A stretch of 64,000 nucleotides of DNA from Lysobacter enzymogenes (lineage in GTDB: Bacteria; Pseudomonadota; Gammaproteobacteria; Xanthomonadales; Xanthomonadaceae), in the NCBI RefSeq assembly GCF_900106525.1, contig NZ_FNOG01000009.1:1-64000 (forward strand), read 5' to 3'. The notes beneath the pieces were generated by a model, which had not been told where the DNA came from, searched no databases, and saw nothing but the letters and a program-made list of their open reading frames with translations. The translations under genes were made by a program, and so were the position numbers. Position 1 is the stretch's first letter. The number at the start of each line of letters is the position of its first letter. This document shows, piece after piece, positions 1 to 64,000 of this stretch.

Positions 1-27
1 ATCACGGCGGAGCCGCGTCGCTGCGGT

Positions 28-55
28 TGGATTCCGGCTTTCGCCGGAATGACGG
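28..55. repeat. 20-bp palindromic repeat (ATTCCGGC-NNNN-GCCGGAAT), single copy
   Basis: A perfect palindrome at 31-50 with an 8-bp stem and a 4-base loop, followed by GACGG. The same unit recurs at 8304, 8379, 8472, 13576, 39851 and 39927. Read in frame it gives peptides such as VIPAKAGI or WIPAFAGM, which mark this family when annotation errors translate it. Confidence 0.9.
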
Positions 56-87
56 GCAGTTGGTATGGCGTCGTAGTTGCGTTGTCG

Positions 88-170
88 CAGTCGCGGCTTG
101 CGCCGCTCCTACAGTCGGATACGAAACTTGCCGGAGCCCCTGTAGGAGCGGCGCAAGCCGCGACCGCGAC
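88..170. repeat. REP-type repeat, inverted pair
   Basis: Two inverted copies of the ~28-bp unit CTGTAGGAGCGGCGCAAGCC (and its continuation to CGCGACCGCG) face each other about 25 bp apart, so the region can fold into a large hairpin. The same unit occurs in pairs at 2353-2441, 3080-3168 and 13098-13197, and singly near 33389. It resembles REP elements of pseudomonads and xanthomonads. Confidence 0.85.
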
Positions 171-239
171 ACCGCAATCACGACAAACGCCCCCCAACCA
201 TCGCGCCCAACAAACCATCGCCATCGCCCAAAGACGACG

Positions 240-1025
240 CTACTCGCTCACCTCAGGCAACACACAGCGATACCCCAACACACCCAACCGCCCCAACAAA
301 GCCGCCATCGTCTCCACACTGCGCCCGTGCCCCGCCCCCTCGTGCATCAACACGATCGCCCCCGGCGCCAGATCGCGCTCGACCCGCGCCACCACCCGCC
401 CCGGCTCCGCCGCCACCGCGTCGTACCCGCGCGCACTCCACGCCACCCGCGCCAGCCCGCACCGCTTGAGCCAGCGAGCGACGAAAGGATTGGCCATACC
501 GACCACCGCGCGGAACCAACGCAGCCGATAACCCGGCAGCAACTCGCGCAAAGTCCGGTCGGCCTCGACGATCTCGCGCCGCATCGCCCCCGGCCCCAAT
601 CGCCAGAACGCCGCAGAAGGATGGCTGGCGCTGTGATGGCCGACGCCGTGGCCGCGCCGCACGATCTGCGCCAGCAACTCCGGCCGCGCCCGCGCGCGCT
701 CGGCGACGACGAAGAAAGTCGCCTTGGCCGCGTGCGCGTCGAGCAGGTCGAGCATCGCCTCGGTGTCGTCGGACGGACCGTCGTCGATGGTCAGCCACAC
801 CACCGGCTCGCGCGTGGGCAGACGCCGCAGCACCGGGCTGAACAAGGCCGAGCCGGGCCTCAACGTGCCCCAGACCATGGTCAAGTGGCTCAGCGCCAGC
901 GCCGGCAGGCCGAGGCGCCAGCCGCCGGCCCACCACAGGCCCAGGACGGCCAGTTGCGAGGCCGCGAACAGCCACAGCGCGACCTCAGGGTAGCGGGGCG
1001 GGCGATGGCGGACGGTTGGGGGCAT
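240..1025 (-). CDS. Polysaccharide deacetylase family protein (NodB domain)
   Basis: 261 residues from the ATG at 1025; an ATG at 1049 would add eight. Two hydrophobic segments near residues 13-45 suggest an N-terminal membrane anchor. The NodB homology domain follows. LTIDDGPSDD carries the catalytic/metal Asp pair, HGVGHHSASHPSA the H-x3-5-H metal motif, WFRAVVGMANP the R-containing motif 3, and AIVLMHEG the C-terminal His motif. Family members are carbohydrate esterase 4 enzymes removing N- or O-acetyl groups from chitooligosaccharides, peptidoglycan or exopolysaccharide. The substrate here is unknown. The gene stands alone and diverges from grxD. Confidence 0.85.
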   Translation of the reverse strand: MPPTVRHRPPRYPEVALWLFAASQLAVLGLWWAGGWRLGLPALALSHLTMVWGTLRPGSALFSPVLRRLPTREPVVWLTIDDGPSDDTEAMLDLLDAHAAKATFFVVAERARARPELLAQIVRRGHGVGHHSASHPSAAFWRLGPGAMRREIVEADRTLRELLPGYRLRWFRAVVGMANPFVARWLKRCGLARVAWSARGYDAVAAEPGRVVARVERDLAPGAIVLMHEGAGHGRSVETMAALLGRLGVLGYRCVLPEVSE

Positions 1026-1164
1026 CGGCGGAGGGAATCGGCAAAGCATCGGGCGGGGGCGATCATCGTAGCGGGGAGGGCGCTGCGGGGCATTGTCGGG
1101 CGTGGGACCGCCCGCGATGTGGCAGGCCGCCCCGGGATGCAACAGCGCGGCGGCGGAGCCGAAG

Positions 1165-1192
1165 GCGTCGGGCCTGAAGGCCCTCCCACACG
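1165..1192. repeat. GGCCTGAAGGCC-type repeat, single copy
   Basis: GTCGGGCCTGAAGGCCCTCC with flanks is the same unit that forms an inverted pair after hemB at 44385-44466. It lies in the ~295-bp gap between the deacetylase start and grxD. Nothing else was recognised in that gap. Confidence 0.75.
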
Positions 1193-1320
1193 TCGCAGCC
1201 GGAGGTTTCGAACCTTTCCAGGCAGGAAGGTTGGCCCGCTGCCTCGCGGCCGTCGCCACTTGCATCGGCGCGCCGCCGCCCCCATGTGCCCAGGACTTCC
1301 GCCAGCTCCCCGCTACCTCC

Positions 1321-2247
1321 ATGTCCCTGACTCCCGAACTGCGCTCGCGCATCGAAACCCTGCTCCACTCCAACCGCGTCGTGCTGTTCATGAAGGGCGC
1401 GCCGGACGCGCCGCAGTGCGGCTTCTCGGCCAAGGCCGCGGGCACCCTCAACGCGCTGCTGCCGCAGGGCTATGCGCACGTCGACGTGCTCAGCGATGCA
1501 GAGATCCGCGAGGGCATCAAGGCCTACGGCGAGTGGCCGACCATCCCGCAGCTGTATATCGACGGCCAGTTGGTCGGCGGCAGCGACATCATTCTGCAGA
1601 TGGCCGGCAGCGGCGAACTGCACGGCGCGCTCGGCCTGCCCGCACCCGACCGCAGCCCGCCCAAGCTCGAAATCACCGCTGCCGCGGCGAAGATGCTGCG
1701 CGATGCGGTGGCCGGCGCCGGCGAAAACTACGCCGTGCAACTGGACGTCGACGCGCGCCACAACGTGCGCCTGCAGCTGGCGCCGGTCGATGCCGACGCG
1801 GTCGCGGTGGAGATCGACGGCGTGCGCGTGCAGACCGACTGGCTCAACGCGCGCCGCGCCGACGGCGTGTCGATCGACTGGGCCGACGACGAGCGCGGCC
1901 GCGGCCTGGTCATCACCAACCCGAACGCGCCGCCGGCGGTGCGTTCGATTGCGCCGGCCGATGTGCGCGAGCGCGTGCAGGCCGGTAGCGTGCGCCTGAT
2001 CGACGTGCGCCCGGCCGACGAGCGCGCGCTGGCCCAGGCCGACGTCGCCTTCGACACCTTCGACGCCGGCACCGAGGCGCTGGAAGCCCTGCCCAAGGAC
2101 GCGCCGGTCGCGTTCCTGTGCCACCGCGGCGGGCGCAGCGCGCAGGCCGCGGAGCACTTCCGCCAGCTCGGCTTCCGCGAGGTCTACAACGTGGTCGGCG
2201 GCATCGACGCCTGGGCCGACCTGGGCGGCGGCATCGCCAAGTACTGA
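1321..2247 (+). CDS. grxD: CGFS monothiol glutaredoxin fused to a rhodanese domain
   Basis: 308 residues, about three times the length of E. coli Grx4. Residues 1-105 are a monothiol glutaredoxin with the CGFS site at Cys33 and the family signature GEWPTIPQLYIDG. Residues ~118-205 look like an A-type-carrier/HesB-like fold without the usual cysteines. Residues ~217-305 are a rhodanese domain with active-site Cys267 in CHRGGRS. Grx4 proteins bind and transfer [2Fe-2S] clusters with glutathione and BolA; rhodanese domains carry persulfide sulfur. The fusion suggests cluster and sulfur delivery by one polypeptide (inference). The ATG at 1321 fits the domain start. Confidence 0.9.
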   Translation: MSLTPELRSRIETLLHSNRVVLFMKGAPDAPQCGFSAKAAGTLNALLPQGYAHVDVLSDAEIREGIKAYGEWPTIPQLYIDGQLVGGSDIILQMAGSGELHGALGLPAPDRSPPKLEITAAAAKMLRDAVAGAGENYAVQLDVDARHNVRLQLAPVDADAVAVEIDGVRVQTDWLNARRADGVSIDWADDERGRGLVITNPNAPPAVRSIAPADVRERVQAGSVRLIDVRPADERALAQADVAFDTFDAGTEALEALPKDAPVAFLCHRGGRSAQAAEHFRQLGFREVYNVVGGIDAWADLGGGIAKY

Positions 2248-2272
2248 GCGCGCGAACATCGGCGTATTACGG

Positions 2273-2307
2273 AGCCGCGGCCTTCGGGTCGCGGCTTCGT
2301 GCTTTTT
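2273..2307 (+). terminator. Rho-independent terminator after grxD
   Basis: A stem GCCGCGGCC/GGTCGCGGC closed by a TTCG loop lies 26 bp after the grxD stop and is followed by a five-T run in GTGCTTTTTGG. Position, tetraloop and T-run agree with a terminator. Confidence 0.55.
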
Positions 2308-2352
2308 GGTCGAAGCATCGAATGCCGCAACCACGACGATAGCGGGCGGCTC

Positions 2353-2441
2353 CCTGTAGGAGCGGCGCAAGCCGCGACCGCGAAACCTCGCTTGCGTCGT
2401 AGGCGCGATGTCGCGGTCGCGGCTCGCGCCGCTCCTACAGG
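2353..2441. repeat. REP-type repeat, inverted pair (REPIN-like)
   Basis: Two 30-bp REP units in inverted orientation separated by ~29 bp (CGAAACCTCGCTTGCGTCG and following). The spacer is almost identical to that of the pair at 3080-3168, so the two pairs are copies of one ~89-bp element. Together they bracket the DUF924 gene. Confidence 0.85.
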
Positions 2442-2457
2442 GGTACTCCGTAGCTGC

Positions 2458-3015
2458 TTAGCCCTTGAAGCCGCCATCGTCGAGATAGGCCTGCTCGTCG
2501 GCCGTCGTCGCCCGCCCCAGCACCGGATTGCGGTGCGGAAAACGCCCGAAGCGCTCGATGATCTGCTGGTGCTGCACCGCCCACTGCGCCGGGTCGCTGC
2601 CGTCGCCGCTTGCGGGCAAGGCGCGATGCAGTTCGACCGAGCGCTGCTGGTCGGCAAGGTCTTCCGAGTGCTCCAGCGGCAGATAGAAGAACGGCCGCAG
2701 CGCCGGCTCGACCAGTTGGTCGTGGCCGAGTTCGAGCGCGCGCCGCGCGTAGTGGCGCGCCAGCGGATCGGTGGCGAAGGCGTGGGCGCTGCCGCGGAAC
2801 ACGTTGCGCGGGATCTGGTCGAGCAGGATCAGCAGCGCCAGCGCCGATTCGGCGTCGCGCTCGACCCAGTCGTCGTGCTCGCGCCGCGCGGCGGCGAAAT
2901 GGGCCTCGAGGAAGCCGCTGCGGCATTGCTGGTCGAAGCGGTCGTCGCGGTCGAACCAGCGATCGGGACCGGCGTCGCGCCAGAAGGCGACGACGTCTTG
3001 GGCGGTGATGGACAT
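2458..3015 (-). CDS. DUF924 family protein
   Basis: 185 residues from the ATG at 3015 (MSITAQDVV). The protein shows DUF924 hallmarks: an early FWRDAGPDRWFDRDDRFDQQ segment, LILLDQIPRNVFRG, and a C-terminal HRNPVLGR motif. DUF924 proteins are all-helical, TPR-like cytoplasmic proteins without an established function. An upstream in-frame ATG at 3054 was rejected because it adds non-conserved residues. A REPIN-like element lies on each side of the gene. Confidence 0.88.
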   Translation of the reverse strand: MSITAQDVVAFWRDAGPDRWFDRDDRFDQQCRSGFLEAHFAAARREHDDWVERDAESALALLILLDQIPRNVFRGSAHAFATDPLARHYARRALELGHDQLVEPALRPFFYLPLEHSEDLADQQRSVELHRALPASGDGSDPAQWAVQHQQIIERFGRFPHRNPVLGRATTADEQAYLDDGGFKG

Positions 3016-3079
3016 GGCGGGTCCGGTTCTGGAAGCAGGGCCGCACCGTAACACGGCGCGGCGCGGCTGCCGAAGCCTG

Positions 3080-3168
3080 CCTGTAGGAGCGGCGCAAGCC
3101 GCGACCGCGAAACCTCGCTTGCGTCGTAGGCGCGATGTCGCGGTCGCGACTCGCGCCGCTCCTACAGG
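3080..3168. repeat. REP-type repeat, inverted pair (REPIN-like)
   Basis: An ~89-bp element almost identical to 2353-2441, including its spacer. It lies between the DUF924 start and the stop of the next minus-strand gene. Confidence 0.85.
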
Positions 3169-3190
3169 TAGATCGCGAAGTACGCGACGA

Positions 3191-3754
3191 TCAGGCGCCT
3201 TCGCCGAGCTGCGTCTCCAGTTCGCTGATCCAGGCCACAGTGATGCTCTCCATCGTCACCGCGTAGATCAGCGGCCGCACCGAGCCGGACGAGTACGACT
3301 GCGCGATGAAGCGCGCGTGCCGCTCGCGGAACGCCTGCCAGGCCTCGTGCGCCTGTTCGAACGCGGCGCGGCCATCGCCGTCGAGTTGGTCGCGCAGGTG
3401 TGCGACCACGCCGTCCAGGCGGGTCTGCTCGCGGCTCAGTTCGGCCAGGGCCTGGCGGTTCATGTCGGACTGGCTGACCGCGTCGTCGCCCTGATCGCGG
3501 GCGATCGCCTCGGCCTTGCCGACGTAACTGTCGGCCACGCGCACCGCGCGTTCGGCCTTGCCGATCAGACGGCTTTCGAAGCGTTGCAGTTCCTCGACGC
3601 TGGTGTGGGCGCCGTCCAGTTCCTGCTTGAGCGCGAGCAACTGCTTGCCACGCTCGATCGCGTCGACCGTGCCGCGACGTTCGGCGATGCGTTGGATGAA
3701 GTAGAAGGCCCAGGTGAGCAGGGCGCCGATGACGGTGAAGATGAGCTGTTCCAT
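3191..3754 (-). CDS. Membrane-anchored protein with LprI-like C-terminal domain
   Basis: 187 residues. Residues 3-20 form one hydrophobic helix (LIFTVIGALLTWAFYFIQR). A charged, probably coiled-coil segment spans ~28-110. The C-terminal ~70 residues (AHEAWQAFRERHARFI, then a Ser/Gly turn and VTMESITVAWISELE) match the helical pattern of the DUF1311/LprI lysozyme-inhibitor-like family, though the usual Cys residues are absent. It may be an envelope protein with the C-terminal domain outside the membrane (inference). I do not recognise a specific homologue. Confidence 0.75.
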   Translation of the reverse strand: MEQLIFTVIGALLTWAFYFIQRIAERRGTVDAIERGKQLLALKQELDGAHTSVEELQRFESRLIGKAERAVRVADSYVGKAEAIARDQGDDAVSQSDMNRQALAELSREQTRLDGVVAHLRDQLDGDGRAAFEQAHEAWQAFRERHARFIAQSYSSGSVRPLIYAVTMESITVAWISELETQLGEGA

Positions 3755-3877
3755 GACCTGTCCTCCGGTCGTGGAAGACAGTGTCGCGCGCGGAGGTCTC
3801 AGGCCTTTGGATGGCGCGTGTCGGACGTCGCAAAACCCCTATAAAAATAGCGGTTTTTGTGACAATCCATGAAGCGT

Positions 3878-4930
3878 TCAGCGCGCCGTCGCAGTTCCAT
3901 CGCTGGGCGCCGCTGCGGCCAACAGCGCGCGCAGGATGTCCTGCGAGCGGCGCTGGCCGTAACCGCGGCCATACGCGCTGGACTGGATCGCCACGACCAT
4001 GCGCAGAGCCGGCACCAGATACAGTTTGTTGCCGCCGTTGCCGGACGCGAACACCACCTCGATCGCGCGGCCACCGACGTGCTGGGTGCGGCGATACCAG
4101 AACCAGCCGTAGTCGTCGGCGTACGGGTCGACGGCGGCGATGCGCACGCGCGGCGCCAGGATCGCGCGCAGCGTATCGGCGCGCACGATCGCGCGGCCTT
4201 GCCACGCGCCGCCGTCGAGCGCCATCTGGCCGATGCGGGCGAAGTCGCGCGCGCGCAGCGACAGATTGCCCTGGCCCTTGGCGTGGCCGCCGGCGTCGCG
4301 CTGCCAGCGCCAATGGTCGATGCCCAGCGGCGCGAACAGATGCTGCCGCGCGAACTCGTCCAGCGGCTGCCCGCTCGCGCCTTCCACGCACAGGCCGGCG
4401 AGGTAGGCGGTCAGCGAGTTGTAGGCGTAGCGCGTTCCCGGCGCTTCGCGGCGCGGCACCGACAGGGCGAAGGCGACCGGGTCGGCGGCCTCGTCCAGGC
4501 GGTCCTCGTTGCCCGGCGAGCGCGGGTTCTCGTCGTCGGCGTCCAGGCCCGAGCGCATGCTCAGCAGATCGCTCACGCGCACGCCGGCCAGCGCCGGGCC
4601 CGCGCCGGGCAGGCAGCGCGCGGCCGGCTGATCGAAGCGCAGGCGGCCGCGGTCGGCCGCGATCCCGGCCAGCAACGCGGTCACGCTCTTGCCGGCCGAA
4701 CGGATGTCGTGCAGAGATTGCGCGTCGGCGCCGTTGTAGTAGCGCTGCGCGACGACCTCGCCGTCGCGCAGCACGATCACCGCCTTGAGGTCGGCGCGCG
4801 CGTCCAGGTCCCAGCGGGTCAGCACGCGCTCCAGGCCGGCGTCGCCGGCCGCTGCCGCGCCGGCCAGCATCCACCCGACGATGGCCAGGACGATGCGATG
4901 CGGCCGCCGCGCCGCGGATGCGATGCTCAT
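3878..4930 (-). CDS. Serine hydrolase, beta-lactamase/class C PBP family
   Basis: 350 residues with a signal peptide at ~1-28 (IVLAIVGWMLAGAAAAG). The SxxK nucleophile motif is S78-A-G-K81 and the second motif is YAYN, corresponding to YxN. A Gly-rich GNGGNKLY segment occupies the place of the KTG motif. The family includes esterases, D-aminopeptidases and DD-peptidases; the substrate is unknown. The start codon overlaps the stop of the upstream gene (ATGA at 4927-4930), so the two are probably translationally coupled. Confidence 0.85.
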   Translation of the reverse strand: MSIASAARRPHRIVLAIVGWMLAGAAAAGDAGLERVLTRWDLDARADLKAVIVLRDGEVVAQRYYNGADAQSLHDIRSAGKSVTALLAGIAADRGRLRFDQPAARCLPGAGPALAGVRVSDLLSMRSGLDADDENPRSPGNEDRLDEAADPVAFALSVPRREAPGTRYAYNSLTAYLAGLCVEGASGQPLDEFARQHLFAPLGIDHWRWQRDAGGHAKGQGNLSLRARDFARIGQMALDGGAWQGRAIVRADTLRAILAPRVRIAAVDPYADDYGWFWYRRTQHVGGRAIEVVFASGNGGNKLYLVPALRMVVAIQSSAYGRGYGQRRSQDILRALLAAAAPSDGTATAR

Positions 4931-5817
4931 CGCGCGGCGTCGCGTCCCGCCAGGAACTGGTTCCAGCTGCGGTAGTACTCCGGGTCGACGGCGCGCTTGG
5001 TCACGATCAGGTCGGCGGCCTCCACCCGCGTGCGCCACTCGCCGTCCTGGGCCAGCGTCTCGCCGACTTTCGCCAGCAAGCCATCCGGCGCCAGGGTCGG
5101 ATCGGCGTCGCGGGCGAAGCCGATCATCGCCGCCATGCGCTCGCGCGCCTGGGCCAGCGCCACGCGCAGCGCCGCGCCGTCGTCGGCCAGCCAGTACTGC
5201 GCGTGGGCGCTGTAGATCGCCGGCCATTCGCGCTGCGGCGAACGCGCCTGCTCCTGCGCCTTGCGGTACTGGCGGGCGCTCATCTGCGCCTTGTTGCGCT
5301 CGACCTCGGCCAGTTCGGCCTCGATCTCCTGCGCGGTCTTGGCCTCGAGCTCGTGCACCGGCGACTGATAGGCCAGCCGCAGCGGCCGCGCGCGCGGCGC
5401 GGCGACCGGGCCGAGTTCGGCCAGCACCATCAGGGCCGACATGTCCTGGCTCATGCCGTAGCGCAGCGACAACCGCGCCGGACCGTCGGCGCGATGCAGC
5501 GCCGCCGCCAGTGCCGTGCGCTCGGCGACCACGTCGACGCGCGATGCGAGGCGTTCGCGCTGCTCCAGGCTGGCGCGCTTGAGCTCGGACGTGGAGTTAA
5601 TGAAGGCGTTGAGGCCCGCCCCGACCAGGCCTCCGGCGCTCCAGGCATCGCCGGTCTCGTCGGCCGGATGGAAGTAGAACACCCCCAGGCCCGGCCCGGA
5701 CACGATTTCGTCCGGCGGCGCCGGCGGCAGCGCCGGGGCCTGCTGCGCGGCCGCCGGCGGGGCCGCGCCCAGGACCAGCAACGCGACCAGGAATCCGCTG
5801 ACGACGATCTTGCGCAT
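4927..5817 (-). CDS. Exported protein of unknown function
   Basis: 296 residues with a clear signal peptide (MRKIVVSGFLVALLVLGAAP, cleavage after AAAQQ). The mature part has no domain I recognise. It contains a charged region around residues 170-200 (QEIEAELAEVERNKAQMSAR) and a short hydrophobic Gly-rich stretch near 50-70 (GGLVGAGLNAFINS). Its 4-bp overlap with the following serine hydrolase gene suggests a shared periplasmic role. Confidence 0.75.
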   Translation of the reverse strand: MRKIVVSGFLVALLVLGAAPPAAAQQAPALPPAPPDEIVSGPGLGVFYFHPADETGDAWSAGGLVGAGLNAFINSTSELKRASLEQRERLASRVDVVAERTALAAALHRADGPARLSLRYGMSQDMSALMVLAELGPVAAPRARPLRLAYQSPVHELEAKTAQEIEAELAEVERNKAQMSARQYRKAQEQARSPQREWPAIYSAHAQYWLADDGAALRVALAQARERMAAMIGFARDADPTLAPDGLLAKVGETLAQDGEWRTRVEAADLIVTKRAVDPEYYRSWNQFLAGRDAAR

Positions 5818-5866
5818 GGGCCTTCCCCGTTGGCCTGAGTGGAACGCGGATTCTAAGCCGAGGGAC

Positions 5867-6643
5867 TCACTCGTCGAAGCGCAGATGCCGCACCGACTTG
5901 CCGTGGCGGCGGATCAGCTTGAGCGCCTCGATGCCGACGCTGATGTGGGTGTCGACGTAGCTGGCGCTGACCTTGGCGTCGGAGGCCTCGGTCTTGACGC
6001 CTTCCGGGATCATCGGCTGGTCCGACACCAGCAGCAGCGCGCCGCACGGGATGCGGTTGGCGAAGCCGGCGGCGAACACGGTCGCGGTCTCCATGTCGAT
6101 GGCCATGCAGCGCATCGCGCGCAGGCGTTCCTTGAAGGCTTCGTCGTGCTCCCAGACCCGGCGGTTGGTGGTGTAGACCGAACCGGTCCAGTAGTCGTGG
6201 CCGAGGTCGCGGATGGTGGTGGACACCGCGCGCTGCAGCGCGAACGCCGGCAGCGCCGGCACTTCGGGCAGCAGGTAATCGTTGGAAGTGCCCTCGCCGC
6301 GGATCGCGGCGATCGGCAGGACCAGGTCGCCGAGCTGGTTCTTGCGCTTGAGCCCGCCGCACTTGCCCAGGAACAGCACCGCCTTGGGCATGATCGCCGA
6401 GAGCAGGTCCATCATCGTGGCGGCGTTGGGGCTGCCCATGCCGAAGTTGATCATGGTGATGCCGTCGGCGGTGGCGCTGGGCATCGGGCGGTCCAGGCCG
6501 ACCACTTCGGCGCCGGTCAGGCGGGCGAAGGTGTGCAGGTAGCCGCCGAAGTTGGTCAGCAGGACGTGTTCGCCGAACTGGTCCAGGGCCACGCCGGTGT
6601 AGCGCGGCAGCCAGTTTTCGACGATCTGTTCTTTGTCTTTCAT
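5867..6643 (-). CDS. amn: AMP nucleosidase (short form)
   Basis: 258 residues from the ATG at 6643, preceded by the purine-rich AAAAAAGGGAAAACCCC. The protein belongs to the PNP/UDP phosphorylase superfamily. Motifs are FGMGSPNAATMMDLL and VLFLGKCGGLK for ribose/phosphate binding, CMAIDMETATVFA with the catalytic Met-Glu pair, and LLLVSDQP with the base-binding Asp. AMP nucleosidase hydrolyses AMP to adenine and ribose-5-phosphate. This short form lacks the ~200-residue N-terminal regulatory domain of E. coli Amn, which is common in xanthomonads. Alternative: a related nucleoside phosphorylase. Confidence 0.88.
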   Translation of the reverse strand: MKDKEQIVENWLPRYTGVALDQFGEHVLLTNFGGYLHTFARLTGAEVVGLDRPMPSATADGITMINFGMGSPNAATMMDLLSAIMPKAVLFLGKCGGLKRKNQLGDLVLPIAAIRGEGTSNDYLLPEVPALPAFALQRAVSTTIRDLGHDYWTGSVYTTNRRVWEHDEAFKERLRAMRCMAIDMETATVFAAGFANRIPCGALLLVSDQPMIPEGVKTEASDAKVSASYVDTHISVGIEALKLIRRHGKSVRHLRFDE

Positions 6644-6789
6644 GGGGTTTTCCCTTTTTTGTTGTTGTAGTCCGAATATTGTCGCACGCCCATGACCATC
6701 GTCAGGGTTGGCACGGCCGCGGACGGCGGCTAGGGTTCCGAGGCTGGCCCGGGCCAGTCCCATAAGTCCGCGTTCTTCGGGGGAAATCC

Positions 6790-8241
<1,452 letters not shown>

Positions 8242-8303
8242 GCCGTTTCACCGCGTTCGCTTCGCCGCTCGCTTCGTCCGATGTGGCCGCCCTCACACCC
8301 GTC

Positions 8304-8323
8304 ATTCCGGCGAAAGCCGGAAT
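8304..8323. repeat. 20-bp palindromic repeat, single copy
   Basis: ATTCCGGC-GAAA-GCCGGAAT, preceded by GTC. It lies 66 bp downstream of the ATGA junction between the two amidohydrolase genes and reads in frame as VIPAKAGI. Confidence 0.9.
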
Positions 8324-8378
8324 CAACCGAAGCGACGCGATTGCGGCTTCGGCCGAAGCGGCGTCCTCCACATCCGTC

Positions 8379-8491
8379 ATTCCGGCGAAAGCCGGAATCC
8401 ATTTTGCTGTTGCTTCTGCAATAGGCGGGAATGGGCCGCGCGCGTTGAGTGCGAGAGAAAAATCAAAATGGATTCCGGCTTTCGCCGGAAT
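8379..8491. repeat. REPIN-like inverted pair of the 20-bp palindrome
   Basis: Two copies in opposite orientation (8379-8398 and 8472-8491). They are flanked internally by CCATTTT and AAAATGG, so the ends form an extended inverted repeat of ~30 bp with a ~60-bp core. The arrangement matches the pair at 39851-39946. It sits between the conserved stop/start junction and the signal peptide of the downstream gene. Confidence 0.9.
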
Positions 8492-8510
8492 GACGGAAGC
8501 GGGAGAGACC

Positions 8511-9830
8511 ATGCAGGCCTTGAACACCGCGCGCATACGCCAAACCGCCTTCGCCACTACCGCCCTCGCCGCCGCGCTGCTGTGCGCCAGCTTCGCCGCG
8601 TCCGCGCAGAACGTGCTGATCCGCAACGCCACCGTCCACACCGCCACCGCGCAGGGCTCGCTGGAGAACGCCGATGTGCTGGTGTCCGGCGGCGTCGTGC
8701 GCGCGGTCGGCCGCGGCCTGAGCGCGCCGGCTGGCGCGCAGGTGATCGACGCGGCCGGCAAGCCGGTCACGCCGACCTTGTTCGGCGGCATCACCGAGAT
8801 CGGCCTGGAAGAAGTCTCCGGCGAGAAATCCACGGTCGACCAGACCGTCGCGCTGGGCGCCGACACCAAGGAAATGACGGTGCGGCCGGAGTTCGACGTA
8901 ACCTTGGCCTACAACCCCGATTCGGTGCTGATCCCGGTGACCCGGATCGAAGGCATCGGCTGGACTCTGATCGGCGCCGGCACCGCCACCGGCGGCTCGA
9001 TCGTCGCCGGCCAGGGCGGCATCGAGCGCCTGGACGGCGGCGCCGACCCGATCGGCCCGCGCGCGCTATTCGTGCGCCTGGGCAAGGACAGCCTGGGCCT
9101 GAGCGGCAGCTCGCGCGCGGCGCAGTGGATGCTCCTCGACCAGCTCATCGACGAAACCCGCGGCCGCATTACCCCCGACAACCACGCCGCGTTGTTGACC
9201 CCGGCCGGCCGCGCGACCTTGCAGAAATACTTCGGCGGCGGCGGGCGGATCGTGTTCGGCGTCGACCGCGCCGCCGACATCCGGCAACTGCTGCGCTGGT
9301 CGTCCAAGCACCAGTTGCGCATCGCCATCGCCGGCGGCGCCGAAGCCTGGCGGCTGGCGCCGCAGCTGGCCGCGGCCAAGGTGCCGGTGTTCGTCAATCC
9401 GTTGTCGAACCTGCCCAGCGACTTCGACCAGGTCGGCGCCAGCATGGAAAACGCTGCGCGCCTGCGCGCCGCCGGCGTCGCGGTCGGTTTCAGCGAAGGC
9501 GGCGCCTCGCACAACGCGCGCAAGGTGCGGCAGCTGGCCGGCAATGCGGTGGCCGCGGGCCTGCCCTGGGCCGACGGACTCGCCGGCCTGACCCGGGTGC
9601 CGGCGGAAACCTTCGGCGTCGCCGGCGAAGTCGGCGCCATCGCCCCGGGCAAGCGCGCCGACCTGGTGCTGTGGAGCGGCGACCCGCTCGACGTGGCCAG
9701 CGTCGCGCTGCAGGTGTGGATGGACGGCCGCGCAATCGAAATGCGCAGCCGCCAGACCGAGTTGCGCGATCGCTATCTGCACCCGGACAACGGATTGCCG
9801 CGGGCGTATCCGTTGCCGGCCGGGCGTTGA
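8511..9830 (+). CDS. Amidohydrolase family protein lacking the HxH metal motif
   Basis: 439 residues from the ATG at 8511, which follows GGGAGAGACC and opens a good signal peptide (AFATTALAAALLCASFAASA). The same frame is open back to an ATG at 8238 that overlaps the upstream stop and has an ideal GGAGG. That start would prepend 91 residues made largely of translated repeats and bury the signal. The fold is amidohydrolase-like (IRNATVHTATAQGSLENADV at the start, GAIAPGKRADLVLWSGDP at the end). However, the HxH position reads TPTLFGGITEIG and the late Asp region reads GFSEGG, so several metal ligands are missing. It is probably a non-catalytic partner of the preceding enzyme. Confidence 0.82.
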   Translation: MQALNTARIRQTAFATTALAAALLCASFAASAQNVLIRNATVHTATAQGSLENADVLVSGGVVRAVGRGLSAPAGAQVIDAAGKPVTPTLFGGITEIGLEEVSGEKSTVDQTVALGADTKEMTVRPEFDVTLAYNPDSVLIPVTRIEGIGWTLIGAGTATGGSIVAGQGGIERLDGGADPIGPRALFVRLGKDSLGLSGSSRAAQWMLLDQLIDETRGRITPDNHAALLTPAGRATLQKYFGGGGRIVFGVDRAADIRQLLRWSSKHQLRIAIAGGAEAWRLAPQLAAAKVPVFVNPLSNLPSDFDQVGASMENAARLRAAGVAVGFSEGGASHNARKVRQLAGNAVAAGLPWADGLAGLTRVPAETFGVAGEVGAIAPGKRADLVLWSGDPLDVASVALQVWMDGRAIEMRSRQTELRDRYLHPDNGLPRAYPLPAGR

Positions 9831-9942
9831 CCCGGCGCGCGGGCGGCGCCGTCGGGTGCCGCCCGCATCGCGCGTGGCCGCACGCGCCGTAGGCCTGCGC
9901 AAGAACGCTCGCCGCTTAGGCGGCGGAGCGGGTTAGCGCCGA

Positions 9943-10410
9943 CTACGCCGCGGGCGCGGCCGCGGGCCGCGGCGTCAGATAGGCCGCGCCGAAGGCGCTG
10001 CCGAGCGCAGCCATCGCCAACGCCGCAGCGAAGCGCAACGGGAACAGGTTGACCGATCCCGGCTCCGGCCAGGGATTCCACTCCGCGCTGCCGAACTGCC
10101 AGGTGAAGCACGCGCAGAACGCCGCGACCGCCACCGCGCCTGCCAGCCACACCGCCCGCCGCTCGCCACGCAACCGGCGCTGCAACGCGAGGAATCCGAC
10201 CAGCCACGCGGCGATCACGATCGCTATCAGCGGCGCGCCGGAAGGAAACGCGATCGACGTGTCGCTCACGCTGCCCGGCAGCCGCTTGCCCAAGTCCCAG
10301 ACCAGTCCGGTCGAAAGCGCCCACAGGAAGGGCAGCGCGAACGACAACAGCAAGGCGGCGGTCGAGGCGATGCGCGAATGGCGGATGCGTGCGAGGAATG
10401 GTGCGTTCAT
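9943..10410 (-). CDS. Membrane protein of unknown function
   Basis: 155 residues from the ATG at 10410; an in-frame ATG at 10434 would add eight. There are four hydrophobic segments, near 16-35 (ALLLSFALPFLWALSTGLVW), 62-76, 87-103 and 126-146. A polar loop with W-rich FGSAEWNPWPEPG precedes the last one. The ends are Pro/Ala-rich. No family was recognised. It is divergent from the DUF1761 gene. Confidence 0.65.
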   Translation of the reverse strand: MNAPFLARIRHSRIASTAALLLSFALPFLWALSTGLVWDLGKRLPGSVSDTSIAFPSGAPLIAIVIAAWLVGFLALQRRLRGERRAVWLAGAVAVAAFCACFTWQFGSAEWNPWPEPGSVNLFPLRFAAALAMAALGSAFGAAYLTPRPAAAPAA

Positions 10411-10587
10411 GCCCGCCACAATGCCCGACGCCATCGGCCGGCGATAGCCCGCGACGCCGGCGCACGCGGCGCCTCGCGCCGGCGCGGCGGCGTATGCTTG
10501 CGCCACGGCGTCCTCGCCGCCGCGATGCCCGCCGCAGCTCGCCGGGCGACCGTCCCACGCAATCGCAATCGTTTTCGGAGTCCGCGC

Positions 10588-10992
10588 ATGAACGTCCCCA
10601 TCGACCAGGTCAACTGGCTCGCCATCGCCGCCGCCACCGCGTCTTCGTTCGTCCTCGGCGGGCTGTGGTACGGGCCCTTGTTCAAGCGCGCGTGGTGCCG
10701 CGAGGCCGGGATCGATCCGGACGCCAAGCCCGCCCACGCCGGCCGCGTGTTCGCCACCGCCATCGTCTGCGCGCTGTTGTCGGCGACGATCTTCGCCGCG
10801 CTGATGCCGCCGCAGGCGAGCGCCGTGGACGGCTTCGGCGTCGGCTTCGTGGTCGGCCTGTTCTTCGTCTCGATGAGCTTCGGCATCAACTACGCCTTCG
10901 CCGGCCGCAGCCTCAAGCTGTGGATGATCGACAGCGGCTACCACATCCTGCAATTCGTCCTCTACGGCGTGATCCTCGGCGCCTGGAAATAA
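10588..10992 (+). CDS. DUF1761 family membrane protein
   Basis: 134 residues with four transmembrane segments. The N-terminal pattern (VNWLAIAAATASSFVLGGLWYGP followed by FKRAW) and the C-terminal SGYHILQFVLYGVILGAW are typical of DUF1761, a small integral membrane family of unknown function. An 10-bp gap separates it from the DsbA-like isomerase gene, so co-transcription is likely. Confidence 0.88.
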   Translation: MNVPIDQVNWLAIAAATASSFVLGGLWYGPLFKRAWCREAGIDPDAKPAHAGRVFATAIVCALLSATIFAALMPPQASAVDGFGVGFVVGLFFVSMSFGINYAFAGRSLKLWMIDSGYHILQFVLYGVILGAWK

Positions 10993-11002
10993 GGAGCCCG
11001 CG

Positions 11003-11635
11003 ATGAGCGCCCCCGCCCTGCGCTGGTACTTCGACTTCGTCTCGCCGTTTTCCTATCTGCAATGGCGCAAGCTGCGCGAACTCATCCACGAACGGCCGGT
11101 CGCGCTGGTGCCGATCGTGTTCGGCGCGGTGCTGTCGGCGCACGCGCACAAGGGCCCGGCGGAAATTCCGGGCAAACGCGAATTCACCTATCGCCACGTG
11201 CTGTGGCAGGCGCGGCGCGAAGGGGCGACCTTGCGCTTTCCGCCCGCGCATCCGTTCAACCCGCTGGCGGCGCTGCGCCTGTGCGTAGCCGCCGGCAGCA
11301 CGCCGGCGGCGGTCGACGCGATCTTCGACTGGATCTGGAGCCAGGGCCAGGCGGGCGACAGCGTCGAGGCGCTGAGCCCGGTCGCCGCCGCGCTCGACGT
11401 GCCGGCCGACGCCGTCGCCAGCGAGGCGGTCAAGAACGCGTTGCGCGCGAATACCGAGGCGGCCTTGCTTGCCGGCGTATTCGGCGTGCCGACGTTGTGC
11501 ATAGGCCCGCATATGTTCTGGGGCAACGATGCACACGACTTCGCCGTTGACGCGCTGCAACATCCCGAATTGCTTGAAGATCCCGAAATGCAACGCCTGA
11601 AACAGCTGCCAATCGGCGTGCAGCGCCGGGGCTGA
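11003..11635 (+). CDS. 2-hydroxychromene-2-carboxylate isomerase family protein (DsbA/kappa-GST fold)
   Basis: 210 residues behind a strong AAGGAG. The N-terminal WYFDFVSPFSYLQW is the family signature, with Ser where DsbA has its first active-site Cys. FGVPTLCIGPHMFWGNDA carries the cis-Pro loop. Characterised members are glutathione-dependent isomerases in naphthalene catabolism or kappa-class GST-like enzymes. No aromatic-degradation gene is nearby, so the substrate is unknown. Confidence 0.88.
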   Translation: MSAPALRWYFDFVSPFSYLQWRKLRELIHERPVALVPIVFGAVLSAHAHKGPAEIPGKREFTYRHVLWQARREGATLRFPPAHPFNPLAALRLCVAAGSTPAAVDAIFDWIWSQGQAGDSVEALSPVAAALDVPADAVASEAVKNALRANTEAALLAGVFGVPTLCIGPHMFWGNDAHDFAVDALQHPELLEDPEMQRLKQLPIGVQRRG

Positions 11636-11742
11636 ACGAACGCCCGCCCCTTGCCGGACCGCGTGAGTGCGCGTCCGGCGTCGCCGCAGGTATGCTGCCG
11701 GTCACACTCGATAGCCACGCGCCAAGAACCCGGGGGGGGACC

Positions 11743-12690
11743 ATGCGCATTGGAATCGTCGTCGACTCCGCTTGCGATCTGCCGCTGGAGTATTTCCAGC
11801 AACACAACATCCACCTGCTGCCCATCACCGTGCGCATCGGCCAGGCGGTGCTGGCCGACCATCGCAACGAACAGGCCACACTGCAATTCCTCAACGCGCA
11901 CCTGGCCGAGCGCGGCTTCGAAGCCGAGACCACGCCGTTCACCGTGCAGCAGGTGCGCGACCTGTTCGTAAGCCAGCTGGCGATCGACTACGACTACGTG
12001 TTCTGCATGACGATCACCAAGACCCGCAGTCCGGTGTTCGACAACGCGAACCAGGCCAGCTTCGCCATCCTCAACGACTACAAACCGGTGCGCAGCGCCG
12101 CCGGCATCAACACGCCGTTCTCGCTGCGGGTGATCGACACCTTGAACCTGTTCGCCGCGCAGGGCATCACCGCGGTCGAGGCGGTGCGCATGCGCGACGC
12201 CGGCGAGGCGCCGCCGAAGATCCGCGCGCGGCTGGAGCACCTGGTGCTCAACACCCATGGCTACCTGATCCCGCGCGACCTCAACTACCTGCGCGCGCGC
12301 ACCCGCCATCGCGGCGACCGCAGCGTGAGTTTCCTCAGCGCAACCCTCGGCACCGCGCTGGACATCAAACCGATCCTGCACTGCAACCGGGGCGAGACCG
12401 GCCCCATCGCCAAGATCAAAAGCTACGAAGCCGCGGCGCAGAAGCTGCTGGAATTCGCCGCGCGACGGGTGACCCGCAACGAACTGCTGACCCCGACCGT
12501 GTGCCTGAGCTACGGCGGCGACCTCGCCGAACTGCACGCGCTGCCCGGCTACGAAACGCTGCGGTTGGCGTGCCAGGATCACAAGGTGGAGTTCTTCGAG
12601 AGCCTGATGAGCCTGACCGGCATGGTCAACGTCGGCAAGGGCGCGCTTGCGCTGGGGTTGGCGGCCGAACGTGGGGATTGGGAAGGCTGA
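11743..12690 (+). CDS. DegV family fatty-acid-binding protein
   Basis: 315 residues. GIVVDSACDLPLEYF at the N-terminus and TITKTRSPVFDNANQAS are the positions that bind the fatty-acid carboxylate in DegV/FakB proteins. The C-terminal half has the second alpha/beta domain. FakB proteins present fatty acids to a FakA kinase in Firmicutes; no kinase is adjacent here. The upstream leader contains an unusual run of eight G (CCCGGGGGGGGACC) just before the ATG. Confidence 0.85.
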   Translation: MRIGIVVDSACDLPLEYFQQHNIHLLPITVRIGQAVLADHRNEQATLQFLNAHLAERGFEAETTPFTVQQVRDLFVSQLAIDYDYVFCMTITKTRSPVFDNANQASFAILNDYKPVRSAAGINTPFSLRVIDTLNLFAAQGITAVEAVRMRDAGEAPPKIRARLEHLVLNTHGYLIPRDLNYLRARTRHRGDRSVSFLSATLGTALDIKPILHCNRGETGPIAKIKSYEAAAQKLLEFAARRVTRNELLTPTVCLSYGGDLAELHALPGYETLRLACQDHKVEFFESLMSLTGMVNVGKGALALGLAAERGDWEG

Positions 12691-12761
12691 GTGTTGCGCA
12701 CTGAGCATTGCGTTAGCGCTGGGAGTTCGTCCATCGCCGCAACGAAGCCCGGCATCCCATA

Positions 12762-12800
12762 GCTGTTGCTGTTGCTGTTGCTGTTGCCGTTGTTGTTGCC
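12762..12800. repeat. GCTGTT microsatellite
   Basis: About four tandem GCTGTT units, then degenerate GTTGTTGTT. A matching AACAACAGCAACAGC tract follows the right arm of the large inverted repeat at ~13546-13564, so the microsatellite is part of the mirrored structure. Confidence 0.8.
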
Positions 12801-12804
12801 ATGC

Positions 12805-13035
12805 TCTTCGCTCCCCCCGCCGCCCCGAACTCGCCACAGGCAAACAGAGACCCGGAGGGCGGCGCGCAGGACGCGCGCCGTGCGCCACCCAGGCCATGGA
12901 TGGCCTGTGTGGCGCATCCCCGCGCCCGCTCCGAACCTTAGTGGCTCTTGATTCGAAAACAAGGAAAGCGCCTTTCTTTGGTTACTTTCTTTGGCAAGAC
13001 AAAGAAAGTGACCCGGCCGCTTGCGGACGGAAGCT
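12805..13035. repeat. Large inverted repeat, left arm (~231 bp)
   Basis: Inverted and ~90% alike to 13315-13548 by eye. Landmarks are TCGCTCCCCCCGCCG at the outer end, CAGGCCATGGATGGCCTG in the middle, and GTGACCCGGCCGCTTGCGGA at the inner end. It also contains TTTCTTTGGTTACTTTCTTT, far poorer in GC than the genome average. Confidence 0.85.
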
Positions 13036-13097
13036 TTGGATTGCGGCTCGTCCTCACTCGTTGACCGAGTAACGGCGAAAGCCACCGCGGAACGCTC

Positions 13098-13247
13098 CCT
13101 GTAGGAGCGCCGCAAGTCGCGACCGCGAAATCACAGCCATAACGCAGGTTCCGTCGTAGTTGCGCATTCGCGGTCGCGGCTCGCGCCGCTCCTACAGTCG
13201 GATACGAAACTGGCCGGAGCCCCTGGAGCGACGCAAGTCGCGACCGC
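13098..13247. repeat. REP-type repeats, three units
   Basis: Units at 13098-13127 (forward), 13169-13197 (reverse) and 13221-13247 (forward, truncated to CCTGGAGCGACGCAAG). They fill the space between the arms of the large inverted repeat. The phrase GTCGGATACGAAAC between the second and third units also occurs between the pair at 88-170, so this block is a relative of that element. Confidence 0.8.
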
Positions 13248-13314
13248 GCCAACGCAACTACGACAAACTTCGCTTAAGCCCGTTAGTTGCGCTTGACGAC
13301 AAGCGAAGATCAAC

Positions 13315-13548
13315 AGCTTCCGTCCGCAAGCGGCCGGGTCACTTTCTTTGTCCAAAGCAACAAAGAAAGTAACCAAAGAAAGTGCTTTTCCCTGTTTCGA
13401 ATCAAGAGCCACTATCGTTCGGAGCCTGCGCAGGGATGCGCCACACAGGCCATCCATGGCCTGGGTGGCGCACGGCGCGCGTCCTGCGCGCCGCCCTTCG
13501 GGTCTCTGATTGCCTGTGGCGAGTTCGAGACGGCGGGGGGAGCGAAGA
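13315..13548. repeat. Large inverted repeat, right arm (~234 bp)
   Basis: Mirror copy of 12805-13035. It begins AGCTTCCGTCCGCAAGCGG and ends GGGGGGAGCGAAGA. Differences are substitutions and a few small indels. Confidence 0.85.
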
Positions 13549-13573
13549 ACAACAGCAACAGCAAGATCGAAAT

Positions 13574-13599
13574 GGATTCCGGCTTTCGCCGGAATGACG
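13574..13599. repeat. 20-bp palindromic repeat, single copy
   Basis: A reverse-oriented unit (13576-13595) preceded by GAAATGG and followed by GACGG. It looks like the right end of a REPIN whose left end has been lost. Confidence 0.85.
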
Positions 13600-13681
13600 G
13601 GCGTGGGGCTACGGGGGCTTAGAGCGAGCCCGGCGCAACAGCGCCGCTCCGATCAACCGCCCCACTCACCTACAACACCGC

Positions 13682-16942
<3,261 letters not shown>

Positions 16943-17260
16943 CCCTAAACCCCCTTTCGCCCGGGCGCGGTCCCGGGAACTCCATCCAAAGCCGTGCGGC
17001 AGGTCGTGCAGCCGGCGGCAGCCCGGCAGTGTACTTGCTCGCCGGCGACGCATCGGCGACCGCCGCGCGCCGGCCCGGGGCCGCGAACCTTCGCCCGCAC
17101 GCCGCCGGCACGCGCCGGGTGCCGCCGCCATGGCCGGCCGCCCGGCCGATTTTCCCGATTAGAAAGCCTATTTCACAATCCGCACAATCGCTTGCCGCCG
17201 CGGCTTGGCAAGGCTTCGGCGCGGGCCCTAGAGTCGCGTGTGCCCTACTCGGCCTAATCC
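16943..17260. other. Divergent intergenic region
   Basis: 318 bp between the large serine hydrolase and the XRE-cupin regulator. It contains one AT-richer patch (17150-17190, with ATTAGAAAGCCTATTTCACA) and a candidate promoter for the regulator at 17205-17234. No gene was seen. Confidence 0.6.
17205..17234 (+). promoter_or_regulatory. Candidate sigma-70-type promoter of the XRE-cupin gene
   Basis: TTGGCA (17205-17210) and TAGAGT (17229-17234) are separated by 18 bp. Transcription would start near 17241, 20 nt before the ATG. Assigned by eye only. Confidence 0.45.
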
Positions 17261-17944
17261 ATGCCCGCCAAGCGCAGCAAGACCGTCACCGTCGCCGCGC
17301 CCGCCGCCGCCCATAACCCGGGCGTCGCGCTGCGCGCCCTGCGCCGCCAGCGCGGCTGGACCCTGGCCGAAATCGGCGCCCGCACCGGCCTGCCGATTTC
17401 CACCCTGTCCAAGATCGAGAACGGCAAGATGTCGCTGAGCTTCGACAAGCTCACCCGCATCGCCCAAGGCCTGGAAGTGGACATCGGCGAGCTGTTCTCG
17501 AGCCAGGCGCCGGCCGGCAACGACGCCTTCGGCGGCCGCCGCAGCATCACCCGCGCCGGCGAGGGCTACACGATCCGCACCGAACACTACGACCATCTGT
17601 ATCCGGCCTCGGAACTGCTCAACAAGCGCCTGGTGCCGATCATCGTCGAGCTGCACGCGCGCCGCCTGGACGAGTTCGGCGAACTGATCCGCCATACCGG
17701 CGAAGAGTTCGCGCTGGTGCTGGAAGGCGCGATCGAACTGCACACCGAGCTGTATGCGCCGGCGCGATTGGAAGCCGGCGATTCGATCTATTTCGACAGC
17801 ACCATGGGCCATGCCTATCTCGCCGCCGCGCCGGGCCGTTGCCGGGTGCTGGCGGTGTGCTCGGGCGGCGAGGCGCACCTGCGCGAAGCGATGGCGCGCC
17901 AGGACCTGTTGCGCGGCGCGCGCACGCGCCGCGAGGACGCCTGA
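17261..17944 (+). CDS. XRE-family transcriptional regulator with cupin domain
   Basis: 227 residues. The helix-turn-helix lies at ~20-75 (ALRRQRGWTLAEIGARTGLP, then STLSKIENGKMSLSFDKL). A C-terminal cupin_2 barrel follows at ~125-205, with EEFALVLEGAIEL and AGDSIYFDSTMGHAY. This HTH-cupin architecture (PuuR/SutR-like) usually senses a small metabolite in the cupin pocket. It diverges from the large serine hydrolase gene, which may be its target, though nothing in the sequence proves this. Confidence 0.9.
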   Translation: MPAKRSKTVTVAAPAAAHNPGVALRALRRQRGWTLAEIGARTGLPISTLSKIENGKMSLSFDKLTRIAQGLEVDIGELFSSQAPAGNDAFGGRRSITRAGEGYTIRTEHYDHLYPASELLNKRLVPIIVELHARRLDEFGELIRHTGEEFALVLEGAIELHTELYAPARLEAGDSIYFDSTMGHAYLAAAPGRCRVLAVCSGGEAHLREAMARQDLLRGARTRREDA

Positions 17945-18128
17945 ACCGCTGGCGCCGATGCGCCTGCCACAAAACTTCGCGCAAAACCCATCGCCGGCAA
18001 GGCCGAAGCGCCACCCCCGGCTGATCGCAGTCACATAAGCGGCTGGCAGCGATCACGGCGCCGAGTTTTCGCGAACGGAAAATTTTGCCGGCCGCCGGCC
18101 CGCTGCGGGCGGGCACGATCCGGCCGGC

Positions 18129-18812
18129 TCAGCTCAGCCGCGCCAGCATGCGGCGGCTGCCGGTCAGCCGCGCCCAGCGCGCGCCCAGGTCGCTCAGGCA
18201 AACGTAGGCGGCTTCGCCGGCCAGGCGTACCAGCATGCGCGGGCCCAGGCGCAGGCGCGGCTCGGCCGCGCACAGTTCGAAGTCGTAGCCGAGCCGGCGC
18301 GCGAGCCAGGCGCAGCGCGCCAGGTGGTAGCGGCTGCTGAGCAGGGTGACGCGGCCGCGCATGCCCTCGCCGAGCAGTTCGCGCGCGTTGCGCAGGTTCT
18401 GCAGGGTGTCGCGCGATTCGCACTCCAGCCGCAGCGGCGCGTCGGCGGCGATGCCGCGCGCGAGCAGGCCGCGCCGCGCCAGTTCGGCCTCGGCCGGTTG
18501 GTCGGCGGCGCCGCCGCCGAGCAGCACCACGCTATGCGGCGGACGTTCCGACCACAGCGCCGCGGCGCGGTCCAGGCGCGCTTCGAAATCGCGGTCGAGC
18601 CGCCCCTGCGGCGCGTGCTTGCCGAACAGCAGCACGCATTCGCCGCGCTCGGGCCGGCACGGCGCGTTGCGCGCCACTCGCAACACGTGGACGAAATAGC
18701 CCAGATACACCAGCCCGGCGCTGAGCGCGCACACCGCCGCGGCGACCGCCGCCACCAACAGGATGTCGCGATCGCCGAACAAGGCGATGCGATGGGCGAT
18801 GCGGGTAGTCAC
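18129..18812 (-). CDS. DUF218 (YdcF/ElyC-like) membrane protein
   Basis: 227 residues from a GTG at 18812; no ATG lies near the start of the conserved region, so the start is uncertain. Two hydrophobic segments near 15-45 are followed by a DUF218 domain: VLLFGKHAPQGRLDRDFEARLDRAA, VVLLGGGAADQPAEAELARR and ESRDTLQNLRNARELL. YdcF/ElyC proteins act at the inner membrane; ElyC affects envelope lipid-carrier metabolism in E. coli. The gene diverges from the aryl-polyene ketosynthase. Confidence 0.8.
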   Translation of the reverse strand: MTTRIAHRIALFGDRDILLVAAVAAAVCALSAGLVYLGYFVHVLRVARNAPCRPERGECVLLFGKHAPQGRLDRDFEARLDRAAALWSERPPHSVVLLGGGAADQPAEAELARRGLLARGIAADAPLRLECESRDTLQNLRNARELLGEGMRGRVTLLSSRYHLARCAWLARRLGYDFELCAAEPRLRLGPRMLVRLAGEAAYVCLSDLGARWARLTGSRRMLARLS

Positions 18813-19269
18813 GCGGAAACGGCCTGGAACCGGCGCTGGCCTGGGTGCGGGAGGCGCGCCGCGAACGCGGTCGGCGCGAATTGGATGGAACGCATGCAAT
18901 CCCCCTGCGATGGAACTCGAATCCTCGCCGGCCCGGTGCGCGTGGGCTCGCCGACGACCTCGTCGCGGTTCGCGCCGCGGCGGCGGCGACGACGCCATCC
19001 GATACGACGCGGCGACTCGCGGCCGCGCCATGATACGCGCCGCATTCTGGCGCCGCGGTTCAGATCGGCGTTTCCAAGCCGCTCCCGACGCCGCCACCGA
19101 CGCCACGAACCGCGCCGCAGACCCCACCGCCGCACCGCACGCACACCGCGATGAACCGTACAGCGTCGCACCGCTCCGGCATCGCCGGAGCCGCCGCGGC
19201 GCTTGGCTATACTGCGGGCCCGCCTCACCCTCCCGGCCCGCCCGCGCAGTGACATCCACCGTCTCCCCG
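18813..19269. other. Divergent intergenic region upstream of the ketosynthase gene
   Basis: 457 bp between the DUF218 gene and the aryl-polyene ketosynthase. Several open frames cross it but none has a recognisable domain or start site. The only promoter-like element I see is TATACT at 19208-19213. Confidence 0.5.
19208..19213 (+). promoter_or_regulatory. Possible -10 element upstream of the ketosynthase gene
   Basis: TATACT stands out in very GC-rich surroundings 57 bp before the ATG at 19270. No matching -35 is visible. Confidence 0.3.
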
Positions 19270-20469
19270 ATGCCGCCCCTGGCGATCCGCGCCTACACCG
19301 CCAGTACGGCCCTGGGGCACGGCCTGCCCGCCCAGGCCGCGGCCCTGCGCGAACGCCGCAGCGGCCTGCGCCGCAACGACTTCGCCCCGCTCGCGCCGGA
19401 CCAGGCGCCGCTGGACTGCTGGATCGGCCGGGTCGAAGGAATCGAGCAGGCGCCGCTGCCGCCGGCGCTGGCGCACTGGGACTGCCGCAACAACCGCCTG
19501 GCCTGGCTGAGCCTGAACCAGGACGGCCTGCCGCAGGCGATCGCCGCCGCGGTCGCGCGCCACGGCGCCGAGCGGGTCGCGGTCATCGTCGGCACCTCGA
19601 CCTCGAGCATCGGCGCCACCGAGGAAGCCTATGCGCGCCTGCACGGCGAACCGCCGCGCTTCCCCGCCGATCTCGACCGCCCGCAACTGCACACCCCGCA
19701 TTCGCCCGGCGCCTTCGTCGCTGCCGCCACCGGCCTGCGCGGGCCGTGCGTCACCGTCGCCACCGCGTGTTCGTCCAGCGCCAAAGTGTTCGCCCAGGCC
19801 GCGCGCCTGATCGCCGCCGGCGTGGTAGACGCGGCCCTGGTCGGCGGCGTCGACACCTTGTGCGGCAGCGTGCTGTTCGGCTTCAACTCGCTGCAGTTGG
19901 TTTCGCCCGATCCGTGCATGCCGTTCGACGCGCGCCGGGTCGGCCTGTCGCTCGGCGAGGCCGGCGGCTTCGCCTTGCTGGAGCGCTGCGAACCCGAAGA
20001 GGGCGGCCTGCAATTGCGCGGCTACGGCGAATCCAGCGACGCCCACCACATGTCCACGCCGCATCCGCAGGGCCTGGGCGCGCGCCTGGCGATGGCCGAT
20101 GCGCTGGCCCGCGCCGGCGTGGACGCCGATGCGATCGGTTATCTGAATCTGCACGGCACCGCCACGCCGGCCAACGACCAGGTCGAAGCGCTGGCGGTAG
20201 CGGCGTTGTTCCCGCCGCAGCTGCATGCCTCCTCGACCAAGGGCTGGACCGGTCACACCCTCGGCGCGGCCGGTATCGTCGAGTCCGCGTTCGCGTTGCT
20301 GGCGCTGGACAGCGGCGAGTTGCCCGGCACCCTCAACAGCCGCGAGCCCGATCCGGGCAACGGCCCGCAGATCCGCTTCGACAACGCGCGCGCGCCGATC
20401 CGCTACGCGATGAACAATTCCTTCGGCTTCGGCGGCAACAACTGCTCGCTGGTGTTCGCGCGCGCATGA
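19270..20469 (+). CDS. Beta-ketoacyl-ACP synthase of the aryl-polyene locus
   Basis: 399 residues. The catalytic triad of a condensing enzyme is complete: Cys167 in VATACSSSAK, His295 in LNLHGTATP and His329 in WTGHTLGAAG. It is of FabF/ApeO type and extends the acyl chain by decarboxylative condensation with malonyl-ACP. The next gene overlaps it (ATGA at 20466-20469) and encodes a second, Cys-less ketosynthase-like protein. That order is typical of a KS/chain-length-factor pair in aryl-polyene and xanthomonadin synthesis. Confidence 0.9.
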   Translation: MPPLAIRAYTASTALGHGLPAQAAALRERRSGLRRNDFAPLAPDQAPLDCWIGRVEGIEQAPLPPALAHWDCRNNRLAWLSLNQDGLPQAIAAAVARHGAERVAVIVGTSTSSIGATEEAYARLHGEPPRFPADLDRPQLHTPHSPGAFVAAATGLRGPCVTVATACSSSAKVFAQAARLIAAGVVDAALVGGVDTLCGSVLFGFNSLQLVSPDPCMPFDARRVGLSLGEAGGFALLERCEPEEGGLQLRGYGESSDAHHMSTPHPQGLGARLAMADALARAGVDADAIGYLNLHGTATPANDQVEALAVAALFPPQLHASSTKGWTGHTLGAAGIVESAFALLALDSGELPGTLNSREPDPGNGPQIRFDNARAPIRYAMNNSFGFGGNNCSLVFARA

Positions 20470-21275
20470 ACGCTTCAGCCCGTCCCGCCACCGTCCTGTC
20501 CGCCAGCGTCGAAGGCATCGGCTACTGGAGCCGCGGCCTGCCCGACTGGACCGCCGCGCGCGCCTACGCACAAGGCGGCGACGCCGTCGACGCCGCGCCC
20601 GCGCGGCCCTCGCCGCAATCGCTGCCCGCCAACGAGCGCCGGCGCGCGCCGGAAACCGTGGCGGCGGCGCTGGAAGTGGCCGCGGCCGCCTGCGCCGCGG
20701 CCGGGCGCGAGCCGGCGTCGCTGTCGTCGGTGTTCGTGTCCAGCCACGGCGACATGGCGATCACCGACTACATGTGCGCGACCCTGGCCCACGACCCGCG
20801 CGCGATCTCGCCGACCCGCTTCCACAACTCGGTGCACAACGCCGCCGCCGGCTACTGGACCATCGGCGTCGGCGCGATGCGTCCGGCCACCGCGCTGAGC
20901 GCGCTGGAAGGCGGCTTCGCCCAAGGCCTGCTGGAAGCGCTGGCGCAACTCGCCGCCGGCGAGGACGCGGTGCTGCTGGCCGGCTACGACGGCGCCGCCT
21001 ACGGCCCGCTGGCCGCGGTCGCGCCGAGCCAGGGCCTGCTCGGCGCGGCGCTGGTGCTCGGCCGCGCGCCGCGCGCGGGCGCGCCGACCCTGCACGCGCG
21101 GCTCGGCCCCGCGCCCGAGGCGGCCGCGACGCCGGGCCGCCTGCGCCGACGCGATCCGCTCAACGCCTCCGCGCCGATGCTGGACCTGTTCGACGCGCTC
21201 GCCACCGGCGCCGGCGCGGTGGCGCTGCCGGCCGGCGGCGGCAGCGGCGTGTGGCTGGAACTGCGCCATGACTGA
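20466..21275 (+). CDS. Ketosynthase-like chain-length-factor protein (ApeC-type)
   Basis: 269 residues, shorter than a full ketosynthase. It carries a ketosynthase N-terminal fold. In place of the nucleophile loop it has VFVSSHGDMAITDYMC, followed by SPTRFHNSVHNAAAGYW, and the Cys-His-His triad is absent. In aryl-polyene systems such proteins pair with an active KS and set chain length. The start overlaps the KS stop by 4 bp. The end overlaps the glycosyltransferase start by 8 bp. Confidence 0.85.
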   Translation: MNASARPATVLSASVEGIGYWSRGLPDWTAARAYAQGGDAVDAAPARPSPQSLPANERRRAPETVAAALEVAAAACAAAGREPASLSSVFVSSHGDMAITDYMCATLAHDPRAISPTRFHNSVHNAAAGYWTIGVGAMRPATALSALEGGFAQGLLEALAQLAAGEDAVLLAGYDGAAYGPLAAVAPSQGLLGAALVLGRAPRAGAPTLHARLGPAPEAAATPGRLRRRDPLNASAPMLDLFDALATGAGAVALPAGGGSGVWLELRHD

Positions 21276-22113
21276 AGCAGCGGCGCCGCCCAGCGCGCCG
21301 GTGCGTTTGCACCGCGACAACGTCGCGGTGGTGATTCCCGCGCTCAACGAAGCGCTGCGCATCCGCGAAGTGGTCAGCGGCGCGCTGGCGCAATGCGGGC
21401 TGGTGATCGTGGTCGACGACGGCTCCGACGACGGCACCGCCGAACGCATCGCCGACCTGCCGGCGGTGCTGCTGCGCCATCCGCAGCGCCAGGGCAAGGG
21501 CGCCAGCCTGCGCGACGGTTTCGCCGAAGCGCTGCGCCGCGGCGCGGCCGCGGTGGCGACGATGGACGGCGACGGCCAGCACGCGGCCGAGGACATCGCC
21601 CGCCTGATCGACAGCGGCAACCGCCATCCCGGCCACATCGTGATCGGCGCGCGCCTGCGCAAGCGCGCCGCGCAGCCGACCTATCGCCGCGTGGCCAACG
21701 ATTTCGCCGACTGGGGCGTGGCCTGGGGCACCGGCTACCAGGTCGCCGACAGCCAGAGCGGCCAGCGCCTGTATCCGGCCGACGTGGCCGCGCTGGAGCA
21801 GGTGCCGGGCGAGGACTTCGTGTTCGAGGCGCAGATCCTGATGTCGGCGGCGCAGCGGCTGGGCACGCGCTGCGTCTCGGTGCCGATCGAATCGCGCTAC
21901 AACGTCGAAGGCGAACAGGCCTACCGCGCCAGCCACTTCAAGCCGCTGCGCGATTTCAGCCGGATCACTGCGCACATCGTGCTGCAGTGCCTGCGGCGCG
22001 GACGGGTGGCGCAGGTCTATCGCAGCATCCGCGCCCATCCGCCGCTGATCGACGATCCCAGCGGCGAGTTCGCCGCGCAGCCTGCGCGCAAGGCGCCGGT
22101 CGCGCCGCGCTGA
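21268..22113 (+). CDS. Family 2 glycosyltransferase
   Basis: 281 residues. VVIPALNEALRI opens a GT-A fold, VVDDGSDDGTAERIA is the nucleotide-binding motif and TMDGDGQHAAEDI holds the metal-binding DxD. The C-terminal part resembles dolichyl-phosphate-mannose-synthase-like GT2 enzymes. No membrane helices are evident. The gene is coupled to the two ketosynthase genes, so it probably modifies the polyene pigment or its lipid anchor (inference). Confidence 0.88.
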   Translation: MTEAAAPPSAPVRLHRDNVAVVIPALNEALRIREVVSGALAQCGLVIVVDDGSDDGTAERIADLPAVLLRHPQRQGKGASLRDGFAEALRRGAAAVATMDGDGQHAAEDIARLIDSGNRHPGHIVIGARLRKRAAQPTYRRVANDFADWGVAWGTGYQVADSQSGQRLYPADVAALEQVPGEDFVFEAQILMSAAQRLGTRCVSVPIESRYNVEGEQAYRASHFKPLRDFSRITAHIVLQCLRRGRVAQVYRSIRAHPPLIDDPSGEFAAQPARKAPVAPR

Positions 22114-22240
22114 GCGCGATTGGATTTTCGCGCAGCGAAGCCGGCGCGCTTTCGCTCACCCGACGCTGAAGTCTGCATTCCCAACGACGAACGCGCCGAG
22201 CGCGAAGCCCGACGCTGCGCCGCGCACCGCGCGCGGCGGC

Positions 22241-22732
22241 TCAGCGCGTGGGCGCCGCCGGAGGCGGCGGCGGAAGACCCTGCGGGCCGCGATCGGTCAT
22301 CGGCGGCGGATTGAGCACAAAGATCGCGACCCCGCGCGCGAACTTCTGCCGCGGGCTGATGCTGACCCCGACCCCGCCGCCGCTGAAGTGGCGGCCGCCG
22401 CCGTAGCTGCCGCCGCCCGCGCCGACGCTGACCCCGCTGCCGCCGTAGCCGTCCTCGGTGCCCTGGAACAGCACGCCGTTGGCGCCGAGCTTGGCCGCCT
22501 CCGCACGCAGCTTGTTGATCACCGAGTTCATCTTGTTCTGCTCGCCGTAGGTGAAGGCGCCGCTGTTGCTCTGCAGCAGGGCGATTTCCTCGTAACGGCT
22601 CGGCGGCGGCGCGAAGTACACGCGCACCTGCTCCAGCGGGACCGGCGGGCGCGGCTGGCCGGTGATGACGTGCGAACTGGCGCAGGCGCCCAAACCCAGG
22701 ACGAGCGCGGCCAACAGGAACAGTCTGCGCAT
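22241..22732 (-). CDS. Gly-rich lipoprotein
   Basis: 163 residues from the ATG at 22732, with a textbook lipoprotein signal (LFLLAALVLGLGAC, lipobox LGAC). The middle region YEEIALLQSNSGAFTYGEQN, then KLRAEAAKLGANGVL, resembles small envelope lipoproteins common in xanthomonads. A Gly/Ser-rich stretch and a Pro-rich tail follow. It lies 158 bp downstream of fabG. Aryl-polyene loci often include a lipoprotein (ApeN), but I cannot show homology. Confidence 0.75.
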   Translation of the reverse strand: MRRLFLLAALVLGLGACASSHVITGQPRPPVPLEQVRVYFAPPPSRYEEIALLQSNSGAFTYGEQNKMNSVINKLRAEAAKLGANGVLFQGTEDGYGGSGVSVGAGGGSYGGGRHFSGGGVGVSISPRQKFARGVAIFVLNPPPMTDRGPQGLPPPPPAAPTR

Positions 22733-22890
22733 GACGGCGATTCCGACGACGGACGTTGGGCCCATGCTACGACGTCGCGGCCGCGCGCGCGGTGAAGCGC
22801 GGCCCGTCCCGGCGCGCCGCGTTCATCGGCGGTCCGCCGGAGCCGACCGGCGGCGCCGCGGCCGGCACGGAACGCTCGGCCGCGTCGGCT

Positions 22891-23631
22891 TCAGACCATG
22901 CCGCCGTTGATGCCGATCACCTGGCCGTTGATGTAGCCGGCCTCGTCCGAGCACAGGAAACCGACCAGCGCGGCGACCTCGTCGGTGCGCCCGGCGCGGC
23001 CGGCCGGCACCATCTGCTTGATCGCTTCCTTCGGAAACGTCTCGTCCGCCATGCGCCCTTCGATCACGCCCGGCGCGACCACATTGACGGTGATGCCGCG
23101 GCTGGCCATCTCGCGCGCCAGCGACTTGGACGCGCCGTGCAGCGCGGCCTTGGCCGCGGCGTAGTTGCTCTGGCCGCGGTTGCCGAGCACCGCCGCCACC
23201 GAGGACACGCTGACGATGCGGCCGAAACGGGTGCGCGCCATCGGCAGCAGCAGCGGCTGGGTGACGTGGAAGAAACCGTGCAGCGTCACGTCGATCACCC
23301 GCCGCCACTGCGCATCGCTCATGCCGGCCATCGGCGCGTCGTCGTGGATGCCGGCATTGTTGACAACGCACTGGATCGGCCCGGCTTCGGCCAGACGCGC
23401 CAGCGCCGCGCGCACGGCCTCGCCGTCGGCGACATCGAAGGCCACCGCCTCGGCCGCGCCGCCGGCGGCGCGGATCTGCGCGACCACCGCTTCGGCGCGC
23501 TCGATGCCGCTGTTGGCGTGCACGATCGTGCGCCAGCCCTGCGCGGCCAGGCGCAGGCAGATCGCGCTGCCCAGATCGCCGCTGCCGCCGGTCACCAAGG
23601 CGCGCCGCGCCGGTTTGTCGGTTCCGCTCAT
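22891..23631 (-). CDS. fabG: 3-oxoacyl-ACP reductase, SDR family (FabG/ApeQ-type)
   Basis: 246 residues. The NADP-binding motif is TGGSGDLGSAIC, the core NNAG, and the catalytic residues are Ser in VSVSSVAAVLG and Tyr-Lys in SNYAAAKAAL. The typical C-terminal motif GYINGQVIGINGG is present. It reduces the beta-keto group after each condensation. It lies 40 bp downstream of the ApeP-like dehydratase gene within the polyene block. Confidence 0.9.
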   Translation of the reverse strand: MSGTDKPARRALVTGGSGDLGSAICLRLAAQGWRTIVHANSGIERAEAVVAQIRAAGGAAEAVAFDVADGEAVRAALARLAEAGPIQCVVNNAGIHDDAPMAGMSDAQWRRVIDVTLHGFFHVTQPLLLPMARTRFGRIVSVSSVAAVLGNRGQSNYAAAKAALHGASKSLAREMASRGITVNVVAPGVIEGRMADETFPKEAIKQMVPAGRAGRTDEVAALVGFLCSDEAGYINGQVIGINGGMV

Positions 23632-23671
23632 CGCTGCTCTCCGCTGTGCGAACCCGGGCGTTGCATCGCGC

Positions 23672-24127
23672 TCACGCCCGGCTCCGCGCTGTGTCGTCTT
23701 CTGCGCGCGCCATCACCGCCGCGCGCCCGCTGGCGAGCAGTTCGTCGGCGTGGAAAATTTCGAATTGATACTGCCAGCTCCCGTCGCTCGCGGCCAACTG
23801 CCGCGCGCGGCCCTCCAGCGCGCCGGGCAGCTCGTCGATGCGCGCTGCGCGCAGCTCGACCGCGCGCAGCGCCACCAGCACGCCGGGCCGGGCGCGGCCG
23901 CCGCGCGCTTGCGCCAGCAGGCCGCCGTGCACGGCCATGAGCTGGGCGCCGTACTCGCACAGATGCACCGCATCCAGCCGCGCGCCTTCGCGCAGCGGAT
24001 GGGTCGGGTCGCGGTGGCCGTCGCTGCGCGCGACGATGCGCGCCTCGTCCCACTCGATCACCGATTCCCACAGGCACATCAGGCCTTGATGCGGAATCAG
24101 CGCGGCGATCTCGTCACGACTGCGCAT
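23672..24127 (-). CDS. Hotdog-fold 3-hydroxyacyl-ACP dehydratase (ApeP-type)
   Basis: 151 residues from the ATG at 24127, which has GAGG six bases upstream. The ATG at 24139 is an alternative. The N-terminal IAALIPHQGLMCLWESVIEW and the following VHLCEYGAQLMAVHGG helix match the ApeP family of short hotdog dehydratases in aryl-polyene loci. It overlaps the stop of the MMPL exporter gene by 14 bp, suggesting coupling. It would dehydrate 3-hydroxyacyl-ACP to extend conjugation. Confidence 0.82.
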   Translation of the reverse strand: MRSRDEIAALIPHQGLMCLWESVIEWDEARIVARSDGHRDPTHPLREGARLDAVHLCEYGAQLMAVHGGLLAQARGGRARPGVLVALRAVELRAARIDELPGALEGRARQLAASDGSWQYQFEIFHADELLASGRAAVMARAEDDTARSRA

Positions 24128-26465
24128 CGGCGGCCTCATCCAGGTCCATCGCCGCCGGCTCGCGCACGATCAACAACGCCAGCACGAAATTGAACACCAC
24201 GCCCAGCGCCACGGTCGCGCCGATCGCGCGCAGCACCGGGATCGAGGACAGCGCCAGCAGCGCGAACACCATGAACGTGGTCAGGCTGCAGACGATCACC
24301 GCGTGCAGGGTGCGCAGCTGTTCGCCGCGGTCGTCGCCGGCGTGGTCGAAGAACAGCGCGTAGTCCAGGCCCAGGCCGGCGGCGAGGATCAGCGAGACCA
24401 AATGGAACAGGTTGAGCTCGACGCCGAAGCCGCGCAGCGACGCCAGGATCAGCAGCGTGCTCAGCGCCATCGGCGCCAGCACCCGCAGCACCCGCCGCGG
24501 CGAGCGCAGCGCCACCCACACCGCCGCGGCCAGCAGCACGCCGGCCAGGGCCAGCGCCATCAGCACGCGGCCGCGATACTCGGCGACCAAGGATTCCGAC
24601 GCCTGCTTCAGATCGAGCAGGCGCCCGCCGTGACGGCGCACCGCCGCTTCCACCGCTTCGGGATCGTGCAGCCCCGACAACGCCACCAGCGCGGTCGCGC
24701 GGCCCGGACGTTCGCGCAGCAGGCCTTCGATGCTGCTGGCCAGCCCGGTGCCGGCGAGGTCGCGCGGGCGCAGCGGCGGCGCGTGGCGTGCGGCTTCGAC
24801 GTCGCGCAGGAAATCGGCGAACGCGTCCTCGCGCAGCGGCGTCGTCGCGACCGCCTCGGCCATCGCCGCGCGCAGCGCTTCGGGCTCGGGCAGGCGGCGC
24901 TGGCGTTCGAGCTGGGTGCGCGCGCTGGGCAGGTAGCGCGCGGCCAGGTCGTAGCCGGCGATGGCGCCGCGCTGGCGCAGTTGCGGCAGTTCCTTGAGCA
25001 GGCCTTCGGAGGCCTGCAGCGCGGCCTCGGCGTCGCGCGCCTCGATCGCGGCGACGAAGCGCACGTCCGGCGCGCCGAGTTCCTCGCGCAATTGCGCATC
25101 GCGCGCCAACGCGTCTTCCGGCACCGGGGTGAGCTTGGCCAGATCGTTCTGCCAGAACGGCCCCGGCACGAACAACACCACCGCCAAGGCCAGCGCGGCC
25201 AGCAGCGACACGCTGGCCACGCCCAGCCGCGGCCAGCGCGCCAGCGCGGTCCACACCCGCGCCAGACGCTGCGACTGGGCGACATCGCGCGGCGCCGGAT
25301 CGATCAGCGCCGGCAACACGAAGCGGGTGGTCAGCGCGGCGGTGGCCAGGCCGACGATGGTGAACACCGCCAGTTGCTGCAGCCCGTCCACGCCGGAAAC
25401 GAAGAAAGTCAGATAGGCGATGCAAGTCGAGGCCACGCCGGTGCCCAGCGTCGGCCACAGGCTGCGCGCGCTGGTCCACGGCGACAAGCCTGGGCGCTGG
25501 TGGCTGTAGAGATGGATCGGATAGTCCTGGACCACGCCGATCAAGGTGAAACCGAACGCCACGGTGATGCCGTGCACGCCCTCGAAGCAGATCGCCACCG
25601 CGCCGAGGCCGGCCAATCCCGCGGTCGCCAGCGGCAGGCCGCCGATCAGCGGCGCCTTCCAGCTGCGATACGCCAGCCACAGCAGGGCGACGAACAACAG
25701 GCTGTCGATGGTGCCGATCAGGCTGGCCTCGCGCTGGGTGCGCCCGCCGATCTCCAGCGAGAACGCGCCCGGCCCGCTGACGGTGAGCTGGGCCGGGCTG
25801 GCGCCGCGCGCGCGTTCGAACGCGGCGCGGATCGCGGCGATGGCGCGCTCCTGCCCGCTCGGGTCGAAACCGGCGGCGCGGGTTTCCACCGCCAGCAGCG
25901 CCTGCCGGCCGGCGCGGTCGAACCACACGCCGTCGAGCGTCTGCGGCGCCAGCGCCGGCTGCCAGGCTTCGGCCAGGCGCAGCATTTCCATGGTCGGGTC
26001 GCTCGGCAGCAGCGGCTCGATCAATTCGCCCGCGGGCGAGCCCAAGTCCTGCACCCGACTTTGCAGCTGCTCGCTCAGGTAGGCCGTGTCCAGGCGCTGT
26101 TCGTCGAGCGTCGGCGACAGCAGATAGCGGTACGGGCGCAGGCGCTCGGGCACCGACTCCAGGCCCAGGCCGGCGCCGTTGGCGACCAGCTTGAACGCCG
26201 GCTGCGCCGACAGCGCCTCGCGCATCGCCTGCGATTGCGCGGCCAGCGTCGCCGGCGTGTCGCCTTCCAGCGCCAGCAACAGCAGGCGCGAACCGGGGCC
26301 TTCGCCGAGTTCGTCGATCAGCAGCTTCTGCGCCGGGGTGCGCGCGCTGGGCATGAAGCTGCGCAGGTCGCCGCTCAGTTGCAGGTTCGCGCCGATCGCC
26401 CAACCGGCGACAGCAAGTACGCCCAGCCACAGCAGGGCGAACAGTACGCGACGGGCGGGCGTCAT
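24114..26465 (-). CDS. MMPL/RND-type exporter
   Basis: 783 residues. It has an N-terminal helix (VLFALLWLGVLAVAGWAIG), a large periplasmic loop, a five- to six-helix block near 270-420 and, after a second periplasmic loop, a repeat of the helix block at ~630-775 (LNLFHLVSLILAAGLGLDYA). This two-fold architecture is that of MMPL lipid exporters. In aryl-polyene loci it moves the finished pigment-lipid across the inner membrane. Its ATG overlaps the LolA-like gene stop by one base. Confidence 0.87.
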   Translation of the reverse strand: MTPARRVLFALLWLGVLAVAGWAIGANLQLSGDLRSFMPSARTPAQKLLIDELGEGPGSRLLLLALEGDTPATLAAQSQAMREALSAQPAFKLVANGAGLGLESVPERLRPYRYLLSPTLDEQRLDTAYLSEQLQSRVQDLGSPAGELIEPLLPSDPTMEMLRLAEAWQPALAPQTLDGVWFDRAGRQALLAVETRAAGFDPSGQERAIAAIRAAFERARGASPAQLTVSGPGAFSLEIGGRTQREASLIGTIDSLLFVALLWLAYRSWKAPLIGGLPLATAGLAGLGAVAICFEGVHGITVAFGFTLIGVVQDYPIHLYSHQRPGLSPWTSARSLWPTLGTGVASTCIAYLTFFVSGVDGLQQLAVFTIVGLATAALTTRFVLPALIDPAPRDVAQSQRLARVWTALARWPRLGVASVSLLAALALAVVLFVPGPFWQNDLAKLTPVPEDALARDAQLREELGAPDVRFVAAIEARDAEAALQASEGLLKELPQLRQRGAIAGYDLAARYLPSARTQLERQRRLPEPEALRAAMAEAVATTPLREDAFADFLRDVEAARHAPPLRPRDLAGTGLASSIEGLLRERPGRATALVALSGLHDPEAVEAAVRRHGGRLLDLKQASESLVAEYRGRVLMALALAGVLLAAAVWVALRSPRRVLRVLAPMALSTLLILASLRGFGVELNLFHLVSLILAAGLGLDYALFFDHAGDDRGEQLRTLHAVIVCSLTTFMVFALLALSSIPVLRAIGATVALGVVFNFVLALLIVREPAAMDLDEAADAQS

Positions 26466-27193
26466 CAGCGGGTCGGGCCGTGGCTGCGGCACAGCGCGGC
26501 CAGCTGGCTGGCGTCGCCGACCGCGGCGGCGGCGCGCGCGGCGGCGCCGAGCAGGGTGCGCTGCTGTTCGCTGCCGCGCGCCGGCTGGGTTTCGATGCAG
26601 CGCAGTTCGTCGTCGCGGCCGAGCAGCACGATCGCGCGCACGCGCGCGGCGACCTGGGCGTCCTTCGGCGTCAGCGTCACGCTCCACTGCCGGCGCGTGC
26701 CTTGCGCGGCCAGCGCGTAGTGGCGCTCGAGTTCGGCGCGGTCGCCGCCGAGCAAGGCGCCGAAGCTGGCTTGCAGCGCCACCAGTTCCGGCGCGCGCGA
26801 CAGCGAGAAGCGCCGCGGCGGCTTGCCGGCGCGGGCGATGCTGACCTCGCCCTGCCCGGGCTTGGCGCCGGTGCGGATGCTGGTGGTTTCCGCGTACGGC
26901 TCGCGCACCTCGCGCACCAGGGTGTCGGCGTCGGGGCGTCGGTATTCGCCGGACACGCGCAGCGGCGCCTTGAGCAGGGCCGAGCCGCGCACCTCGACGA
27001 AGTCGGTGCGCGCCGGCACCGGCTGGGCCAGGCGCGGCAGGATCCAGGCCGGATCGGCCGGCTGCGCGCCCTCGTCGGCGACGCGCGCGGGCGCGGCGGC
27101 TTGCTCAGCCGGCGCGGCGAGCGGCCACGTCGCCGCCAGCAGCAGCGCCAGGGTCGCGCCGAGCGGCGCCGCGGGAAAGGTAAGAAGCTTCAT
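26465..27193 (-). CDS. LolA-like outer-membrane carrier protein
   Basis: 242 residues with a signal peptide (LGATLALLLAATWPLAAPA). The body has the LolA-like pattern FVEVRGSALLKAPLRVSGEY, then RPDADTLVREVREPYAETTS. Such proteins in aryl-polyene loci (ApeL-type) probably carry the hydrophobic product across the periplasm. The first ~89 bp overlap, in another frame, the 3' end of the acyltransferase gene. Confidence 0.8.
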   Translation of the reverse strand: MKLLTFPAAPLGATLALLLAATWPLAAPAEQAAAPARVADEGAQPADPAWILPRLAQPVPARTDFVEVRGSALLKAPLRVSGEYRRPDADTLVREVREPYAETTSIRTGAKPGQGEVSIARAGKPPRRFSLSRAPELVALQASFGALLGGDRAELERHYALAAQGTRRQWSVTLTPKDAQVAARVRAIVLLGRDDELRCIETQPARGSEQQRTLLGAAARAAAAVGDASQLAALCRSHGPTR

Positions 27194-28091
27194 CGGCCTG
27201 CCAGAAATCGTAGAAGTTGAACCAGTTGTACGGCGCGCAGCGCGCGTGGTGTTGCAGACGCTCGGCATAGCGCTGGACCAGCGCGGCCAGCCGCGCCGGG
27301 CGCTCGCGCCGCTCGATGCTCAACGCTTCGCAGAACGGCTCGAACACCAGTTCGTAGCGCGCGCCGCCGCGGTACAGGCCGAAGGCCAGCGCCACCGGCA
27401 GCTTGAGCGCGGCGGCGATCAGCCACGGCGAGGTCGGGAACGGCGCGCCGGCGCCGAGGAACTCGGCCGTCGTCGCCGGCTCGCCGGGCCCGGCGCGGTC
27501 GGCGAGCATCGCCACGATCGCGCCTTCGTCGGTGGCGTGCTTGATCTGCAGGGCGATGCTCGGCCCGTCCTGGCCGGCGTCGATGACGTTGGCGGCCATC
27601 TGCGGGTCGAGCGCGTCGAGCATGCGCATCAGCACCGCGTTGTGGCCGCGGTCGAGCACGACCTTGACCCGCAGCTGCGGCCGCCGCCGCGCCAGCACCC
27701 GCAGCGCTTCGAAGCTGCCCAGGTGCGAGCCGAGCAGCAGCACGCCCTGGCCGCGGTCGAGCAGCGCCTCCAGCGATTCCAGGCCGCGCAGCTCGACGTC
27801 GAAACGGTCCATGCCCTGGCGGAGCATGAACACCCGGTCGAGGATGGTGGCGGCGAAGGTGTGGATGTGGCGGGCGACATCGATCAGCCCGGCCGGGCGG
27901 CCGAGCGCGCGCGCCAGGTAAGCGCGCGAGGCGCGCCGCTCGGGGCCGCGCACCAGCAGATAGAACGCGACGATGGGATACAGCGCCAACCGCGCCACGG
28001 CGCGGCCGCCGCGATCGGCGATGAAGAAGATCGCGCGGTAGGCCAGCGGCCCGCCGCCTTCCGGGCGGCTCTTCCAGTCGCCGGCGCTCAT
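27105..28091 (-). CDS. LpxL/HtrB-like acyltransferase
   Basis: 328 residues. GVLLLGSHLGSFEALR is the H(x)4D/E-like catalytic block in the form HLGSFE. VVLDRGHNAV, LADRAGPGE and the terminal APYNWFNFYDFWQ match lysophospholipid/lipid A acyltransferases found in aryl-polyene loci, which probably attach the polyene to a lipid or sugar. The start overlaps the stop of the dehydratase gene (ATGA). The last ~30 residues (Arg/Ala/Gly-rich) are coded over the LolA signal-peptide region and may be a non-conserved extension. Confidence 0.85.
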   Translation of the reverse strand: MSAGDWKSRPEGGGPLAYRAIFFIADRGGRAVARLALYPIVAFYLLVRGPERRASRAYLARALGRPAGLIDVARHIHTFAATILDRVFMLRQGMDRFDVELRGLESLEALLDRGQGVLLLGSHLGSFEALRVLARRRPQLRVKVVLDRGHNAVLMRMLDALDPQMAANVIDAGQDGPSIALQIKHATDEGAIVAMLADRAGPGEPATTAEFLGAGAPFPTSPWLIAAALKLPVALAFGLYRGGARYELVFEPFCEALSIERRERPARLAALVQRYAERLQHHARCAPYNWFNFYDFWQADEASYLSRGAARRDPGAAAGGDVAARRAG

Positions 28092-28429
28092 GCCGGCGCC
28101 TGCCCGCCGCGCGCGGCGATACCGGCGACCAGTTCGCCGCTGGCCAGCAGTTCCTCGCCGCGGTGCACGCGAAAGCGCCAGCGCGCGGCGCCGGCCGGCT
28201 TCGATGCGGACTGATCCGGTTCGATCGGTTCCAGTTCGATCCGCGCGGTTTCTCCCGGCAGCAGCGGCTGCAGGAACTTCACCTGCGGCAGGCGCAACCC
28301 GACCGGTTCGCCGTACTGCGCGCGCAGCGCCTGCAGCACCCGCTCCAGCACCACCACGCCGGGCACCAGCGGCCGGCCGGGGAAATGACCCGGCAGGCAG
28401 GGATGATCGGCGGGGACGACGAAATTCAT
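28088..28429 (-). CDS. FabZ-like 3-hydroxyacyl-ACP dehydratase (ApeI-type)
   Basis: 113 residues. HPCLPGHFPGRPLVPGVVVLE is the FabZ/FabA hotdog signature with the catalytic His and the Pro-Gly bend. It is shorter than housekeeping FabZ, as usual for polyene dehydratases. It is coupled (4-bp overlap) to the acyltransferase gene. With the ApeP-like protein it gives the locus two dehydratases. Confidence 0.87.
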   Translation of the reverse strand: MNFVVPADHPCLPGHFPGRPLVPGVVVLERVLQALRAQYGEPVGLRLPQVKFLQPLLPGETARIELEPIEPDQSASKPAGAARWRFRVHRGEELLASGELVAGIAARGGQAPA

Positions 28430-28608
28430 GGACGGTGCGGCGGCTACGCAATGGACGGACACCGAAGCATAGAGCACGCCCAGGCCAACGCGGCGCGACG
28501 ATGGCGCTGCAAGCGTTTTCAACGCATCCGCCAGGGTCGCGCGAGCATGCGGCGCTGAACCCGAACCAACGCGCGCGCCGCGTATCGCGCGCGTCGGACG
28601 CATCAGGT

Positions 28609-29319
28609 TCAGGAAGAAAACAGTTCCTTCCAGAACCGCGGCCCGAGCTTGGCCATGCGCCGCAGGAAATCGAAGAAGCCGGTTTCCGGACGGTCGTGGA
28701 AACGGCGCCGGCGCACCAGATACTCGCCGGCGAACATCGCGCCGATCACGCCGTAGTTGAGGATGTTGGCGAACCACGACCACTGCTCTTGGGTGATCGA
28801 CGGCGAAGGCGCGTAGCCCAGCCGCGCCAGCAGCCCGTCGGGCACGGCGATCAGCGCCAGCGCGGCGTTGACCACGGTCAGCAGCGCCAACACCGCCGCC
28901 CACAGCGCGGTCAGGCTGCGGGTGTAGCGATACAGCGGCGGCGCCAGCTCGCCCGGCGCGCAGCCGTACAAGGCGGCGACGATGCGGGTGATCAGGCCTT
29001 CGCGCGGCGCGCGCAGGCTGCGCGCGAACCACCACGCCAGCCAGCCGTTGAACAGCATCGGCGGGGTCAGCAGCAGCATCTGCGCGTACGGCGTGCGCGC
29101 CAGCGCGGCGAGCGCGGCCAGCAACGCGGCGAAGATCGCCCACGGCGCCGGCCGCAGCGCCAGCAGGCCGTCGATGACGATGAAGGCGACCAGGTCGGCC
29201 AGCGCCAGCGCCGCCGGCACGCCGCCGCCGTCGTGGCTGGCCCAATGCGCGAGCAGCGGGAAGGCGATGGCGAGCAGCACGCGCGCCGGACCGCTGGCGC
29301 TGGACGCGGATTCGTTCAC
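28609..29319 (-). CDS. COG4648-type membrane protein of the aryl-polyene locus
   Basis: 236 residues with about six transmembrane segments, including VLLAIAFPLLAHWAS, LALADLVAFIVIDGLLAL and LWAAVLALLTVVNAALALIA. TPPMLFNGWLAWWFARSL and WFANILNYGVIGAMFAGEYL fit a family found almost only next to aryl-polyene or flexirubin ACP genes. Its molecular function is unknown. It lies 58 bp downstream of the ACP gene. Confidence 0.82.
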   Translation of the reverse strand: MNESASSASGPARVLLAIAFPLLAHWASHDGGGVPAALALADLVAFIVIDGLLALRPAPWAIFAALLAALAALARTPYAQMLLLTPPMLFNGWLAWWFARSLRAPREGLITRIVAALYGCAPGELAPPLYRYTRSLTALWAAVLALLTVVNAALALIAVPDGLLARLGYAPSPSITQEQWSWFANILNYGVIGAMFAGEYLVRRRRFHDRPETGFFDFLRRMAKLGPRFWKELFSS

Positions 29320-29377
29320 GGCAGGTCGGGCCCGGCAAGGGTCGCGGCGCGCGCCGCAGCGGCGGCGCGCGCGCGGA

Positions 29378-29647
29378 TCACGCCGCGCGGTGCTGTTCGA
29401 TATGGTTCGACAGCGCGCGCAGCGAGGCGAAGATGCGGCGGTTCTCGTCGTTGTCCGAACGCAGCTGGAAGCCGTAGCGCTGGGTGATCGCCAGCGCCAG
29501 TTCGAGCGCGTCGATCGAATCCAGGCCCAGGCCTTCGTTGAACAAGGCCGCTTCCGGATCGATCTGCTCCGGCGCCACGTCCTCCAGGTTCAGGCTCTCG
29601 ACCAGCAGCTGCGCCAGCTCGCGTTCGGCGGGGCTTTGTTCAGACAT
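29378..29647 (-). CDS. Acyl carrier protein
   Basis: 89 residues from the ATG at 29647. The 4'-phosphopantetheine attachment site is Ser44 in GLGLDSIDALEL. The protein is acidic and helical. It is the first minus-strand gene of the polyene block, and its start diverges from the xanB2 region. E. coli-type loci carry two ACPs; only one is seen here. Confidence 0.9.
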   Translation of the reverse strand: MSEQSPAERELAQLLVESLNLEDVAPEQIDPEAALFNEGLGLDSIDALELALAITQRYGFQLRSDNDENRRIFASLRALSNHIEQHRAA

Positions 29648-29853
29648 CGTGCGTTCCGTGACAACTATTACAAGGGGCGCCACGATCCTTCATCGCGCCG
29701 CACGGCGCAACCGCCGGCGCCGGGCGCGCTCGCAAGCGTCCGCCGGCGGCCGCGGGCAACTGGCGAAAAATCAACCACTTGCGCCGCACCGACGCGGCTT
29801 TGCCGGGCCCGGCCTGCGACCGTACGGCCGTGCGGTGCGCGCCTGCCGCGAGC

Positions 29854-29859
29854 TATCAT
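29854..29859 (+). promoter_or_regulatory. Candidate -10 element for a leaderless transcript before xanB2
   Basis: TATCAT lies so that initiation 7 nt downstream would fall on the A of the ATG at 29866. No clear -35 is visible. Leaderless transcripts are frequent in Xanthomonadaceae. Confidence 0.4.
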
Positions 29860-29865
29860 TTGCGC

Positions 29866-29997
29866 ATGAAGCCTTCCGTTTCCGCGTCCGCGACGGCCGT
29901 TCCGGCCCTCGCCGCGGCCGGCTCCGACCAGCCGCCCGCCCCCGCAATGCCCCCGCTGTCCCCGCTTGCCAGCCACCGCGCGCGAGGCCGGCGATGA
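29866..29997 (+). CDS. Possible 43-residue leader peptide coupled to xanB2
   Basis: ATG at 29866, stop TGA at 29995-29997 overlapping the xanB2 ATG (ATGA). The peptide is Ala/Pro/Ser-rich (MKPSVSASATAVPALAAAG at the start) with a basic end (HRARGRR). No runs of a regulatory amino acid are visible. Support comes only from position: it begins at the predicted leaderless start and ends in a 4-bp overlap. Confidence 0.4.
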   Translation: MKPSVSASATAVPALAAAGSDQPPAPAMPPLSPLASHRARGRR

Positions 29998-31010
29998 GCG
30001 CCGCGCCCGCGATGGTCGGCGGCCCGCGTCTGCAGGTCGATTACCTCGACGCCGACCCGGCGCAACTGCTGGCCGAAGACGACACCCTGGCGCTGTTCGG
30101 CTTCGGCCAGGACGCGCCGCACCACGACGACCCGCGCTACCTGCGCGTGCCGCTGGAACCGTTCGGCGACCGCCGCCTGGAGCGCTGGCGCGGGCTCGGC
30201 CCGGTCGCCAGCGGCCGCGACGGCGATCTGGCCTGGTCGCAGGACGGCACCCTGCAGTTCGGCGTGATCGAAATCGACGAACCCGAACCGCTGCCCGGCG
30301 AGCCCGTCAACGGCGAGATCGGCCGCGCCGCCGAATATCTCTACCGCAAGCTGCTGGCCTTCACCGCGCAGCGCGGCTATCCGCATCTGCTGCGGATCTG
30401 GAACTACCTCGACGGCATCACCCTCGGCCACGGCGACGAAGAGCGCTACCGCGTGTTCTGCGTCGGCCGCGCCGCCGGCCTGGGCGAGTTCCCGATCGCG
30501 CGCCTGCCGGCGGCGACCGCGATCGGCCGCGTCGACGGCGCGCGCCGCCTGCAGGTGTACTGGCTGGCCTCGCGCGTGCCCGGCACGCCGCTGGAGAATC
30601 CGCGCCAGGTCAGCGCCTATCGCTATCCGCGCCGCTACGGCCCGCAGTCGCCGAGCTTCGCCCGCGCGATGCTGCCGCCGCAGCCGGCGCAGATGCCGCT
30701 GCTGCTGTCGGGCACCGCGGCCGTGGTCGGCCACGAATCGCGCCACGCCGATTCGGTGCTGGCCCAGCTCGAGGAAACCCTGGCCAACTTCGACAGCCTG
30801 ATCGGCGCCGCACGCCAGCAGCGCCCCGGCCTGCCCGCCGCGTTCGGCCCCGGCTCGCGCCTGAAGGTGTACGTGCGCGACCTGCCCGACCTGCCGCTGC
30901 TGCAGGCCGAACTCGACCGCCGCTACGGCGACCGCGTGCCGCGCGTGCTGCTGCATGCGGCGGTGTGCCGGCACGAGTTGCTGGTGGAGATCGACGGGGT
31001 GCACGGCTGA
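29994..31010 (+). CDS. xanB2: Chorismatase producing 3-/4-hydroxybenzoate (XanB2 family)
   Basis: 338 residues. The family is that of XanB2, FkbO and Hyg5, which have an RidA-like trimeric fold. Conserved segments are LLRIWNYLDGI (~132), ENPRQVSAYRYPRRYGP (~201) and LLLSGTAAVVGHES (~237), with the late Glu in LLVEIDG. XanB2 converts chorismate to 3-hydroxybenzoate, the xanthomonadin starter, and to 4-hydroxybenzoate for ubiquinone. Its position next to the ACP gene identifies the locus as xanthomonadin-type rather than the ammonia-lyase type. The ATG at 29994 overlaps the leader-ORF stop. Confidence 0.9.
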   Translation: MSAAPAMVGGPRLQVDYLDADPAQLLAEDDTLALFGFGQDAPHHDDPRYLRVPLEPFGDRRLERWRGLGPVASGRDGDLAWSQDGTLQFGVIEIDEPEPLPGEPVNGEIGRAAEYLYRKLLAFTAQRGYPHLLRIWNYLDGITLGHGDEERYRVFCVGRAAGLGEFPIARLPAATAIGRVDGARRLQVYWLASRVPGTPLENPRQVSAYRYPRRYGPQSPSFARAMLPPQPAQMPLLLSGTAAVVGHESRHADSVLAQLEETLANFDSLIGAARQQRPGLPAAFGPGSRLKVYVRDLPDLPLLQAELDRRYGDRVPRVLLHAAVCRHELLVEIDGVHG

Positions 31011-31065
31011 GTTCGCCGCGCGGGCGGCGCGCACGCGAGTCCGCGCCGCGCTGGCGCAGCAAAAG

Positions 31066-31089
31066 AAAGGCCCGCCGAAGCGGGCCTTT
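31066..31089. terminator. Bidirectional terminator between xanB2 and the autotransporter gene
   Basis: AAAGGCCCGC-CGAA-GCGGGCCTTT is a perfect 10-bp stem. On the minus strand it is followed by CTTTTGC, on the plus strand by CTGC. It lies between two convergent genes and can serve both, more convincingly the minus-strand one. Confidence 0.7.
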
Positions 31090-31130
31090 CTGCATTCAGC
31101 CGGTCGTGATCGGCAACCGCGGATCCGCGC

Positions 31131-32627
31131 TTACAGATCCACGCCGAAGCCGACGCCGCCCGAGCTTTCCGAGCCCGAGAACGCCGCGCCGATGCTGACC
31201 GACACGTTCTCGTTGATGCGCCGGCCGTAGCCGATGGCCAGGCCGCTTTCGCCGTCCTGGAAGCCCGCGCCGACCGCGAGGCGGCCGCGGCCGGGCTTGG
31301 CATAGGCGCTGTTGGCCGACATCTGCGACATCGCCGCCGACATCGCGCCGTTGCGGCGGATGCGCCGGTCGAGGTCTTCGAAGCGGTCGTTGACCTCGGC
31401 GCGGAAATTGCCGAAATCCAGGTTCAGGCCGTTGATGCGCTGGTCGGTGTAGGCGTTGGCCTGTTGCACCGAGGCCGCGTCGCCGGCCTGCATCTGGCGC
31501 AGGTTGACCGCGTCGGTCGCGGCGGTGGCGTTGGCGACGTTGGCCACGCGCGTGCCGTTGGCGCCTTCCAGGGTCATGGTGCTCTTGGAGGCGTCGTCGT
31601 AGTTGGCCGACAGCGCCGAACCGCCGCCACCGCCGCCCGGGCCCTGAGGACCTTGCGGCCCCTGCGGGCCTTGCGGACCCTGGGGACCTTGCGGGCCCTG
31701 CGGGCCGGCCGGAATCGCCGAGATGCGCCCGTAGAGATCCGTCAGGCGGCCGTCGACCGCGCCGAACGCCGCGCCCACGTCGTTGAACGCGCTGCCCTGG
31801 ATCGTATAGGTCGGCGGGGTGAACACGCCGCCGGCGAAGCTGGCACCGCCGCCGAACACGCCCACGGCGCGATTGAGCTGGGCCAGGTTGGTAGCGTCGG
31901 TGTCCTGGGTCGCGGCGGCGACGTTGACGATCTGGCGCTCGGCGCCGGCGGCGCCGACCGAGATCGTATTGGCGCGGTCGGCGAGCGAGTTGTTGCCCAG
32001 CGCGACCGCGTCGGCGGCGGTGGCCTGGCTGTTGAAGCCGGCCACCAGGCTGCGCGCGCCGCTGGCGCGGTTGCCGTTGCCGATCGCGGTGGCGTCGTCG
32101 CCGTCGACTTCGTTGTCGCCGCCGATGCCGTTGCCGCGCGCGCCCTGCACCCGGTTGCTGCGGCCCAGCGCGTTCGCGCCGACGCCGTCGGTGGAGTTGA
32201 AGTTGCCCAGCGCGCTGCTGTCCTGCCCGTTGGCGCGGTTGGAGAAACCCACCGCGCTGGTGCTGTTGCCCAGCGCCTGGTTGCCCGAGCCGACCGCGGT
32301 GCCGTCGTCGCCGAGCGCGAGGTTGAGGTTGCCGCTCGCCGTCGAACGCGCGCCGGTGGCGAAGTTGCTGCTGCCCACCGCGGTGCTGTCCTCGCCGGCC
32401 GCGGCGTTGTTGCTGCCCACCGCCACCGCCTGCGCGCCGTCGGCGCTGTTGGCGATGCCGCAGGCGACCGCGTCGAAGCCGTTCGCGGTGCTGCCGCCGT
32501 CGTTTTCGTTGCCGGCGATGCCGTCGGTGAGGTCGCAGGCGCTGCCTGCGTGCGCCTGTCCCGACGCGACCACGTTCATACCGATGACGCTGGCGATGGC
32601 CAGCGCCAATAGAGTGCTGTGTTTCAT
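31131..32627 (-). CDS. YadA-like trimeric autotransporter adhesin with collagen-like stalk
   Basis: 498 residues with a signal peptide (LLALAIASVIGMNVVASGQA). Residues ~50-215 are YadA-type head repeats of 14-15 residues (VAVGSNNAAAGEDSTAVGSS). A neck motif DATNLAQLNRAV is followed at ~307-330 by a pure Gly-Pro-Gln repeat (eight GPQ/GPG units) and a Gly6 run. A second neck (ATDAVNLRQM) and a short coiled coil lead to the membrane anchor at ~440-498. The anchor ends in GVGFGVDL rather than the usual final aromatic residue. It would be a trimeric surface adhesin. The convergent gene is xanB2. Confidence 0.9.
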   Translation of the reverse strand: MKHSTLLALAIASVIGMNVVASGQAHAGSACDLTDGIAGNENDGGSTANGFDAVACGIANSADGAQAVAVGSNNAAAGEDSTAVGSSNFATGARSTASGNLNLALGDDGTAVGSGNQALGNSTSAVGFSNRANGQDSSALGNFNSTDGVGANALGRSNRVQGARGNGIGGDNEVDGDDATAIGNGNRASGARSLVAGFNSQATAADAVALGNNSLADRANTISVGAAGAERQIVNVAAATQDTDATNLAQLNRAVGVFGGGASFAGGVFTPPTYTIQGSAFNDVGAAFGAVDGRLTDLYGRISAIPAGPQGPQGPQGPQGPQGPQGPQGPGGGGGGSALSANYDDASKSTMTLEGANGTRVANVANATAATDAVNLRQMQAGDAASVQQANAYTDQRINGLNLDFGNFRAEVNDRFEDLDRRIRRNGAMSAAMSQMSANSAYAKPGRGRLAVGAGFQDGESGLAIGYGRRINENVSVSIGAAFSGSESSGGVGFGVDL

Positions 32628-33111
32628 TCCTTTATTTCCCCTAAGGCTGACAAGAACCGATACGGAACCGTCAAGGCATGCGTTCTGAGCGATGCGGTAG
32701 ACCGCGCCCTCCCCGGCACCGGCCCACTAACCATAAAGCGATTTGCTGCACTTTTATACAGCCAAGCAGGTACGAATTATTTCACCGAACCGGACCGTTC
32801 CGGCACGCTCTTGGTCATGCTGTTGCAACGCAGCAGGCGCAGGCTGAACGGTTGAATCCGCGCCGGCCGCGTTCAGCGTCGGGCGCGCCTGCGGCTCGCG
32901 CGGCGGCGACGCAGCCACGTTCGAACTCGCCCCCGCCGCCGTATTCAAGCGCCGCCGCAACGCGTGATTTTCGCCAACCGCAAAGCGGCGGCGCCGACGC
33001 CGCTGTTTGAACGGCAAGCCCGCCGCCGCGACTAACGGCACTTGAATGCGCGCATGGCGCCACTCATTTTGCGATAAGGCCAATCCGGCCCGCTTGTGGA
33101 GCGCAACGACG
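32628..33111. other. Intergenic region between the adhesin and a small membrane protein gene
   Basis: 484 bp. The part near 32725-32790 is AT-richer (CATAAAGCGATTTGCTGCAC, TTTTATACAGCC). A TTGACG on the minus strand lies ~48 bp before the adhesin start. No gene with domain support was seen. Confidence 0.5.
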
Positions 33112-33360
33112 ATGGGAGTGATCAGCCTGATCTGGGGCGTGGTGGCGCTGCTGTGGATGATCCTGGCGCTGATTCCGCTGTTGGGATGGGGCAACTGGTT
33201 CCTGATCCCGTTCGCCGCAGTCGGCGCGATCATCGCCGCGATCGGCGTGCTGTTCAGCGGCGCCGGCAAGAACGGCCGGGCCAAGGCCGGCCTGATCCTC
33301 AACGCCATCGTCATCGTCGTCGGCGTCGCCCGCCTGAGCCTCGGCGGCGGCCTGATCTGA
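33112..33360 (+). CDS. Small membrane protein
   Basis: 82 residues with three hydrophobic segments: ISLIWGVVALLWMILALIPL, WFLIPFAAVGAIIAAIGVLF and LILNAIVIVVGVARLSLGG. A short basic loop (GAGKNGRAKAG) lies between the second and third. It resembles small DUF-type inner-membrane proteins of xanthomonads; the function is unknown. Confidence 0.7.
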   Translation: MGVISLIWGVVALLWMILALIPLLGWGNWFLIPFAAVGAIIAAIGVLFSGAGKNGRAKAGLILNAIVIVVGVARLSLGGGLI

Positions 33361-33373
33361 CCGCTGCGCCAAA

Positions 33374-33418
33374 CTTGCGCCGCTCCTCATGTAGGAGCGG
33401 CGCAAGCCGCGACCGCGA
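33374..33418. repeat. REP-type repeat with local palindrome
   Basis: One forward REP unit (from ~33389) preceded by an inverted half copy, giving CTTGCGCCGCTCCT...AGGAGCGGCGCAAG with only four bases between the arms. The element lies between the convergent small membrane protein and ABC transporter genes and could act as a terminator. Confidence 0.75.
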
Positions 33419-33484
33419 AACCGCAACTACAGCGTATCCCGGCACGCCACCCGCGCAACGAAGCGCGCCGTCGCCGCAGCAGGC

Positions 33485-35046
<1,562 letters not shown>

Positions 35047-35050
<4 letters not shown>

Positions 35051-35928
35051 GCCGAGGCGGCCTCATTCGGGCGCGCAGGCTCGGTGCCGCGCGCCTGGGC
35101 CTGGCCGCGCACGTCGAGCCAATCGCGCAGGCCGTCGCCGAGGAACTGGAACGCGGCCAGGGTCGCGACCAGGAAGCCGGCCGGGAACAACAAGGTCCAC
35201 GGCGCGCTGTCGAGTTCCTGCACGCCTTCGGCGAGCAGCCCGCCCCAACTCGAAGACGGCTCGTCGATCGACAGGCCGAGGAAGCCGAGAAAACTCTCGA
35301 CCAAAATCGCCTGCGGCAAAATCAGGCCGAGATACACCAGCGCCAGCGGCAGCAGGTTCGGCAGCACGTGCCAGCGCAGGCGCTGGCCGAAGCTCGCGCC
35401 GGCGGCTTGCGCGGCCAGCACGAACGGCGCCTCGCGCAGGCGCGCGGCCTCCGCGCGCATGACCCGGGCCAGGTCGATCCACACATAGCCGCCGATCGCC
35501 GCCAGCAGCAGCCACAGCGAGCGTTCGAACAAGGTCAGCAGCAGGATCACCACCAGCAGGAACGGCAGCGCCGAGAACACGTCGAGCACGCGCAGCATCC
35601 AGCGTTCGACCCAGCCGCCGGCGAGTCCGGCGATCGCGCCGTAGCCCAGCCCGATGACCAGCGCGACCACGCTGGCGAGCAGGCCGATGCCCAGCGACAG
35701 CCGTCCGCCGGCCAGGGTGCGGGCGAACACATCACGGCCGATGGCGTCGGTGCCGAACCAGTGCCCGGCCGTGCCCGGCGCGGCCGACAGCGCCTCCCAG
35801 TCGGGCAGGACCGGCCCGAACCGGCTCAGCAGCGGCGCCAGCCAGCACACGGCGGCCAGGACGCCCAGCACCGTCAGGCAGGTGCGGGCCAGCGGGGGCA
35901 GAGGAGTGGCGAGTCGCATCGGCCTCAT
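35047..35928 (-). CDS. ABC transporter permease (DppC/YejE-like)
   Basis: 293 residues; an ATG at 35919 is an alternative start. It has six transmembrane helices, the N-terminal HWFGTDAIGRDVFARTLAGG motif typical of the DppC/OppC branch, and the EAA loop (LREAPFVLAAQAAGASFGQ). It would pair with a DppB-type permease, which is not in the window next to it. Coupled by a 4-bp overlap to the double ATPase. Confidence 0.9.
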
Positions 35929-36081
35929 CCTACCGGCTCACGCGGCTTTGCGACTCCCGCGCCCGCCGCGGCCCCGACGGCGGACCGCCGGCACACATTC
36001 CGCACCGGCATACCCAGATAAGCCAATGCCTCTTCCCCTGCGCCGGCCGCCGCGCCACATTTCCTACATGGTGACTGGGAA

Positions 36082-36597
36082 ATGCTGACGATGAAGGCCA
36101 AGTACGCCCTGCGCGCGATGTGCGCGCTGGCGCGCGCCGAGGGCGGGCGGACCGCGCCGGCGCCGCGCCACGGCCGCCTGCAGGCGCGGGCGATCGCCGA
36201 GCACAGCGGCGCGCCGAGCAAATTCCTCGAATCGATCCTGGTCGACCTGCGCGAAGCCGGCTTCATCAACAGCCGGCGCGGGCAGAAGGGCGGCCACACC
36301 CTGGCGCGCCCGTCCGATCAGATCATGGTCGGCGACGTGATCCGCGCCATCGACGGCCCGCTGGCGCCGGTGCGCTGCGCCAGCGTCAGCGCCTACCAGC
36401 CCTGCGCCGACTGCGCCGATCCCGACGCCTGCAGCCTGCGCTCGCTGATGCGCGAGGCGCGCGACGCGCTGTCCAACGTGCTCGACCGGCGCAGCCTGCG
36501 CGAACTGGCGCTGATGCCGGACTTCGGCGCGGCGGCGATCGACCCGGCGCTGCTGGACGCAACCTTCCTCTCGGCCGAACTGGGAGAGCGGCGGTGA
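36082..36597 (+). CDS. Rrf2-family transcriptional regulator
   Basis: 171 residues; an in-frame ATG at 36091 is possible. The winged helix (MKAKYALRAMCALARAEGG, then ARAIAEHSGAPSKFLESIL) and the wing (SRRGQKGGHTLARP) are typical of Rrf2. CASVSAYQPCADCADPDAC supplies four Cys in the region that binds an Fe-S cluster in IscR/NsrR. It starts the sulfate-assimilation block, so regulation of that block is likely (inference). Its stop overlaps the GTG of the next gene. Confidence 0.88.
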   Translation: MLTMKAKYALRAMCALARAEGGRTAPAPRHGRLQARAIAEHSGAPSKFLESILVDLREAGFINSRRGQKGGHTLARPSDQIMVGDVIRAIDGPLAPVRCASVSAYQPCADCADPDACSLRSLMREARDALSNVLDRRSLRELALMPDFGAAAIDPALLDATFLSAELGERR

Positions 36598-36857
36598 GCC
36601 GCGCGCGCAAGTCCGCGCCCGGCGCCGCGCGCAAACCCGCGCCGGCCCAGGTGTCGACCGTGCGCTACGCGGCGCAGCGCGCGCCGGAGCCGGAAATCAA
36701 CATCGTCAACCTCAGCGACAGCGAGTTCGCCCTGCTGCGCGCGCTGCGCGGGCTTGGCGCGGGAAGGATCGAGGTGATCGTGCAGGCCTCGCGCATCGTC
36801 GAGATCACCCGCAGCGAGCGGGTCGAGGTGACGGTGCCGGCGGAGTCGTGGGGATGA
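36594..36857 (+). CDS. DUF2292 (YezD-like) small protein
   Basis: 87 residues from a GTG at 36594 that overlaps the regulator stop (GTGA). After a basic Ala/Pro-rich N-terminus comes SEFALLRALRGLGAGRIEVI, then VQASRIVEITRSERV, matching the DUF2292 pattern. DUF2292 proteins are frequently linked to sulfate assimilation genes, as here. The biochemical function is unknown. Confidence 0.8.
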   Translation: MSRARKSAPGAARKPAPAQVSTVRYAAQRAPEPEINIVNLSDSEFALLRALRGLGAGRIEVIVQASRIVEITRSERVEVTVPAESWG

Positions 36858-37220
36858 AGCTTCGCGATGACGCTTGCGTGCGGCGCGGGGGCGCCGGGGA
36901 TTCGTGTTTGCGCTGTCGTCGGGGCGTTTGCGGCGGGTGAGGCGTTCGATGTCTGGGCTTGGTTGACTTACAAGCCGCGCAGACGCCGAGGTTTCGCTGT
37001 CGGGGCAGTCGTCTAGACGCTTGCCGCGGTTTGTTGGGGGTTGGGTTTATCGGCTCGATGGTTCGCGGGTGCGCGAAGCACGTCGTTGCTGGGGAAATCG
37101 TTGGGACGCCTTGGGGCGGCTGCGGTTTCTAAGGGATTTTTCTTTGTTGTTTTTTCTGCCAGTTCCGTGGTCCGTGCCACCCGGGCCCTTCCACCGTCTT
37201 TCGATGAAAGGAGCAGCACC
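36858..37220. other. Intergenic region upstream of the porin gene
   Basis: 363 bp with noticeably lower GC than its neighbours, including TTTTTCTTTGTTGTTTTTTC at ~37137-37156. A strong AAAGGAGC ribosome-binding site precedes the porin ATG. It probably holds the promoter of the sulfate transport genes; no operator could be assigned by eye. Confidence 0.55.
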
Positions 37221-38672
37221 ATGCCAAACCGGGTCCGCCGGCCGCTCGTCCGCCTCACCACCGCGCCGCTGTGGGCGGCGCTCGCCTGCGCCGCCGGTTT
37301 GCCGGCGCATGCGGCCGAACTCACGATCGAGCAACTGGCGCAACGCCTCAAGGCGATCGAACAACGCCTGGGCGCCGCCGCGCCGGCCGTCGCCGGCAGC
37401 GAGGGCGGCGAAGGCCTCGCCGATCTCGACCAGCGCCTGCGCATCATCGAGCGCAAGCTGGAACTGCAGGCCGAGGAAAGCGCGGCCAAGGCCGCCAGCA
37501 CGCCGGTGGTGGCGCTGAGCGCGAGCAAGGGCCTGTCGATCAAGTCGCCGCCGCCGGGCGATGTCGAAGTCAAGCTCAAGGCGCTGGTGCAGGCCGACGG
37601 CCGTTTCTTCATCGGCGATTCGCAGGTACCGCAGAACGACACCTTCCTGTGGCGGCGGATCCAGCCGAGCATCGAAGGCAGCTGGGGCTCGCTGGTCGGC
37701 TTCCGCATCATGCCGGAGTTCGCCGGCGACACCGCCACCATCAACGACGCCTACCTCGATCTGAAGTTCGATCCGCGCGCGACCTTGCGCATCGGCAAGT
37801 TCAAGAGCCCGGTCGGACTGGAACGGTTGCAGTCGAGCGGTTCCACCGGTTTGATCGAGCTGGGCCTGGCCTCCGAACTCACGCCCAACCGCGACCTGGG
37901 CCTGCAGTTGCAGGGCGAGTTCGCCGGCTCCACCGTGAGCTACGCGGTCGGCGTGTTCAACGGCGCGGTCGACGGCCGCGACAGCCCCACCACCAATCCG
38001 GACAACGAATTCGAATACGCCGGACGCATCTTCCTGGAGCCGTGGAAGAACGCCGGCGGCGCGCTGCAAGGGTTGGGCTTCGGCCTGGGCGCCAGCGCCG
38101 GCGACCGCGCCGGCAGCGGCAACAACTTCCTGCCGCGCTACCGCACGCCGGGACAGTCGCAGTTCTTCAACTACCGCAGCACCGTGCTGGCCGACGGTGC
38201 GACCAAGCGCTGGTCGCCGCAGTTGTATTTCTACCGCAACGCCTTCGGCCTGCTCGGCGAATACGTCAGCTCCAGCCAGGAAGTGCGGGTGGGCGCGGTG
38301 CGCGAGGAACTCGACCACCGCGCCTGGCAGCTCACCGCCGGCCTGGTGCTCACCGGCGAGGATGCCGGCTACCGCGGCGTGTCCCGGCCTAACCATCCTT
38401 TTACCGTGGGTAGTGCAGGCTGGGGCGCGTTCGAACTGGTCGCGCGCTACGGCCGCCTGGAGATCGACGACGCCGCGTTCCCGCGCTTCGCCGATCCCAA
38501 CGCCGTCGCCGCCGCCGCGCGCTCGTGGGGGCTGGGCTTGAACTGGTACCTCACCTCCAATCTGAAACTGGTCGCCAACTACACTCAAACCCAATTCGAC
38601 GGCGGCGCCGCCGCCGGCCGCGACCGCGAGGACGAAAAGGCGTTCTTCACCCGCGCCCAGCTCGCGTTCTGA
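37221..38672 (+). CDS. OprP/OprO-family outer-membrane porin
   Basis: 483 residues with a signal peptide ([17 protein letters not shown]). An N-terminal coiled coil of ~60 residues ([18 protein letters not shown], then [15 protein letters not shown]) is typical of OprP trimers. The barrel shows the phosphate-selective porin pattern ([32 protein letters not shown]) and ends in a Phe (ARAQLAF). OprP porins import anions. Next to a sulfate ABC system it may pass sulfate or sulfonates (inference). Confidence 0.87.
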
Positions 38673-38731
38673 TCCGAAATCTTTCCATTCGACACGTTCC
38701 GGACTTACCCCATCTCGCAGAGGATCGACCG

Positions 38732-39733
38732 ATGAAAACCGCATTCCGCTGGGTACTGCTCAGCGTCGCGCTCGCCGCCGGCACCGCCGCGGCCAAGGAC
38801 GCCGAACTGCTCAACGTCTCCTACGACCCCACGCGCGAGTTCTACGCCGAGGTCAACCAGGTCTTCGCCGCGCAGTGGAAACAGCAGACCGGCGAGACCC
38901 TCAACATCCGCACCTCGCACGGCGGCTCGGGCAAGCAGGCGCGCGCCGTGGTCGACGGGCTGGAGGCCGACGTGGTGACGCTGGCGCTCGCCGGCGACAT
39001 CGACACCGTCGCCAACGCCAAGCAATTGCCGGCCGATTGGCAGAAGCGCCTGCCGCACCAGAGCTCGCCGTATACCTCGACCATCGTGTTCCTGGTGCGC
39101 AAGGGCAACCCGAAGGGCATCAAGGACTGGGACGATCTGATCAAGCCCGGCGTCGGCGTGATCACCCCCAATCCCAAGACCTCCGGCGGCGCGCGCTGGA
39201 ACTATCTGGCGGCCTGGGCCTGGGCGTCGACCAAGTTCCGCGACGGCGACAAAGTCACCGACTACCTGACCCAGCTGTTCAAGAACGTGCCCGTGCTCGA
39301 TACCGGCGCGCGCGGCTCCACCACCACCTTCGTCGACCGCAAGATCGGCGACGTGCTGATCGCGTGGGAGAACGAGGCGCTGCTGACGCTCGACCAGTCC
39401 AACAGCCGCGGCCAGTTCGAGATGGTGGTGCCGAGCCTGAGCATCAAGGCCGAGCCGCCGGTGGCCTGGGTCGACAAGAACGTCGACAAGCACGGCACGC
39501 GCAAGCAGGCCGAGGCTTATCTGCGTTTCCTCTACACCCCCGAAGGCCAGCGCCTGGCGGCCAAGCACGGCTACCGCCCGGCCGAGCCGGACAAGGTGCC
39601 GGCGGCGGAGCTGGCCAAGTTCCCGGCGATCAAGCAGGTGACCATCGACGGCGCCTTCGGCGGCTGGAAGAAGGCGCAGGCCGCGCATTTCTCCGACGGC
39701 GGGTTCTTCGACAAGATCTATCAGCCCAAGTAA
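38732..39733 (+). CDS. sbp: Sulfate ABC transporter substrate-binding protein
   Basis: 333 residues with a signal peptide ([15 protein letters not shown]). Family motifs: [58 protein letters not shown] and ENEALL. These contact the sulfate in Sbp/CysP. It binds sulfate (or thiosulfate) in the periplasm for CysTWA. The permease genes follow after 453 bp of mostly repeat sequence rather than immediately. Confidence 0.93.
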
Positions 39734-40186
39734 GTTCGTAACCGCAGCGTCATCGGGCCGCGGCCGCGCCGGCGTGCGAGAGCCGGCGCGACCGCGGTGT
39801 GTTGTTGCGGCGGCGCTGCGTCGTCGTTCCGACGAAGCCCCCACACCGTCATTCCGGCGAAAGCCGGAACCCATTTTGACTTTGCCCTACCCTCGATCCC
39901 GGGCCGCAGGAACAACAGCAAAATGGGTTCCGGCTTTCGCCGGAATGACGGCGTGAGGGGGGCGATGCGCTCAGGCCCTGGCCAATCCGGCAATCGAGTC
40001 AGCCATCCGCTGCCCGCCCCGAACCCCCACCCCATTCACCGTACGGAACTTCCCGACCATCGCCGACTCAGACCCCATATCGCCATCGCGCACCTCGATA
40101 CAACCAACGCGCATTTCCACCGGATCGAGCCAACGCGATAGCGTCGCACCCCTGCGTCCCTCAAAACTTCTGCCGCCCACCGCCAC
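39734..40186. other. Repeat-containing gap inside the sulfate transport genes
   Basis: 453 bp between sbp and cysT. It contains a REPIN-like pair (39851-39946) and otherwise no recognisable element or gene. Confidence 0.7.
39851..39946. repeat. REPIN-like inverted pair of the 20-bp palindrome
   Basis: Forward copy 39851-39870 and reverse copy 39927-39946, with CCCATTTTG and CAAAATGGG on the inner sides. The organisation equals that at 8379-8491. Both copies have one mismatch in the outer stem (GGAAC / GTTCC). Confidence 0.9.
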
Positions 40187-41050
40187 ATGAGCGAGCAAGC
40201 CCTCCCATTGCCGGCCTCCGGTCGCTGGCGCCGTCCCCTGCCCGGTTTCGGGCTGGGCCTCGGCATCGGCCTGACCTGGCTCGGCCTCATCGTGCTGCTG
40301 CCGCTGGCGGCGTTGATCCTGCGTTCCGGCGGATTGGGCTGGGCCGGCTGGGCGCGCGCGATTTCCGACTCGCGCGTGATCGCCTCGCTCAAGGTCAGCT
40401 TCGGCGCGTCGTTGATCGCCGCGATCGCCGCGCTGCTGTTCGGCGCGCTGATCGCCTGGGTATTGGTGCGCTACCGCTTCCCCGGCCGGCGCCTGATGGA
40501 CGCGCTGGTCGACCTGCCCTTCGCCCTGCCCACCGCGGTGGCCGGCATCACCTTGGCGGCGATCTACGATGAGAACGGCTGGATCGGGCAACTGGTCAAG
40601 CCGTTCGGCATCCAGTTGGTCAACAACTTCACCGGCATCGTCATCGCCCTGATCTTCGTCGGCCTGCCGTTCGCAGTGCGCACGGTGCAACCGGTGCTCG
40701 AAGCGCTGGGCCGCGAACAGGAAGAAGCCGCGATCTCGCTCGGCGCCTCGCGCCTGACCACGCTGCGCCGAGTGATCCTGCCCGAACTGCTGCCGGCGCT
40801 GCTGACCGGCTTCTCGCTGGCGTTCGCACGCGCGCTGGGCGAATTCGGCTCGGTGATCTTCATCTCCGGCAACCTGCCGTGGAAGACCGAGATCGCGCCG
40901 ATGCTGATCACCATCCGCCTGGAAGAGGACGGCGGCGTGCCGGCCGCGATCGTGCTGGCGACCTTGCTGCTGCTGATGTCGTTCGCCTGCCTGCTGGCGA
41001 TCAACGCCGCCTCGACCTTGTTCGCCCACGGGAACCGCCGCGATGGCTGA
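40187..41050 (+). CDS. cysT: Sulfate ABC transporter permease CysT
   Basis: 287 residues and six transmembrane segments. The EAA loop is EEAAISLGASRLTTLRRVIL, and LPFALPTAVAGITLAAIYD and ALGEFGSVIFISGN are CysT hallmarks. It forms the membrane channel with CysW. The stop overlaps the cysW start by 8 bp. Confidence 0.94.
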   Translation: MSEQALPLPASGRWRRPLPGFGLGLGIGLTWLGLIVLLPLAALILRSGGLGWAGWARAISDSRVIASLKVSFGASLIAAIAALLFGALIAWVLVRYRFPGRRLMDALVDLPFALPTAVAGITLAAIYDENGWIGQLVKPFGIQLVNNFTGIVIALIFVGLPFAVRTVQPVLEALGREQEEAAISLGASRLTTLRRVILPELLPALLTGFSLAFARALGEFGSVIFISGNLPWKTEIAPMLITIRLEEDGGVPAAIVLATLLLLMSFACLLAINAASTLFAHGNRRDG

Positions 41051-41900
41051 GCGCGACCACTTGCAGGAACCGGCCTGGGTGCGCTGGACGCTGATCGGCC
41101 TGGCCGTGGCGGTGATGCTGCTGGTGGTGGTGCTGCCGCTGTTCGCCCTGCTCGGCGCCGCGTTCGGCAGCGGGCTGAAGGTGTGGTGGGGCGCGGTTGC
41201 CGAGGAACACACGGTCGACGCGCTCAAGCTGACCTTGCTGACTGCGGCGATCGTGGTCCCGGTCAACGCCATCTGCGGCGTGTTCGCGGCCTGGGCGCTG
41301 ACCCGCTTCGAGTTCCGCGGCAAGCGCACGCTGCTGTCGTTGATCGACCTGCCGTTCGCGGTTTCGCCGGTGGTCGCCGGCCTGTGCCTGGTGCTGTTGT
41401 TCAGCCCGACCCACGGTTTCTTCCGCGACTTCCTCAACGCCCACGACCTCAAGATCCTGTTCGCCACGCCCGGCATCGTGCTGGCGACCTTGTTCGTGAC
41501 CTTCCCGTTCGTGGTGCGCGAGCTGATCCCGCTGATGGAGCAGCAAGGCAGCGACGAAGAGCTGGCCGCGCGCTCGCTCGGCGCCAACGCCTGGACCATG
41601 TTCTTCAAGGTGACCCTGCCCAACATCAAGTGGGGCCTGCTGTACGGCGTGCTGTTGTGCAGCGCGCGCGCGATGGGCGAGTTCGGCGCGGTGACCGTGG
41701 TTTCGGGCAACGTGATGGGCGCCACCAACACCCTGTCGCTGCACGTGGAGGTTCTCTACAAGCAGCTCGGCGGCGAAGCCGCGGCGGCGTTCGCGGCGGC
41801 CTCGCTGCTCGCGGGCCTGGCGCTGGTGACCTTGGTGGTGAAACTGTGGCTGGAAACGCGGCACGGCGATGCGCTGGCGCAATCGCACCGGCGGCATTGA
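41043..41900 (+). CDS. cysW: Sulfate ABC transporter permease CysW
   Basis: 285 residues and six transmembrane segments. DLPFAVSPVVAGLCLVLLF, the EAA loop (DEELAARSLGANAWTMFFKV) and MGEFGAVTVVSGNVMGATN identify CysW. cysA follows after 15 bp. Confidence 0.94.
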   Translation: MAERDHLQEPAWVRWTLIGLAVAVMLLVVVLPLFALLGAAFGSGLKVWWGAVAEEHTVDALKLTLLTAAIVVPVNAICGVFAAWALTRFEFRGKRTLLSLIDLPFAVSPVVAGLCLVLLFSPTHGFFRDFLNAHDLKILFATPGIVLATLFVTFPFVVRELIPLMEQQGSDEELAARSLGANAWTMFFKVTLPNIKWGLLYGVLLCSARAMGEFGAVTVVSGNVMGATNTLSLHVEVLYKQLGGEAAAAFAAASLLAGLALVTLVVKLWLETRHGDALAQSHRRH

Positions 41901-41915
41901 TCGAACGGATACCCA

Positions 41916-42959
41916 ATGGACCTGCATCTCAAAGCCATCGCCAAGCGTTACGCGAACGTGGCCGCGCTCGACGCGGTCGACCTGGACGTCGCCTCGGGCG
42001 AACTGGTCGCGCTGCTGGGCCCGTCGGGCTCGGGCAAGACCACCTTGTTGCGGGTGATCGCCGGCCTGCTGCCGCCGGATTCGGGCCGGCTGCTGTTCGG
42101 CCAGAACGACGCCACCCGACTGAGCCTGCGCGAGCGCAACGTCGGCTTCGTGTTCCAGCACTACGCGCTGTTCAAGCACATGACCGTGGCCGAGAACATC
42201 GCCTTCGGCCTGCGCAGCCGGCCGCGCGCGCGGCGGCCCGACAAGGCGACGATCGCCAAACGCGTGCAGGAACTGCTCGGCCTGATCCAGCTGCCCGAGC
42301 TGGGCGCGCGCTATCCCGAACAATTGTCCGGCGGGCAGAAACAGCGCGTGGCCTTGGCGCGCGCGCTGGCCATCGACCCGACCGTGCTGCTGCTCGACGA
42401 ACCCTTCGGCGCGCTCGACGCCAAGGTACGCGTCGAACTGCGCCGCTGGCTGCGCCGCCTGCACGACCAGACCGGGCAGACCACCTTGTTCGTCACCCAC
42501 GACCAGGAAGAAGCGCTGGAGCTGGCCGACCGCGTAGTCGTGCTCAAGGACGGCCGGATCGAGCAGATCGGCACGCCCGACGAGATCTACAGCGCGCCGG
42601 CCTCGGCCTATGTGTTCGACTTCATCGGCCGCGCCAACGTCATCGACGGCCAGACCGAGGGCGGCGAGCTGTCCATCGACGGCCACGGCCTGCGCTTGCC
42701 GGTAGACGTGCACAGCCGCAGCCGCGCGCGCCTGTACGTGCGCCCGCACGACATGGCCCTGGTCGGCGCCGGCGAAGGCCTGGCCGCGCGGGTGATCTCC
42801 TCGCACCGGCTGGCCGAGCGCATCACCCTGGAATTGAACGTGGAAGGCCAGACCCGGCCGCTGGAACTGGACCTGGTGGCGACCCCGGACGCGGTGACGC
42901 CGGCCGCGGGCAGCCTGATCCATGTGCGTCCGCTGCGTTACCGCGTCTATTCGGATTGA
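41916..42959 (+). CDS. cysA: Sulfate ABC transporter ATP-binding protein CysA
   Basis: 347 residues. Walker A is GPSGSGKTT, the signature LSGGQKQRVALARAL, Walker B VLLLDEPFGALD and the switch His is in LFVTHDQEEA. A C-terminal TOBE-like regulatory domain begins near 240 (GRANVIDGQTEGGELSID). It powers sulfate/thiosulfate import. A repeat block follows the stop immediately. Confidence 0.95.
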   Translation: MDLHLKAIAKRYANVAALDAVDLDVASGELVALLGPSGSGKTTLLRVIAGLLPPDSGRLLFGQNDATRLSLRERNVGFVFQHYALFKHMTVAENIAFGLRSRPRARRPDKATIAKRVQELLGLIQLPELGARYPEQLSGGQKQRVALARALAIDPTVLLLDEPFGALDAKVRVELRRWLRRLHDQTGQTTLFVTHDQEEALELADRVVVLKDGRIEQIGTPDEIYSAPASAYVFDFIGRANVIDGQTEGGELSIDGHGLRLPVDVHSRSRARLYVRPHDMALVGAGEGLAARVISSHRLAERITLELNVEGQTRPLELDLVATPDAVTPAAGSLIHVRPLRYRVYSD

Positions 42960-42960
42960 A

Positions 42961-44367
<1,407 letters not shown>

Positions 44368-44384
44368 AGCCCGCCCTTTAAGTG

Positions 44385-44466
44385 TGGGAGGGCCTTCAGG
44401 CCCGACGCTCTTGTTCCCGATCGCCGCGATCCGAACGAAGAGCGTCGGGCCTGAAGGCCCTCCCAC
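44385..44466. repeat. GGCCTGAAGGCC-type repeat, inverted pair
   Basis: Arms of ~27 bp (GTGGGAGGGCCTTCAGGCCC and its reverse) are separated by ~28 bp. The pair sits between the convergent hemB and PD40 genes and ends two bases before the PD40 stop, so it may act as a bidirectional terminator. Confidence 0.85.
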
Positions 44467-44467
44467 A

Positions 44468-45382
44468 TCATTTCGCCGCGCCGCCCACGCACCCATCCTT
44501 GCCCGTCGCCGCCGGCGCCGCCATCCGATAGATATCCTGCCGCCCCGCCTTCGGCGCCTTGGCGGTGCCGTTGAGCAGCAACTCGGTCGGCTTGTTCCAG
44601 TCCAGCGTCGGCCCGAAGGTGAAGTTCTCTTCGGTGTTGAACGACAGCTTCAGCGCAACCGCATCGCCATAGCGCTGGCCATCGCATTGCGCGACGAACA
44701 GGCGGAACGGTTTGTCGCCGTCCACGCTCTGCGAGCGGGTGAATACGATCGCGCGGCCGTCGCCGAGCCAGGCGGCGTCGAATTCATCGGCGGCGGTGTT
44801 GACGCCCGGGACCGGGCGCGGGTCGACGAAGGCCTTGCCGTCCCAGCGCGCGATCCATAAATCCTGGCCGCCGGCGCCGCCGCGGCCGTCGCTGGCGAAC
44901 ATCAGGTGGCGGCCGTCGCGGCTCAGCGTCGGCGCCCATTCGCGGCCGGCGGTGTTGACGCCGGGGCCGAGGTTTTCGGCCGGGCCCAAGCTGCCGTCGG
45001 GCCGCACCGCGGCGCGGTACAGATCGTCCTTGCCCTGGCCGCCGGGGCGGTCGGAGAAGAACAACAGCCAGCGGCCGTCGGCGCTGAAGTGCGGATCGAA
45101 GTCGGTGGCGGCGGTATTCAGCGCCAGCGGCTCGGGGTTCTGCCAGCGGCCGTCGACCAAGGTGGCTTGCCACAGGTCGCGCCCGCCCGCGCCGCCGGGA
45201 CGGTCGCTGCCCCAGACGATGCGCCGTCCGTCGGGACTCACGCTCGCGCGCACTTCGCTGTGCGCGGTCGAGACCACGCCCATGCCTTCTATGCCGTATT
45301 CGTTCAGGGCCGCAGCGGGCGGGCTGGCTACGGCGCAGACGAGGAGTACACTCGGAATCCACCAGACCCTGGCGTGGCGCAT
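44468..45382 (-). CDS. PD40/TolB-type beta-propeller protein
   Basis: 304 residues with a signal peptide (IPSVLLVCAVASPPAAA). At least four PD40 (WD40-like) blades are visible, each with a SPDGRRIVWGSDRPGG-like phrase: ~50, ~100, ~150 and ~200. Such periplasmic propellers resemble TolB and OmpA-PD40 proteins, usually binding partners rather than enzymes. The gene converges with hemB and diverges from aroE. Confidence 0.82.
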   Translation of the reverse strand: MRHARVWWIPSVLLVCAVASPPAAALNEYGIEGMGVVSTAHSEVRASVSPDGRRIVWGSDRPGGAGGRDLWQATLVDGRWQNPEPLALNTAATDFDPHFSADGRWLLFFSDRPGGQGKDDLYRAAVRPDGSLGPAENLGPGVNTAGREWAPTLSRDGRHLMFASDGRGGAGGQDLWIARWDGKAFVDPRPVPGVNTAADEFDAAWLGDGRAIVFTRSQSVDGDKPFRLFVAQCDGQRYGDAVALKLSFNTEENFTFGPTLDWNKPTELLLNGTAKAPKAGRQDIYRMAAPAATGKDGCVGGAAK

Positions 45383-45431
45383 GCGCGTCTTGCTCCCATC
45401 GGAAGAGTCACCAGTCTAACGAGGCGCGCCC

Positions 45432-46301
45432 ATGTCGATCGATTCCAGTTCGTCCAGCCCGGTCCTGCGCTATGCGGTGTTCGGCCATCCGGTCGCGCAC
45501 TCGCTGTCGCCGCGCATCCACGCGGCCTTCGCGCGCCAGTTCGGGATCTCGCTGGAATACGTGGCGATCGACGCCGCGCCCGAGCGCTTCGACGTGGCCC
45601 TGGCCGAGTTCGCTGCCGAGGGCGGCCTCGGCGCCAACATCACCCTGCCGCTGAAGACCCGCGCGGCGAGCATCTGCACCCATCTGAGCGAGCGCGCCCG
45701 CCGCGCCGGCGCGGTCAACACCCTGATCCGCAGCGCGACCGGCTGGGAAGGCGACAACACCGACGGCGTCGGCCTGATCCGCGACCTCACCGAGCGCCAC
45801 GGCCTGGACCTGCGCGAACGCCGCACCCTGCTGATCGGCGCCGGCGGCGCCGCGCGCGGCGTGGCGCCGGCGCTGCTCGATGCCGGCATCGGCGACCTGT
45901 ACATCGTCAACCGCACCGGCGAACGCGCCGACGCGCTGGCCGACACGCTCGGCCAGCCGGGCCGCGTGCATCCGCGTTATCTCGCCGATGTCGGCAACCT
46001 CGGCAACTTCGATCTGATCGTCAACGCCACCTCGGCCGCGCGCGAACACGAATTCCCGAGCCTGCCGATGAGCCTGGCCACGCCGCGCACCGCGGCGGTG
46101 GACTTGAGCTACGGCGAAGCGGCGATCCCATTCCTGGCCTGGGCCAAGGTCGCCGGCGCGCACGACCGCCACGACGGCCTGGGCATGCTGGTCGAACAGG
46201 CCGCGGAAAGTTTCGAGCGCTGGCATCGCCGCCGCGCCGACACCGATCCGGTCTACGACCTGCTGCGTCAGGGCGCGGGCACCCTGGTGACCGCGGACTA
46301 A
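45432..46301 (+). CDS. aroE: Shikimate dehydrogenase
   Basis: 289 residues. Shikimate-binding motif [16 protein letters not shown], catalytic Lys in [10 protein letters not shown], catalytic Asp in GDNTDGVGL and NADP-binding loop [12 protein letters not shown] are all present. It catalyses NADPH-dependent reduction of 3-dehydroshikimate on the way to chorismate, which is also the XanB2 substrate. Confidence 0.94.
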
Positions 46302-46366
46302 AGTCCTCTCGCATCCGACGATTTTCCCGCGCGCGCCGACGCGCGCGTACCGGCAAGGAGCCGCGC

Positions 46367-46714
46367 ATGACGTTCGAAGACTGGCTGCCCGCACTGGGCG
46401 CGCAAGCGGCGATGATGACGCCGAACCTGATCGCCTGCGCCATCGGCCTGGTGCTGTGCCTGTCGTGGAGGCGCCGTATCGGCGTCGGCGCGGTCTATGC
46501 GGTGGCCGCGTTTTCCCTGGAGATCGTCGGCATGCTGCTGGGGCTGGCGGGACAAGCCTGGATGTACAAGAGCCTGGCTTCCGGCATGCCGGCCAGTTCG
46601 GCTGGCCTGTTCCATTCCGTGATCGGCGGCGTCCACATCGTGCTGTCGCTGACCGCCACCGGCCTGCTGATCGCCGCCGTGCTGGCCAAGCGGCCGGCGC
46701 CGCCGCAGGCCTGA
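46367..46714 (+). CDS. Small membrane protein of unknown function
   Basis: 115 residues from the ATG at 46367, preceded by AAGGAG. There are three transmembrane segments: [35 protein letters not shown] and [17 protein letters not shown]. No family was recognised. Confidence 0.7.
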
Positions 46715-46724
46715 GCGCACGGCG

Positions 46725-46979
46725 ATGCGCTGCCGCGACCGCTGCGGCGCCTGCTGCATCGCCCCTTCGATCGCCTCGCCGATTCCCGGCATGCCGCACG
46801 GCAAGCCGGCCGGCATTCCCTGCGTGCAACTCGACGATGAACTGCGCTGCCGTTTGTTCGGAAAACCCGAGCGGCCGCGCTTTTGCGCCTCGCTGCAGCC
46901 GCAAGCCGAGATGTGCGGCGACTCGCGCGAAGACGCACTGGCGACGCTGATGGCGCTGGAGCGCGCCACCGCGCCGTAG
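46725..46979 (+). CDS. YkgJ-family cysteine-cluster protein
   Basis: 84 residues with eight cysteines. The first four are in [11 protein letters not shown], then [21 protein letters not shown] and MCGD. This spacing is the YkgJ/UPF0153 zinc- or iron-chelating pattern. The role is unknown. It lies 10 bp after the small membrane protein gene. Confidence 0.88.
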
Positions 46980-46995
46980 CCGCGCGCTTGCGCAG

Positions 46996-48087
46996 TTATC
47001 CGGCGTAGGTCGGATACGTTGTGTAGCCGCGCTCGTCGCCACCGAACAAGGTCGCCGGGTCGAACGCCGCCAGCGGCCAATCGTGCGCATAGCGCTGCGG
47101 CAGGTCCGGATTGGCGATGAACGGCCGCCCGAACGCGACCAGATCGGCCAAACCTTGCCCCAGGATGCGCTCGCCGCGCTCGCGGTCGTAGCGGCCGGCG
47201 ACGATCAGCGCGCCGGAGTAGATCGCGCGCAGCTCATGCCGGAAGGAATCGGGCACGTGCGGCGCATCGTCCCAATCGGCTTCCGACAGATGCAGATAAG
47301 CCACGCCAATGGCCTGCAGGCGCCGCGCCGCTTCCAGGATCGCCGGAATGATCTGCGGGCAGTTCATGTTGCGCGCGGTGATGTACGGCGCAAGACGGAT
47401 GCCGGTGCGCTGCGCGCCGACCTCGGCGGCGACCGCGCGCGTCACCTCGTCGAGAAAGCGCACCCGGTTGGCGATGGAGCCGCCGTACTCGTCCTCGCGC
47501 ACGTTCGAGGTGGTGCGCAGGAACTGGTCGATCAAATAGCCGTTGGCGCCGTGGATCTCGACGCCGTCGAAGCCGGCGGCGATGGCGTTGGCGGCGCCGC
47601 GGCGGAACTGCTCGACGACGCCTGCGATCTCCTCGCGCCGCAGCGCGCGCGGCAGCGGGCAATCGACCATCGCGCCGACGCCGTCGCGCACGATCCACAC
47701 CTGCGCGTCCGGCGACAACGCCGAAGGCGCCACCGGCGGCTCGCCGTCGTGGAAGCTCGCATGCGACATCCGGCCCACATGCCACAGCTGCAGAAAGATG
47801 CGGCCGCCCGCGGCGTGCACCGCGTCGGTGACCTGCCGCCAACCGTCGATCTGCGCCGGGCTGTGGATGCCGGGCGTGAAGCTGTAGCCCTGCCCTTGCG
47901 GCGACACCTGGGTGGCCTCGCTGACGATCAGGCCGGCACCGGCGCGCTGGGCGTAGTAACGCGCCATCGCCGCCGTCGGCACGTTGCCGGGCTGGGCGCT
48001 GCGCGCGCGGGTCATCGGCGACATCACCATGCGGTTGGGCAGCCGCAGCGGGCCCAGCGGCATGGGTTCGAACAAGGCGTGGCTCAT
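46996..48087 (-). CDS. NADH:flavin oxidoreductase, Old Yellow Enzyme family
   Basis: 363 residues from the ATG at 48087. FMN-binding and active-site motifs: PNRMVMSPMTRARS, IFLQLWHVGRMSH, FDGVEIHGANGYLIDQFLR, EYGGSIANRVRFLDEV and LVAFGRPFIANPDLPQR. NemA-like members reduce alpha,beta-unsaturated carbonyls, nitrate esters or quinones using NAD(P)H. It follows the royal-jelly-family gene by 61 bp and is probably co-transcribed with it. Confidence 0.92.
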   Translation of the reverse strand: MSHALFEPMPLGPLRLPNRMVMSPMTRARSAQPGNVPTAAMARYYAQRAGAGLIVSEATQVSPQGQGYSFTPGIHSPAQIDGWRQVTDAVHAAGGRIFLQLWHVGRMSHASFHDGEPPVAPSALSPDAQVWIVRDGVGAMVDCPLPRALRREEIAGVVEQFRRGAANAIAAGFDGVEIHGANGYLIDQFLRTTSNVREDEYGGSIANRVRFLDEVTRAVAAEVGAQRTGIRLAPYITARNMNCPQIIPAILEAARRLQAIGVAYLHLSEADWDDAPHVPDSFRHELRAIYSGALIVAGRYDRERGERILGQGLADLVAFGRPFIANPDLPQRYAHDWPLAAFDPATLFGGDERGYTTYPTYAG

Positions 48088-48148
48088 GGCGTTCCTCGAG
48101 CGGAAGATCGAATGCGGGAGCGATCGGAAGATCGGCGGCGGCGCGCGC

Positions 48149-49216
48149 TCAGCGCGCACGGAAGCGGTAGAGGTAGTACGGCGGCTTGCCGCCGTCGGCG
48201 CCGCCGGTGAAGGCCGGGGTGCGGTCGAGCTGATTGACCGACATATAGACCCAGCCGTCGCCGCCGAGCGCGAGGTTGTCCGGCCATTGCAGGCGCGGAT
48301 CGCGCAGCGCGTCGCGCAGCTTGCCGTCGCGGCCCAGGCGCACGATGGCGTGGCGTTGCAGGTCGGTGAACCAGTGCGTGCCATCGGCGCCGGTGGCGAC
48401 GCCGTCGCTGATCGGCTTCGGCCCGGCCGGCGCGATCGCCGCAGCGATGGCCGCATCGTCGGCGCCTTCGCGCAGCAACCGCGCCGGCAGGCGGTACCAG
48501 GTGGTGCCGTTCATCGCGCCGAAGTACAGCGTCTCGCGGTCGGCCGACAAGGTGATCGGGTTGATGCCCACGCGCGCCGGCTTGCCGCCGAAGTTCACCA
48601 CCCGGCCGTCGATCTTCATATCCACGTCTTCGGCCTGCAGCGCGGCGTGGCCGCCGAAGCGGCGCGCGGCGCCGCTGTCGAGATTCAGCGCGATGATGCC
48701 GGGGTTGGCGATGTCGGCCAGATACGCCCAGCCGTGCGTCTCGTCGATGGCGAAGTCCTGGACGAAGCTGCCCTTGGGCGCGATATCGGCCGGCAGTTCG
48801 TATTTGCGCGCGAGTTTGTTGGTCTTGAGATCGAACGACCACAACCGGGTCTTGCCGAGCTTGAGCCCCATGTCGATCACCCACAGCCGGCCCTTGCGGT
48901 CGACGCTGATGCCCAACGGCGTGTCGAGCGTGGCATCCGTCGCCGCAGCGCCGCCGTTCTGCACGCTCATGTCCGGATACGGCCGCAGCTTGCCGTCCAC
49001 CGCTTCGGCCAGCTGCAGGCGGGTATCGCCGAGCGGGTGGAAGGTCGCGAACACGCGGCCGTCGGCCGCGACGGCGACGTTGCCGGGACGCACGTCGGAG
49101 ACGGCGACCACTTGCAGGCGTTTGTCTTGCTTCAGGGCCTCGGCGGCATGCGCGGCGGTGCCGGCGACGCAAAGCGACACGGCTGCGGCGAGCAGCGCGC
49201 GGGACAGGGATTTCAT
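48149..49216 (-). CDS. Major-royal-jelly/yellow-family beta-propeller protein
   Basis: 355 residues with a signal peptide (LLAAAVSLCVAGTAAHA). A six-bladed propeller is suggested by GRLWVIDMG, FAIDETHGWAYLADIANPG, VGINPITLSADRETLYFGAM and DGTHWFTDLQRHAIVR. These match the bacterial MRJP/yellow family. Insect relatives bind small amines or act in melanin synthesis; bacterial roles are largely unknown. It lies between the VOC and OYE genes in one orientation. Confidence 0.82.
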   Translation of the reverse strand: MKSLSRALLAAAVSLCVAGTAAHAAEALKQDKRLQVVAVSDVRPGNVAVAADGRVFATFHPLGDTRLQLAEAVDGKLRPYPDMSVQNGGAAATDATLDTPLGISVDRKGRLWVIDMGLKLGKTRLWSFDLKTNKLARKYELPADIAPKGSFVQDFAIDETHGWAYLADIANPGIIALNLDSGAARRFGGHAALQAEDVDMKIDGRVVNFGGKPARVGINPITLSADRETLYFGAMNGTTWYRLPARLLREGADDAAIAAAIAPAGPKPISDGVATGADGTHWFTDLQRHAIVRLGRDGKLRDALRDPRLQWPDNLALGGDGWVYMSVNQLDRTPAFTGGADGGKPPYYLYRFRAR

Positions 49217-49302
49217 CGGGATGGTCCTTTTTTCGAAGAAGGCGCCGTCGTAGCGGCGCGCGTGAAAGTGGATGGCGAGGAAGTGGATGAAGCCGAAGCG
49301 GA

Positions 49303-49752
49303 TCAGGCGCCGCGGCGAGCCAGGCGGCTGCGGTAAACGCCGTCGCCGGCATAGGCGGCATCGGCCGGCGCATCGAGTTCGATCACCAGCCCGCCCGGCA
49401 GCGGCACGAACACCTGCACCTCGCCCTGCTCGGGCACCACCGCGATCTCGTGCGCGAGGCCGGCGGCGCGCACGCGCTCGATCAGCGCCGCGGCGGGCTG
49501 ATCGGTGCGGAAGGCGATATGACCCAGGCGCGGCTGCGAGTCTTGCGACGACGAGGGTTGCACCAGATGCAACCAGGCCTCATCGCCGCGATACAGCCAT
49601 TGCCCGGGAAACGGAAACGGCGGCCGATAGCCCGGACGCAGCCCCATCACGCCGCCGAACAGGCGCGCCAGCGCGGCATCGTCGGCGCGGCCGCGCAGAT
49701 TGAGGTGATCGAAGCGCCAATGCGGCGCACAGGTGAGGTCGGTGGCGCTCAT
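49303..49752 (-). CDS. VOC-family (glyoxalase/dioxygenase-like) protein
   Basis: 149 residues. WRFDHLNLRGRADDAALAR supplies the first metal His, GHIAFRTDQP the second and GGLVIELDA the Glu. The compact two-module VOC fold covers the whole protein. The substrate is unknown. It diverges from the LysR gene and leads the VOC / royal-jelly / OYE row, so LysR control is plausible. Confidence 0.85.
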   Translation of the reverse strand: MSATDLTCAPHWRFDHLNLRGRADDAALARLFGGVMGLRPGYRPPFPFPGQWLYRGDEAWLHLVQPSSSQDSQPRLGHIAFRTDQPAAALIERVRAAGLAHEIAVVPEQGEVQVFVPLPGGLVIELDAPADAAYAGDGVYRSRLARRGA

Positions 49753-49874
49753 GGCCGGTTCCGAAGGGCGACGGCATCAGGCTGACGCCTTGCCGGCGCG
49801 GCGAAAACCGGGCATAAGCCGGTTCTGTTTCAATAGACCTTTGAAAATAGACCTTCGAACCTGGGGCGCCGAAC

Positions 49875-50783
49875 ATGAAGGCCTTCGCCGATCTCGTCCT
49901 GTTCGTGCGCGCCGCCGACGCCGGCAGCCTGTCGGCCGCGGCGCGCGCGCTCGACATCAGCCCGGCCGCGGCCAGCGCCACGCTCAAGCGGCTGGAGGCG
50001 GAACTGCACGCGCAGCTGTTCGTGCGCTCCACTCGCAGCCTGCGGCTTACTTCCGAGGGCGAACGCTTCCTGCAGCACGCGCGCGAAGCGCTGCGCGCCA
50101 TCGACGAGGGCGAGCAGGCGCTGCGCGGCGATCAGGCGGTGCTGCGCGGCAGCCTGCAATTGTCGATGCCGTCCGATCTCGGCCGCAGCCTGGTGTTGCC
50201 GTGGCTGGACGGGTTTCTCGCAGCGCATCCGCAAGTGCAACTGCGCGCCAACCTGTCCGACCACTTCGCCGACGTCTACCGCCAGCCGGTGGACGTGGCG
50301 CTGCGCTACGGCCCGCCGCCGGACTCGAGCCTGATCGCGCTGCCGCTGCGCGCCGACAACCGCCGCGTGCTGTGCGCCTCGCCGGATTATCTGCGCCGCC
50401 ACGGCGAACCGGCCGATCCGCAGGAACTGGCCGAACGCAATTGCCTGCGCATGCTGATCCGCGGCGAAACCCAAGACCGCTGGCGGCTGACCCGCGGCGA
50501 CGACGTGCGCGACCTGCGCGTGCGCGGCGACCGGGTCAGCGACGACGGCCACGCGGTCAAGCGCTGGGCGCTGGCCGGGCACGGCATCGCCTTCAAGTCG
50601 TGGCTGGACGTGTCGCAGGAAGTGCTGGCCGGGCAGTTGCGTGTGCTGTGTCGCGACTGGCGCGGCGAACCGGCGCCGCTGAACCTGGTCTGCCCCGACC
50701 GGCGCCTGCTGAGCCCTCTGGTGCAGCGGCTGCGCGAATTCCTGCGCGAGCGTTTCGAAGCGATCGCGCCGCCGCCCGAGTGA
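49875..50783 (+). CDS. LysR-family transcriptional regulator
   Basis: 302 residues. The N-terminal winged helix-turn-helix (MKAFADLVLFVRAADAGSLS, then ALDISPAAASATLKRLE) is followed by a substrate-binding domain with the LQLSMPSDLGRSLVLPWLDG start typical of the DsdC/AaeR-like branch. It is divergent from the VOC gene by ~120 bp, the usual LysR arrangement. Confidence 0.93.
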   Translation: MKAFADLVLFVRAADAGSLSAAARALDISPAAASATLKRLEAELHAQLFVRSTRSLRLTSEGERFLQHAREALRAIDEGEQALRGDQAVLRGSLQLSMPSDLGRSLVLPWLDGFLAAHPQVQLRANLSDHFADVYRQPVDVALRYGPPPDSSLIALPLRADNRRVLCASPDYLRRHGEPADPQELAERNCLRMLIRGETQDRWRLTRGDDVRDLRVRGDRVSDDGHAVKRWALAGHGIAFKSWLDVSQEVLAGQLRVLCRDWRGEPAPLNLVCPDRRLLSPLVQRLREFLRERFEAIAPPPE

Positions 50784-50802
50784 TCCGGCGAAACAACGGA
50801 CG

Positions 50803-50841
50803 AAAAAAAGCCCTCTCCTTTGCCGGAGTCCGGGAGAGGGC
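50803..50841 (-). terminator. Rho-independent terminator of the metallophore-type operon
   Basis: On the minus strand GCCCTCTCCC pairs with GGAGAGGGC and is followed directly by seven T. It lies 33 bp downstream of the MFS exporter stop, the last of ten co-directional genes. It may also end the convergent LysR transcript, but the T-run is on the minus strand. Confidence 0.8.
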
Positions 50842-50873
50842 AACTAAAGCGACGGGGAAGGGAAAGCTGTGCG

Positions 50874-52094
50874 CTAGGCGGGCGCCGCTTGCCGGCGCAG
50901 GGCGAGATGCAGGCCGAGCGCGCTGAGCAGCCCGACCGCGCAGAACGTCGCCCACGGCAGCCACGGCCGCGCGCCGGACGCGGCCGCGTCCATCAGCCAA
51001 CCGCCGGCGATGTTGCCCAGGCCGCCGCCGACGGCGAGGCTCAGCGAGCTCACGCCGAGGAAGGTGCCGAGCGCGCGCGCGTCGGCGAGCCCGGCGATCA
51101 GGGTTTGCTGGGTCGGACGGGTCAGCACCGCGCCGACCGCATAGCCGGCGACGCAGGCGAGCAATTGCGGGTACGTCGCGGCCCAGGCGATCGCGCCGGT
51201 CGACAGCGCCATCAGCGTCACGCCGAGCACCAGCAACTGCGCCGCGCTCAACCAGCGATCAAGCCAGCGCACCAGCCCGTACTGCAACGCGACGGTGATG
51301 CCGGCGCTGAGCGCGAACATCGCGCCGACTCCGTCGACGCTGCCGGCCAGCGCCTGCGCCAGCAGCGGGAAGCTGATGTTGATCTGCACCGCCAGGAACC
51401 AATACAGCATCAGCCAGCCGACCAGCGCCAGAAAGTCGCGGTTGCGCCGCACCAGCCCCAGGCCGTGGCGCAGCGGCGGCGGTTGCGGCGGCATCTCGAA
51501 CGTCGGCAGCAGCTTCAGCGCGATGACGAAGTTCAGCGCGAAGCACGCCGCCGCGGCCAGGCACACGACGCGGAAATCGAAACGCAGCAGGGCCACGCCG
51601 AGCAGCGGCCCGAGCGTGGTCGCCACGCCGCTGACCCAGTTGCTGATCGCGTAATAGCGCGGCCGGGTCTGCGCGTCGGTGAGCGCGGCGATGCTGGCCT
51701 GATACGGCGCTTCGAACATCGCCCCGCCCAGCGCCGACAGCGCCATCGCCGCCAGCAGCAGCGGCAGATCGTCGGCGAAGGCGAGGCTGGCGAAACCGGC
51801 CGCGCGCAGCAGCACGCCCAGGCAGATCATGCGCCGCGCGCCGAAGCGGTCGGACAGCATGCCGCCGAGCAGGGCCAAACCCTGCTGCAACAACTGCCGC
51901 ACCGCCAACGCCAGACCGACCGCGGCGGCGGCCATGCCCAGGCTGTCGACGTAATGCACCGCCACCAGCGGCATCAGCATGGCGAAGCCGGCCACCATGA
52001 AGAAGGTGTAGACCAGCAACCCGGCGAGCGCGCGCTTGCGCGCGGCTTCGTCGAGGTCGGGCAATCCGGCGGCGGGTGCGGCGGAGGCGTTCAT
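50874..52094 (-). CDS. MFS exporter (MdtH-like)
   Basis: 406 residues with 12 predicted transmembrane helices. The motif A region is GGMLSDRFGARRMICLG, between helices 2 and 3 as in drug and siderophore exporters. It is the last gene of the ten-gene row. The start is 8 bp from the DUF364 gene stop, so co-translation is likely. It probably exports the product of the four preceding biosynthetic genes (inference). Confidence 0.88.
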   Translation of the reverse strand: MNASAAPAAGLPDLDEAARKRALAGLLVYTFFMVAGFAMLMPLVAVHYVDSLGMAAAAVGLALAVRQLLQQGLALLGGMLSDRFGARRMICLGVLLRAAGFASLAFADDLPLLLAAMALSALGGAMFEAPYQASIAALTDAQTRPRYYAISNWVSGVATTLGPLLGVALLRFDFRVVCLAAAACFALNFVIALKLLPTFEMPPQPPPLRHGLGLVRRNRDFLALVGWLMLYWFLAVQINISFPLLAQALAGSVDGVGAMFALSAGITVALQYGLVRWLDRWLSAAQLLVLGVTLMALSTGAIAWAATYPQLLACVAGYAVGAVLTRPTQQTLIAGLADARALGTFLGVSSLSLAVGGGLGNIAGGWLMDAAASGARPWLPWATFCAVGLLSALGLHLALRRQAAPA

Positions 52095-52102
52095 GCGCTG
52101 GC

Positions 52103-52942
52103 TCAGGCGGCCTCGCGCGCGCCGATGCGTTCGGCCCGATACAGATGGATCGGCGTGGGATCGGCGCTGAACTGCGAGAACGGAAACGGTTCGGCCGACA
52201 CCGCGGCGACGCCGTGGCCGAGGAAGCGCGGCACGATCGCGCTGCCGGTTTGCGCGTACACCACCAGGCCGATGCCGCGCTCGCGCGCGACCTCGACGAT
52301 GCGGTCGAACGATCCGTTGCTCAAGGTCATGCCGGTGGCGATGACCAAGTCGGCCTGCGCCAGCACCACTTCCATATCGGCGATGACCTCGGTGCCGTCG
52401 GCGGTGCGGCGCAGATTGAAATCGCAGGGCAGGCAGGTGCCGCCGCGCGCCTGGATCGCTTCGACCAGCGGATTGACCACGCCGATCAGGCCCACGCGCA
52501 TGCCCGGCCGAATGTCGAGCAAGCCGGCGATGGCGGCGTCGCGCGCCTTGGCCCGCTCCAGCGGCGTGCCGTGCGGCAGCAGCAGAGTCTGCGCCTGCGC
52601 TTGTTCCCGATGCGGATAGGCCAGGGCCAGGTAGGCGTCGAGCGCGGCCACGCGCACCGGCGTGCGCTCGTCGCGCAACAGCTCGGCCAGGCTGCGGCCG
52701 GACAAGTCCTCGGCGATGGCCGACTCGAGCTGGTCGCGCTCCAGGCAGCAACCGCCGAACGCGGATTCAGCGCGCAGCACCAAGTAGTAATTGCGGTACT
52801 TGGTGTCGGTGCCCGGGAACTGGGTGCTCTGGCGGACCCAGAACGCGCCGACCGCGTGCAGTTGCGCAGGATCGGGGCCATGGGCGCCGCGCAGGACGGC
52901 TTCGGTGAGGTCGGCGACGGTATGGGGAACGGGCGGATTCAT
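52103..52942 (-). CDS. DUF364 / Rossmann-like putative heavy-metal-chelation protein
   Basis: 279 residues. The N-terminal half (~1-110) is an alpha/beta domain with NYYLVLRAESAFGGCCLE. The C-terminal half (~145-270) is Rossmann-like: GMRVGLIGVVNPLVEAI, then ADLVIATGMTLSNGSFDRIV, matching the DUF364 signature. Cys pairs at 65/66 and 170/173 could bind metal. DUF364 proteins have been proposed to act in metal chelation on structural grounds; no reaction is established. It sits between the ATP-grasp and exporter genes. Confidence 0.82.
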   Translation of the reverse strand: MNPPVPHTVADLTEAVLRGAHGPDPAQLHAVGAFWVRQSTQFPGTDTKYRNYYLVLRAESAFGGCCLERDQLESAIAEDLSGRSLAELLRDERTPVRVAALDAYLALAYPHREQAQAQTLLLPHGTPLERAKARDAAIAGLLDIRPGMRVGLIGVVNPLVEAIQARGGTCLPCDFNLRRTADGTEVIADMEVVLAQADLVIATGMTLSNGSFDRIVEVARERGIGLVVYAQTGSAIVPRFLGHGVAAVSAEPFPFSQFSADPTPIHLYRAERIGAREAA

Positions 52943-52979
52943 GCGCGGCTCGTGAAGTAAGCGGAAAAGGACGCCGCGA

Positions 52980-54257
52980 TCAGGCGGCGGGAGCGACGGT
53001 TTCGTCGGCGTAACGCAAGCGCAGCCCGGCCACGGCGCGCTCGGCGTGGGCGCGCGCGTCCAGGCCGTGCGCATCGGTGGCGATCACGTGGCCGAGATAG
53101 CAGGCGTTGTCGATCGGCGCCGACACGTCGGTGTCGGCCACCGCGGCCAAACTCCAGCGCGCGATGTTCGGATCGGCGTCGAGGGCATCGGCGCCGTCGA
53201 GCGCGAGCGCGCGACCGGCGCGCACCGGCACCACGAATTTGATCGCCGCGCTGGCCACGCCGGTGTCGCGGCGCTGCAGGTCCGGTTCGCGGCCCAGCGC
53301 CAGTTCGATCTGCGCGTCGAGCAGGTCGATGCCGGTGGCGCGCTGGATCAGCTCGGCGATGTAGTTGCCGCCGGGACGCGGATTGATCTCGACGATGCGC
53401 GGGCCCTTCGAAGTCAGCTTGACCTCGGTATGGCTGAGCCCGTGATCGTGGCCGACCGCGGCCAGCGCGCCGCGCACCAGCGCTTCGACCTGCTGCGCCA
53501 GTTGCGGATCGAGCCGCGCCGGGAACATGTGGCCGTCCTCGATGAAATAGGGAAAGCCGGTGAGGCTCTTGTCGGTGATGCCGATCACCGTGGTGCTGCC
53601 GCGGTAAGTGCAGGCCTCGACGCTGACCTCTTCGCCGTCCATGAACTCTTCCAGCAGCAGCAGCGGCACCCGCGCCTGCTCGCGGAAGTTGCGCGGGAAC
53701 GCGGCCAGCGCGTCGAAGGACTCGCGCAGCTGCGCTTCATCGCGCACCAGCTTGACGAAGGCGCTGGATGCCAGGTCGGTGGGCTTGACCACCAGCGGAT
53801 AGCCGATGCGCGCCGCTTCCTCGCGCACCTGCTCCCATTCGCCGGCCACGGCGAACTTCGGGTTGGGCAGGAACGCGCGTTCGATCGCCTCGCGCACCAA
53901 GTCCTTGCGCCGCTCCATCACTACGTTGTCGGAGAACGCTTGCGGCAGGTTCAGCGCCTGCGCCACTTCGGCCACGGTGCCGATGTAGTAGTCGCAGATC
54001 GTCACCACGCCGTCGAACTCCAGCACCTCGTGCTGGGCGCGCAGGAACTCGACCAGCGCGGTCACGTCGTTGGTATCGAAGCTCAGCACATTCTCGGCAT
54101 GCTCGATCACCGGATGGATCTCGCGCGAACGCGGATCCTGGTAGTGGCCGCGGTTGCGGGTGACGAAGGTGTAGCGGTGGCCGAGCCGGGCGATCGCCGG
54201 CGGGAAAATCCGGCCGGTGCCGCCGACCCAGCTTTCGATCATCAACAAATGCGCCAT
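52980..54257 (-). CDS. ATP-grasp carboxylate-amine ligase
   Basis: 425 residues from the ATG at 54257. ATP-binding Lys158 in YPLVVKPTDLASS, acidic LLLEEFMDGEEVSVE, Glu278 in SHTEVKL, and the Mg-binding loop VEINPRPGGNY (289-299, Glu290 and Asn292) define an ATP-grasp fold. These enzymes activate a carboxylate as acyl phosphate and couple it to an amine. The FPYFIEDGHMFPARL loop and the overall layout resemble amino-acid ligases of dipeptide antibiotics. The likely role is to join the unusual amino acid made by its neighbours to a second acid. Confidence 0.87.
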   Translation of the reverse strand: MAHLLMIESWVGGTGRIFPPAIARLGHRYTFVTRNRGHYQDPRSREIHPVIEHAENVLSFDTNDVTALVEFLRAQHEVLEFDGVVTICDYYIGTVAEVAQALNLPQAFSDNVVMERRKDLVREAIERAFLPNPKFAVAGEWEQVREEAARIGYPLVVKPTDLASSAFVKLVRDEAQLRESFDALAAFPRNFREQARVPLLLLEEFMDGEEVSVEACTYRGSTTVIGITDKSLTGFPYFIEDGHMFPARLDPQLAQQVEALVRGALAAVGHDHGLSHTEVKLTSKGPRIVEINPRPGGNYIAELIQRATGIDLLDAQIELALGREPDLQRRDTGVASAAIKFVVPVRAGRALALDGADALDADPNIARWSLAAVADTDVSAPIDNACYLGHVIATDAHGLDARAHAERAVAGLRLRYADETVAPAA

Positions 54258-54282
54258 GGGGCGAAGCTCCGTGGAAAGGGAT

Positions 54283-55341
54283 TCAGTGCGCGGCCGCGGG
54301 CTGCGCCGCGGCTGCGGAAACGGGAGAAAGCGCCGGCTCGAACGCGGCGCGGTTCCAGCGCATCGCCGACCACGGCAGGCGCAACTGGTCCAGCCGCTCC
54401 ACCGGCGCCGGTTGTAGATCGTCCAGCGCCAGCGCTTCGTCGAAGCGCGCGAACACGCCGTCGACGTAGCGGTGGCCGGTGTCGGCGGCGAGGAACACCA
54501 CGTTGCGTTCGGGATGCAGCCGCGCTTCGCGCTGCGCGACCAGATAGCAGCAGCCGCTGGACAGGCCGGCGAACAGCGCATGCTCGCGCAGCAGCGCCAC
54601 CGCGCCGGACAGGCCGTAATCGAACGAGACCCAGTGCACCTGGTCGTACAGCGCGTGGCGCACGTTGCGGAACGGGATCGAGCTGCCGATGCCGGCGATG
54701 ATGATGCCGGGGTCTTCGATGTGTTCGCAGCCGAAGGTCATGCTGCCGAACGGCTGCACGCCGATCAGCTCGACCTCGCCTGCACGCTCGCGCAGCGCGC
54801 GGGCCAGCCCGCCGGTGGAGCAGCCCGACCCGACGCCGCCGATCAGGCTCAACGGCGCGCCGCGCACGCCGTCGGCGATCAGTTCGGCGACCGGCTCATA
54901 ACCGCAGTAATGGATCTCGTCGTGGTACTGCTGCATCCAGTGCAGTTCCGGATCGGCCGCCATCAGCTCGCGGATGCGCGCCACCCGCAGGCTCTGGTCG
55001 AGCTTGAGCGTGGCCTGCGGTTCGACCTGCTCGACCGTGGCGCCGAGGATGCGCAGCTGCACCATCAAGGTCTTGTCCACGGTCTTGGAACCGACGATGC
55101 GGCAGTTGAGCCCGTACTTGTGGCAGGCCAGCGCCAGCGCATAGGCGTAGATGCCGCTGGAGCTGTCCATCAGCGTCGCGCCAGGGCGGATGCGACCGCT
55201 GGCGAGCAGGCGTTCGACCGCGACCAGGGTCGAGTAGACCTTCATCGTCTCGAACCGCGCCACATACAGGTTCGGCCCCAGCCGGACCAGGTCGGGCGCC
55301 TTGATCGCATCGGCGATGTGGGCGTGCACGGCCGCGCTCAT
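54283..55341 (-). CDS. PLP-dependent cysteine-synthase-like enzyme (SbnA-like)
   Basis: 352 residues, fold type II. The likely Schiff-base Lys is Lys34 in ARFETMKVYSTLVA. The substrate loop reads DSSSGIYAYALA (59-70) and the phosphate-binding loop IGGVGSGCSTGG (167-178). The nearest functional relatives are O-phosphoserine-using enzymes such as SbnA, which replaces phosphate by glutamate's amine on the way to 2,3-diaminopropionate. Here the preceding gene encodes a PduX-like kinase and overlaps it (ATGA), so the substrate may be O-phosphothreonine or O-phosphoserine (inference). No SbnB partner is seen. Confidence 0.83.
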   Translation of the reverse strand: MSAAVHAHIADAIKAPDLVRLGPNLYVARFETMKVYSTLVAVERLLASGRIRPGATLMDSSSGIYAYALALACHKYGLNCRIVGSKTVDKTLMVQLRILGATVEQVEPQATLKLDQSLRVARIRELMAADPELHWMQQYHDEIHYCGYEPVAELIADGVRGAPLSLIGGVGSGCSTGGLARALRERAGEVELIGVQPFGSMTFGCEHIEDPGIIIAGIGSSIPFRNVRHALYDQVHWVSFDYGLSGAVALLREHALFAGLSSGCCYLVAQREARLHPERNVVFLAADTGHRYVDGVFARFDEALALDDLQPAPVERLDQLRLPWSAMRWNRAAFEPALSPVSAAAAQPAAAH

Positions 55342-56279
55342 GGCCCGGCCTCGATCATCCGGCATTGCCGGCCGAGCCCGGCGAAGAACGCCGACAGCTC
55401 GCCCAGCCGCATCGGCTCCGGCCGTTGCGCGAACAGATAGCCGATCAGGCTGCCGGTGTGCGCGACCACCACGCCGTCGGCGCCGAGTTCTCGGCGATGG
55501 CGCAGCATCATGTCCAGGTGCGGCTTCGGCGTCACCCACTGCGCCAGCTGCGCGCTGCGCGTGGCGACTTCGCAGATCGCCGCCGCATCGCCGCGTTCGA
55601 ACGCCTCCAGCGCCAGCTCCAGATGCACGCGATAGGAAGACTGGTGGCGGTGGTAATGCTGCAGCAAGGGCTCGGCCAGCTTTTCGGTTTCCACCGTGCC
55701 GCCTTCATCGATGTAACAGGCGTGCAGGCGCGGCGCCGGGCCGAATTCGCGCAGCACGCGCTGGCGCCCGCTGAGATACAGCGCGTAGCGGTCGAGAAAC
55801 ACGCTGTCGGAGCGCTCGATGCCGCGCAGCAGCTCGGTCAGCGCGTCCAGGGGCGTGTGCAGCGCGAACACTCGGTCCAGGCAGCGCACGGTCGCGACCA
55901 CGTCGGCGGTGGAACTCGCCATGCCCTTGCCGACCGGCAATTCGCTGTCGTGGCTGAAGCGCCCCGGCGGCAGCGATTTGCCGTGCAGGCGCAGATACGC
56001 CTCGATCGCGCGCCGGCACTTGTCCTTGCCGTCGAGATCGCGCTCGAGATCGCCGTCCTCGCCCGGCAGGAAATGCATCCAACTGTAGCGCCGCACCGGC
56101 AGCGAGATCAGGCCGATGTGCAGTTCGCCGTCGTGCTCGCACGGCCCCTGCCACAACTCGCCCAAGGTGCCGTGGCACACGCCGCTGTAAGCCGCGCGCA
56201 ACGCGCTTTGCGGCGCCAGCGCGGCCGCGCCCGCGGGTTCGCGGCGCGGAACATCCTTCGATTCGTACCGTTGCAACAT
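55338..56279 (-). CDS. GHMP kinase, PduX/L-threonine-kinase-like
   Basis: 313 residues from the ATG at 56279, with GGGGAG at ideal spacing. The N-terminal SGVCHGTLGELWQG (32-45) and the ATP loop PVGKGMASSTAD (115-126) are both diagnostic of PduX-type kinases within GHMP. PduX makes O-phospho-L-threonine for cobalamin side-chain synthesis. No cobalamin gene is in the window, so here the kinase probably supplies a phosphorylated hydroxy-amino acid to the adjacent PLP enzyme (inference). Confidence 0.83.
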   Translation of the reverse strand: MLQRYESKDVPRREPAGAAALAPQSALRAAYSGVCHGTLGELWQGPCEHDGELHIGLISLPVRRYSWMHFLPGEDGDLERDLDGKDKCRRAIEAYLRLHGKSLPPGRFSHDSELPVGKGMASSTADVVATVRCLDRVFALHTPLDALTELLRGIERSDSVFLDRYALYLSGRQRVLREFGPAPRLHACYIDEGGTVETEKLAEPLLQHYHRHQSSYRVHLELALEAFERGDAAAICEVATRSAQLAQWVTPKPHLDMMLRHRRELGADGVVVAHTGSLIGYLFAQRPEPMRLGELSAFFAGLGRQCRMIEAGP

Positions 56280-56302
56280 GCGCATCTCCCCGAGCGCGAC
56301 GA

Positions 56303-58240
56303 TCAACCGTCGAAATCCACCGTCAGCTGCGCCACGTAGCGGCGCCCGTCGATGAGGCCGAAACTGTTGTTGCCGTAGATGTTCCAGGTGAAGGTGTCGC
56401 CGACGTTCGCCACCAGCAGGCGCAAGCTCGCCGGTGCATCGCCGAGGCGGAAGCGGTAGCGCGCGCCCACATCGACCAGCGCATAGGCCGGCACCACGTT
56501 GCGGCCGTCGCGCGAGGCCACGCGCTCGCCGTAGCGGCTCATCGAGGCGTCGAACGACCAGCCCGGCAGCATCGGCGGGCGATACTCGACATCGGCGCGC
56601 AGCATCTGCTCGGTCTGGCCGATCGGCCGGTCGCCGACCCGGCCCAGCCGCACCGCTTCGCCGTTGACCCGCGGCCGCATCAGCACCGCGCCGGCCACCA
56701 AGGTCCAGTTGTCGGCGGGCTTGCCGCTCAGGCTCAGCTCGACGCCGCGATGGCGCACCTCGGCCAGCGGCCCGAACACGTTGTTCTCGTCGGTGGCGAA
56801 ATACGGCTTGCGCACGTCGAACGCGCCGGCTACCAGTTTCAGATCGTCGCCGAGCTTCCAACGCAGCCCCGCATCGGTCTGGCGGGTGCGGATCGCCGGC
56901 AGCGCCTGGTTGCGGTTGGCCGCGTCGTCCGGCGCGATGCCGCTCTCTTCCAGTCCGCGCGTGTGGCCGGCGTACAGCGCCAGACGCGGGCTCAGCTGCA
57001 GCGACACGCTGGCGCTGGGCAGCCACGGATCGTCGCGGCTCAGCGCCGGCGCCGCGCCGGGTTGCAGGATGCGCTTGCGGTACTGGCTGCGCTGGATGCC
57101 GAGGTTCCACTCGCCGACCTCGCGCCAACGGCCTTCGTAAGCCAGTCCTGCGGTCCATTGTTCGACCCGGTCGTGGGTGCGTTCGCCGAACTCGAACGCC
57201 TCCGGCCGCGGCTGCGGCCGCGGTTCGCCCAGCGGCCGCCAGCCGTAATCGATCGCCGGCGCCGAGCCGCCGTATTCGCTGTCCACGCCGCGCCCGCGCA
57301 CCGCCGCGTGCAGCACGTGCAGACGCGGGCCTTCGCGGAAACTGCGGCTCAGCCGCAGCTCGCCGCTGGTGGAGGCGTAACGCTGACGCGGGTCGGCGAC
57401 CACGCGCTCGCGGGTCAGCCCCTCGCGCGTGGTGTCGGTGAACAGCTCGGCGAAACCCTGCGGCTGGTTGTTGATCGAACGCACCACGCCGCCGGCGAAG
57501 GCCCAGTCCGCGCCGATGCGCGCCTTGGCCAGCACGCCGAAATTGCGGCTGTCGTATTCGTTGTCGCTCCAGCTCTGGCCGAAGTGGCGGCGACGCTCGA
57601 TCTTCGGCGGCCGGTAAGGACCGGCAGTGAGGATGGTCGGCGCCACTTCCTCGTCGCGGCCGCGCGAGATGCTCCAGAACGGCAGGATCTCGACGTTCTC
57701 GCTCGGCCGCCAGCGCGGCACGAAGCCGGCGCGCACGTAGCGCGCGTCGGCGCCGTCGTAATACTCCTCGCGCGCCAGCGCCAGGCTGGCGGCAATGCCC
57801 AGTCGGCCTTCGATGAGCGGCAGGCGCGCGTCCAACTCCAGCGCCGGCGCGCCATAGGCGTTGAGCGCGCCGAGCACGCTGAGCACGCGCTCGTCGCCGG
57901 CTTTCTTCAAGCGGTAATCGACGATGCCGGTCGGCGCCGGGAACGGATAGTTCAGCGCCGACGGGCCGACCCGGATCGTCGAGCCTTCCACCAGCGCCGG
58001 CGGCACCGTGCCCTGGCGGTCGAAATAGACGCCGTCCATGCGCACGTTGCCGGCGTCCACCGGCGAGAAGCCGCGCACCTGCTTGGCGCTGTACAGGCCG
58101 ATGGTCTCGTTGCCGAGCGTCGCGCCGAACGCGTCCTCGGCCGCGGTCACCGCGTTGTCGCCGACGCGCTGCGCCGGCGCGGCCGCCGCGTACAGCAGTA
58201 GGGCCGCGCCCAGGCGGTATGCGGATGCGTTCGCGCGCAT
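56303..58240 (-). CDS. TonB-dependent receptor (first of two)
   Basis: 645 residues from the ATG at 58240 with a signal peptide (LGAALLLYAAAAPAQ). The plug is recognisable (GNETIGLYSAKQVRGFSPVD, then NVRMDGVYFDRQG), but no clear TonB box precedes it. The barrel contains ~22 strands and ends RRYVAQLTVDFDG. The start is 2 bp from the stop of an ABC permease. The kinase gene follows after 23 bp, placing an outer-membrane receptor between exporter and biosynthesis genes. Confidence 0.85.
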   Translation of the reverse strand: MRANASAYRLGAALLLYAAAAPAQRVGDNAVTAAEDAFGATLGNETIGLYSAKQVRGFSPVDAGNVRMDGVYFDRQGTVPPALVEGSTIRVGPSALNYPFPAPTGIVDYRLKKAGDERVLSVLGALNAYGAPALELDARLPLIEGRLGIAASLALAREEYYDGADARYVRAGFVPRWRPSENVEILPFWSISRGRDEEVAPTILTAGPYRPPKIERRRHFGQSWSDNEYDSRNFGVLAKARIGADWAFAGGVVRSINNQPQGFAELFTDTTREGLTRERVVADPRQRYASTSGELRLSRSFREGPRLHVLHAAVRGRGVDSEYGGSAPAIDYGWRPLGEPRPQPRPEAFEFGERTHDRVEQWTAGLAYEGRWREVGEWNLGIQRSQYRKRILQPGAAPALSRDDPWLPSASVSLQLSPRLALYAGHTRGLEESGIAPDDAANRNQALPAIRTRQTDAGLRWKLGDDLKLVAGAFDVRKPYFATDENNVFGPLAEVRHRGVELSLSGKPADNWTLVAGAVLMRPRVNGEAVRLGRVGDRPIGQTEQMLRADVEYRPPMLPGWSFDASMSRYGERVASRDGRNVVPAYALVDVGARYRFRLGDAPASLRLLVANVGDTFTWNIYGNNSFGLIDGRRYVAQLTVDFDG

Positions 58241-58242
58241 GC

Positions 58243-59775
58243 TCACAGCTCCGCCGGCCATTGCCGCAGGCGCCGCAGCGCCCACCCGCCCAACGCCGCC
58301 GCCAGCAGCGCCAGCCACAGCGCCGTCGGCAGCGCGCCGGTCACCCGCGACCACGCCGGCGCTTCGTTCCAGGCGTAGGCCGGAATCGCGTCGAACTCGA
58401 AGAAGTTCATGCGCCCATAGCTGTCGGCGCGCGGGCGCGGCGTCGGCGCGGCGATCTGGCGCTGGATGCGCGGATAGAACCAATCGCGCAGCTGGCGCTG
58501 ATAGGCCGCGGTCTGATGTTCGAAGCGGCGGTGGCGCTCGGCGTCGGTGCCGGCCAATCGCGCCAGCGCCTGCTCCATGCCTAGCGGCGGCGCGACGAAG
58601 CCGGCCCACTGCGACCAGCGCTCGCGCACGCTGCGCGCTGATTCCTGGCGATCGCGCAGCGGCTGCAGGCGGCGTTCCAGTTCCGGCGCGAGGAAACTCA
58701 GGCGGGTGGCGTAGTCGAGGCCGGCGATCTTGTCGAGCGCAGCCGACAGATCGGCGCGGGCGCGGAAGTCGCGCGTCAGCAACGCATCGCGCTCGCCGGC
58801 GATGGCGTCGTTGGCGCGGCGCTGCGCATCGACATAGGCGATCGGCGTGGGCGCGTCGCCCAGCCGCGCGGCGACGCCGCTGCCGAGCAACGGCAGTCCG
58901 ATCGCCAGCACCGCCCACACCGCGCTCATCAGGCTGATCGCGCCGGCGGCGCCGGGCCACGCGGACACCACGACGAATCCCAGCGCGGCCCAGAACGCCA
59001 GGTAGGCCACCACCAGTGCCGCCGACGCGATCAACTCGGGAACGGCCGCGCCCAGGTCGGCGCCGGCCGAGAACAACGATATCGCCAGGCCCAGCAGCGC
59101 CGGCGGCGCCAACCAGGCGAAGATCGCGGCGATGCGCGCGCCCAGCCACGCGCGTGGGCCGACCCGCTGCGCGGCGATCAGCCGCAGCATTCCGTGATCG
59201 CGTTCGAACGTGGCGAGCAGGCCGATCAGCACGATCACCGCCACCGGCAGCAGATACACCAGCACGAAGCCCAGATCGAAACGGCCCAGGCCGAGCGCGC
59301 GCGGGTTTTCGAAGTCGTAGGCCGGCTCCACCCCGAACGGCGTTTCCAGCTTCACCGGCAGGCGCGTGGGCGTCAGGTCGCTGCCGCCGACCGCCAGCGC
59401 CGACAACGGCAGGTTCGGCTTGTAGCTGTGGGCGCGCAGGAAATAGCGGCTGAAACCGGCGATGTCGGTCGGGTCTTGCCAGTACGGCACCGGCTCGGCC
59501 GCGGGCTCGGCGTAGCGGCGGGCGCGTTCGAGAATTTGCTGGGTCCAGGCCAGATCGCTGGCGCGGCTGCGTTCGATCGCGCGGTCCTGGCCGCGATGCA
59601 GCACCGCGCCGCTGTGCGCGCCCCACAGCATCGCCACGAACAACAGGCCCAGCACCGTCCACAGCAAGCGGCTGCGGCCGATGTGGCGCAGTTCCCAGCG
59701 CAACAGCTCGGCGAAGCCGGCGCTGCGCGCTTCCGGCAGCGCGAGCGCGCCGGCGTATCCTGCGGGCGCGCTCAT
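58243..59775 (-). CDS. ABC-2-type permease, DUF3526-like (second)
   Basis: 510 residues. It has one transmembrane helix near 35-50 (LLWTVLGLLFVAMLWGA), a long extracytoplasmic domain (~55-170), five helices (~170-300; VLVYLLPVAVIVLIGLLATF and following), a second soluble domain and a final helix at ~480. This is the DUF3526 ABC-2 layout. It is homologous in plan to its neighbour; the two probably form a heterodimer. The start overlaps the neighbour's stop by 4 bp. Confidence 0.83.
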   Translation of the reverse strand: MSAPAGYAGALALPEARSAGFAELLRWELRHIGRSRLLWTVLGLLFVAMLWGAHSGAVLHRGQDRAIERSRASDLAWTQQILERARRYAEPAAEPVPYWQDPTDIAGFSRYFLRAHSYKPNLPLSALAVGGSDLTPTRLPVKLETPFGVEPAYDFENPRALGLGRFDLGFVLVYLLPVAVIVLIGLLATFERDHGMLRLIAAQRVGPRAWLGARIAAIFAWLAPPALLGLAISLFSAGADLGAAVPELIASAALVVAYLAFWAALGFVVVSAWPGAAGAISLMSAVWAVLAIGLPLLGSGVAARLGDAPTPIAYVDAQRRANDAIAGERDALLTRDFRARADLSAALDKIAGLDYATRLSFLAPELERRLQPLRDRQESARSVRERWSQWAGFVAPPLGMEQALARLAGTDAERHRRFEHQTAAYQRQLRDWFYPRIQRQIAAPTPRPRADSYGRMNFFEFDAIPAYAWNEAPAWSRVTGALPTALWLALLAAALGGWALRRLRQWPAEL

Positions 59776-61175
59776 GGCCGCAACCTGCGCGCTGCCAGCG
59801 CCAACAAGCCGGCAGCCAAGGCGCTCCAGCCGAGCAGGCCGAACAGCGCCGGCGCGGCGTTGCGCCAGTTCGCGGCCAAGGCGGGCGCCGGCGCTTCGAA
59901 CTGCGGAATCTGCGCCCACAGCGATTCGTTGTTGGTATGCCGCGGCTGCGCGCCGTTGAGCGGATGCGCCATCACGTCCTCGTTCATGCGGTTGACCAAC
60001 GCGCGCCGATAGCGCTCGGCGGCGTCGATGAAGCGGCGGTGGTGGCCGAAATCGCTGCCGGCCAGCATCGGCGACAGGCTCTGCATCGCCGTCGCCGGGC
60101 TCAGCCAGCCCCAGGCGGCGAAGGCGCGGTCCTGCGCGGCGACGCGGTCGTAGAAGCCGCCGAGCACGCGGTCGAAGACTTCGTGCGAATGGCGCTCGCT
60201 CAGGTCGAGCTCGGCGCCGCGCGCGTCCACGCTCAAGTCCTTCGCGTCCTTGGCGCCGTAGCGCGCGAGCAAGGTTTCGCGGTGCTTCTTGGCTTCCTCG
60301 GCGGTCCAGAACGAGGGCGCCTCGTCTTGCAGTTGCTGCTTGATCTGTTGGCTCGACGGCAGCGGCAGCGCCGCGTCGACCGCGCTGCTGGCCCAACGCG
60401 GCAATGCCAGCGCCAGCACGATCCACAAGCCGAACAGCACCGCCAGCGCGCCGCGCACGCTGCGCGTCAGCAGCGACACCGCCACGCCCAATGCGCTGAG
60501 CACGCCCAGGTAGGCCGCCATCGCCGCCGCCCACAGCGCCAGCCGCAGCGCCACGTCCGCGCTCAAGGCGCCCAGCGCCGCGCTGGCGACGGCCGCGGCG
60601 ACGGTCACCGGCGCCAGCAGCGCCAACAACAGCGCCGACCAGATCGCCGATGTCTTGGCCGCGACGATCGCGCGCGGCCGCAGCGCCGCGCCCAGCGCCA
60701 GACGCAAGGTGCCGCGCTCGCGATCCATCGCCACCGCGGTGAACGCCAACAGGAACGCCACCAGCGGCGCGAACGCGATCAACAGGCTGGCCGGGCTGGC
60801 CAGGCCCGCGCGCTGCAGCGCCGATGCCTCACCCTGCGGCCGGTACAGCATGTCGTTCTGCACGTGCGCTTCCAGCCACACGGTCTGGCCGACGAAGGGC
60901 TGCGCGCCCGGGTCCAGCGCCGCCAGCGGCGGCGCCGGCTTGAACGCGAAGATGCTGTAGTGCGCGGCCGAATGCGGATCCTTCTCGCCCTGCCCCAGCC
61001 AGCGCGCGCGTTCGGCGCGCGCGGCCTCGGTCTTGGCCGCGTTGCCGGCGGCCACCGTCGCCAGATCGAACGAGAACGCCAGCAGCACCAACGCGGCCAG
61101 CGCCAACAGCGCCCACCACGCGCGCCGGTCGCGGCGCAGCAAAGTCCACTCATAAGCGGTCAGCGAGGCGCTCAT
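59772..61175 (-). CDS. ABC-2-type permease, DUF3526-like (first)
   Basis: 467 residues with an N-terminal helix (WWALLALAALVLLAFSFDLA), an extracytoplasmic loop, helices ~145-275 (LLIAFAPLVAFLLAFTAVAM and following), a large soluble DUF3526 domain, and a last helix near 450. Overlaps of 4 bp on both sides with the ATPase and the second permease show strict coupling. The substrate is unknown. Confidence 0.83.
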   Translation of the reverse strand: MSASLTAYEWTLLRRDRRAWWALLALAALVLLAFSFDLATVAAGNAAKTEAARAERARWLGQGEKDPHSAAHYSIFAFKPAPPLAALDPGAQPFVGQTVWLEAHVQNDMLYRPQGEASALQRAGLASPASLLIAFAPLVAFLLAFTAVAMDRERGTLRLALGAALRPRAIVAAKTSAIWSALLLALLAPVTVAAAVASAALGALSADVALRLALWAAAMAAYLGVLSALGVAVSLLTRSVRGALAVLFGLWIVLALALPRWASSAVDAALPLPSSQQIKQQLQDEAPSFWTAEEAKKHRETLLARYGAKDAKDLSVDARGAELDLSERHSHEVFDRVLGGFYDRVAAQDRAFAAWGWLSPATAMQSLSPMLAGSDFGHHRRFIDAAERYRRALVNRMNEDVMAHPLNGAQPRHTNNESLWAQIPQFEAPAPALAANWRNAAPALFGLLGWSALAAGLLALAARRLRP

Positions 61176-61918
61176 GCGGCGACGGCCCCCGCAGCATCCA
61201 GCTCTTGCAGATACAAAGCCTCGATCTGCGACGCCGACAGCTCGGCGGTGCGGCGCTCGGTCAACAACCGGCCCGCGCTCAGGATGCCGAGGCGATGCGC
61301 CACGTCCTTGACCCGGTACAGATCGTGCGTCGCCATCAACACCGCCACGCCGCGCCGCGAAGCCGCGCGCACGCCGTGCGAGAGATCGTTGGCGGCGCTG
61401 GCATCGAGCCCCGACGTCGGCTCGTCCAGCAGCAGCAACTGCGCGTCCTTGGCCAAGGCGATGGCGAGACCGACCTTCTGCCGCATGCCCTTGGAGAAAC
61501 CGCCGGCGCGGCGGGTGTGCGCTTCGGCCTGCAGGCCGGCCTGGGTCAGCAGATCGCGCGCTTGCTTGCCATCGATGCGGCGGCCGCCGAGCAGAGCGAA
61601 ATAGCTGAGGTTCTCGATCGCGTCGAGCTGCGGATGCAGCATCACCGTTTCCGGCAGATAGGCGGTCCGGGCGCGCGCGCCGAGACGGTCGCGGGCCACG
61701 TCGATGCCGGCGACTTCGATGCGGCCGCCGTCGGCGTCCAGGAAGCCCAGGATCAGGTTCAAGGTGGTGGTCTTGCCGGCGCCGTTGGGGCCCAGCAGCG
61801 CGTACACCTCGCCCGGCGCGATCCCCAGCGACAGCGATTGCAGCGCGTGGCGGTCGCCGAAATCCTTGCACACGCCGTCCAGGCGCAGTGCATCGGTCGC
61901 TGTCTGCAGCAAGCTCAT
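61172..61918 (-). CDS. ABC transporter ATP-binding protein (ABC-2 type)
   Basis: 248 residues. Walker A GPNGAGKTTT, signature FSKGMRQKVGLAIAL, Walker B QLLLLDEPTSGLD and switch His in VLMATHDLYRV. The SKGM signature is typical of CcmA/NatA/YadG-like ATPases that drive ABC-2 export. The start overlaps the stop of the upstream TonB-dependent receptor gene by 4 bp (ATGA). Confidence 0.92.
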   Translation of the reverse strand: MSLLQTATDALRLDGVCKDFGDRHALQSLSLGIAPGEVYALLGPNGAGKTTTLNLILGFLDADGGRIEVAGIDVARDRLGARARTAYLPETVMLHPQLDAIENLSYFALLGGRRIDGKQARDLLTQAGLQAEAHTRRAGGFSKGMRQKVGLAIALAKDAQLLLLDEPTSGLDASAANDLSHGVRAASRRGVAVLMATHDLYRVKDVAHRLGILSAGRLLTERRTAELSASQIEALYLQELDAAGAVAA

Positions 61919-64000
61919 AGATTCACCCTCAAGGTCAGCTCGACGCTGCGCGGCGCGCCGAGCACGAACTGGTCGGCGGCGCCGCCGGTCCAGTCGGCGT
62001 ACAGCGCATCGCCGAGGTTGCGGCCGTACAGCGCGATCTCGCCGAACGGCAAGCGGTAAGCGACGCTGGCGTCCCACACCGTGCGGCCGGCGACGCGCAG
62101 GCGGTTGGCGTTGTCGGCGTACCACGGGCCGACGTAGCGCGCGCCGGCGCCGACGGTCAGCGGCAGCGCATCGAAGCGATAGCTGGCGCGCAGCTGCGCC
62201 AGCCGTTCGGGCACGTTCGGCGGCACGTTGCCAGCGCGGTCGATGCCGCCGGCTTCGCGCAATTTGTCGAAACGCGCATCCAGCGCGGCCAGGCTCGCCT
62301 CGACCCGCAGCGCGCGGGTCAGCGCGGCGGCGGCGGTAAGCTCAATGCCGCGCGAGGATTGGGTGCCGCCCTGCACCGACAGATTGGCGTTGCGCGGATC
62401 GCGGGTGACGATGTCGTCCTGCTCGATCCAGTACGCGCTTGCGCCCAGATCGACGCGGCCGTTCCACACGCTGCTCTTGATCCCGGCCTCGGCCGAACGG
62501 CCATGGGTCAACTCAAAGCGCGAATTCGCCAGCGACAGCAGCGGCAAGCTGCCGACCGGCGCCACCGCGGTGCTGTACTGCGCGTACAACTGGGTCGTCG
62601 GCGCAAGATCGTAGACGGTGCCGAGGCGCCACGACAGCGGCTCGTAGCTGCGCTCGAAACGCGTGATCGCGCCGGTGTTGCGGTCCTCGATGCGCCGCGC
62701 CAGTTCGATCCGGTCGTAGCGCAGGCCGGCCAGCAGCAGCCAGCGCTCGCTGAGGTTGAACGCGTCTTCGGCGAACAGCGAGTACACCCGCGTGCGCGAA
62801 TCGAAATCGACGCGGTTGCCGGCGCCCGGGAAGTTGGCCGCGGTGTCGGCGAATCCGGCGAGGCCGCGCTGCGGCGCGAACGGATCGACCGGCGCGGTCG
62901 TGCCGAAGCGGCGCATCACCGCGAAATCGCCGTTGCTGATCTCCACGCCGACCGCGGCGCGGTTGCGGTGCCCGCCCCAGTCGCTGTCGGCCGACAAGCT
63001 CGCGCGTTCGACCCAGAAGCGCTGGTCGTGCTCGATCCGGGTGGTGCCGCGGTCGAGCAGGCCGCTGCGCGCGTTGAAGGCGTAGGTTTCCGAGTTCCAC
63101 CAGCGCCGCTTGGCGTCGTAATAGCTGAATTCGTTGGAGAAACGCAGCCCGTCGCCGATCTGCCAACCGACCTTGCTGCGCAGCCAGTCGCCGCGCGAAT
63201 CCTGCAGGCCGTTGTCGACGTTGTAGTTGCGCCGGCGCAGCGAGCGGTCGAGCACGCGGCCATCGCTGCTGCGCACCAGCGAACTGGGATCGCGCGCGAG
63301 CGCGGCCGGAATCAGCGGCGTGCCCCAATACGCGGTGTCGTAGTCGTCTTCGAAATGATCCAGCGCGATATCGACCTCGACCGCATCGCTCGGCCGCCAA
63401 CGCAGCGCCACGGTGGCCGACGTCGCGGCGCTGGCGGTGTCGTCCACGTAACCGTCGCTGCGGCGGTGGCTGACGATCGCGCGCAGCGCCAGGCGCTCGC
63501 CGATGGGCTCGTTGAAGTCGACCGCATAACGCTGGCTGCCGAAGCTGCCGACGCCGATCAGGCCGGCGAACGCGCGGCCGTCGAAGTCCGGGCGCTTGGG
63601 CACCAGGTTGATCGCGCCGGCCAGCGCGCCTTCGCCGTACAGCACCGACGCCGGGCCCTTGAGCACTTCGATGCGCTCGAAGCTCCAGCTGTCGAAGTCG
63701 CGGGTGACCAGCGGCGCGGCGCTCTGGCGCACGCCGTCGTACAGCAAGGCGATCGCGCCGCCGCTGAAACCGCGCATCGAGGCCGTGCCAGGCGAGGACG
63801 GCAACTGCCCGGCCAGCACGCCGGGCGCCGCGTTGAGCGCCTCGACGCTGCCGCGCAGGCCGCGCACCTGGATCTGCTCCTGGGTCACCGTCTCCAGCGC
63901 CGCCGGGGTCTCTCGCGCGCTCAGGCCCAGGCGCGAAGCGGTCGGCGCGGGCCGGTCGCGCGATGCGGTAGGCGTGCCTTCGACGGTGACCTTGTCGAGC
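61915..64000 (-). CDS. TonB-dependent siderophore receptor (second), 5' end outside the window
   Basis: About 695 residues are visible and the start lies beyond the window end. The first visible residues (LDKVTVEGTPTASRDR) look like a TonB box and linker. The plug has QVRGLRGSVEALNAAPGVLA, GTASMRGFSGG and VLKGPASVLYGEGALAG. The C-terminus VLGAPRSVELTLRVNL is typical of FhuA/FpvA-like ferric-siderophore receptors. It is the first known gene of the ten-gene row and overlaps the ABC ATPase by 4 bp. Confidence 0.92.
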   Translation of the reverse strand, partial: LDKVTVEGTPTASRDRPAPTASRLGLSARETPAALETVTQEQIQVRGLRGSVEALNAAPGVLAGQLPSSPGTASMRGFSGGAIALLYDGVRQSAAPLVTRDFDSWSFERIEVLKGPASVLYGEGALAGAINLVPKRPDFDGRAFAGLIGVGSFGSQRYAVDFNEPIGERLALRAIVSHRRSDGYVDDTASAATSATVALRWRPSDAVEVDIALDHFEDDYDTAYWGTPLIPAALARDPSSLVRSSDGRVLDRSLRRRNYNVDNGLQDSRGDWLRSKVGWQIGDGLRFSNEFSYYDAKRRWWNSETYAFNARSGLLDRGTTRIEHDQRFWVERASLSADSDWGGHRNRAAVGVEISNGDFAVMRRFGTTAPVDPFAPQRGLAGFADTAANFPGAGNRVDFDSRTRVYSLFAEDAFNLSERWLLLAGLRYDRIELARRIEDRNTGAITRFERSYEPLSWRLGTVYDLAPTTQLYAQYSTAVAPVGSLPLLSLANSRFELTHGRSAEAGIKSSVWNGRVDLGASAYWIEQDDIVTRDPRNANLSVQGGTQSSRGIELTAAAALTRALRVEASLAALDARFDKLREAGGIDRAGNVPPNVPERLAQLRASYRFDALPLTVGAGARYVGPWYADNANRLRVAGRTVWDASVAYRLPFGEIALYGRNLGDALYADWTGGAADQFVLGAPRSVELTLRVNL

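Follow-up and report, generated by a model that had tools for sequence, protein, structure and literature searches.

The ten-gene operon at the end of the analysed stretch of the Lysobacter enzymogenes genome (GCF_900106525.1, contig NZ_FNOG01000009.1) is very likely a zincophore system repressed by Zur. Judged from its promoter and its gene content, it probably serves to produce and secrete a small molecule that binds zinc, and to take it up again, under zinc shortage. We provisionally file it as a zincophore system: a Zur-type box lies in its putative promoter, and dedicated biosynthetic enzymes, an exporter and an importer (functions as assigned by protein family) are joined in one unit. 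A first-pass annotation of this DNA had proposed an operon for a metallophore-type natural product. This proposal is supported by the conservation of four enzymes and by the presence of Zur-type boxes described below, and the candidate metal can now be sharpened to zinc. The features are as follows, the window being the whole stretch of 64,000 nucleotides that was analysed and coordinates from 64212 upwards lying past its end.

61915-64212, minus strand: TonB1, TonB-dependent siderophore-type receptor (TIGR01783, 248.7 bits, above cut-off)
61172-61918, minus strand: ABC transporter ATPase (PF00005)
59772-61175, minus strand: ABC-2 type permease with DUF3526 (PF12040, PF12679)
58243-59775, minus strand: second DUF3526 permease (PF12040)
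56303-58240, minus strand: TonB2, TonB-dependent receptor (PF00593; TIGR01783 127.3 bits, under cut-off)
55338-56285, minus strand: GHMP-family small-molecule kinase (PF00288)
54283-55341, minus strand: SbnA/cysteine-synthase-like PLP enzyme of the PALP family (TIGR03945 137.9 bits, under the cut-off of 350)
52980-54257, minus strand: ATP-grasp enzyme of L-amino acid ligase type (PF13535, PF18603)
52103-52942, minus strand: DUF364 protein (PF04016, 43 bits, cut-off 23)
50874-52094, minus strand: MFS transporter, probable exporter (PF07690; MdtH model 280.9 bits, under cut-off)
50803-50841, minus strand: intrinsic terminator (hairpin and T run)

According to the listing of open reading frames these ten minus-strand genes are tightly packed from position 64212 down to the terminator. 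The start of TonB1 lies 212 bp past the end of the window and was taken from a longer stretch of the same DNA (L002). All ten co-directional genes were found in the order first described, with families confirmed by Pfam and NCBIfam, and the span from beyond the window end to a terminator was likewise recovered. With the chosen starts there are four 4-bp overlaps between neighbouring genes, and the other five junctions have gaps of 2, 17, 25, 37 and 8 bp. TonB2 has an alternative GTG start at 58246 that creates a fifth 4-bp overlap; thus the original gap range of 2-37 bp stands, and the five overlaps originally counted are obtained with this GTG start, otherwise four. The terminator hairpin (-19.8 kcal/mol, z -2.1; matched in stability by 5 of 200 shuffles) is followed by a T run, and a simple terminator scan missed it. 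No match to the Pfam plug domain was found in TonB2. About 1.1 kb upstream of the operon an open reading frame (L002, 5354-6205, minus strand) resembles by eye a 2OG-Fe(II) oxygenase.

Among 149 genomes of the family DUF364 is encoded in seven including our own, and the same seven contain the kinase at E <= 1e-100, with weak kinase matches (E ~1e-4) in two further genomes. The six other carriers possess all ten genes in identical order, so this arrangement is far beyond chance. In one related locus (L016) the match to the second DUF3526 permease is split into two parts in different frames at about 11272-11278, where the gene may be interrupted or the assembly wrong.

The assignment to zinc starts from a near-perfect palindrome of 24 bp, AATGAAATGATATATCGTTTCATT, at positions 64241-64264, which lies 28 bp before the start of TonB1 and resembles a Zur box. 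Similar palindromes occur upstream of the operon in six relatives. A search of the genome with the 24-bp palindrome itself returned the operon site alone, and a consensus from the relatives was needed. This consensus, GAAATGTTATAACRTTTC, was drawn from the operon promoters of the relatives and searched at three or fewer mismatches with the reversed pattern as control. In the 6.26-Mb genome of L. enzymogenes it occurs in two places (reversed control 0), the second being 36 bp before a gene for a znuD-like TonB receptor (NF038289 430.6 bits, below the cut-off of 950; ZnuD structure 4rdr, E 1.9e-75). Approximately 2.5 kb beyond the end of this gene a Zur-like gene is found (NF008646 143.6 bits, cut-off 167; zinc uptake regulator structure 4mtd, E 6.4e-34). 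Over our own genome and the six relatives the consensus was present at the operon in seven of seven genomes, at the znuD homologue in five of seven and in one other place, again with no match of the reversed control. As the consensus was written after those promoters had been seen, the matches at the operon are not independent, whereas those at znuD are; two of the seven genomes have no znuD match. A promoter-like sequence (TTGAC with a spacing of 17/18) precedes the box in six of the seven genomes, our own copy lying past the window end, and a sigma-70 scan of 50600-64000 found no promoter. By its position after this promoter-like sequence the putative box lies where a repressor site is expected.

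It is improbable that the operon encodes an iron siderophore system under control of Fur, with a diverged Fur box in place of the zinc-like one. In favour of this reading, the siderophore-receptor model TIGR01783 matches both receptors, one of them above cut-off, the importer in actinobacterial loci (see below) is of FecCD type, and the L. enzymogenes operon promoter contains a stretch six mismatches away from the 19-bp Fur consensus. Against this, the best Fur match in the six relatives has 9-10 mismatches, and the sole other genomic copy of the motif lies at the znuD-like gene. In addition, no IdeR/DmdR iron box was detected at five or fewer mismatches in 59 actinobacterial loci (shuffled controls over 30 loci gave 0-1).

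Neither ZnuA nor ZIP family proteins were found in the L. enzymogenes genome. We considered this as a sign of dependence on the operon and dropped it: ZnuA is present in 18 of 149 genomes of the family and in none of the seven operon carriers, and because of this family-wide rarity its absence from our genome carries no weight of its own. A replacement is possible in a single case, within genus g14, where the operon carrier (G115) has no ZnuA and two members without operon (G013 and G089) have it.

Among the enzymes of the operon the kinase belongs to the GHMP kinases as a divergent member. Its NCBIfam matches reach 20-24 bits to IspE as well as to mevalonate and homoserine kinases, far under the respective cut-offs, and its AlphaFold model (pLDDT 90.2) has mevalonate kinase and IspE as nearest folds. 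Its initial description as a PduX-like kinase is retained for the kinase, whereas the NCBIfam matches, which comprise weak hits to other GHMP kinases, contain nothing that points specifically to PduX. For the PLP enzyme the family profile has SbnA, the enzyme of staphyloferrin B synthesis, as best solved relative (E 2.8e-47), although the score of the enzyme on the SbnA equivalog model is far under its cut-off. Its lysine K34 is invariant across 23 aligned sequences and expected to hold PLP, a catalytic role inferred from alignment with SbnA. The best solved relative of the ATP-grasp enzyme is the L-amino acid ligase BL00235 (E 3.6e-26). DUF364 combines the PF04016 match with a typical DUF364 fold: its AlphaFold model (pLDDT 92.0) has the DUF364 structure 3l5o as nearest fold in Foldseek (TM 0.62-0.70; also 3npg). 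The protein of 3l5o, Dhaf4260, thus has Pfam family and fold in common with the operon protein at an identity of 14% in the structural match. The first structure of a DUF364 protein was solved in 2010 (PMC2954201). In the searched open-licence literature, as far as its available excerpts go, we found no assigned reaction for DUF364 and no pathway or substrate for Dhaf4260. Three of the operon's enzymes had no match in PADLOC, and viral contigs searched with DUF364 contained no relative.

From these families a working scheme can be proposed. When zinc is scarce, Zur would leave its putative box, which lies where transcription is expected to begin. The GHMP kinase would then phosphorylate a hydroxy-amino acid, and the SbnA-like PLP enzyme may catalyze a beta-replacement in which the phosphate is swapped for the amine of another amino acid, yielding an aminopolycarboxylate. 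The ATP-grasp ligase would join an amino acid through an amide bond and DUF364 would carry out a further step, before the MFS protein exports the product and the TonB receptors retrieve its zinc complex, with both directions of transport predicted from family. The ABC/DUF3526 transporter, for which we know of no zinc role, might act at the inner membrane or in ligand handling. In staphyloferrin B synthesis the adduct formed by SbnA is split to diaminopropionate in the SbnA/SbnB pathway. Since no SbnB-like match was found among the ten operon proteins with Pfam and NCBIfam, the adduct would not be split in this way here. The operon further differs from the SbnA/SbnB system in the low score of its PLP enzyme on the SbnA equivalog and in having Zur-type instead of iron boxes.

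In its overall design the operon would work like the opine zincophores staphylopine and pseudopaline, that is by zinc control, a small amino-acid-derived chelator, an exporter and dedicated uptake. In contrast with these systems no match to a nicotianamine-synthase-like protein or an opine dehydrogenase was found among its ten proteins (Pfam and NCBIfam). In a related locus (L023) a substrate-binding protein reaches 114 bits with the NikA and 60 bits with the CntA model, both below cut-off. [S,S]-EDDS, like the product predicted here, is an aminopolycarboxylate that is made without NRPS, and its gene set probably differs from the one described here. Occurrence of opine zincophores has been mapped (PMC7438024). 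The accessible text of PMC6103462 describes the [S,S]-EDDS cluster of Amycolatopsis japonicum as a metallophore cluster controlled by Zur, a property the operon is predicted to have in common with it. Similarly, coelibactin of Streptomyces coelicolor derives from a Zur-controlled metallophore cluster (excerpts of PMC5472717 and PMC6103462) but, unlike the predicted product of the operon, is a nonribosomal peptide (excerpt of PMC3430247). Neither NRPS modules nor an IucA/IucC-type NIS synthetase were found among the ten operon proteins with Pfam and NCBIfam, in line with the original inference that the row works without such enzymes. Going by its ten predicted genes, the operon belongs to none of the opine, NRPS and NIS systems. 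As had been presumed at the outset, no description of this gene set was found in the open-licence literature (without preprints) among the matches listed. Gene content and promoter are best read as those of a zincophore operon whose enzyme set is unusual.

Conservation outside the family was analysed in a scan with one genome per species, in which 542 stretches encode DUF364 relatives. The best 80 of these 542 were analysed and comprise 20 proteobacterial-type loci (including one acidobacterial MAG and one record named Bacillus), 53 actinobacterial loci, three from Herpetosiphon and four from Paenibacillaceae. Joint conservation of kinase, PLP enzyme, ATP-grasp ligase and DUF364 had been proposed as a check of the metallophore reading. 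It holds for 19 of the 20 proteobacterial-type loci, the exception (L035) lying at a contig end, but not for actinobacteria, where ATP-grasp was found in none of 53 loci at the 200-bit threshold. DUF364 and the PLP enzyme occur together in 50 of these 53 loci and the kinase in 25, and 26 of them have, within the available stretch, DUF364 and the PLP enzyme alone of the four enzymes. ATP-grasp is present in three of the six actinobacterial plasmid loci analysed (six of nine found). The seven Herpetosiphon and Paenibacillaceae loci contain ATP-grasp, DUF364 and the PLP enzyme with no kinase at threshold. The four-enzyme set is thus not universal and is better seen as a module with a two-gene core of DUF364 and SbnA-like PLP enzyme. 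In three Massilia species (L037, L038, L039) a single uninterrupted reading frame encodes both ATP-grasp and DUF364, in support of a common pathway. The locus of the record Bacillus sp. 2B10 (L042) is a proteobacterial-type operon (DUF3526 permeases, TonB2, kinase to MFS) that scores nearly as the one of a Sphingomonas MAG (L041), and the record may be misnamed or contaminated. Three loci (L021, L022, L023) show a second kind of gene set, in which DUF364 and ATP-grasp are accompanied by a distant PLP enzyme, a dipeptide epimerase, MFS, a methyltransferase and an OppA/NikA-like importer; a Zur-type box is found near the ATP-grasp gene in L021 and L022 and none in L023.

Transport genes accompany the enzymes in many of these loci. 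An importer component of FecC type was detected in 36 and one of OppA type in 14 of the 53 actinobacterial loci, and importers of FecBCD or NikA/OppA type together with MFS proteins recur beside the enzymes in related loci. This bears on two further explanations. According to the first, which we regard as having a small chance of being correct, the product of the operon would be an antimetabolite or signal under zinc control that is secreted to act on competitors, with the receptors importing something else. Lysobacter species are antibiotic producers, SbnA-like and ATP-grasp enzymes are also known from dipeptide antibiotics, and the bacilysin BacD and dapdiamide models of NCBIfam match weakly among the operon proteins. 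Nevertheless, the recurrence of uptake genes (TonB, FecBCD, NikA/OppA type) with these enzymes in several phyla speaks against this explanation, and control by Zur suits acquisition better. The second explanation, by which the genes would stand in for housekeeping enzymes in order to spare zinc, is highly improbable. Such replacements are common in Zur regulons, among whose members are paralogues of ribosomal proteins and enzymes like FolE2 (PMC6103462, in its accessible part). But the operon also comprises an ABC transporter and an exporter besides its two receptors, and dedicated transport genes recur elsewhere. Moreover, we know of no zinc enzyme that this gene set could replace.

The zincophore reading of the Lysobacter operon gains further weight from boxes in distant bacteria. 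With the published Streptomyces Zur box, for which the ChIP-derived consensus from S. coelicolor was used (PMC5472717, seen in excerpt), 29 exact matches were obtained in 25 of 59 actinobacterial DUF364 loci, compared with a mean of 0.03 and a maximum of one match for 40 shuffled control palindromes, run for exact matches over the same loci. For 21 of these 29 boxes a cluster gene starts at most 400 bp downstream. Allowing one mismatch gave 61 boxes in 43 of 59 loci, and 37 of the 61 (in 36 loci) are located within 400 bp upstream of a cluster gene versus 7.4 expected at random. Conversely, an exact box is missing from 34 of the 59 loci, 16 loci lack one even at one mismatch, and several of the loci end at contig ends. 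As the actinobacterial loci are mostly from related Streptomyces, these boxes do not represent independent events.

In all four Paenibacillaceae loci a Bacillus-type Zur box (four to five mismatches from the consensus) is found 17-353 bp before the ATP-grasp gene, and ten controls over all 19 non-actinobacterial loci gave one match in total. The other 15 non-actinobacterial loci showed no Zur box above controls, including one Bacillus-type match with six mismatches (L043), and gamma-type Zur and Fur boxes stayed at control level in the 19 loci scanned; for the ten-gene operons this is a weak test, as the 10-kb flank ends short of the operon start, which in the window lies 11.3 kb upstream of DUF364. 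A survey of palindromes in 12 non-actinobacterial loci revealed one Zur-like case, TTATGTTATAACATAA, located between divergent genes (L040). In a Cohnella locus (L061) Zur-type boxes with five to six mismatches at 3226, 3249, 19772 and 20029 lie outside the cluster promoter and perhaps belong to other zinc genes.

That Lysobacter, actinobacteria and Paenibacillaceae have different types of Zur box ahead of one shared gene core links DUF364 to zinc acquisition. We lean slightly towards the view that DUF364 and the SbnA-like PLP enzyme form the core of a widespread and so far undescribed class of zincophore pathways, spread over at least three phyla each with its own type of Zur box, and that DUF364 catalyzes a chelator-forming step new to metallophores. 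To our knowledge few types of bacterial zincophores are known. The two central enzymes of the Lysobacter operon appear to adjoin zinc-control sites in distant bacteria too, and with 542 stretches encoding DUF364 relatives (the best 80 of them analysed here) the elucidation of a single product could annotate many genomes.
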